Assembly: GCA_018263175.1 (NCBI GenBank)
Contig: JADFDB010000013.1
Location: 1-35,192 of the forward strand
Direction: 5' to 3'
DNA: 35,192 nucleotides
Origin: Spirochaetota bacterium
GTDB taxonomy: Bacteria; Spirochaetota; UBA4802; UBA5368
Shown here: positions 1-35,192 of the stretch, piece after piece
Numbering within the stretch: position 1 is the first letter of the stretch
How the letters are laid out: each line of letters opens with the position of its first letter
The notes under the pieces: generated by a model
What the model was told of the DNA's origin: nothing
Databases searched by the model: none
The model's input: only the letters and a program-made list of their open reading frames with translations
Program-made: the position numbers and the translations under genes

Positions 1-56
1 ATTAATCTTTACAATTTACTATTTTGGTATTTGTATTAACCGGCGGGGTGCGAGAG

Positions 57-74
57 CGCTCCCGCGCGGGAGCG
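57..74. repeat. Perfect GC-rich palindrome upstream of ppdK
   Basis: CGCTCCCGCGCGGGAGCG is an uninterrupted 18-base inverted repeat in the 217-base leader before ppdK. It is followed only by a short TTT, so it is a weak candidate for the terminator of a gene left of the window; it may equally be a protein-binding or RNA hairpin element. Nothing else in bases 1-200 looks coding. A weak AT-rich promoter-like stretch lies at 8-39. Confidence 0.45.
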
Positions 75-217
75 TTTCCGGGTTTCGCGGGAACTCGAAT
101 AGACGTGCCGTAAACAACGGGATTCTTCCGGGCGCTCCCCGCAGGCGGAGGGAAAGCCCGGAGCTTCTCCGGTTTCGCGGCATCTCTAATCATAGATAAA
201 GACAAAGGAGCGTCAAA

Positions 218-3196
218 ATGGCGAAGAGAGTGTATCTTTTCGGAGGAAAGAAGGCCGATGGAAAGGCCGAAATGAAAAATCTCCTCGGAGGGAAGGGGGC
301 CAACCTGGCCGAGATGTGCCAGATCGGCATTCCCGTACCCGCGGGCTTTACGATCACGACCGACGTATGCAATGAATACTATGCCAATAAAGGGAAGTAT
401 CCCGCGGGACTCGAGAAGGAGGTGCTGGACGCGCTGAAGAGTGTCGAGCGGATTATGGGAGCGAAGTTCGGCGATTCCGAAAATCCGCTCCTGTTGTCGG
501 TGCGCTCGGGCGCGCGGGCGTCGATGCCCGGTATGATGGAGACCGTGCTGAACGTGGGGCTCTGCTCTGCCACCATCCCCGGAATGATTAAAAAAACCGG
601 CAACCCCCGCTTTGTATACGACGCCTACCGGCGCCTCATCATGATGTATTCGGACGTGGTGATGGAAAAGGCGGCGGGTATAGAGCCTGAGGAGGGCAGG
701 GGCATCAGGGTGCAGCTTGACGGGATGCTGCACGATCTCAAGAATCGCAAGTCCTACGCCACCGACGCCGACATCAGCGAGACCGATCTTAAAACGCTCT
801 GCGACGATTTCCGGTCTAGGGTGAAAGAGGTGATCGGCAGGGAATTCCCGGACAATGCCCTCGAACAGATATGGGGGGCGATCGGCGCGGTGTTCGCTTC
901 GTGGAACGGGAAGCGGGCCATCTCGTACCGGCGCATCGAAGGCATTCCGGACGGCTGGGGGACCGCGGTCACCGTACAGGCCATGGTGTTCGGCAATATG
1001 GGCGCGAGCTCGGCAACCGGCGTGGCCTTTTCGCGCAACCCCGCCACCGGCGACAACCACTTCTACGGGGAATGGCTCGTGAACGCCCAGGGCGAGGATG
1101 TGGTTGCGGGGATACGCACGCCGAACCCGCTCAATGAAGTGACCAAGAACGAACAGAACCGGCACCTGCCATCGCTCGAGACCGCGATGCCCGAGGCGTA
1201 CCGCGATCTCGATGCCTACCGCACGCGGCTTGAGAGGCATTACAAGGACATGCAGGATATCGAGTTTACGATCCAGGAAGGGCGCCTGTGGATGCTGCAG
1301 TGCCGCGTCGGCAAGCGCACCGGCACCGCCGCGCTGAACATGGCTATGGACATGCTCGATGAAAAGCTCATCTCGGCCGACGAGACGGTTATGCGCGTTT
1401 CGCCGGCCCAGCTCGATGAGCTGCTGCATCCGATAGTCGACCCGGCGGCCGAGAGGGAATCGACCGTGCTGGCGAAGGGTCTTCCCGCCGGTCCCGGCGG
1501 CGCCACGGGCCAGATCGTTTTTACCGCCAATGACGCGGTGGAATGGGCGCGCCAGGGGAAAAAGGTTCTGCTGGTTCGCGAGGAGACCAACCCTGAGGAC
1601 GTGGAGGGGATGCGCGCGGCGATCGGCATTCTCACCGCGCGCGGCGGGATGACCTCGCACGCGGCGCTGGTGGCCAGGGGCTGGGGCAAATGCTGCATCG
1701 TCGGCTGCGGGGCACTGCATGTGGACGTGCATGCGAAAACGATGCGCGTGGGAGACCGGACCTTCGGCGAGGGAGAGTATCTGACGCTGAACGGGACCCG
1801 CGGATACGTCTACGGTGGAAAGCTTTCCATGATGGATTCGACCGAGAACCCGCGTTTTGTGAACTTTATGAAACACGTCGATGCCAGCCGCCGGCTCAAG
1901 GTGCGGACTAACGCCGATACCCCTGAAGACGCCGCGAAGGCGAGAGGATTTGGAGCGGAGGGAATCGGCCTTTTCAGAACCGAGCACATGTTTTACGGGA
2001 AAAATTCGGAGCAGCCCCTCTTCTTCCTGCGACGCATGATTATCTCGAAGGATGAAAAGGAGCGCCGTGCCGCGCTCGCCGAGCTGTATCCGTTTATCAA
2101 AAAGGACTTCAAGGCCACTCTCGAGGAGATGGACGGGCTACCCGTCACCATACGCCTGCTCGACCCGCCGCTGCACGAGTTCGTGCCCCACCGCGAGGAC
2201 GAGCGCGAACGGCTCGCATCGAGTCTCGGCATCACGATCGACGAGCTCAATGAACGCGCCGAGGCGCTCCACGAGTCCAATCCGATGATGGGGCACCGCG
2301 GGGTCCGCCTCGGGATCACCTATCCCGAGATCACCGAGACGCAGGTGCGCGCCATTCTCGAGTCGGCCGTAGAGCTGACGCGCGAAGGGAAGAAGGTGGC
2401 GCCCGAGATCATGATTCCGGTGGTGAGCACCAGGGCGGAGCTTGACCACCAGAAAGCGATCGTGGAAAAAATTTACGCAGAGGTGTGCAGAAAGTACGGC
2501 GTAAGCAAGATCGATTACATGTTCGGCACGATGATCGAGATTCCCCGCGCGGCACTCGCTGCGGGGAAGATCGCGGAGACGGCGGAGTTTTTCTCCTTCG
2601 GCACGAACGATCTCACCCAGATGGGATTCGGATTTTCCCGCGACGACATCGGCGGTTTCGTGCCGGATTACCTGGCGAAAAAGGTCCTTCCAAGCGACCC
2701 GTTCCAGATCCTGGATCAGGAGGGCATCGGTGAGCTGATAGCCATGGGGATAGAGCGCGGCAGGAAGACGCGCAGAAACCTGAAGGTCGGTATCTGCGGT
2801 GAGCACGGCGGCGAGCCGTCCTCGGTCGAGTTCTGCCACAGGGTCGAGATGGACTACGTAAGCTGCTCGCCGTTCAGGGTGCCGATAGCGCGCCTCGCTG
2901 CCGCCCAGGCGGCGATTCGCGGCATGGCGGAAAAGACCAAAAAGGAAAAGCCGGCGGTGAAAAAGCCGGTGAAGTCGGCGAAGCCGGCCAAACCGGCGAA
3001 GAAGGCGACGGCGGTCAAGAGGGCGAAACCGGCCAAAGCGGTAAAGAAGGCGGCACCGCCCCAAAGCAGGCCGGCGGTAAAGAAGCCGGCGGCGAAAAAA
3101 GTGGTGAAGAAACTTGGTAAGAAACCGTTGAAGCCCGTGACAAAGGCGACGGCACGGGCGAAGATGGCCGTAAAGGAAAAGGGCCGAAAAAAGTAG
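218..3196 (+). CDS. ppdK: Pyruvate, phosphate dikinase with long basic C-terminal tail
   Basis: Interconverts pyruvate, ATP and phosphate with PEP, AMP and pyrophosphate in the cytoplasm. The N-terminal nucleotide-binding domain begins with LGGKGANLAEM. The phosphohistidine domain carries GGMTSHAALVARG with the swivelling His at residue 481. The C-terminal PEP/pyruvate barrel has GICGEHGGEP with the catalytic Cys at residue 860. The ATG at 218 is fixed by an AAAGGAG ribosome site seven bases upstream. The core ends near residue 902, close to the usual family length of about 870-900. It is followed by about 90 residues made almost only of Lys, Ala, Pro, Val and Arg, resembling a histone H1-like tail, which PPDK normally lacks. 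The reading frame is continuous through the tail with no frameshift. Identification is secure; the role of the tail is unknown. Confidence 0.97.
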   Translation: MAKRVYLFGGKKADGKAEMKNLLGGKGANLAEMCQIGIPVPAGFTITTDVCNEYYANKGKYPAGLEKEVLDALKSVERIMGAKFGDSENPLLLSVRSGARASMPGMMETVLNVGLCSATIPGMIKKTGNPRFVYDAYRRLIMMYSDVVMEKAAGIEPEEGRGIRVQLDGMLHDLKNRKSYATDADISETDLKTLCDDFRSRVKEVIGREFPDNALEQIWGAIGAVFASWNGKRAISYRRIEGIPDGWGTAVTVQAMVFGNMGASSATGVAFSRNPATGDNHFYGEWLVNAQGEDVVAGIRTPNPLNEVTKNEQNRHLPSLETAMPEAYRDLDAYRTRLERHYKDMQDIEFTIQEGRLWMLQCRVGKRTGTAALNMAMDMLDEKLISADETVMRVSPAQLDELLHPIVDPAAERESTVLAKGLPAGPGGATGQIVFTANDAVEWARQGKKVLLVREETNPEDVEGMRAAIGILTARGGMTSHAALVARGWGKCCIVGCGALHVDVHAKTMRVGDRTFGEGEYLTLNGTRGYVYGGKLSMMDSTENPRFVNFMKHVDASRRLKVRTNADTPEDAAKARGFGAEGIGLFRTEHMFYGKNSEQPLFFLRRMIISKDEKERRAALAELYPFIKKDFKATLEEMDGLPVTIRLLDPPLHEFVPHREDERERLASSLGITIDELNERAEALHESNPMMGHRGVRLGITYPEITETQVRAILESAVELTREGKKVAPEIMIPVVSTRAELDHQKAIVEKIYAEVCRKYGVSKIDYMFGTMIEIPRAALAAGKIAETAEFFSFGTNDLTQMGFGFSRDDIGGFVPDYLAKKVLPSDPFQILDQEGIGELIAMGIERGRKTRRNLKVGICGEHGGEPSSVEFCHRVEMDYVSCSPFRVPIARLAAAQAAIRGMAEKTKKEKPAVKKPVKSAKPAKPAKKATAVKRAKPAKAVKKAAPPQSRPAVKKPAAKKVVKKLGKKPLKPVTKATARAKMAVKEKGRKK

Positions 3197-3209
3197 CTTC
3201 GGCGCAAAA

Positions 3210-3229
3210 CGGGGGCCGCATGGCCCCCG
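3210..3229 (+). terminator. Hairpin after ppdK
   Basis: CGGGGGCC and GGCCCCCG form a perfect 8-bp stem around a GCAT loop, 14 bases after the ppdK stop. There is no U-tract, so it is an imperfect intrinsic terminator or an mRNA 3' stabiliser rather than a textbook terminator. Confidence 0.5.
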
Positions 3230-3257
3230 CTGCGACCGGGCGGGAGCGTGGACGATC

Positions 3258-3977
3258 ATGAAAAAATTGATATGCATTGCGGCGATTCTCCTGATGCCGG
3301 TAAGCGCGGTGTACGCCTCGTATGACGAGGCGCTGAAACTCTTTCAGGAAAAAAAATACCGCGAGTCGCTCGAGAAGATCGCTTCCGAACTTTCGGTGGA
3401 ACGGGACTTCCAGGAGAACTCGCCGAACTACGCCCTGCGCTTTCTCGCGGCGCATAACCACTGGAAGATGGGGAATCACGAGGCCGCGATCGCGCACTTC
3501 CGCCGGTGCGCCGATATCCAGAAAGACCTGCCTGATCCTCTCATCGACCTGGGGCTGCTGCTTCTCGACCTCAGGCGTTACAGGGACGCGGAGCCGTTTG
3601 CGCAGCGCGCCCTGGCCTTGCAGAAGAATCCGATCGCCTATTATGTGGTCGCCAAATCGGCGTACGGCCTTGGGAATTACTGGAGGGCGAAGGAATTTTT
3701 CGAGAAGGCGATTTCTCTTGATCCAGAATTTTTCGCCGCATACAACGGTCTCGGCATGACGCTGATGCGGATGGGAAGGTATACGCAGGCGAGCACCGCG
3801 TTCGCCGCCGCCCTGGCCGCGGCGCCGTCATCATCCGAGCTGTTGAACAACATGGGCCTGTGCCTGGAGAAGATGGGAAAGCCGAAGGACGCCCTCGAAT
3901 ATTTTAAAAAGGCCGACCGTTTGAGTCCGGGCAATGCGACGATACGGCAAAACCTCTCCCGGCTGTCAGCCCGCTGA
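3258..3977 (+). CDS. Exported TPR-repeat protein
   Basis: A 239-residue protein that starts with a Sec-type signal peptide (MKKLICIAAILLMPVSAVYA). About five tetratricopeptide repeats follow across residues 55-235. Repeat signatures include GLGNYWRAKEFFEKAISLDPE and GKPKDALEYFKKADRLSPGN. TPR solenoids are protein-docking scaffolds; no catalytic domain is visible. It lies 61 bases after ppdK with a hairpin between, so it may have separate expression. It is followed by an M23 peptidase, which hints at a periplasmic or cell-wall role, but this is inference from context. The ribosome site is weak (GGGAG about 12 bases upstream). Confidence 0.85.
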   Translation: MKKLICIAAILLMPVSAVYASYDEALKLFQEKKYRESLEKIASELSVERDFQENSPNYALRFLAAHNHWKMGNHEAAIAHFRRCADIQKDLPDPLIDLGLLLLDLRRYRDAEPFAQRALALQKNPIAYYVVAKSAYGLGNYWRAKEFFEKAISLDPEFFAAYNGLGMTLMRMGRYTQASTAFAAALAAAPSSSELLNNMGLCLEKMGKPKDALEYFKKADRLSPGNATIRQNLSRLSAR

Positions 3978-4006
3978 CAGGAGCGACGCCGACGCCGCTC
4001 CTGTCA
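3975..4006 (+). terminator. 11-bp stem hairpin at the end of the TPR gene
   Basis: TGACAGGAGCG pairs perfectly with CGCTCCTGTCA around a 10-base loop, and the left arm begins with the TPR gene's TGA stop codon. It is followed by AAAAC rather than a T-run. It is best read as a strong transcript-end or attenuating hairpin just before the M23 gene. Confidence 0.5.
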
Positions 4007-4015
4007 AAACAGTGC

Positions 4016-5776
4016 ATGCCGCCAATGCTTTATAAACGCCATGCCCCATTCACCGACGCGTTTCACCGGGCCGGGCTCGCGGTGCTCTGCCTTTTGGTCA
4101 TGCCGCTCGCACTTTCCGCCATGTCCCCATCGCCTCCCCGGATGCTCAACTGGCCTATCGACCGCCCGGAGCGCATCACCGGCACCTTCTGCGAGCCGAG
4201 GGGAACGCGCTTTCACCTCGGACTCGACGTGAGCACCGGGGGCGTAAAGGGGTTCAAGATCGCCGCCGCGGACGATGGATTTATCAGCACGGTGATGTAT
4301 CAGAAATGGGGAATCGGTTACGCCGTGTTCATCACGCACCAGGATGGGAGGAAGACCTTTTACGGACACCTGGACGGCTTCGCCGACAAGGTGCTCGCGA
4401 ATGCCGCTGTTGCGAAGTACGGGCCGAAGATACTGGACCGGGAGGATTTCAGGCTGGAGTTCACACGCGATGATATTCCGGTCCGCAGGGGCGAGCATAT
4501 CGGTTATTCAGGAGACAGCGGAATAGGAAGGGAGCATTTCCACTTCGAGGTGCGCGACGAAAAAGGAGTGCATCTCAATCCGCTTCGCCATGGAGTGACT
4601 ATCGGCGATACCATCCCCCCCGAATTTTTCGAGCTCAGTCTGATGCCGCTTGACGGGCGGTCCCATATCGACGGCGGCAATGCCGGTCGTGTGACGAGCC
4701 CTGTCAAGAAATCGCCCGACGGGATATATCGGCCAGCATGGGGCGGCGCGCCGATCGTCGGCGGTCTCGTGGGGCTCTGTGTCGCGGCCGGCGACCGGGC
4801 GGGCTATACCAGCAGGATAGCGGTGTACCGGATCGAGCTCATGATAGACGGAAAGAGGATATACGAAACACGCTTCGACCGTATGAAACGAGAAGAGAGC
4901 CACCTCCTGGGGCTCTATTATAATTATTCGGCGACGAGCGGTACCCGGTACACCCACTACCTCTATTCGAGAACGGGAAGCGAGGGCAGGATTGATACGT
5001 CGCGGCTCGGGAAGAAGGCGCACGTTGTGATTGCGGCGTACGACGCCAACGACAACAGGGCCCTGCTTGAGTTCGATCTGCGTGCGGGGCCGGTGCTCGA
5101 AAAACCGGTGCGGGTGTTTTCGCCGAACCTTGTTAAAGGAAAAGAGCTGCGTCTGTCGAGCGGGGATGGGCGGTTTACCCTGGGCTTCTCGGAAAAGGCC
5201 GCATTGTACCCCGAGCGCGTGTGGCTGAAGCAGGACCCGCCGTTGCGTATCGCCGTTCCGGGCCTTTCAGCAAGGGGAGACGTCTATACTGCCTATCCGC
5301 CCGATCTCTGCGTCGATCAGCCGATGGAGGTGTCGATCGAGTACACGGGTGATGACCGAGCGAAAGTCGGGATCTATCAGATCAATCCGGCCACGGGACG
5401 GTTCCATTATGCGGGGAACCGCTACAACCCTGAAACGAGCTCCTTCGTGCATTCAAGCCACCGCATGGCCGGCTTCTTCCTGCTGCGTGACGACGCTCCT
5501 CCCGTTGCACGGTTTAAAGCTCCCGGCAGAGTCTCCCCGGGGAGGCCGCTGTATATCTCCGTGTCCGACATCGGCAGCGGCCTCGACCTGAATTCCATTT
5601 CACTCAGGGTTGACGGTAAGCGGGTAAAATGGGATTACGACCCGGATTATTCGCGCATAGAAATACTTCGCCATAATGCGATCTGGTCTAAAGGAGCACA
5701 CGGCATTGAGCTTGAACTGAGGGATGCGGCCGGTAATGAGATGAAAAAGCTGACCGGCACCTACAGGGTTCAATGA
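4016..5776 (+). CDS. Exported M23-family peptidoglycan metallopeptidase
   Basis: A zinc endopeptidase predicted to cut peptidoglycan cross-bridges in the periplasm. The N-terminus has a hydrophobic export segment (about residues 20-36). The M23 domain spans about residues 55-195 and has all zinc and catalytic motifs: HLGLD (His67, Asp71), YGHL (His118) and HFH (His174, His176), then LNP. This contrasts with the degenerate M23 domain at 27217. The remaining 390 residues are beta-rich, ending in an Ig-like segment rich in SVSDIGSGLD-type motifs. No clear ribosome site precedes the ATG at 4016; the ATG at 4025 is an alternative. The stop overlaps the start of the next gene (ATGA), so the two are translationally coupled. 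Family assignment is firm; substrate is not. Confidence 0.88.
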   Translation: MPPMLYKRHAPFTDAFHRAGLAVLCLLVMPLALSAMSPSPPRMLNWPIDRPERITGTFCEPRGTRFHLGLDVSTGGVKGFKIAAADDGFISTVMYQKWGIGYAVFITHQDGRKTFYGHLDGFADKVLANAAVAKYGPKILDREDFRLEFTRDDIPVRRGEHIGYSGDSGIGREHFHFEVRDEKGVHLNPLRHGVTIGDTIPPEFFELSLMPLDGRSHIDGGNAGRVTSPVKKSPDGIYRPAWGGAPIVGGLVGLCVAAGDRAGYTSRIAVYRIELMIDGKRIYETRFDRMKREESHLLGLYYNYSATSGTRYTHYLYSRTGSEGRIDTSRLGKKAHVVIAAYDANDNRALLEFDLRAGPVLEKPVRVFSPNLVKGKELRLSSGDGRFTLGFSEKAALYPERVWLKQDPPLRIAVPGLSARGDVYTAYPPDLCVDQPMEVSIEYTGDDRAKVGIYQINPATGRFHYAGNRYNPETSSFVHSSHRMAGFFLLRDDAPPVARFKAPGRVSPGRPLYISVSDIGSGLDLNSISLRVDGKRVKWDYDPDYSRIEILRHNAIWSKGAHGIELELRDAAGNEMKKLTGTYRVQ

Positions 5777-6822
5777 ACGTGTACCTGAACGGCAACCCGG
5801 TCCCCTGGCTTATGTCCGAATGCGGACCGGAGATTCGTCACCTGTGCGTCCGGGATATTCTGAGACCGATATATGGTGACGACGCCGTTCTGGCCCTGTA
5901 TACGGAGTTGTGTTCGTCCGAGGTCCGCCGCCGCTTCTTCGCCGCCGCGCGGGGGGGCGTTCTGGGGGACACGAAGCGTTTCGACCTGTTCGGGCGCGGG
6001 GCCATGTGGCGTTTTGCGGAGGCAGTGGCCCGCGGCTATGACCGCAGGGACCCGGTTGTGAACGCCACCGCGGAGTTCATTATGTTGAACTGCCGCGGCG
6101 GCTCGGACGGGTTCATTATGAACTGGAAGCCCGGCCTCGAGGCCGCGTGCATTACGGGCGCCATGGTGCGTCGCCTGCTCGAGGCGGGCTTCGATGACGA
6201 GCGGACGGAACGGGGCGTCGCATGGATACGTTCTCATCAGCGTCATGACGGCGGATGGTTGCACTGTCCGATCGCCGGCTCGATGGACGTGATGCGACTT
6301 TTGCTCTTCAGAAAGGCGGGTTCCGGGCTTGAGCGCGAGGGTGACGCATCGGTTTCGAGCTGTGTATTCGCCACTTATGAGTGTCTGATGGCGCTGCTTG
6401 AATTCGGGGAGCGACACGGCCGCCTCGAAGACGTGGCGGTTCGCGGGGCGGAATTCCTGCTCGCAAACCGTCTTTTCGCGGAGACCACACGCGGCGGAGC
6501 CCCCGTGTGTGCGGCCGGCGGGAGAACGGCGGACTTTGGACGTACGGGGTTCCCGGTTCTATTGCAGTACGATACGCTCGCGGGTCTCGTCGCGGTTGCC
6601 CGTGCGGGACGGTTTGGCGACGGCAGGGCGAACGCCGCCTTCAACACGCTGATTGCCGGACAGAATGCCGACGGTTCGTATCCCGCAGAGCGATGGGAGC
6701 GCGGGATGCTGCGCGAGGACGGCCGGATGATGGGCCGTGCCCGACGCGATCCATGGGTCACGCTGAACGCGCTTCGCCTGCTCACGCGGGCTGGGCTTGT
6801 TTCGGCGGACGAGTTAGTTTGA
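5773..6822 (+). CDS. Prenyltransferase/squalene-cyclase-like alpha-toroid protein
   Basis: A 349-residue protein without signal peptide or membrane segments. It contains QW-like repeat motifs (QRHDGGW near residue 157, QNADGSYPAERW near 297) typical of alpha/alpha-toroid proteins of the terpenoid cyclase/protein prenyltransferase superfamily. I see no DXDD or DCTAE motif of true squalene/hopene cyclases, so a cyclase activity is not supported. It could bind a lipid or act on a glycan. It is translationally coupled to the upstream M23 peptidase by an ATGA overlap, which suggests joint function, although this protein looks cytoplasmic. Its end overlaps the convergent gene by nine bases. Function unknown. 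Confidence 0.7.
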   Translation: MNVYLNGNPVPWLMSECGPEIRHLCVRDILRPIYGDDAVLALYTELCSSEVRRRFFAAARGGVLGDTKRFDLFGRGAMWRFAEAVARGYDRRDPVVNATAEFIMLNCRGGSDGFIMNWKPGLEAACITGAMVRRLLEAGFDDERTERGVAWIRSHQRHDGGWLHCPIAGSMDVMRLLLFRKAGSGLEREGDASVSSCVFATYECLMALLEFGERHGRLEDVAVRGAEFLLANRLFAETTRGGAPVCAAGGRTADFGRTGFPVLLQYDTLAGLVAVARAGRFGDGRANAAFNTLIAGQNADGSYPAERWERGMLREDGRMMGRARRDPWVTLNALRLLTRAGLVSADELV

Positions 6823-7614
6823 AAAGGCGTACCCGGCGGTCAGCGTGAACGCGACGGCGTCGATGGTGCCCGAGGTCGCGCCATCGAAATAGACGCGGCT
6901 GGTGGGAACATCCTGCGGATTGGTGATGTCGAAGGGCTTTCCGAAGCTGCAATTCATCCGCGTCCAGTCACAGCCAAACGCGACGAACAGGCCCCCGGAG
7001 AAATAAATGGTGCAGTTGAGCTCGGCACCGTAGGTGAGGGCGGAGAAGCTTCGCGCGTTATCCCCCGTGACGCGGTCGCCGCTTACGTCCTCAACAAGGA
7101 TGTTCTTCGCGACGGGCGCGGCATGGTACGTTGCGAATGCGTATCCGATCATGGGCGTTAAGGTGAAATCCCAGCGTTTACGCGTGGTGAGGTGAAAGGA
7201 CGGTCCCAGGTAGAACGACAGGTCCTTGTAGAGATATCCACGCCAGTTTGCGTACTGAGCGCCGAAATTGGTCTTCTGCACCACGCTGTTCCGCTTCAGT
7301 CTGATTTTTGCCCCGACATTATCGAAGGGCATATATTCGAAGGTGAGTCCTATGCTGAAAAATAAATGCGACACCTCGAAGGCCTTTACGGTTTCGTCGC
7401 TCAGCCGGTGATAGGAGCCGTCGAGAAAGGACTGCTCGGCGTCCATGCAGTCGCCGAAGGGCATGCCGATGGAAAAAAAAGCGCCAAGGAGCATCTGGCC
7501 GCTGTGCGCGCCTTCAGGGGGCTTGTCGAGCTCATCGAAGTCGGCGGCGTATATGGCCGTCGCGGACAGAACGAGCAGTGCCGCAAGCACTGTTTTCAAA
7601 AGGTGATGGATCAT
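6814..7614 (-). CDS. Probable outer-membrane beta-barrel protein
   Basis: A 266-residue protein with a Sec signal peptide (hydrophobic residues 5-22, cleavage near IYAAD). The rest alternates polar and hydrophobic residues with many Gly, Tyr and Phe, as in transmembrane beta-strands (FYLGPSFHLTTRKRWDFTLT, ending in LTAGYAFSN). It resembles the general OmpW/outer-membrane-barrel type but I cannot name a family. Its ATG shares one base with the TAA stop of the upstream CsgG-like lipoprotein gene (TAATG), so the pair is one operon. The 3' end overlaps the opposing toroid gene by nine bases. Confidence 0.72.
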   Translation of the reverse strand: MIHHLLKTVLAALLVLSATAIYAADFDELDKPPEGAHSGQMLLGAFFSIGMPFGDCMDAEQSFLDGSYHRLSDETVKAFEVSHLFFSIGLTFEYMPFDNVGAKIRLKRNSVVQKTNFGAQYANWRGYLYKDLSFYLGPSFHLTTRKRWDFTLTPMIGYAFATYHAAPVAKNILVEDVSGDRVTGDNARSFSALTYGAELNCTIYFSGGLFVAFGCDWTRMNCSFGKPFDITNPQDVPTSRVYFDGATSGTIDAVAFTLTAGYAFSN

Positions 7615-8243
7615 TAAAGCTTCTTCTTCTTTTCTATTTCATCGATAGCAGCAAGCACCTTATACACGATCTGCCGCGAAATATCGTCGTACCGTGAGCT
7701 CTCTATAAGGATGTCGTTCCGGTCCCAGATGAGCGAGAGGCTGCAACAGAATTTGGCGTAATAGCGGCCGGACCACTCCCTTCCGGGCTCCTTCCGGACG
7801 ATGAACAAAATGTCGCCGGTCTCCACGCTGAGCGCCTTGAGGGTGAAGGTGTCGATGAGATTGGGGACCTCCCTTCCCTTATCACTGGCGCGAAGCGCGC
7901 TTCCGCGGCCGACCAGGATGACGTCGGCGCCCAAAAGCTTTCCGACCTTTACGGCGCTTTTATCGTCGATAAGGCCGGTCATCGAGAGGTTTTGCTCTCT
8001 GAGGATACGCTCGAGCGCCTCCCGCTCCACAACCTCAACCCGCCCTGTTTTAAAGAAACAGTGACTGATTGCATCGGAGAACTCGTCCCCCCAGCCGGCG
8101 CCCTTTACCTCGAAAGGGAATACGGCCACTTTATTGAGTTTTTTGCTGGCATCGACCTTTTTGGTAAGGGCTACGTCGATCGTTGAGCATGCCGATACTC
8201 CGATCCAGGCAAGTGCGATTACAAGTGCCAAGCTTTTTTTCAT
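7614..8243 (-). CDS. CsgG-like lipoprotein
   Basis: A 209-residue lipoprotein: the signal MKKSLALVIALAWIGVSAC carries a lipobox with Cys19. The mature part resembles the CsgG/curli-assembly-like domain: VAVFPFEVKGAGWGDEFSD, then VEVVEREALERILREQNL and VGKLLGADVILVGRGS. In true CsgG this forms an outer-membrane secretion pore. Many short homologues in other phyla have no curli partners, and no csgA, csgE or csgF is seen here. It heads a two-gene operon with the barrel protein downstream, so an outer-membrane complex is a reasonable inference. The start has only a weak ribosome site (GGGA four bases upstream). Confidence 0.75.
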   Translation of the reverse strand: MKKSLALVIALAWIGVSACSTIDVALTKKVDASKKLNKVAVFPFEVKGAGWGDEFSDAISHCFFKTGRVEVVEREALERILREQNLSMTGLIDDKSAVKVGKLLGADVILVGRGSALRASDKGREVPNLIDTFTLKALSVETGDILFIVRKEPGREWSGRYYAKFCCSLSLIWDRNDILIESSRYDDISRQIVYKVLAAIDEIEKKKKL

Positions 8244-8302
8244 GAGGTCCCGCCGTTTGAATATAGGGATAGAATATTTTTCCGTGCATCATGGACCTCC
8301 CG

Positions 8303-8331
8303 AGCATAAAACGGGGCCTGGAAGGTGTCAA
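8303..8331 (-). promoter_or_regulatory. Sigma-70-type promoter for the CsgG-like operon
   Basis: Read on the minus strand, a perfect TTGACA (8331-8326) is followed after 17 bases by TATGCT (8308-8303). The expected transcription start is near 8296, about 50 bases before the lipoprotein start. An AT-rich run (ATTAATAT) lies just upstream of the -35, as in a UP element. Confidence 0.65.
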
Positions 8332-8480
8332 TATTAATTACGGACGCTGCCCATCGGGATGCCTTTGCCATGCTGCACGCCGGAATAGCTAAAAGCGCCC
8401 GGGGCCAAAAATAACTTTACTATTTCAGAGAAGGCATGATCATTGAGCCTGTGCCGGTATCAATCTGCGGAGATATTCTC

Positions 8481-9635
8481 TTGAAAATACTCATCATTAA
8501 TTATGAATTTCCTCCACTCGGCGGCGGAGGGGGGGTGGCGACGATGGACCTTGCCCTGGAATGGGTGAAAACCGCGCAGGTTGACGTGCTGACATCGTGG
8601 TTCAAAGGACTTCCCTATTACGAGCGGGTGAACGGAATCAACGTCTACCGGGTGCCGATATTCTTTCGAAAATCGAGAGACGCGGCAAGCTTTCTCTCCA
8701 TGCTTTCCTATCTCCCTTTCGGATTTAGCCGGGGCCTGCGGCTGTGTCTGCAGAACCGTTACGACGTCATCAACACCCACTTCGCCGTGCCGTCCGGGCC
8801 GCTCGGGTACGCGCTGGGGCTTATCTTCCGGATCCCCAACGTGCTTTCGCTCCACGGGGGGGACATCTACGATCCCAGCAAAAAGATGTCGCCGCACCGC
8901 AGTTTTTTCTGGCGGAACGTGGTGCGGTTCATCATGAACCGGGCGGACCGCATTATTGCCCAGTCGAGCAATACGCGCGACAACGCACTGCGCTATTATG
9001 CGCCGAAGAAGGAGGTCGGCATTATCCCGCTCGCGTTTCATCCCCCGCTTCTTTCGGGGGTTAAACGCACGGCCCTCGGATTGAAAAAAAACGAGTTTCT
9101 CCTCATCACCATCGGCAGGCTCATCAAGCGAAAGGCGATCGACCAGATGATCCGGGCGCTTGCCGCGGTCACCGACGTGCGGGTGCGCCTGCTCGTGCTT
9201 GGAGACGGGCCTGAACGGGAATATCTCGAATCGCTCGCGGACAAACTCGACATGGGAGAGAGGGTCGTCTTCACCGGGTACGTCACCGAACGCCAGAAGT
9301 TCGATTATATAGAAGTTTCGAATGTGTTCATTTCCACGTCACTGCACGAGGGCTTCGGGATAGTATTTATGGAGGCGATGTACTGCGGACTTCCGATCAT
9401 CTGCAGCAATCACGGTGGGCAGGTCGACTTTCTGAAAAACGGTGAAAACGCGCTGCTCGTCGACGTTGGCGATGTTGAGGGATACGCCTGGTCAGTACGA
9501 CGGTTTATGGACGATGACGGCCTGTACAAACGGTGTTCCGGGAACAATCGCCGCAAGGTGAGGGATTTTTACGCGGAAAACGTAGCCGCCCGCTACACCG
9601 ATATTTACCGCGAGGTCTCGGGCAATCGTGAGTGA
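8481..9635 (+). CDS. GT4-family glycosyltransferase
   Basis: A retaining GT-B glycosyltransferase of about 384 residues that transfers a sugar from a nucleotide donor, probably in surface polysaccharide or LPS assembly. The N-terminus LKILIINYEFPPLGGGGGVA is the acceptor-side Rossmann start. The donor side has LITIGRLIKRKAIDQMI and the E-x7-E region in HEGFGIVFMEAMYCGLP, then NGENALLV. I chose the TTG at 8481 because GGAG (8469-8472) lies eight bases before it and family homology begins there. The in-frame ATG at 8436 has its purine tract only one base away and would add 15 unrelated residues. The stop overlaps the regulator's GTG start by eight bases. Confidence 0.9.
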   Translation: MKILIINYEFPPLGGGGGVATMDLALEWVKTAQVDVLTSWFKGLPYYERVNGINVYRVPIFFRKSRDAASFLSMLSYLPFGFSRGLRLCLQNRYDVINTHFAVPSGPLGYALGLIFRIPNVLSLHGGDIYDPSKKMSPHRSFFWRNVVRFIMNRADRIIAQSSNTRDNALRYYAPKKEVGIIPLAFHPPLLSGVKRTALGLKKNEFLLITIGRLIKRKAIDQMIRALAAVTDVRVRLLVLGDGPEREYLESLADKLDMGERVVFTGYVTERQKFDYIEVSNVFISTSLHEGFGIVFMEAMYCGLPIICSNHGGQVDFLKNGENALLVDVGDVEGYAWSVRRFMDDDGLYKRCSGNNRRKVRDFYAENVAARYTDIYREVSGNRE

Positions 9636-10308
9636 GGAATCCGAACGCAGCATAGGCCTCCTGTCGGGCAACGGGGAACTGGTCGACGATTTTACGGCGC
9701 AGTATGCCGACCACGATGTTCGCGTGTTCCGATCGGTCGATGCGGTCAGGGGCGAGGGCACGATTCTGCTGGCGATCGACGCCGACCTGTTCGAGACGAA
9801 CGATCTGATACAGTTCCATCTTTCACGGCTTCGGAAAAAGCTCCAGGATGTGCCGGTACTCCTGATCCTGAGGGTCGGGCACCTGGAAGGGCTCGATCAC
9901 GAGTGGTTTTACGATGAATTCGTGCTCTATCCCTTCAGGAAAAGCGAACTGGGCAGCCGTGTGCGAAGGCTCCTCTGGGACAAAAACCTGCTGGATGACG
10001 AGAACACCATCGCGATCGGAAACATCAAAATAAACCTCTCGGAATACGCGATTTATCTTAACGGCGAGAAGCTTGATTTCACCTACAAAGAGTTCGAGCT
10101 GTTGAGGCTTCTGGCCCAGAACAGGGGGGTCGTTTTTTCGCGGAAGGATCTCCTGGCCAGAATATGGGGCGTCGAGTATATCGGCGGCACCAGGACCGTC
10201 GATGTACATATCCGACGCCTCCGGGGGAAGCTTGGCGATGAGTTCAACAGCATCATCGAGACCGTACGCAATGTCGGCTATCGCTGTCGCGTTCAGGGAG
10301 GGGGGTGA
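9628..10308 (+). CDS. OmpR/PhoB-type regulator with a pseudo-receiver domain
   Basis: A 226-residue transcription factor. Residues 126-222 form a winged-helix DNA-binding domain (FTYKEFELLRLLAQNRGVVF, then RTVDVHIRRLRGKLG and ETVRNVGYRC). Residues 8-118 look like a receiver fold. However the acidic pair after strand 1 is replaced by SGN, and the conserved Lys of the KPF motif is Tyr (YPF, residue 101). Asp51 or Asp53 sits near the phospho-acceptor site. Phosphorylation-independent control is therefore likely. No histidine kinase gene is adjacent. The start is GTG within the end of the glycosyltransferase gene, so they are co-transcribed. Confidence 0.87.
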   Translation: MSEESERSIGLLSGNGELVDDFTAQYADHDVRVFRSVDAVRGEGTILLAIDADLFETNDLIQFHLSRLRKKLQDVPVLLILRVGHLEGLDHEWFYDEFVLYPFRKSELGSRVRRLLWDKNLLDDENTIAIGNIKINLSEYAIYLNGEKLDFTYKEFELLRLLAQNRGVVFSRKDLLARIWGVEYIGGTRTVDVHIRRLRGKLGDEFNSIIETVRNVGYRCRVQGGG

Positions 10309-10493
10309 GGCGAAAATTGCTTGCTATTTTATATCGGGTGCCGATACTGTCCAAGGTTTTTTCGCATGAGAGGCCGCCTGCCGGGCGCTTCGAACACACT
10401 GTCAGAGAAAGTTGCGCTACTGCCATCCCAACGTATATGACCGCCGCCATGTCACAACAGAGCTTCCCGCAGAAGCCGGGTTTCTCCTGGTGA
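10305..10493 (+). CDS. Possible small coupled open frame
   Basis: A 62-codon frame begins with GTG overlapping the regulator's stop (GTGA), preceded by a purine-rich AGGGAGG. The product has a basic, partly hydrophobic N-terminus (MRRKLLAILYRVPILSKVF) and no recognised domain. It fills most of the 212-base gap before the DbpA-like gene. It may be a chance frame; the AT-rich start of this gap (10316-10345) could also carry a promoter for the next gene. Confidence 0.2.
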   Translation: MRRKLLAILYRVPILSKVFSHERPPAGRFEHTVRESCATAIPTYMTAAMSQQSFPQKPGFSW

Positions 10494-10520
10494 GTGACGA
10501 TTTTTATGTGAGAGGATTCA

Positions 10521-11012
10521 ATGAATCAGGAGAAGAAAATAGAGAAGGTGCTCGATGTCGCGCTGACGGAAGACCTGACCGAATATGTTAAGCTCGTAAA
10601 GCTGTTAAGAAAGCGCCTCCCCTTCTTCGGGGCCACGAAGCGCATCGCTGCGGCACTGTTGAAGGAAAGCCTGGGCGACATTTCCAGGCTCGACCTGTCC
10701 ACGGATAAATTCACCCGAAAGCAGACGGCGGGCTCGGTCCTCTTCGAGGACATCAAGGACGGCCGCGCGCGGCTGTTTATCAACATAGGCAAAAACCACG
10801 GTATCTCTCCGGGCGACCTTATCCGCGAAGTGGTCAAGAGGTCCGGCGTCGACGGCAAGCAGATAGGAAAGATCGATATCCATCCCACATACTCGTTTCT
10901 CGAGGTGCCCGAGCAGTACGCGGAGCTCGTGCTGCTCTCGTTCGAAAACGTGAAGATCAAGGGAGTTCCGATCGTCATTGAGCCGGCAAAAAGAAGGAAA
11001 AAGAACGGGTAG
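10521..11012 (+). CDS. Stand-alone DbpA-type RNA-binding protein
   Basis: A 163-residue cytoplasmic protein. Residues 83-155 match the DbpA/CsdA RNA-binding domain found at the C-terminus of DEAD-box helicases: RLFINIGKNHGISPGDLIRE, GKIDIHPTYSFLEVPEQYAE and KIKGVPIVIEPAKRR. In DbpA this domain binds 23S rRNA hairpin 92. No helicase domain is present here; the N-terminal 80 residues are helical and basic. It probably tethers an RNA or partner rather than unwinding. A good AGAGGA ribosome site precedes the ATG. It lies just upstream of the rpmH-mnmE ribosome/tRNA cluster. Domain assignment is confident; role is inferred. Confidence 0.82.
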   Translation: MNQEKKIEKVLDVALTEDLTEYVKLVKLLRKRLPFFGATKRIAAALLKESLGDISRLDLSTDKFTRKQTAGSVLFEDIKDGRARLFINIGKNHGISPGDLIREVVKRSGVDGKQIGKIDIHPTYSFLEVPEQYAELVLLSFENVKIKGVPIVIEPAKRRKKNG

Positions 11013-11862
11013 CACGCCGGCTGTTCCGCCGCCCGGAGGACCGGCGTGCCCTCTCTGCGCCGCGCCCGGCGGGAAACCGGTTTCCGGCCGGGCCTGCCGT
11101 TTTTTCAGGTGCCGTCGTTGCGGCATCGTCTTTAATTCCGCGTATCGACCACTGCACTACGACGAACGCTATTTTCTCGACGATTACCGAAACCAGTACG
11201 GAAAGACCTATGCCGAGGACAGGGACGCCATCCGTCGCCTCGCGGACGCGCGCCTGAAAAAGATCCTCGCGCTTCACGGCAGGAAGCCGCCGCATAGCGC
11301 CCTGGGCCTGCTCGACATCGGTTCGGCGCTCGGCTTCTTCATGGAAAGCGCGAGGGATGCCGGCATAGGCCGGGTGCGTGGCGTGGAGATATCCCGCTAT
11401 GCCTGTGACTGGTGCAGACGGGAGTCGGGCTTACAGGTGGCGAACACGCCCTTCGAAAACGCTGAATTCGACGAAACCTTCGATATCATATCCGCCTGGT
11501 ATTTCATTGAGCACTGCGAACATCCGCGCGAGGTCATAGAGCGTATTTACGCGCTCCTCAACCCGGCCGGCATTTTCGCCTTCTCGGCCCCTTCCGTATT
11601 CGGCCCCCAGTTCCTGTTCGACAGAAATGGCTGGGTGGAGAGCCACCCGGAAGACCACCGGATCGACTTCTCGCCCGCCTCGGCGGTACGGATTTTAAAA
11701 AGGATGGGCTTTCGCGCGGTTATGGTTCGTGCCGCGGGCATGCACCCCGATCGACTTGTGCACAGGGCTTCCCCGTTTTACCGGCCTTTCAGCCTTTTAT
11801 ACGGGCGGGTGGCGCCGCTTCTGCGTTTTTCCGACACAATCGAGGTTTATGCGCGTAAATGA
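10978..11862 (+). CDS. Class I SAM-dependent methyltransferase with N-terminal zinc-ribbon
   Basis: About 294 residues. The N-terminus has two CxxC pairs (CPLC and CRRCG), a zinc-ribbon common in sugar or small-molecule methyltransferases of the type 12 group. The SAM-binding motif is LDIGSALGFFMESA, followed by ISAWYFIEHCEHP and LLNPAGIFAFSAPS. Motif I has Ala-Leu where Gly-Cys-Gly is usual, an ordinary variation in this group. The longest frame starts with TTG at 10978, overlapping the DbpA-like gene by 35 bases, with GGGAG 12 bases upstream; the start is uncertain. Its tail region and the nearby GT4 gene fit glycan modification, but the substrate is unknown. Confidence 0.85.
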   Translation: MSRQKEGKRTGSTPAVPPPGGPACPLCAAPGGKPVSGRACRFFRCRRCGIVFNSAYRPLHYDERYFLDDYRNQYGKTYAEDRDAIRRLADARLKKILALHGRKPPHSALGLLDIGSALGFFMESARDAGIGRVRGVEISRYACDWCRRESGLQVANTPFENAEFDETFDIISAWYFIEHCEHPREVIERIYALLNPAGIFAFSAPSVFGPQFLFDRNGWVESHPEDHRIDFSPASAVRILKRMGFRAVMVRAAGMHPDRLVHRASPFYRPFSLLYGRVAPLLRFSDTIEVYARK

Positions 11863-11879
11863 GCCTCTCACCCCGGTAG

Positions 11880-11916
11880 AAAAAGAATTTGACATTTATT
11901 TGATTTAATTTATCGT
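11880..11916 (+). promoter_or_regulatory. Candidate promoter of the rpmH operon
   Basis: TTGACA at 11889-11894 is followed after 16 bases by TATCGT (11911-11916) in a strongly AT-rich stretch. The -35 is part of AAAAAGAATTTGACA, which recurs identically before lysS. The leader to rpmH is then about 140 bases and contains a small CCCTGC/GCAGGG hairpin (11964-11981). Confidence 0.5.
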
Positions 11917-12064
11917 TTTCCTCTTGACTGAAAATGCTTTTTAGCCGGCTTTTGTACCGGATACCCTGCCCCAGCGCAGGGAGGTCTTGTTGTTCCCGAC
12001 CGTGAGGATTAATTGCATTCCGATGATATGCAACTATATGATAAATAATAATGAGGTGTAAGCG

Positions 12065-12223
12065 ATGAAGATGACATTTCAGCCAAGCCGAATCAAACGG
12101 TACAGGACGCACGGGTTTCGCGCGCGTATGAGCACTCCTGAAGGCAGAGAGGTCTTACGGCGGAGGAGGGCGAAGGGACGGCACAAGCTGACCGTTTCCG
12201 ACGAGAAGAGGCTGCCCAAATAG
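12065..12223 (+). CDS. rpmH: 50S ribosomal protein L34
   Basis: A 52-residue very basic protein with the L34 signature: [19 protein letters not shown], then [19 protein letters not shown]34 is a small late-assembling protein of the large subunit. The usual length is 44-46; here about eight residues (SDEKRLPK) are added at the C-terminus. GAGGT at 12053-12057 sets the ATG at 12065. It heads the classic rpmH-rnpA-yidD-yidC-jag-mnmE cluster, 12 bases before rnpA. Confidence 0.97.
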
Positions 12224-12235
12224 AGATATGACCGG

Positions 12236-12619
12236 GTGAAGAAGATCTATTCCTTGAAGGGAAAAGGGAATTATCAAGAGGTATTCGAGAAGGGGAAGCG
12301 GTTCAATAGTGAAGGAATCCAGTTAATCGTGTTAAGATTGAAATCTAACGGGGCTTCATCGACGCAAAGCGGCTCGCAAAAAAGCGGTGAACGCGTGATA
12401 CGGATAGGCATTTCCATTGGCGCACGATACGGCATTGCGTGCATGCGGAACACGGCGAAGCGAAGAATACGGGCACTATGCAGGGAGATGTTGCCGTCGA
12501 TGGATGAAGGATATTTTCTTGTGCTGCGCCCGACCGGCGCTTTCGACGGTCTGGAATACCGGAAGGCGCGGGATTCAATGCGGGGACTTTTTCGGATGTC
12601 AGGTGTGTTGAAGCGATGA
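12236..12619 (+). CDS. rnpA: Ribonuclease P protein component
   Basis: The 127-residue protein subunit of RNase P, which helps the catalytic RNA mature tRNA 5' ends. The family start LKGKGNYQEVFEKGKRF and the RNA-binding arginine-rich motif RNTAKRRIRALCRE are present, with IGISIGARYG as the preceding strand. The start is GTG with a poor ribosome site, consistent with coupling to rpmH. The stop overlaps yidD (ATGA). Length is typical. Confidence 0.95.
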   Translation: MKKIYSLKGKGNYQEVFEKGKRFNSEGIQLIVLRLKSNGASSTQSGSQKSGERVIRIGISIGARYGIACMRNTAKRRIRALCREMLPSMDEGYFLVLRPTGAFDGLEYRKARDSMRGLFRMSGVLKR

Positions 12620-12846
12620 ACAGAGTGAGCGCCTTCGCGGTGATGACGTTGGGAAAGCTGATAGGTCTTTACAAGGCGCTTGTTTCTCCGTACCTTCCGC
12701 CTTCATGCAGGTTTATTCCGACATGCTCGATGTACGCGATGGAAGCACTCGATAAGCATGGACTGGTGAAAGGGCTTATGCTGACGGTCGCACGCGTGGC
12801 TCGCTGCAACCCGTTCTGCAGGGGCGGCTACGACCCCGTTCCATAG
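12616..12846 (+). CDS. yidD: Membrane protein insertion efficiency factor YidD
   Basis: A 76-residue protein that assists YidC/Sec-dependent insertion at the inner membrane. It has the hallmark cysteine motif PPSCRFIPTCSMYAMEAL and the C-terminal RCNPFCRGGYDPVP. An N-terminal amphipathic helix (LGKLIGLYKALVSPY) is present. It is translationally coupled to rnpA and followed after 172 bases by yidC. That gap shows no gene; it contains a GCCTGCGGCGG stretch that resembles, in inverse orientation, the intergenic GC hairpins described elsewhere. Confidence 0.96.
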   Translation: MNRVSAFAVMTLGKLIGLYKALVSPYLPPSCRFIPTCSMYAMEALDKHGLVKGLMLTVARVARCNPFCRGGYDPVP

Positions 12847-13018
12847 AGCCGTCCCGGACTTGTCCGTATAGCCGCGACTTCCACGGGTTTACCCCTCCCA
12901 TCAAGGAACCGATCCTTGCGCCCTGTTGTACCTCGCGCGTACTTACGGCCTGCGGCGGTTTTCCCGACTATTGCGGTTGGCGGCCGGCAACATCAGTTAA
13001 ACCTCAGAAGGATGGATA

Positions 13019-14671
13019 ATGGAAAAAAGAACGTTGCTTGCAGTCGTGCTCGCCCTGGGGGTCTGGCTCCTGTGGTCCTACTTTTTCGTGCGGCCTCAAG
13101 ATCCGCAGGGAGTACAGGCCCCGGTGCCGGAGGAGCGCGTTGAAAAATCGCCGGTTGCCCCGGCCGTTCATGAGATTCCGCGCGCCCCCGCCGGAGGGGT
13201 CATTACGGTTCGCGGCGCAGCGAAGGAAGAGTCGATAACAGTTACGACCGACAAGTACAGGATCGTATTGACCAACAAGGGCGCCGCTATGAAGAGCTTC
13301 AAGTACAATGCCCGTGGCACCGAGCTTGTGGTCGAGAACAGCGGTTTTCAGGCGAAGGGGAGGTTCGATTTTCCCCTGCACTTGAGCGAGAACGAGTTTC
13401 TTGAGGGCGGGGCCCTGGACGAGGTGCTGTGGGGAACGGGAAAGGTCTCGAACGAGGAGGTACGGTTCGTGGCCGCCGTCACGATGCAGGATGTGCCGGT
13501 GCGCATCGAGAAGACCTTTCGGTTCGTAAAGGACGCCGACTATTTCACCGTTTCGTACCGGCTGCAAAACGCCGGCAGGAGGAGCGTGGTCTTTCCGGGG
13601 GGAGCGGTCATCTTCTCGGCCTCGGATTTTCTGGGGCCCGCGATGAACTTCGACAATACCTACAACCAGGTCCATGGGATCTATTCCGTGGACAACAGCT
13701 TCGAGAAGACCTCGAAGGGCGGCGGCTTTTTCTCAAAAGCGGGAATCGTAAAAAAAGAAAACGGCGTTATCCAGTGGGTCGGGACGATGAGCAGGTATTT
13801 CCTTCTCATAATGATTCCCGAGGATTTTTCGGGGAGCGGCGTGATAGCGGACAACAGGCCTGGAACCGGCTTCAGGGCGGGGATGTATCTGCCCCTCGAT
13901 GAGCTCAAGGCAGGGGAAACACTTTCCAGAAACTTCAAGGTGTATGCAGGAGAGAAGGACAAGGACAAGCTTCGGGCCGTTTCGGAGAGCATTATAGACG
14001 CGGCCGACGTAAGCAAGTGGATAGAGCCGATACGCGACTTTCTGCTGTGGGCCCTTCTGAAGATTAACATCCTTTTCGGCAACTTCGGCTGGTCACTGGT
14101 GGTCTTCTCGATCCTGACAAAAATCGTCCTTCTTCCGCTGACGCAGAAATCCACGGAATCGATGAAGAAGCTCCAGGCGCTCAATCCTCAGATAACCGAG
14201 CTCCGCGAGAAGTTCAAGGACAAGCCCGAGGTGCTCAACAAGAAGATCATGGACCTCTACAAGAAGAACAAGGTCAACCCGGCAAGCGGCTGCCTGCCGC
14301 TCCTGCTGCAGATGCCCTTCTTCTTCGCGCTCTACAGCGCGCTGATCAATGCGATCGAGCTCTGGCAGGCGCCGTTCATTCTGTGGATCCGGGACCTTTC
14401 GCTTCCGGACACCATATTCACGATATCCGGGTTCAACGTAAACATATTGCCGATCATCATGACGGGAACCACCTATCTTCAACAGCGCATGACCACCGGA
14501 GAGGCGGTGGGCCAGCAGCAGAAGATGATGATGTTCATGCCGCTCATATTCATTGTCATATTCTGGAACATGCCGTCGGGCCTGGTGCTGTACTGGATCA
14601 TGCAGAACGCCCTGCAGATGTTGCACCAGCTCTACATTAGCAGAAAGGGGAACAGGAAGAGTGCGGAATGA
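13019..14671 (+). CDS. yidC: Membrane protein insertase YidC
   Basis: A 550-residue Oxa1/YidC insertase of the Gram-negative type. An N-terminal membrane anchor (residues 5-23) is followed by the large periplasmic beta domain (about 60-330). The conserved insertase core then runs from 340 to 540 with five membrane segments. Core motifs are FSILTKIVLLPLTQKSTESM, NPASGCLPLLLQMPFFFALY and MPSGLVLYWIMQNALQ. The positive residue of the hydrophilic groove is Lys368 where E. coli has Arg. AGAAGGAT precedes the ATG at 13019. The periplasmic domain is a sign of a diderm host, since Gram-positive versions lack it. Confidence 0.97.
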   Translation: MEKRTLLAVVLALGVWLLWSYFFVRPQDPQGVQAPVPEERVEKSPVAPAVHEIPRAPAGGVITVRGAAKEESITVTTDKYRIVLTNKGAAMKSFKYNARGTELVVENSGFQAKGRFDFPLHLSENEFLEGGALDEVLWGTGKVSNEEVRFVAAVTMQDVPVRIEKTFRFVKDADYFTVSYRLQNAGRRSVVFPGGAVIFSASDFLGPAMNFDNTYNQVHGIYSVDNSFEKTSKGGGFFSKAGIVKKENGVIQWVGTMSRYFLLIMIPEDFSGSGVIADNRPGTGFRAGMYLPLDELKAGETLSRNFKVYAGEKDKDKLRAVSESIIDAADVSKWIEPIRDFLLWALLKINILFGNFGWSLVVFSILTKIVLLPLTQKSTESMKKLQALNPQITELREKFKDKPEVLNKKIMDLYKKNKVNPASGCLPLLLQMPFFFALYSALINAIELWQAPFILWIRDLSLPDTIFTISGFNVNILPIIMTGTTYLQQRMTTGEAVGQQQKMMMFMPLIFIVIFWNMPSGLVLYWIMQNALQMLHQLYISRKGNRKSAE

Positions 14672-14747
14672 TCTTTTCTCGCACGGCGCGGCCCGCGGGG
14701 TATCCGCCGTGCGGCACAGTTGACCTGCCGCGATAATCGGGGATATG

Positions 14748-14799
14748 CGCCTGCTCTCCCGCAGGCGGTGCGGGAGCCGGTACCCCCGATGCAGGCGGT
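14748..14799 (+). promoter_or_regulatory. Alternative-hairpin region in the yidC-jag gap
   Basis: Two stems compete: CTCCCGCA with TGCGGGAG (14756-14776), and CGCCTGC (14748-14754) with GCAGGCG (14761-14767). GCAGGCGGT recurs at 14791, giving a third pairing option. The region ends about 15 bases before the jag ribosome site. This could be a mutually exclusive structure in the jag leader or only a GC-rich repeat. Confidence 0.35.
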
Positions 14800-14828
14800 A
14801 ACTCTATTATTTCGGTGAGGAGGCGTAT

Positions 14829-15464
14829 ATGAAGGTGTTGGAGATTGAGGGTAAGACGGTTGAGGACGCAACACGAAAAATGATGGCCGAACTCAATATC
14901 GACGACGTCTCGAAGGTTAAGATGGAGGTGCTCGACCAGGGGAAGAGCGGAATATTCGGGTTCGGCGTCTCCAGGCCCGCCAAGCTGCGCGTGTACTACA
15001 ACGATAGCGCCGCCGACGTTGGGGAAATTGCGAAAGAGATACTTCTGACAATACTCAAAAAGATGGAAATCGAAGGTACGGTCCGGGACATCAAGGAAGG
15101 CGAAAACAAGGTATATGTTGAGATTGAGAGTTCAAAGTCAGGCCTGATAATCGGGAAGAAAGGAAAGACGCTGGAGTCGCTGCAGTTCCTCGTGAACCTG
15201 ATGGTGAACAACACGACCAGGAGCGACAAGAAGATCATACTCGACATAGAATCGTACAGGGCGAAGCGCGAAAAGGCCCTCAGGAAGCTCTCGAAGGACA
15301 TAGCGCTCAAGGTTATAAAGACCGGCAAGCCCTGGACGCTCGAGCCGATGAACCCGTTCGAGCGGCGCCTGATACATCTCTCGCTTCAGAACGATTCCCG
15401 TGTCACCACCAAAAGCGAGGGTCTGGGAATCTACCGCAAGGTGAAGATATCGCCCAGCAGGTAA
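14829..15464 (+). CDS. jag: Jag/KhpB single-strand RNA-binding protein
   Basis: A 211-residue protein with all three Jag modules. The Jag N-terminal domain (residues 1-57) has KSGIFGFGVSRPAKL. The KH domain (about 70-135) has SGLIIGKKGKTLESLQFLVN with the GxxG loop GKKG. The R3H domain (about 140-211) has NPFERRLIHLSLQND and a C-terminal GIYRKVKISP. KhpB binds many mRNAs and sRNAs in Firmicutes and is encoded beside yidC in many non-proteobacterial phyla. A strong GAGGAGG site lies six bases before the ATG. The gap to mnmE is only a few bases. Confidence 0.96.
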   Translation: MKVLEIEGKTVEDATRKMMAELNIDDVSKVKMEVLDQGKSGIFGFGVSRPAKLRVYYNDSAADVGEIAKEILLTILKKMEIEGTVRDIKEGENKVYVEIESSKSGLIIGKKGKTLESLQFLVNLMVNNTTRSDKKIILDIESYRAKREKALRKLSKDIALKVIKTGKPWTLEPMNPFERRLIHLSLQNDSRVTTKSEGLGIYRKVKISPSR

Positions 15465-15474
15465 CACGACCGTG

Positions 15475-16830
15475 ATGTACGAGGACAGCATTTGCGCGCC
15501 GGCGACGCCGCCGGTGAACTCGCCGATAGCGATCATACGAGTGAGCGGCCCTGATACATTCAGGGCCGTCGCGTCTTTGTTCAGCCGTCCGGACGCGCTC
15601 GCCCACCGCCGGGCCGTGTACGGTTCGATCCTCGACGGGCGGACGATAGTGGACGATGTCGTCCTGCTCGTATACCGCGCGCCTGCCAGCTTCACGGGCG
15701 AGGACATGGCCGAGATATTCTGCCACGGGAACCCGCTCATCGTCAACCGGATCATGGCCCTCCTCCTGGCGCGCGGCATGCGGGTGGCCGGTCCGGGCGA
15801 GTTCTCGAGCAGGGCTTTTCATAACGGGAAGATCGACCTTACCGAGGCCGAGGCGATCAACCATATCATCACGGCGAGGGGTGAATGGGAGATCGAGGCG
15901 TCGGTACGGCAGATGCACGGATCGCTTGCACGGGCGATCGACGAGATACGCGAGCGGCTCATCGCGTTGAAGGCGGACATCGAGTGCGGGATCGATTTTG
16001 CCGAGGAGGAGATCGAGTTCGTCAGCAACAGCGCGGCACTCGAGGGACTGAATTACATCCGGGAGCTCGTGGAGGGGGTGCTTCGTCAGTGCCGCATCGG
16101 CGAGCGCGTGAGCCGCGGGATCGACCTTCCCATTGTGGGCCGGCCCAACGTCGGGAAATCGAGCGTGCTCAACCTGCTGCTCAACGCGGAGCGCGCAATC
16201 GTTTCGGCGGTACCCGGAACCACGCGCGACACCATCAGCGAGAGCATCCGGATTGCGGGCATGCACATCAGGCTCATCGATACCGCCGGGATCGATGTTC
16301 CCTCGTGCGAGATCGAGGAGATGGGCATAGGCTTGAGCCTGGCGAAGATCGAGGCCTCCTCACTGCTTGTCGTCGTCGTCGACGCCTCGACCGGCATACT
16401 CGAAGAGGATCGCAGGGTACTGGACGCCGCCGAAGGTAAAAAAAGGATCGTGCTCATCAACAAGGCCGACCTGGTCGACGAGGCGGTGCTTGCCGGCCTG
16501 CGCGGGGAGCTTGGCGGCGAAGGCATCTCGTTTTCGGCAAAAACCGGCCGCGGTTTGAAAGAGCTCGAGGCGGCGGTAAGGGTGTCGCTTTCGGAGGATT
16601 TCGTCGATCAGAAGGATTTTTTCGTGGCGGACGTCCGCATGACCGGCCTGCTCGAAGAGGCGCTCACCTCGATCAGAAGGGCCGAGGGGCTGCTCGCGGA
16701 CGCCGGGCCCGCGGAGATCGTCGCGTTCGAGCTCCAGTCGCTGCTCGACACCCTGGCGGCACTTACCGGCGAGGTGACACCGGACGACGTGCTCAATTCA
16801 ATATTCTCCCGCTTCTGCATAGGAAAATAG
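15475..16830 (+). CDS. mnmE: tRNA modification GTPase MnmE
   Basis: A 451-residue GTPase that works with MnmG to make the 5-carboxymethylaminomethyl group on wobble uridine. The N-terminal tetrahydrofolate-binding domain starts DSICAPATPPVNSPIAIIRVSGP. The helical domain is split by a G domain with P-loop GRPNVGKSS (residues 222-230), DTAGID and NKAD. The protein ends in the invariant CIGK, whose Cys is catalytic. A GTG at 15472 directly precedes the ATG chosen. mnmG is not the next gene; instead a convergent TPR gene overlaps the last 33 bases. Confidence 0.97.
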   Translation: MYEDSICAPATPPVNSPIAIIRVSGPDTFRAVASLFSRPDALAHRRAVYGSILDGRTIVDDVVLLVYRAPASFTGEDMAEIFCHGNPLIVNRIMALLLARGMRVAGPGEFSSRAFHNGKIDLTEAEAINHIITARGEWEIEASVRQMHGSLARAIDEIRERLIALKADIECGIDFAEEEIEFVSNSAALEGLNYIRELVEGVLRQCRIGERVSRGIDLPIVGRPNVGKSSVLNLLLNAERAIVSAVPGTTRDTISESIRIAGMHIRLIDTAGIDVPSCEIEEMGIGLSLAKIEASSLLVVVVDASTGILEEDRRVLDAAEGKKRIVLINKADLVDEAVLAGLRGELGGEGISFSAKTGRGLKELEAAVRVSLSEDFVDQKDFFVADVRMTGLLEEALTSIRRAEGLLADAGPAEIVAFELQSLLDTLAALTGEVTPDDVLNSIFSRFCIGK

Positions 16831-17763
16831 CCCGGAATCGTCGTTGGCGATGATGTCGCCCATCAGGGGCCGGACGATCGCGCGATAGCCCGTGGGATCC
16901 TCGCGGATCGTTTTGAAGTGCGCCGCGTGGCGTTTGAGGAATTCCCGTGCGCCCGCCGCGTCGCCCTGCCGGGCACGCAGGCGAGCGAGCCGGTAGAGCG
17001 CCACGCTGCGCTCATTGAACGAGAGGCGCGTTTCGAGCAGGCCGCGAAGCGAGCGCTCGGCCTCCGCGAGCAGGCCCCTGCGTTCGAGCTCTCCTGCTTT
17101 CATGATGGCCGGGCGCATGGCGAGGGGCGTATCCCGCAGCTCGTTTTGCCGGGTCTCTTCGATCATCCGCTTTATCCGCCCGGAGGGAGCCCTGCTCATC
17201 CCCGCGATCATTTCCAAATATTCGGGTGATCTTCTGACGGTATCGAACAGCGGTTCGCTCAGGACGAGTTCGCGCGAGTTGAATCCGAGTGCGACGGCCT
17301 CCTCTAATAGACGAAAGGCTCCGGCCGTGTCTCCGGAGCGTAGATGCGCGAGCGCCCGCTCGTAGGAGAGCCAGCGGTCGGGTTTCGCCGTGGAGAGGCG
17401 TGAAAGCATCTCCTCGTCGAACGAGGGTCCGCTTTCAAGCAGGGCGGCATGGAGATAGGGAATCGCGAGCGTTTCGCCGGAATCGAGCGCCGTTCGGTAG
17501 GACGAACGAGCCCGTTCGGGGCGCCTTTCCATCTCGTCAATTTTGCCGGCGTTTATAAGGGCGCGGCCGCGAAGGGTACGGTCCTTCAAGAGGGCGGAAA
17601 GCATCCGGCGGGCATCGGACCTGCTTTCGGTGTAGTACGTGTAAAAGACCTCGTGGAACGGGTCAACGCGCGCACGGTCGGCGGACGCCGGGATATGCGC
17701 GGGCAGAAGGAGGCACGCGGCCGTGGCGCAAAAAAGCAGGTGCAGTCTGACTCCCGTATTCAT
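16798..17763 (-). CDS. Exported helical TPR-like protein
   Basis: A 321-residue protein with a Sec signal (residues 1-28, ending PASADR). The rest is alpha-helical and repeat-like: GKIDEMERRPERARSSYRTALD, RSGDTAGAFRLLEEAVALGF and ERRGLLAEAERSLRGLLET fit degenerate TPR/Sel1-type pairs. No catalytic motif seen. It is divergent from the TPR lipoprotein gene at 17938 across a 174-base gap, so they could share control. Its 3' end lies inside the end of mnmE (33-base overlap). It is probably a periplasmic scaffold; function unknown. Confidence 0.75.
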   Translation of the reverse strand: MNTGVRLHLLFCATAACLLLPAHIPASADRARVDPFHEVFYTYYTESRSDARRMLSALLKDRTLRGRALINAGKIDEMERRPERARSSYRTALDSGETLAIPYLHAALLESGPSFDEEMLSRLSTAKPDRWLSYERALAHLRSGDTAGAFRLLEEAVALGFNSRELVLSEPLFDTVRRSPEYLEMIAGMSRAPSGRIKRMIEETRQNELRDTPLAMRPAIMKAGELERRGLLAEAERSLRGLLETRLSFNERSVALYRLARLRARQGDAAGAREFLKRHAAHFKTIREDPTGYRAIVRPLMGDIIANDDSGLFSYAEAGEY

Positions 17764-17937
17764 CGTTCACCGATCCAAAGAAAAACTCTTGAAAAGCGCG
17801 TCATAAACGGTACAACTGTTTCTGCGCGGTCGTGGCAGGAACGGGCGCACACCTGTCTGTGTAACCGAATCGAAGCACCGGTTCAAGCGAAATTTGCACG
17901 GATCGTACGTTGACTATGCTCACATCGGGAGAGGTCC

Positions 17938-18774
17938 ATGAAGGGAATTGGCGCCGCCGTCGCGGTGTTTTTAATCGCCTGTGCCGCATCGACCGTGAGA
18001 AACGGGGCGGACGATATAATCGAGAACAGGCCGGGGCTTCTGCCCCTTGCGCTGCGATTTCCTTCGGACTGCGGGGACGGGTGGAAGGGCGATATCGCGC
18101 GGCGAGGGGAGCGTCCGGCAACGGCGGACTGCGAGCGGTGGAACCTCGCCCGGTATTATCATACCGTCGAGCGCGCCCAGGGTAGCGCCCGGCGGGCCAT
18201 GAAGCACTATGAGGCGATGCCGGCCGCGGGGGCCGGACACCCGGCCATGGCGAAAAACAACATGGCCTGCATTCGGCTGAACGACGGCAAAATCAGGGAG
18301 GCGGAGAGCGAACTTCTCGGTCTGATCAGCGGCGCCGACGCGATCATTCCCGCGTACTACAACCTGTACATACTGTACCGCCACGCGGGCCGCCTTGAGG
18401 ACGGGGCGAAGACCCTAGTGCTGATGAAGGAACGCTATCCGGAGAACAGTTACGCGGACCTTGAACTCGGCGATATCTTTTCCGATCGTGAGGATTATAC
18501 GACGGCCGAAAATTTTTACCGCGCGGCGCAGAGGGCGGATGCGGACAACCCGGTCCCCGTGCACCGGATGGCGGCGCTCATGGAAAAAATCGGCAGGGAC
18601 GAGGATGCGGAGGTTTATTACCGCCGGTGCCTGAAGTCCTTCCCGCATTACCGGCAGGCCTACGTCGATTATTCATCGATGCTGCTCCGGCAGAACAGGA
18701 AAGACGAAGCCCGGAAGCTGCTGAACAGGGCCGTACGGCTCGTCGATCCGGTGGACGGCGGCGAGGCGCGCTAG
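17938..18774 (+). CDS. TPR lipoprotein
   Basis: A 278-residue protein with a lipobox (FLIAC, Cys15), so probably anchored to a membrane in the periplasm. Residues 60-275 carry about six TPR units, including GRLEDGAKTLVLMKERYPEN and GRDEDAEVYYRRCLKSFPHY. GGGAGAGG precedes the ATG. It is the first gene of an operon with the two giant transglutaminase-like proteins and ends only two bases before the GTG of the next. A TTTGCA/TATGCT pair (17893-17920) is a weak promoter candidate. It probably acts as the membrane-bound docking partner of the downstream proteins (inference from gene order). Confidence 0.78.
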   Translation: MKGIGAAVAVFLIACAASTVRNGADDIIENRPGLLPLALRFPSDCGDGWKGDIARRGERPATADCERWNLARYYHTVERAQGSARRAMKHYEAMPAAGAGHPAMAKNNMACIRLNDGKIREAESELLGLISGADAIIPAYYNLYILYRHAGRLEDGAKTLVLMKERYPENSYADLELGDIFSDREDYTTAENFYRAAQRADADNPVPVHRMAALMEKIGRDEDAEVYYRRCLKSFPHYRQAYVDYSSMLLRQNRKDEARKLLNRAVRLVDPVDGGEAR

Positions 18775-18776
18775 CC

Positions 18777-21700
18777 GTGCGAACGATGCCATACAGGACT
18801 CTCGGGGCGGCTGTCGCGGTTATGATCGTGATCGCCCTCGTGGACGCGTTCGCTTTTGCGGAGGCGGCGCAGGACCCGTTTCTGTCGTCGGCAAAACGCT
18901 TCTGGCGCGGAGAGTATAGCGGTGAGATCGAAGAGCTTGTTCAGACGGCGGTCGGGCTCGATGATCCGGCGGCAATCGAATACGGCGTGTTCAGGATGGC
19001 GGATGCGCTGCGCTATCCCGAACTGATCCCCGCGGGGATTCGGGCATGCGAACGGCTGCTCGCCGAGAACGGGACCGTCGCCCGGAACGAGGAGTTGCGG
19101 GCCCGTGTACGAATACTGCACGGATGGCTGGCGCTGCGCGTCGGCGATACCACCACCGCGGAAAGGATGCTCGACGGTCTCGGATTTATCAAGGACTTCA
19201 GAGTGATCGGGCCTTTCGATTCCGAGGGCGCGGCGGAATTCGGCGCCGCACTCCTTACGAATAACGGTACCGCCGCGGTTTCCGTATATCCGGGGAAACT
19301 CCATCCAGTGCGCTGGCTCGACGCCCGGGCTGATCGCATGGGGATCCTCGATATCGGAGAGAGGGGCCTTGACACGGCGGATGCCGTATATTTTATCACG
19401 GCCGAATTCACGACGCCGGCCGGGGAATCGCGGCTGCTCGGTATCGGCAAGACCGGTCAGGCCGAGCTTTGGGTGGACGGGAGGCCCGTGTTCAACAGCG
19501 CTTCGAGGCATCGCTTTGTGCACGACCAGTACCGTGTGACGGTACGATGCGCCCCCGGGAAGCACCGCGTTTTCATCAGACTGAGCGACTCGCTCCGGGA
19601 CGGCGTCAAGCTTTCACTTCGGCAAACGGCACCTGGTGGCAATGAAACCCCGAAGACTGCCGGCGGAACCCTGTTTCCCGCTTTGCGAAGTCTTCTTGCC
19701 CGCGCCGGCAGCGGCGGACCGGATGATGCGTTCCGTGCCGGCTACCTGATGTATGCGGCGGGCCTTGACAGTGAGGAAACGGGCGAGGCAGCGGCCCTGT
19801 TCCAGGCCGCCCTCACGAGCGAGGTGTACGGGCGCCAGGCGCGCTATTATCTCGCCCTGTGCCGGGACGACGAGGAGAAGCGCGGCATACTGTTGCGGCA
19901 GGCGGCGGACGGTGATCGCACGGCGCTCGCGCCGCTAACGAAGATTGCGGAAGGCAGGATAGCTGCTGGCTTTCTTCACGAGGCGCCGCCCCTGATCGCC
20001 CGGATACGGGAGATCAACCCGTCCTGTCCCGCCGCGGCGGAGCTCGAGTCGTTGTATTTTACGGAAAGAGGCTGGTACGACGAGGCGCTCAAACGGGCAG
20101 ACGCCCTGATCGAATCGGGATTTCCTTCGGCCGGCAGGGCCGTCCGGGCCCGCATTCACCGCCTTCGACGGACGTACCCGAGCGCGGCCGCCGAGTACGA
20201 GATCCTGTGCGGCATGGACCGGTACAACCGGACGCATGCCCTGTCGCTTGCCGATTCGCTCGAGCACGCCGGCGAGGCCGGAAGGGCCGCGGCGGTCCTC
20301 GAGGGGGCCGTACACCTGTTTCCCTGCGATGCCGATGTGCACCGAAGGCTCGCCGCCGCCGTGCGGACGGCCAGAGGAGACGAGGCGGCGCTTCCCTACC
20401 TCACGGCGGCGGTCGCGCTTGCCCCGGACGACAGCGGCATACTGTACGATCTTGGATCGCTGTATTATCGGGCGGGAAACACCCCGACCGGTCTGCGCTA
20501 CATGAGGGAAGCGCTTTCGCGCAATCCCGACAACTTCAGGATGAAAGAGTATCTCGACGCGATCGAGCGCGTTCCCGACCCGCTGGATCGTTTCCGTATT
20601 GCGGAAACGCCCGTTCCCGGCGACGGCGCGGGGCCCTATACGGACGAGGCCGCGGTGGTGCTCCTCGACGAGTGCGTGATGAATATTACGGCCGACGGGT
20701 CGTACGAGAAGACGGTGCACAGGATCTTCCGGATCAACGCCGAAAGCGCGATAAGGGATTTTTCCACGCAGTATATTATTTTCAATCCGTCCACGGACAG
20801 GGTTGAGGACGTGCGCTGCACCGTTGCGCGCGGCGGCGAGGTTGTGGAATCGGCTGAGTCGTATGTGCGCTCGCTCTCGGACCCCGAGAGCCGGACATAC
20901 TACGACGTGCAGGCGAGGGTGCTCTCGGTACCCTCGCTGGGCAGGGGGAGCGTGGTCGATCTGAGCTACCGGATACGAAGCGGGGAGGCGCGGCTGTACC
21001 GCGGCTATGTAGGGCAGCGGATCATGGCGGGGGGGAGATACCGAACGCTGGTTTCGAACATCGTTATCAGCCGTCCCGAGAGCATGCGGCTGCATGTACG
21101 CCTGAGCGGGCTTGCGAACGACCGGCTCTCGGTGACGCGCGAGGGCGACCGGCGCATATACCGGTTCGTGCTCAGGAACCTGCGGCCGTACAGGGATGAG
21201 GTCGCCATGCCGCATCAGAGCGAGATTATCCCATCGCTCATCGTGGGCTCGCACGGCACCTGGGAGGAGGCCGCCCGCTGGTACTCCTCGCTGATGCGCG
21301 GCCGCGCGACGATGAGCGCCGAGATGCAGAAGGATCTCGCCGGCATAATCGGGCCCGGCGATGATGACCTCGAAAAGATGAGAAAGATCTACAACCACGT
21401 CAACGCATCGATACGCTATGTCGGTTTCGAGCTCGGACTCGGAGGGCTCCAGCCGCGGAGCGCGGACCTGACCTACGCGACGCGAATGGGGGACTGCAAG
21501 GACCTCACGCTGGTGCTCGTAGCGATGCTGCGCAAAGCGGGCATCGACGCGCGCATGGCGCTCGTACGGACCAGGGAGCGCGGGGCGCTGGACCGGTCGA
21601 TACCCTTTATCGGTCAGTTCAACCACGCCATCTGTTATGTTAATCTGGAGGGAGGAGTCTTCCTGGACGCGACGGCGAAAATGGCGGGATGCCGCGAGCT

Positions 21701-22445
21701 GCCGACCGAGGACCGGAATATTCAGGCGCTCGTCATCGACGAAAAGGGCCATTCCTTTATCAATACATCGGCCCGATATTACCACGAGAATACCGACGCC
21801 GTACTCACCGAGGTTGCGATCGACGCGAGGGGTGGTGCGGCCTTCACGAGGAAATTGACCAAGGGAGGGGCCTTCGCACGCTCCATCCGCCTGGAGCTTC
21901 TTGATGAACCCGAAAAGCTGCGGGGGATCGCGTCCTACTGGAATTCCAAATATACCGGCGCGTCCATTGCCGGTCTTACGGTCCATCAGGCGGGGACTGA
22001 AAGGCCGGTTGCCTATTCGTACGACGGGCGCATCCCCTCGTTTCTCTCCATGACCGGGGAGTATGCGGCCTTTCCGTCGTTCATCGTGTCGTCGGATTAT
22101 TACCGGGAATACGGGATGATGAAGTCGCGCGTTTTCCCGGTCAGGATATCGGGGGGATGGACGAGCGAGACGATCGTGCGCTTTCGCATACCCGAGGGAT
22201 GGGAGGTCGCGGTCCTGCCGCGTCCGGAGCGGCGCGCTCTTTCCCGTTTTACGGCGAGCTTCGATTACGCGATGAGGGGGAAGGCGGAAATCGAGCTCAG
22301 GGCGAGCGTCGTGTTCAGGGATTCGTCGGTGGGCCCGGCGGAGTACGGTGAGTTCCGGGACTTTCTGATCTTCATTCACCGGAAGGAGAACGAGCGAATC
22401 ATCATACGGAGCGTGAGAGATGGCGGGCCGAAGGCTGACCGGTAA
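18777..22445 (+). CDS. Giant TPR-DUF3857-transglutaminase-like protein, intact triad
   Basis: About 1222 residues, exported (hydrophobic segment near residues 9-28). A beta-sandwich-like region (about 137-285, FRVIGPFDSEG and LWVDGRPVF) comes first. Then come TPR-type helices (300-600), a DUF3857 domain (about 620-800) and a transglutaminase-like papain fold (868-975). The triad is visible: MGDCKD (Cys907), FNHAI (His950) and FLDAT (Asp964). A beta-rich C-terminus closes it. Such folds act as proteases, amidases or cross-linkers; the substrate is unknown. GTG 18777 is preferred because GAGG lies ten bases upstream; ATG 18786 is an alternative. The end overlaps the next gene by 26 bases. Confidence 0.83.
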   Translation: MRTMPYRTLGAAVAVMIVIALVDAFAFAEAAQDPFLSSAKRFWRGEYSGEIEELVQTAVGLDDPAAIEYGVFRMADALRYPELIPAGIRACERLLAENGTVARNEELRARVRILHGWLALRVGDTTTAERMLDGLGFIKDFRVIGPFDSEGAAEFGAALLTNNGTAAVSVYPGKLHPVRWLDARADRMGILDIGERGLDTADAVYFITAEFTTPAGESRLLGIGKTGQAELWVDGRPVFNSASRHRFVHDQYRVTVRCAPGKHRVFIRLSDSLRDGVKLSLRQTAPGGNETPKTAGGTLFPALRSLLARAGSGGPDDAFRAGYLMYAAGLDSEETGEAAALFQAALTSEVYGRQARYYLALCRDDEEKRGILLRQAADGDRTALAPLTKIAEGRIAAGFLHEAPPLIARIREINPSCPAAAELESLYFTERGWYDEALKRADALIESGFPSAGRAVRARIHRLRRTYPSAAAEYEILCGMDRYNRTHALSLADSLEHAGEAGRAAAVLEGAVHLFPCDADVHRRLAAAVRTARGDEAALPYLTAAVALAPDDSGILYDLGSLYYRAGNTPTGLRYMREALSRNPDNFRMKEYLDAIERVPDPLDRFRIAETPVPGDGAGPYTDEAAVVLLDECVMNITADGSYEKTVHRIFRINAESAIRDFSTQYIIFNPSTDRVEDVRCTVARGGEVVESAESYVRSLSDPESRTYYDVQARVLSVPSLGRGSVVDLSYRIRSGEARLYRGYVGQRIMAGGRYRTLVSNIVISRPESMRLHVRLSGLANDRLSVTREGDRRIYRFVLRNLRPYRDEVAMPHQSEIIPSLIVGSHGTWEEAARWYSSLMRGRATMSAEMQKDLAGIIGPGDDDLEKMRKIYNHVNASIRYVGFELGLGGLQPRSADLTYATRMGDCKDLTLVLVAMLRKAGIDARMALVRTRERGALDRSIPFIGQFNHAICYVNLEGGVFLDATAKMAGCRELPTEDRNIQALVIDEKGHSFINTSARYYHENTDAVLTEVAIDARGGAAFTRKLTKGGAFARSIRLELLDEPEKLRGIASYWNSKYTGASIAGLTVHQAGTERPVAYSYDGRIPSFLSMTGEYAAFPSFIVSSDYYREYGMMKSRVFPVRISGGWTSETIVRFRIPEGWEVAVLPRPERRALSRFTASFDYAMRGKAEIELRASVVFRDSSVGPAEYGEFRDFLIFIHRKENERIIIRSVRDGGPKADR

Positions 22446-25400
22446 AGCGCTCGCGACGGCGCTCGCTGCCTTCCTGCTGTGGTCCGCTCCGGCGGCCGCG
22501 GCGGATGAGAGCATCCGCGCGTACGAAAAGCGCGTATTCGAGAGCTTTGCCGGGGGCGATTATTACGCGCTCTATGGTTCCATAGAAGCCATGTTGCTGC
22601 GATTTCCCGCGGCGCCCGAGTCGGCGCTCTATTTTTCGGATCTCGTTACGCTGGCCGATCTGCACGGCTTCGCCAGGGTCGACGGCGCCCTTTCGAGCAT
22701 CGTCGCCGCACTCGAGGCGGGGAAGACGCCGCACGCGGGACTGTACGGTCTTAGCATCACGCTCGAGCGCGAAAGGCTGGCGCGCCGGCTCGCGCCGGGC
22801 AAAGCGGCCGAATACCTGGCGCGTCTGCACCCGGTACGGGACTGGAGCGTGTCCGGGCCCTATTACCGGTTCGGCGCCGCCGATCTGGCCCATGCGTTCC
22901 TGCCCGAAATAGCGCCGCCGGAGGCGGGGAACGGGGTGCGATGGAAAAAAATAACCGCGGATGAAAAAACCGGGGAGGTCGATTTCAGGCGCCTTCTGTA
23001 CCCGGAGCGGGGCGTGGCCTATGCGGTCACCACCCTTTCTCCCGGAGCGCCCGTCAGGCTGAGAATGTATTCACCGTGCGAATACCGGCTGTTTATCAAT
23101 GGACGCCCGGCGGTCGAGAACGTCGACGCGGGTATCCGCCGATCGGTCCGCGTGATCGAGGCGAAGGCTGAAGAACCTGTTACCATACTGGTTAAACTCT
23201 ATGCCGATGATGACTGGCGCTTCCGATTGATCGTGACCGACATGAACGACAAGCCAATGGCGCTGAATGGGGCGCCGGGAAGACCGGCCGCCGGTCCGTG
23301 CGCATTCATGGAGGTGCCGGACTATCCTTATGAGGTGCTGGTGGAGCGCCTGCACGGCGGGGCGGCCGGCGCATCGTTTCACCTTGGAAGCTATTACCGC
23401 GAGCGGGACAGCCGCGAGGCGGTCAAATACTTCAGGAAAGGGAGGGCCTCGGAAGGAAACTATCCCTATCGCTATTTTCTCGCGGAATCACTTCTAAATA
23501 GCTCGGGAAGCGTTAAGGGCAGCGCGGCCTACGTCGAGGCGGCGCGCATCTATACCGAGCTCGGCGAAACGGACGAGGCCTTCATTCCCGCGCAGTACCG
23601 CCGGCTGCAGATCCTTGCGGGCAGAAAGGCGATGGCGGAGGCCCGGGCCGTCGGGAGCTCGCTCGTGCGTCGCGCTCCGCTGTTTCTGCCGTTGAGGGAG
23701 GAGTACTCGGCGCTACTTGCGCTCCTCGGCCATGAAAAGGAATTCGAGGAGGATGCAGCGGCCTTCGCGAAGGCGTTCCCGTCTTCGCCGGCCCCCCGAA
23801 AGAGCCTGGCGGCGTATCATCGATGGAATGACCCGGCCCTCGCGGCCGGGCTGTACCGCGAGGTCCTCGCTTCCGGTTTCGATAAAACGGCGTTCGAGAC
23901 GCTTATCGACATCCTCCGGGGGATGGAACGGCACGATGATATCGTAGCCCTTGTAGATGAATACGACCGGTTCGATGCATACGGCAGGGAGCGGATCGAC
24001 GCGCTCATCGATAAGGGTGATTACGCGCGCGCGTCGCGGCTGCTTCTGGAGCGGGTCGCCCGCAGGGACGATCCGGAGGATTACCTGCGCCTCGGGAGAA
24101 TCAGTTATCTTGAAGGCGAAGTCCCCGCGCTCAACTGGGGGAGGATGCTCGCGATCGCCCCGTCCTACTACATGATGGGTGACCTGCTGGATTTCCTCGC
24201 CGGAGAAGGGCTCGAGCCGCCCATTGTCCGCGAACGGGAGGAGCGGGGAGAGGACTACCTTGCCTCGTGGATGCTTCGTAAAAGAAAGGCCACGGGCGCC
24301 CCGTCCGAGGTGCTGTACCGGGGCAGGGTCTACCGGCTCAATGCGGACGGCAGCAGCCGCGCTTTCTGCGAGGATGTCGTCTATGTTCACGACGCCCGGG
24401 GCATCGAACGATATGGAGAGTTCAGGCTCGAACATGGGAACAGGGTGTACCCTCTGCGGGCCAGGGTATACCGGGAGGATGGAAGCTACAGCGACGCCGG
24501 CCGGATTATTCGCGTGGACGGGGCGTCGTATCTATCGCTTCCATCGCTCGGCGAGCGGTCCGTCATCCATGTGGCCTATTACGCGGACAATCCCTTCGAG
24601 CTCCGGGGTTCATCGAGGATTTTTGCGACACCCCTTACGGCGATACACGATTTCGACGAAGCGCTCGGGGTTTTTTCGTGCCGGGTTATTGCACCGGAGG
24701 ACCTGGAGGTGAAGATTGCCTTCACCGGCGGCACGATAACGCACCGCAGGCGAAACGGCATGATCGAGTACTCGATGAGAAGCGAAAACCGTGCGCCCGT
24801 CCGGATCGAACGCGCGATGGGGAACCGGCTGCGCTACCTTCCGCTGTACTCGATCTCCACAATGAGGGACTGGAAAGAATTCGCGATATGGTACAACGGT
24901 CTGGCGCGTGAGGCGTCCGGCCTTCAGGAGGACGATATCCGCGCGAGCTTTGCCGGCGGGAGCGTGGACGAGGCGGTCCGGCGGGTCTATGCCTTTGTTT
25001 CGCGGGAGATCGATCTCTCGGCCAACGTGCTGTATTATCCCGAAATGGCCGCGACGACGCTGATGAAGCGCAGGGGGACCCCGGAGGACAAGGCGGTGCT
25101 TGCCAGGGCGATGCTGGAATGCCTGGGGATACGTTCGTACCTTGCCTTTACGGCCGGGCGGGATTTCCCCGACCTGCGCGGTTTCATCTCGCCGGGAATT
25201 TTCTCGCATGAACTGCTGTATGTGCCCATAGATCGGCGCGAGGGGGTCTGGTTGGATTTCTCGGAGGTCCACAACGGCTACGGTGTGGTGGACCCAGGGA
25301 TTGAGGGGGCCGAGGCGCTAATCATTATCCGCGACAGGGTCGAAACGCGCACCATCACCGCGTCGAGGATGAGCGGGAGCAGGATCGGAATGAATGTTCG

Positions 25401-26004
25401 GATCGATGACAGGGGAAACGCTTTTTTCGACGGAAGCCTGCGCTTTCACGGCGCCAGGGGGGATGTACGTTCGCTGTTCCAGGACGCCGGGTCCAGGGAG
25501 GAGATGGTCAACCGGCTCCTCGCGCACATGTTTCCCGCTTTCAGCCTCGACGATTTCAGGCTCGCCGGACTCGAGGGAACGGATACGCCGCTCGAACTCG
25601 CGATAAAGGGGCGCGCATTCGCGATCTGCACGGTCGTCCCGGACCGGATCGTCATAACACCGGTCCTCAACGCAAGCGAGGTGCTGCGCCACGTCGATGA
25701 CCGTAATAGATCGCATCCCTTCCACATCGTCCGCCCGGTCAACGAATCCGAGCGCTATCGCTTTACACTTCCGGCAGCGTATCGCGGGGCCTCGCTGGAA
25801 AGGGAGGACGTGATACAATGCCGCTTCGGCTATGCCATTATTCGGGTATCGAAGCGCCCGGGGTCGCTCGAGCTCGAGGTCGACAAGGAGGTGCACGTTA
25901 ATGCGGTCAGTATAGATCCATCGGATTACGGCGAATTCGTCGATTTCTCAACCGGCGTTCAGCAGGCCGAACAGCGGCAGGTAATAATAGAAAAACGCGG
26001 ATAG
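22420..26004 (+). CDS. Paralogous TPR-DUF3857 protein with a catalytically dead transglutaminase-like domain
   Basis: A 1194-residue exported protein (signal peptide to about residue 27, APAAAADES). It repeats the order of the upstream gene: sandwich-like region (about 140-276, VRDWSVSGPYYRFG and LFINGRPAV), TPR helices (300-600), DUF3857-like region (636-800), transglutaminase-like region (849-955) and beta-rich end. At the position of the active Cys the motif reads GTPED, so Cys is replaced by Pro888. The His (SHELL, His930) and Asp (WLDFS, Asp946) are kept. It is thus probably a pseudoenzyme partner that arose by tandem duplication. The ATG lies inside the previous gene, giving coupled translation. 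Confidence 0.82.
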   Translation: MAGRRLTGKALATALAAFLLWSAPAAAADESIRAYEKRVFESFAGGDYYALYGSIEAMLLRFPAAPESALYFSDLVTLADLHGFARVDGALSSIVAALEAGKTPHAGLYGLSITLERERLARRLAPGKAAEYLARLHPVRDWSVSGPYYRFGAADLAHAFLPEIAPPEAGNGVRWKKITADEKTGEVDFRRLLYPERGVAYAVTTLSPGAPVRLRMYSPCEYRLFINGRPAVENVDAGIRRSVRVIEAKAEEPVTILVKLYADDDWRFRLIVTDMNDKPMALNGAPGRPAAGPCAFMEVPDYPYEVLVERLHGGAAGASFHLGSYYRERDSREAVKYFRKGRASEGNYPYRYFLAESLLNSSGSVKGSAAYVEAARIYTELGETDEAFIPAQYRRLQILAGRKAMAEARAVGSSLVRRAPLFLPLREEYSALLALLGHEKEFEEDAAAFAKAFPSSPAPRKSLAAYHRWNDPALAAGLYREVLASGFDKTAFETLIDILRGMERHDDIVALVDEYDRFDAYGRERIDALIDKGDYARASRLLLERVARRDDPEDYLRLGRISYLEGEVPALNWGRMLAIAPSYYMMGDLLDFLAGEGLEPPIVREREERGEDYLASWMLRKRKATGAPSEVLYRGRVYRLNADGSSRAFCEDVVYVHDARGIERYGEFRLEHGNRVYPLRARVYREDGSYSDAGRIIRVDGASYLSLPSLGERSVIHVAYYADNPFELRGSSRIFATPLTAIHDFDEALGVFSCRVIAPEDLEVKIAFTGGTITHRRRNGMIEYSMRSENRAPVRIERAMGNRLRYLPLYSISTMRDWKEFAIWYNGLAREASGLQEDDIRASFAGGSVDEAVRRVYAFVSREIDLSANVLYYPEMAATTLMKRRGTPEDKAVLARAMLECLGIRSYLAFTAGRDFPDLRGFISPGIFSHELLYVPIDRREGVWLDFSEVHNGYGVVDPGIEGAEALIIIRDRVETRTITASRMSGSRIGMNVRIDDRGNAFFDGSLRFHGARGDVRSLFQDAGSREEMVNRLLAHMFPAFSLDDFRLAGLEGTDTPLELAIKGRAFAICTVVPDRIVITPVLNASEVLRHVDDRNRSHPFHIVRPVNESERYRFTLPAAYRGASLEREDVIQCRFGYAIIRVSKRPGSLELEVDKEVHVNAVSIDPSDYGEFVDFSTGVQQAEQRQVIIEKRG

Positions 26005-26060
26005 CGCAACCCCTCACGGACGGACAAGGGCGGAGTTTCAGGCCGCCGATATCTCCCCGA

Positions 26061-26294
26061 TCAGCCGGGGGTCATCGAAAAAATAAACCATAGGAAAAAA
26101 ACGATGATAAGCATTCCCCACAGGGCGACTATCCCGATGGAAACCTCCGGATGAAGCTTGATCCACTGGAAAAACCGGGACTCCCGGTATTCCATGATGA
26201 TGGTGAAGATCCTCGAGGAAGCCCCCGACTTTTTGGAGGATCGACGTCTGGGAGGAGAAGCGCTCTGGCCGTTTTTTCCGCTGGTCTGTGTCAT
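26061..26294 (-). CDS. Small single-span membrane protein
   Basis: A 77-residue protein. The N-terminal half is basic, Ser- and Gly-rich (SPPRRRSSKKSG), and the C-terminal half has one strong membrane helix (IGIVALWGMLIIVFFLWFIF) close to the end. The ATG at 26294 has a GAGGAA ribosome site eight bases upstream; an ATG at 26342 would add 16 residues without such a site. It is transcribed against the giant operon and divergent from nikR. I do not recognise a family. Confidence 0.6.
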   Translation of the reverse strand: MTQTSGKNGQSASPPRRRSSKKSGASSRIFTIIMEYRESRFFQWIKLHPEVSIGIVALWGMLIIVFFLWFIFSMTPG

Positions 26295-26373
26295 AGGGGA
26301 TATTCCTCGTGATTGTTGGTGATCGGCGAACGGCCTTATCATTAGACTTGTTTCATATCTTGCGGATATCGCT

Positions 26374-26400
26374 TTTCCCCCCGCCGCAGGCGGGGGGAAA
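26374..26400. repeat. 12-bp GC hairpin with CCGCAGGCGG core
   Basis: TTTCCCCCCGCC pairs perfectly with GGCGGGGGGAAA around a GCA loop. The centre CCGCAGGCGG (26384-26393) is identical to segments at 139-148 and 14759-14768. It may serve as a bidirectional terminator-like barrier between divergent genes or be a copy of a dispersed repeat. Confidence 0.6.
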
Positions 26401-26479
26401 TCGGTTTAATACCCGATTATGCAACAACTCCATTATATCTTCAGGTAGACTGCTGCAAGGTTACAGGGCTAAAAACCGG

Positions 26480-26509
26480 TTGTCAATACTATATGCGTCG
26501 TAATATAAA
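26480..26509 (+). promoter_or_regulatory. Distal promoter candidate of nikR
   Basis: TTGTCA (26480-26485), an 18-base spacer and TATAAA (26504-26509). A 6-bp inverted repeat, ATATAA with TTATAT, spans the -10. This would give a leader of about 110 bases. Confidence 0.4.
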
Positions 26510-26564
26510 AAATTATATCGGGCGATTTATGCCCGTTCGGTGATTTTCCGATCTGCCGGCGTGC

Positions 26565-26600
26565 TTGACACCGGCGTTTTCCATGATACACTGCCGCCGG
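26565..26600 (+). promoter_or_regulatory. Proximal nikR promoter with possible operator
   Basis: TTGACA (26565-26570) and TACACT (26587-26592) are separated by 16 bases. CCGGCG (26571-26576) and CGCCGG (26595-26600) form an inverted repeat around the -10, and CCGGCGT also occurs at 26556. These could be operator half-sites, perhaps for NikR itself; they do not match the E. coli NikR consensus halves. Confidence 0.4.
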
Positions 26601-26624
26601 AAAATTCAATAAGGATGGGCCTTC

Positions 26625-27041
26625 ATGAACACCAGGATAACTCGCTTCGGGGTATCGATTGACGACAAGCTCCTCGTCCAGTTCGACGATCTGATCTCGG
26701 AGAAGGGCTATGTAAACCGGTCGGAGGCCATCCGCGATCTGATACGGGACGTGCTCGTCCGCGAAGAGGCCTCGTCGCCCGAGGCCGAGGTTATAGGAAC
26801 GCTCACCCTCGTCTACAGCCACGAGGTGAGGGAGATCGCCGACCGCCTCAATGACATACAGCACGATAATTACCGAAATATCATCTCTACGGTGCACGTC
26901 CATCTCGATGCGCACAACTGCCTGGAGGTCCTCATTTTAAAAGGAGTTTCTCACGTGGTTAAAAAGATCGCCGACCATCTGCTCTCCATAAAGAACGTTC
27001 GCCACGGGAAGCTCACCATTACGACTACGGGAAACGAATAA
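26625..27041 (+). CDS. nikR: Nickel-responsive transcriptional regulator NikR
   Basis: A 138-residue ribbon-helix-helix/ACT repressor. Residues 1-45 are the DNA-binding part (TRFGVSIDDKLLVQFDDLI, then YVNRSEAIRDLIRD). The C-terminal metal domain retains all four high-affinity nickel ligands with E. coli spacing: His80, His91, His93 and Cys99. GEVIGT-type tetramer contacts are seen as EVIGTLTLVYSH. It usually represses nickel uptake or shapes urease/hydrogenase expression, but no nickel transporter or enzyme is encoded in this window. The ATG at 26625 is preceded by AAGGA. Length is normal. Confidence 0.94.
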   Translation: MNTRITRFGVSIDDKLLVQFDDLISEKGYVNRSEAIRDLIRDVLVREEASSPEAEVIGTLTLVYSHEVREIADRLNDIQHDNYRNIISTVHVHLDAHNCLEVLILKGVSHVVKKIADHLLSIKNVRHGKLTITTTGNE

Positions 27042-27216
27042 ACGGGAAGTGCCGGGGTCCCGGGCCATTCGAAAGAACGACCAATCAAACGAAAAAAAAG
27101 CTCAACTATAAAGGGCGCAGGGCCGATATTTAGATAAAGGGATACTATGCGTACGTGGCCGCGCTGAGGCAGCGGAAGGGGCTTCTGCGCGCCTGTGGAA
27201 CGAAGGGAGTTGTTCC

Positions 27217-28143
27217 GTGAAATCAACAGGGATGTATGTCATCGCCGGGATGGCGCTATTCGTCTTTTTCGGAAGTGGGTACTGTGCGCCGCCGCAGAGC
27301 GTGGCGGTGCGCGAAGACCGGCGCGTCTATCCATCGGACGAGGAGATTCGGCCGGCCCGAGGAATGACGATCCTGCATCGCTGGAGCGATGATGAGGCGG
27401 CCCATAACGAGGCGGGTTATGAATACGCCGGCTCTTCTGAAGACGATGAAGATCACAACGGGAGACGTTCGAGGTCCACGCTCACTTCGCGTCGCGGAGT
27501 CAGGGCGGTACCGGGAAAGGAAGCAGACCGGACCGATGAACGGCCCGGGAAGACCGGAGCGCTAAAAAAATCCGCGGATGCCCGGACGGGTTCCGTGGCA
27601 GTGTATATCGTTAAAAAAAACGACACCCTCTACGGCATCGCCAAAAGGCAGGGCTGTGCCCTTGAGGAGCTCTATCGTCTCAATGGCCTTAAAAAAAGCG
27701 ACACTATTACGGTAGGAAAGAAGCTCAAACTGCCGTCAAAAAGCGCACGCCTGGCGGATTCGCCGCCGGCCCGGGCGAATGTCGGTTTTCGCTGGCCGCT
27801 GCCGCGCGTACTCGCCGTACGCAGGGACCCGGCCGAGGGAGTGAAGCCGCTCGGGCTCGAGATTACGAGCCGCCCCGGATCGACCGTTGTGTCGGCCGCA
27901 CCGGGAGTGGTCAAGCGGATCGGCGATATGCGCGGTTACGGCCGTTATGTAATAATCTCGCACGACGATCGTTTTATTACCGTATATTCCCGCATGGGAG
28001 AGATAAGCGTCAGGGAGGGGGAAAAAATTCCCTCGGGGACCGCGATCGGAAAAATAGACGACGGCAGCCGGAGCATCCATTTCCAGATAGGCAGGGCCGG
28101 TAAGCCGGTCGATCCGCTGCGCTATCTACCCGACAGAAGCTGA
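27217..28143 (+). CDS. LysM plus degenerate LytM (NlpD/EnvC-like) protein
   Basis: A 308-residue exported protein (signal to about residue 24). A disordered charged linker is followed by LysM (128-174, YIVKKNDTLYGIAKRQG) and an M23/LytM domain (190-303). The M23 zinc motifs are broken. HxxxD reads LGLE with no His, the central YxH is YSR, and the first His of HxH is Ser286 (SIHF). Such domains in NlpD and EnvC activate cell-division amidases rather than cleave. An amidase-activator role is thus likely, although no amidase gene is nearby. The start is GTG with AGGGAG eight bases upstream. It ends five bases from the convergent chemoreceptor gene. Confidence 0.86.
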   Translation: MKSTGMYVIAGMALFVFFGSGYCAPPQSVAVREDRRVYPSDEEIRPARGMTILHRWSDDEAAHNEAGYEYAGSSEDDEDHNGRRSRSTLTSRRGVRAVPGKEADRTDERPGKTGALKKSADARTGSVAVYIVKKNDTLYGIAKRQGCALEELYRLNGLKKSDTITVGKKLKLPSKSARLADSPPARANVGFRWPLPRVLAVRRDPAEGVKPLGLEITSRPGSTVVSAAPGVVKRIGDMRGYGRYVIISHDDRFITVYSRMGEISVREGEKIPSGTAIGKIDDGSRSIHFQIGRAGKPVDPLRYLPDRS

Positions 28144-28148
28144 ATCGA

Positions 28149-29735
28149 TCAACCCCGGCGGCCCACGGCCTTTTCGGCGATGCCCATGAGATTTTTGGCG
28201 TTCTCGAAGATGAGCCGCGATGATTTCGCCATGGCCGTGACCCCGCCGACCATCTCGGACATGAGCTCGTTGATGTGATCGACGGCCTTCGTTGTTGACT
28301 CGATGGCGATTTTCTGCTCGCCGGTTGCGGCGCCGATACCCCTGGCGAGGTCAAGATTTTTAACGGTCTGGTCGATGATCACCGAGGTGTAGCGCTCCTC
28401 GACGAAAATGCTCTCCCTGAGTATCTTGATCTTGCCTGAGCTGTCCTCCATGTTCCCTATCATCCCCTTTAAAAGGGAGGTCGCCGATTGAACGATCTCC
28501 ACGCCGCGTCTGGTGGTGTCGGAGTTGGACTTGAGAACGCTCTCTATTTCCCTGATACTGTCGGTCGTCTGCACCGCGAGCTTGCCGACCTCATCGGCAA
28601 CGACCGCGAAGCCTCTGCCGTGCTCACCGGCTCGCGCCGCCTCGATGCTCGCGTTGAGCGAGAGCATGTTGATCTTGTCGGCGATTTCGATGATTATGGA
28701 TACGGTCTGTGATATGTGCGAGCCCTGTTCGCTGATGGCGCCGATGAAACGCTCGACCTCCTCGAGGCGCTCCTTGCCCGAGGTGGTCTTGTCCACGACC
28801 AGCCCGATGCTCCCGAGTGAGAGGTCGAGGTTGTTCTTGGTCTCGCCCTGGATATTCTTGAACTCGTCGATGATGGTTTCCATCCGTTTGTTCTCGTCTA
28901 TCTGCTCGCCCGCCGATCCGGAGATATTCTCGGCCGAACCGAGCAGTTCCTCGAGCGTCGCTGAAATCTCCTCGAAGGTCGATGCCTGGCTCTGGATCTT
29001 TTCATTGAAATCGACGATCAGCCTGTTCTGTTCCTCGACCTGCTCGAAGAGGGCCGTCATCTTCGCGTCGATTTCGTGTACGATCTCGCTCTGAGTTGCG
29101 CTCTGACGTTCGATGATGGCGAGCTGCTCGGCGGTACGGGCGTCGTATTCGTCGATGACGGGGATGTTGCGGTAGGCGATGTAGGTGATGATCGCCATGA
29201 GCGTCATGAAGTAGACCTCGCGCAGGATTATGAAGTCGTGCACCGGCCTGCCGTCAATGATCGAGAGCAGATGCATTACGACCCCGTTGTCGGCGGCAAC
29301 GAACAGAAAGGCGATCCAGTTGATGAAGGTGAACAGAGAGAAAAAGAGGAGGATCCTTTTGTTATAAAGGAACTGGAGCGATACCACGAAAAAAACCGCG
29401 ATCGTATAGATATGATACGATTCGGTGGCATAGCGCCAGTCCATTACTTTTGCGTAATTGTACTTGGCGAGCAGCGGCAGCGTCACGCTGAGCGATGCGA
29501 CGATCCAGGACAGCAGGGTCGCTTTTTCCAGGCCTTTTTTCCGGCGGTAGATGAGGTAGGAGAGAAGGCTGACGATGGTGCCGACGACGATGGGCCCGAT
29601 GATTCCGCGGAAGTCGACCCGTGCGATAAGCTGAAAAACGACCGCGAGCATGGAGGCCACGGTCACGAGGATGAAGTAGATGAAGCCGCCTTTTATTTCA
29701 AGAGCCTGTCTCGCGGTGTATTTTATGGTTCCCAT
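28149..29735 (-). CDS. Methyl-accepting chemotaxis protein
   Basis: A 528-residue chemoreceptor. The N-terminal 190 residues contain about six hydrophobic helices and no large periplasmic loop, so sensing is probably within the membrane. There is no obvious HAMP domain. The signalling domain (about 230-520) has the hairpin tip EAARAGEHGRGFAVVADEVGKLA, which contacts CheA and CheW, followed by IREIESVLK. A GAGGGG ribosome site precedes the ATG. No che genes are in the window, so it is an orphan receptor. It is divergent from the GH42 gene across 352 bases and may respond to related sugars (inference). Confidence 0.93.
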   Translation of the reverse strand: MGTIKYTARQALEIKGGFIYFILVTVASMLAVVFQLIARVDFRGIIGPIVVGTIVSLLSYLIYRRKKGLEKATLLSWIVASLSVTLPLLAKYNYAKVMDWRYATESYHIYTIAVFFVVSLQFLYNKRILLFFSLFTFINWIAFLFVAADNGVVMHLLSIIDGRPVHDFIILREVYFMTLMAIITYIAYRNIPVIDEYDARTAEQLAIIERQSATQSEIVHEIDAKMTALFEQVEEQNRLIVDFNEKIQSQASTFEEISATLEELLGSAENISGSAGEQIDENKRMETIIDEFKNIQGETKNNLDLSLGSIGLVVDKTTSGKERLEEVERFIGAISEQGSHISQTVSIIIEIADKINMLSLNASIEAARAGEHGRGFAVVADEVGKLAVQTTDSIREIESVLKSNSDTTRRGVEIVQSATSLLKGMIGNMEDSSGKIKILRESIFVEERYTSVIIDQTVKNLDLARGIGAATGEQKIAIESTTKAVDHINELMSEMVGGVTAMAKSSRLIFENAKNLMGIAEKAVGRRG

Positions 29736-29917
29736 CGGGTCCCCTCTGCGGCCTGCGTCCCGTCGTCCGGGCCGCTTGCCGGTGTTGTACGCTCGGACGG
29801 TTCGGTCTTCGCCCTGGTCGGGGAGGGTACCCCCCTATCTGCGGGGGCGGGGACGTGATTCCCGGCGCCATTGCCGTGTTTATCGTATCATTTTATTTGC
29901 ACTTTGCCAAATTAATA

Positions 29918-29947
29918 TTGGCGTTATGCCCGGCGATCAGGTATATA
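29918..29947 (+). promoter_or_regulatory. Candidate GH42 promoter
   Basis: TTGGCG (29918-29923) and TATATA (29942-29947) are separated by 18 bases. The -10 is exactly in the centre of the 22-bp palindrome, an arrangement typical of repressor control. The leader would be about 135 bases. Confidence 0.4.
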
Positions 29948-29955
29948 CCTGATCG
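29934..29955. promoter_or_regulatory. Perfect 22-bp palindromic operator candidate
   Basis: CGATCAGGTAT is followed immediately by its exact reverse complement, with no spacer or mismatch. It lies between the divergent chemoreceptor and GH42 genes, nearer the latter. A dimeric repressor (LacI-, GntR- or TetR-like) is the natural reader; none is encoded adjacent. Confidence 0.65.
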
Positions 29956-30087
29956 TCGGAGCGGATTTTAGGGCGCCGGTGCTGTTGCATGGCCGGGGAA
30001 TAAAGCCGGGTTGCCCCGCACAGGGCGGGGGAAACCCGCTCTTCCCGGGAGTTGCGACAGGACTAGCATCAATCTTGGAGGATGCGG

Positions 30088-32097
30088 ATGAACGATGACC
30101 GGGGCGTGCTGTTTGGTGTGGATTATTATCCCGAGCAATGGGACCCTTCGCTCTGGGAATCGGATTTCCGGCGGATGAAGGGGATGGGCTTCAAATCGGT
30201 GCGGATGATGGAGTTCGCCTGGGCGCTTTTGGAACCCAGGCCCGGAAGGTTCGATTTCTCCCTTTTCGACGACGCCATCGCGCTCGCCGGGGTGCATGGG
30301 CTGACGGTGGTGCTGGGCACGCCGACCGCGACCTTCCCCGCCTGGCTTTACCGTAAAGACACCGGGATGGTGCAGATTCATCCCTCCGGCATCTACCGCG
30401 ACTTCGGCACCCGCCGTCAGGCGTGTTATAATTCGGATAGCTACCGAAAGGCATCGGCCCGGATCGTCGAGGCGATCGCCCGCCGCTACGGGAGGAACCC
30501 CGCGGTCATCGGCTGGCAGATCGACAACGAGATCGGCCATGAAGGCTCGGACCGCTGTGTGTGCCCGACCTGCGTGCGCAAATGGCACGGATGGTTGAAG
30601 AAAAAATACGGCGGGGTGCATGCGATGAACGCGGAGTGGGGGACGGTCTTCTGGGGGACCGTCTACGACCGCTTCGACCAGGTCCCGGTGCCGAGGAAAC
30701 AGGTTTCAAGCATTCAGAATCCGGGCCTCGCGCTCGATTACGACCGTTTTTGCTCGGACTCGGCGGTGGCCTTTGTCGACATGCAGATGAAGATCTTGCG
30801 GAAGCATATTGAGCGCCGGCAGTGGGTGACGACCAACCTCTATCCGACACCGCAGTACCCGGTCATCGACATGGAACGCCTGTGCCGCGAAATGGAGATG
30901 GTCGGGTTCGACAATTACCCGGTATGGGGCGATCAGGACGAGCCGCTCCCCTATTTTTTTACGGCATATATTCTGAGCTATATCCGCGGCCTGAACGAAC
31001 GGGGACGCTTCGCCGTGTTCGAGCAATTCAGCGGATTCCAGGGCCATACCTGCCTTGGTTATCTGCCTTCCGATGAACAGGTGACACTCTGGACCAACCA
31101 GGCGATCGCACACGGCGCCGACCACCTCTATTATTTTCGATGGCGCACGGCCGCCTTCGGCCAGGAGCAGCTCTGCTACGGCCTCTTCGATCCGGACGAC
31201 ACGCCGACTTCGCGAGCGGCGGCCATAGCGGCGAACATGAGCACGCACGCGCCGGAATTCGAGCGATTCGCGTCGGAGCCCGTAAGGTCCGAAGCCTGCG
31301 TGGTGTACGACAAGGACAACTCCCGCGTCCTCAGGGAACAGTATCTCTCGAAAGGAATATACCTGACGCCGACCCCCTATATGCAGGTCGGATACGATCT
31401 CGAGATGGCGCGCCATTTCGTCCCCTACGCGGTGTTCAATGTGAACGCCGACGTGAGGAGTGCCCGGAGCGTCGATCTGTCGCGGTATAAAATCATCAGT
31501 CTTCCGCTCTACGAGATGGCCGATCCTGATTTCGTCGCGCGGCTCGACTCGTGGGTGCGTCGGGGGGGCACGCTGGTGCTCGGCTGGAGGGCCGGCGCGC
31601 GCGATATGAAGAATCACGCCGTGCGGGTCGAACTCCCCGGCCTCTTCGCGGAGATGGCCGGCGTGCGGATCAAGCGATTCGAGTCGCTCAACGCGACGAA
31701 GGTCGGCATACGCGTCGGGATCGTTCCCGCGAAGGGCGAGGCCTGGGCGGATATCGTCGAACCGGTGACGGCGAAGCCGATCGCCTGGTATCGCGGCCGG
31801 AAAAAGCATTACCGGGGCGAGCCGTGCGTGACGGTAAACGAATATGGAAGCGGGCGCGTGTATTATTTCGGCACCTCTCCCGATCCGCTGGCGATATTCC
31901 TGCTGTTCAGAAAGATTCTGAAAAGGGCGGGTCTTTCGCCGCGATTCAAGGGGATGGGGCTCGAGGTGGTCACCCGCGCGACCACCGACGGTGGTACCAT
32001 GGAGGTGGTGCTGAACCACACGGCATCATACCGGTGGTACGGATTTCGGAGGATTGCGCCGTACGGCGTGCGGTTCATCGGGCGCCGGGGCAAATAA
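30088..32097 (+). CDS. GH42 beta-galactosidase
   Basis: A 669-residue cytoplasmic glycoside hydrolase, no signal peptide. Residues 1-380 form the catalytic barrel, starting GVDYYPEQWDPSLWESDFRRM. The acid/base Glu148 lies in WQIDNEIGHE and the nucleophile Glu312 in FAVFEQFSGFQG. The structural zinc Cys residues are seen in CYNSDSY and RCVCPTC. The trimerisation domain and a small beta C-terminus follow. Family GH42 releases terminal galactose (some members arabinose) from small oligosaccharides. I chose the ATG at 30088 because GGAGG (30077-30081) abuts the ATG at 30082 but is six bases from 30088. No sugar transporter is adjacent. Confidence 0.93.
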   Translation: MNDDRGVLFGVDYYPEQWDPSLWESDFRRMKGMGFKSVRMMEFAWALLEPRPGRFDFSLFDDAIALAGVHGLTVVLGTPTATFPAWLYRKDTGMVQIHPSGIYRDFGTRRQACYNSDSYRKASARIVEAIARRYGRNPAVIGWQIDNEIGHEGSDRCVCPTCVRKWHGWLKKKYGGVHAMNAEWGTVFWGTVYDRFDQVPVPRKQVSSIQNPGLALDYDRFCSDSAVAFVDMQMKILRKHIERRQWVTTNLYPTPQYPVIDMERLCREMEMVGFDNYPVWGDQDEPLPYFFTAYILSYIRGLNERGRFAVFEQFSGFQGHTCLGYLPSDEQVTLWTNQAIAHGADHLYYFRWRTAAFGQEQLCYGLFDPDDTPTSRAAAIAANMSTHAPEFERFASEPVRSEACVVYDKDNSRVLREQYLSKGIYLTPTPYMQVGYDLEMARHFVPYAVFNVNADVRSARSVDLSRYKIISLPLYEMADPDFVARLDSWVRRGGTLVLGWRAGARDMKNHAVRVELPGLFAEMAGVRIKRFESLNATKVGIRVGIVPAKGEAWADIVEPVTAKPIAWYRGRKKHYRGEPCVTVNEYGSGRVYYFGTSPDPLAIFLLFRKILKRAGLSPRFKGMGLEVVTRATTDGGTMEVVLNHTASYRWYGFRRIAPYGVRFIGRRGK

Positions 32098-32124
32098 AAA
32101 GCGAGGGGTTTCCCCTCCCCTCGC
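32093..32124 (-). terminator. Rho-independent terminator of the cytidylate-kinase-like gene
   Basis: On the minus strand GCGAGGGG and CCCCTCGC form an 8-bp stem with an 8-base loop, followed by TTTTTATTT. It lies about 36 bases after the minus-strand stop and overlaps the GH42 stop codon. It is the best intrinsic terminator in the window; on the plus strand the same hairpin lacks a T-run. Confidence 0.82.
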
Positions 32125-32159
32125 CCTGCTATGGTGATTTCCGCCGTTCGGTCGTCTGA

Positions 32160-32876
32160 CTATTTGATGAACTGCTTCGATTTGAGGATGCAGATCACCG
32201 ACTGTGCGATCGCGTCCGGGCTTATCCGCGCGACGTTGAAGGTGAGGTCGTAGGACGAGGCGTTTTTAGCGTCGAACTTGAGGTACTGGGTCAGAAAGTC
32301 GTGGCGCTCGCGGTCCTTGCGCTCCACCAGCTTCTCGGCCTCGAGCCGGTCCTTTATGGCGGCGGTTTCCATTATCTTCTGGATGCGGTAGCTCAGGGGG
32401 GCGACCAGCTTGAGGTGAAGGCCGTACCGGAGCGAGCGGGTTATCATTACGCCGGCGCGGCCGATGATGATGGACCTGCCGTGAATGGAGAGGCTGCGGA
32501 TGGTCTGCACCAGTTTCTGGTAGACCGATACCTGCGGCGGATAGTCGGTGAGCACCGATCTCCAGAATTCGCTGATCTCCTCCCTGCGCCTGGTGTCGAT
32601 GGTTTCGCAGAGGGCCTCGGCGATGTTGTGGTCCTGGCAGATCCTGTCCATGAGTTCCTTGTCGTAGGACTTCCAGACGTCGGTGCTTTCGTATTTGTTG
32701 AGGGCCTCCGCGAGGGCGTCGGCGATCGCCACCGCGTTACAGCCGTATTCCCGCGAGATCGTGATGAAAGGGCGCGCGTCCTGTTTTTCAACAGGTTTCG
32801 TCTTCTGAGATTCCCAGAGCTTCAACTGTTTCTGGATGGATTTTTCGAGTGTGGATCCCTTGATGTAGCTGCTCAT
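32160..32876 (-). CDS. Cytidylate kinase-like protein
   Basis: A 238-residue protein of the cytidylate-kinase-like family, distinct from Cmk itself. Family marks are ITISREYGC at residues 38-46, WKSYDKELMDRICQDH, SIIIGRAGVMITR and LVAPLSYRIQKIME with ERKDRERHDFL, then SYDLTFNVARIS. The glycine-rich nucleotide loop, usually GSGGREI, reads GCNAVAI, so ATP binding may be altered. An extra N-terminal helix of about 30 residues precedes the core. GAGGTG lies five bases before the ATG. A -10 TATAAT (33016-33011, minus strand) lies in the AT-rich leader. Family is clear, activity is not. Confidence 0.85.
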   Translation of the reverse strand: MSSYIKGSTLEKSIQKQLKLWESQKTKPVEKQDARPFITISREYGCNAVAIADALAEALNKYESTDVWKSYDKELMDRICQDHNIAEALCETIDTRRREEISEFWRSVLTDYPPQVSVYQKLVQTIRSLSIHGRSIIIGRAGVMITRSLRYGLHLKLVAPLSYRIQKIMETAAIKDRLEAEKLVERKDRERHDFLTQYLKFDAKNASSYDLTFNVARISPDAIAQSVICILKSKQFIK

Positions 32877-33322
32877 GTGGCACCTCGTTATGATGGCGGT
32901 TGGTGGAACATATCGATCGGCGGATACCGTCCGGCCGGGCCGGCTCAGCAGCGCACGATTCTACTAAAAATTGAATAATGCAGAATAAACATATAAATCC
33001 TTGGCCCAAAATTATAATTTCTTTTATATTAATCAATAATTTTCTCAACAAAACAGGTAATAATTTTTAGTATCGCTTTGTTTCATAATCGGAAAAATAC
33101 ATCGGTTTCCCCCGTAGCAGGCGTGAGGAACCTCGATATCGCCGGGATGTGCGACAGGTCCGGTCTGTGCCGGAAGGAGCTCGTGCCCCTCCGCCGGCGA
33201 GCGGTTTCACGGAATCGTTACAACGACGGCAAGCCCGAATAAACCGGAAGCTGGTTCCTCGCGGGCGGTCGAAAGGCGTGGGAATTGAAGTGCTCCAGCG
33301 CGTCGCCGGGAGCGTTACAGGC
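32877..33322. other. Intergenic region with AT-rich promoter zone
   Basis: 446 bases without a credible gene. Bases 32960-33100 are strikingly AT-rich and contain a consensus TATAAT on the minus strand (33016-33011) with no clear -35. Bases 33104-33131 hold an imperfect hairpin (GGTTTCCCCCG with a GCAGGCG-containing partner). The rest (33150-33320) returns to coding-like GC content but shows no recognisable product; a decayed gene end cannot be excluded. Confidence 0.5.
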
Positions 33323-34459
33323 CTAAATGAAATTTTTCAGCAGCTCGAGCACCGCCGCGTCGATCGAGCCGAACCGCCGCTTGAGGTCCTCTTTCACGGC
33401 CTCGACCCGCCCGTCGGGCGAGAAATCCGAAAGCAGCCGGTATATCCCGAGCCGCCTGCCGATGATGAAGCTTTCGCGGTCGTCGTCGCTCATGCCGAGA
33501 TAGCGGTCGATCGTTTCGAGCAGGCGCGCGCGGTCGCCGGGAAGGGTCCCCTCGACGTCTTCGAGCAGGTTCATCATGTGGTCGCTCACGATGGTGCCGG
33601 TGATATCGCCCAGACGCTCGATGAAGAGGCGGATCTCGCGCACCTTGCCGTCCTCGGAGAGGGGTGTCCATTCATTGCGCGCCATGAGGTCGTAAAGCGG
33701 CGTGCCGGGAAGGGGCACCGTGCTGCGAAGCCGTATGAAGGTCGGGTCGATCGCGCTGAGCACGCGCGCGGATTCGACCGCGTTCTCGCGGCTGTGCTCC
33801 GTTCCGCCGATGCCCGGCATGTAGTATTCCGAGAGGTCGAAGCCCGCCTCCATGACCTTTCGGCCGGCCAGTATCTGTTCGTCGGGCGTGACACCCTTGG
33901 AGATGAGCTCGAGCACGGAGTCGCAGCCGGACTCCATGCCGATATGGAGCCGGCTGAGGCCCGCCTCCCGAAGCTCCCTGAGCTCGTCGCCGGTCTTCTT
34001 GCTGACGGTTTTCGCTCGCGCGTACGAGGTGACGCGCTCGATGAACGGAAATCTCGCCCTGAGATGGCGCAGGATCTCCACGAGGTCCGCGGTCTTCATG
34101 ATGAGCGAATTGGCGTCTTGCAGAAAGGCCGTTTGCATGCCGTAGTTCATCCAGAACGCCACCTGCCGGTAATAGGACTCGGGCGTCGGGTCGTCGTCGC
34201 GCGCCTTCGTAAGCGCCTCTTCGCTCATGCGCCCGCCGAGCCCGAGTTCGGTCGAAGCTTCTGCCAGGCGGAGGGCTATGGCATGCATGTTGTCTATATC
34301 GCGCCTGACCTCATCAACAGCACGCCGTGAGAACTCGGTGTCGCGGTAGGTCGAACAGAACGCACACCGGTTCCACGGGCAGTTGCGCGTGATGCGCAGC
34401 AGGATGCTGTACGCCTCGCTGGGCGGCCTGATGGGCCCCATCTCGAATGCGTGGTTCAT
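33323..34459 (-). CDS. Radical SAM protein (CX4CX2C type)
   Basis: About 378 residues. The iron-sulfur cluster ligands are Cys27, Cys32 and Cys35 in NCPWNRCAFCSTYRD; the CX4CX2C spacing marks the uncharacterised CPWN-type radical SAM group rather than the usual CX3CX2C. Barrel motifs GLSRLHIGMESGCDSVLELISKG and GVTPDEQI follow, then GGTEHSREN and FIRLRSTVPLPGTPLYD, as in COG1032-like enzymes. No B12-binding domain is seen at the N-terminus. The frame is open further upstream but true homology and an AGGGGA ribosome site support the ATG at 34459. It is divergent from lysS. Substrate unknown. Confidence 0.87.
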   Translation of the reverse strand: MNHAFEMGPIRPPSEAYSILLRITRNCPWNRCAFCSTYRDTEFSRRAVDEVRRDIDNMHAIALRLAEASTELGLGGRMSEEALTKARDDDPTPESYYRQVAFWMNYGMQTAFLQDANSLIMKTADLVEILRHLRARFPFIERVTSYARAKTVSKKTGDELRELREAGLSRLHIGMESGCDSVLELISKGVTPDEQILAGRKVMEAGFDLSEYYMPGIGGTEHSRENAVESARVLSAIDPTFIRLRSTVPLPGTPLYDLMARNEWTPLSEDGKVREIRLFIERLGDITGTIVSDHMMNLLEDVEGTLPGDRARLLETIDRYLGMSDDDRESFIIGRRLGIYRLLSDFSPDGRVEAVKEDLKRRFGSIDAAVLELLKNFI

Positions 34460-34581
34460 GGTGTATCGTTCCCCTGTGGAATCCATTTGCGGGCCTCGTG
34501 CCCTTATTACAAGAAAACAAATCCGTACGTATCCGGCTACCATAAAAACGCAGGTGAGCCGCCCGTGTCCGATATCCCGAT

Positions 34582-34620
34582 AAAAAGAATTTGACACGAA
34601 CGGGGCCGAAGCGCCGTAAT
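34582..34620 (+). promoter_or_regulatory. Candidate lysS promoter
   Basis: TTGACA (34591-34596) and CGTAAT (34615-34620) with an 18-base spacer; the leader is about 25 bases. The upstream block AAAAAGAATTTGACA is identical to that before rpmH, suggesting a shared strong promoter for translation genes. Confidence 0.55.
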
Positions 34621-34651
34621 AGGCACTACTTTCGGCGGGGGGACGCTTCAG

Positions 34652-35192
34652 ATGAGCGATGAAATCAACGACCTGGTACGCCAGCGGATCGAGAAGATAG
34701 AGCAGTATCGGCACAGGGGCGTCAATCCCTACCCGCCGCGCTATCGGCGCACACACGCAGCCGAGGAGGCGAAGGGCGAATTCAGGGAGGATGAAAAAAA
34801 CAGGGTGAGCGTGGCGGGAAGGCTCCGCTCCAAGCGGGTTATGGGCAAGGCATCGTTCGCCCACCTCGAGGACCAGTCCGGCACCGTCCAGCTCTACGCG
34901 CGCAGGGACGATCTCGGAGAGGAGCGCTATGAGCTTTTCAAGTCGCTCGACCTCGGCGACATCGTCGGCATCGAGGGCTTCGTCTTTAAGACCAATCAGG
35001 GCGAGATCAGCATCCACCTCGAAAACCTCACCCTGCTCGCCAAGTGCATCCGTCCGCTTCCGTCGGTCAAGGAGAAGGACGGCAAGCTCTTCGACGAGTT
35101 CGCCGACCGGGAGATGCGCTACCGGCAGCGCTACGTGGACCTCATCGTAACGCCGAAGACGCGCCAGGACTTTATCATGCGCAGCCGGATCA
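34652..35192 (+). CDS. lysS: Lysyl-tRNA synthetase, class II (partial, 3' cut by window)
   Basis: The first 180 residues of LysS, which charges tRNA-Lys. The N-terminal helix (DEINDLVRQRIEKIEQYRHRGVNPYP) is followed by the OB-fold anticodon-binding domain, VSVAGRLRSKRVMGKASFAHLED to ISIHLENLTLLAKCIRPLP. The beginning of the catalytic domain, DREMRYRQRYVDLIV, is followed by the edge of the window. GGGGGGA precedes the ATG at 34652. No frameshift is seen in the visible part. Confidence 0.96.
   Translation, partial: MSDEINDLVRQRIEKIEQYRHRGVNPYPPRYRRTHAAEEAKGEFREDEKNRVSVAGRLRSKRVMGKASFAHLEDQSGTVQLYARRDDLGEERYELFKSLDLGDIVGIEGFVFKTNQGEISIHLENLTLLAKCIRPLPSVKEKDGKLFDEFADREMRYRQRYVDLIVTPKTRQDFIMRSRI

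Follow-up and report, generated by a model that had tools for sequence, protein, structure and literature searches.

The window, the whole stretch of 35,192 nucleotides analysed here, comes from an uncultured member of the Spirochaetota (genome G000, 2.65 Mb, 73% complete) and carries two adjacent genes for paralogous proteins of about 1200 residues, A and B. Only A has the Cys-His-Asp triad of transglutaminase-like (TG) enzymes. The question raised by this locus is whether B is a copy on its way to loss or a working partner of A, and what the two proteins would then do. The genes for A and B follow a TPR lipoprotein gene in a tightly packed operon, and the gene order is yidC, jag, mnmE, a divergently transcribed TPR gene, the lipoprotein gene, A and B (Table 1). 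The three ORFs were found where the preliminary description of this DNA had placed them, and the short gap and the overlap claimed there hold: the genes of A and B overlap by exactly 26 bases, and the gap between the lipoprotein and A is 2 bases with the GTG start at 18777 or 11 bases if the in-frame ATG at 18786 is used. Chance does not explain the arrangement, which relatives conserve as a whole; the Spirochaetes MAGs ADurb.BinA120, Prado230 and UBA5368 are among the named relatives picked up with the B alignment. Two further reading frames were noted. An antisense ORF of 859 codons opposite A (19935-22514, minus strand) is a shadow ORF of high-GC coding sequence and was not counted as a gene. 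An ORF of 148 codons (26469-26915, minus strand) has no Pfam match and has homologues at the equivalent position in genomes G004 and G002.

Table 1. Features of the A/B locus, in positions of the window.
Feature	Positions	Strand	Basis or remark
Secreted TPR protein, 321 aa, 'TPR end-of-group' domain	16798..17763	-	Divergently transcribed
TPR lipoprotein, 278 aa, lipobox LIAC, possible anchor	17938..18774	+
Protein A: TPR/DUF3857/TG protein with intact catalytic site, putatively exported, 1222 aa, GTG start	18777..22445	+
A beta-sandwich, PA14/galactose-binding-like, residues 131-300	19167..19676	+	AF2 strands, family profile
A TPR superhelix, residues 310-600	19704..20576	+
A DUF3857, residues 625-810	20649..21206	+	Pfam E 1e-20
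A transglutaminase-like core with Cys907, His950, Asp964	21219..21671	+	Pfam E 6e-10
A C-terminal DUF3858-like beta domain	21744..22442	+
Protein B: putatively exported pseudo-transglutaminase paralogue, 1194 aa	22420..26004	+
B PA14/galactose-binding-like domain, residues 137-290	22828..23289	+
B TPR-like superhelix, residues 310-600	23347..24219	+
B DUF3857, residues 625-800	24292..24819	+	Sub-threshold Pfam; orthologues to E 8e-11; 3KD4 fold match
B dead transglutaminase fold with Pro888, His930, Asp946	24820..25269	+
B DUF3858-like C-terminal domain	25342..26001	+	Pfam DUF3858 in 20/20 B members, best E 4e-8

A and B both start with a signal sequence and have a common order of regions (helical, PA14-like, TPR, DUF3857, TG, DUF3858-like). 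The two proteins are 24% identical over 589 residues of the C-terminal half (E 3e-18). That they share one order of regions had been noted in the preliminary description. Pfam assigns A to the transglutaminase-like superfamily (PF01841) and gives a match to DUF3857 (PF12969) of 74.8 bits, above the cut-off of 24.6. The scores of B lie below the respective cut-offs, with 14 bits for DUF3857, 19.6 bits for the transglutaminase core (cut-off 23) and 14.8 bits for DUF3858 (PF12970, cut-off 27). The fold of its TG region was assigned by its AF2 model and a Foldseek match to the PDB entry 3KD4, DUF3857 is matched at E < 0.1 by 14 of 20 B orthologues, and all 20 B members match DUF3858 weakly. The PA14 label comes from weak matches, in relatives of B, and serves as a lead only. 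A search of A against the LapG/BTLCP profile Peptidase_C93 (PF06035) remained sub-threshold (13.5 bits, cut-off 27). The PADLOC profiles of anti-phage defence gave no match for A or B and one weak TPR-level match for the lipoprotein, and a reading as a defence system was dropped for want of support.

The active site was checked at codon level. In A, Cys907 is encoded by TGC (21495-21497), His950 by CAC (21624-21626) and Asp964 by GAC (21666-21668); in B the Cys position is occupied by Pro888 (CCG, 25081-25083), with His930 (CAT, 25207-25209) and Asp946 (GAT, 25255-25257). Structure prediction gave a TG fold for both proteins, and 3KD4 was the best PDB match of each model (E 2.8e-25 and TMt 0.83 for A; E 1.2e-19 and TMt 0.77 for B, whose AF2 model has a pLDDT of 87.8 and a pTM of 0.83). 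In the models equivalent helices begin at Cys907 and at Pro888, and equivalent strands have the His and Asp residues at their ends. As the models place these residues alike, the equivalence of the sites does not come from sequence alignment alone. 3KD4, the product of BDI_1141 of Parabacteroides distasonis, has the three-domain DUF3857-Transglut_core-DUF3858 fold found in the C-terminal half of A and B but, unlike them, no PA14-like or TPR N-terminal half.

A survey of the Cys site covered 37 TG domains of the B family, taken from the 46 genomes of the order and from outliers. Not one has Cys; Pro, Val, Ala, Ser, Thr, Gln or Leu are found there instead and the 37 domains reveal no alternative conserved nucleophile, hence B was filed as a pseudoenzyme. 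The triad is conserved in 24 of 25 A orthologues, with the sole exception of G033 (Ser, Arg and Asp; L061:6358-10017). Within the genus of G033, the site remains intact in G032 and the TG domain has been lost from G029 and G034, a repeated recent loss of catalysis. The preliminary description also stated that His and Asp remain in B. This applies to the genus of the window, to which retention of the His is mainly limited, but not to the order, in which the His position is variable (H 8, D 7, N 6 and S 3 in 26 sequences). Asp946 is invariant in the 26 full-length and fused sequences and is lost in most short B forms (see below). The dead site has a signature of its own, formed by Gly886-Thr-x-Glu889-Asp890-Lys/Arg891 (G-T-x-E-D-K) and Trp944-Leu-Asp946-Phe-Ser (W-L-D-F-S), with Glu889 present in 24 and Lys/Arg891 in 25 of 26 sequences. 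Since no B orthologue has the Cys, B folds like 3KD4 and its TG domain is under selection (see below), the enzyme/pseudoenzyme reading of A and B, first put forward in the preliminary description, is strongly supported. It has withstood both of the refuting observations named there, a Cys in most orthologues of B and folds that do not align as transglutaminase-like.

Loss of the Cys, often accompanied by loss of the His, is also what a decaying, pseudogene-like paralogue would display. This reading of B retains practically no probability and is refuted by the selection and conservation data: full-length open frames are present in 22 genomes, the dead-site signature is conserved, and omega of the B TG domain is 0.15-0.20 between congeners, like that of B's other domains, with some dS values near saturation. 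Across the order, no other domain of B is as conserved as the TG domain (0.40 identity), which is under purifying selection.

In the phylogeny, A and B are each monophyletic and form sister clades (support of 79 for A in the thinned tree; the B clade is starred). Both clades contain family f9, which lies outside the order, so the split between A and B predates the diversification of the order. The dead site is older than this diversification, yet under selection, an observation that extends the preliminary description. Adjacent A and B genes are found in families f1, f3, f6 (G030) and f9, with overlaps of 4-26 bases or gaps of 1-3 bases, and probably in f18; adjacency is kept in f1, f3, f6 and f9 despite a divergence of over 60%. 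It is not obligatory, because the two loci are far apart on the chromosome in f4, f5 (G015) and f7. In G008, A and B are 955 bases apart with one gene between them; this gene codes for a zinc-dependent alcohol dehydrogenase (L040:10049-11020) and overlaps both neighbours. G011 and G020 encode a single protein of about 1355 residues in which the N-terminal half of A, without the TG domain, is fused to B. At G034, an open frame of 24,641 codons consists of masked sequence (N) and does not represent a giant fusion. The fusion in G011 and G020 is the best evidence that A and B would associate physically, and together with the conserved overlapping adjacency it makes a complex of the two proteins likely. 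The separated loci of f4, f5 and f7, and the presence of B without A in 11 genomes, could alternatively mean that A and B act apart, the tandem being a leftover of duplication and B having been repurposed, for instance as a glycan- or protein-binding scaffold. We regard this as quite unlikely in view of the A-B fusions, of the adjacency maintained in four divergent families and of the live/dead tandems that recur in other families and in another phylum.

The distribution of the two proteins tells which of them the order holds on to. B is present in 38 of the 46 genomes, 11 of which have only a short B-like form of 810-896 residues and no A. B thus cannot need A everywhere. In those f6 genomes that belong to genus g8, the short form occupies the ancestral location, directly after mnmE. 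Twenty-two genomes of the order carry an A with an intact site, and 21 of them also have B; the one without B, G043, is 81% complete. In six further genomes the TG domain of A is absent (G011, G020, G029, G030 and G034) or degenerate (G033), always in the company of B; the G030 data come from two contigs and B of G034 is partly masked. In 17 of the 38 genomes with B, no A with an intact catalytic site accompanies it, whereas an intact A is hardly ever found where B is missing, so the scaffold and the dead domain would appear to form the core of the system, with catalysis by A as an accessory. For the same reason the processing or cross-linking of a substrate, the role suggested in the preliminary description, cannot be the whole function. 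The near-constant company of B where A is intact, the overlap of their genes and the strong constraint on the A TG domain, which is the most constrained domain (omega 0.06-0.10 between congeners, some dS near saturation), would suit a B that serves A as obligate activator or substrate adaptor, with catalysis by A as the point of the system. That B is kept where the A TG domain is lost or degenerate, and that short B-like forms exist in genomes devoid of A, make this alternative rather unlikely, albeit less so than the separate action of the two proteins.

The third gene of the operon is less constant than had been proposed. The preliminary description included a membrane-anchored TPR scaffold in a three-gene order. 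In the window the signal sequence indeed has a lipobox, LIAC, close to its end, in line with the pattern [LVI]-x-[AGS]-C, and most of the orthologues listed, as well as that of G030, have Cys then Ala ending the signal sequence (both read by eye). However, the lipoprotein has full-length orthologues in f1 and G030 only, apart from which G035 gave a single weak match at TPR level, and many more genomes have A and B but not the lipoprotein. Being largely limited to one family, the lipoprotein would be a peripheral, lineage-specific anchor at most. The most constant neighbour of A is the divergent secreted TPR gene, which in 13 genomes (f1, f2, f4, f5 and f6) adjoins A or its fusion with B and is a candidate further component. 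In the neighbour survey no other functional neighbour was conserved across families. A single function deduced from genomic context was abandoned as yidC-jag-mnmE, the NlpD-like M23 genes close to the A/B pair of f1, the amidase and HtrA genes next to B in five f7 genomes, and mlaD/radA are each lineage-specific. Among the context genes there is none that specifically suggests peptidoglycan, one of the substrates that the preliminary description had entertained.

Judging from the signal peptides and the lipobox, read by eye, A and B would be located outside the cytoplasm. The hypothesis that we favour, and hold to be rather probable, is that A and B are an ancient exported enzyme/pseudoenzyme pair, probably assembled as a periplasmic heteromer through their N-terminal PA14-like and TPR scaffolds and, in the family of the window, tethered to a membrane by the TPR lipoprotein. 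The Cys-His-Asp site of A would perform thiol acyl transfer, most likely as a peptidase or amidase. B lost its nucleophile before the order diversified, and its cleft, marked by its own signature, would now have a binding or regulatory role. The scaffold and the dead domain would form the core of the machine, and catalysis by A would be an accessory lost in several lineages.

The reaction of A deserves separate consideration. LapG is a periplasmic peptidase of the TG fold. Like A, LapG/BTLCP (Peptidase_C93) proteins and TgpA of Pseudomonas aeruginosa are TG-fold Cys-His-Asp enzymes outside the cytoplasm; unlike A, they have neither DUF3857 nor a TPR scaffold, and we know of no dead partner for either. 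The periplasmic part of TgpA has transglutaminase activity in vitro (PMC3507681), and the canonical Cys-His-Asp in the TG core of a putatively exported protein would be compatible with A being a periplasmic cross-linking transglutaminase of this kind. This is improbable, TgpA being an integral membrane protein without the TPR/DUF3857 architecture and most members of the TG fold being, as is well established, peptidases or amidases (overview in PMC10318531). A hydrolytic A is weakly favoured over a cross-linking one. A precedent for B is given by eukaryotic inactive TG-fold proteins (band 4.2/EPB42, XPC/Rad4 and FBXO21), which lost the nucleophile and were kept as scaffolds or binding modules (PMC10318531). 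They share the dead TG fold with B but differ from it in architecture and lineage and have no bacterial tandem with a live paralogue.

Live/dead pairs are also found beyond the order of the window. Within the Spirochaetota, families f8 and f21 encode DUF3857-TG proteins of about 700 residues in pairs, one dead and one live, which are in tandem in G059, G068, G087 and G075 and apart in G081 and G046. G059 and G075 also encode DUF3857-TG proteins of about 1050 residues (L154:4699-7860 and L155:4073-7264) with Ser and Ile in place of a Cys that their relatives keep. The evidence from Bacteroidota consists of two tandem pairs and one single live copy: Persicobacter has a live/dead tandem, Aureibacter a single live copy, and in Parabacteroides distasonis (NZ_OY725779.1) a live gene of 652 codons is followed after 13 bases by a gene that matches 3KD4 end to end (L139:6847-8430). 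The Cys site of this second gene reads A-Y-G-T-P-L-E, compared with R-R-G-T-P-E-D in B of the window, and 3KD4 has consequently no nucleophile. The label 'putative protease' under which 3KD4 was deposited is probably wrong, and the sole solved structure of the DUF3857-TG family is that of a dead member. Scans of viral contigs with the Parabacteroides pair gave no match. The best tree sets B apart from the 700-residue dead clade, so that dead members may have arisen more than once, but a single dead clade is not rejected (p-AU 0.166).

In the open-access papers searched, the live/dead pair is not described, a single paper names DUF3857, in passing, for a gene next to lolA of Xanthomonas, and a study of vasohibins gives 3KD4 as a fold match. 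To our knowledge, DUF3857-TG proteins are present in many bacteria with no known function. Tandem live/dead DUF3857-TG pairs may, more tentatively, represent an ancient class of envelope machines that crosses phyla, with the dead subunit and the scaffold as conserved working core, the live subunit as an add-on, and 3KD4 as an unrecognised dead subunit. The patterns of loss indicate that the dead half is more indispensable than the live half. The occurrence of DUF3857-TG proteins as live/dead pairs turns an anonymous domain into a testable pseudoenzyme system, including in the culturable Parabacteroides distasonis.
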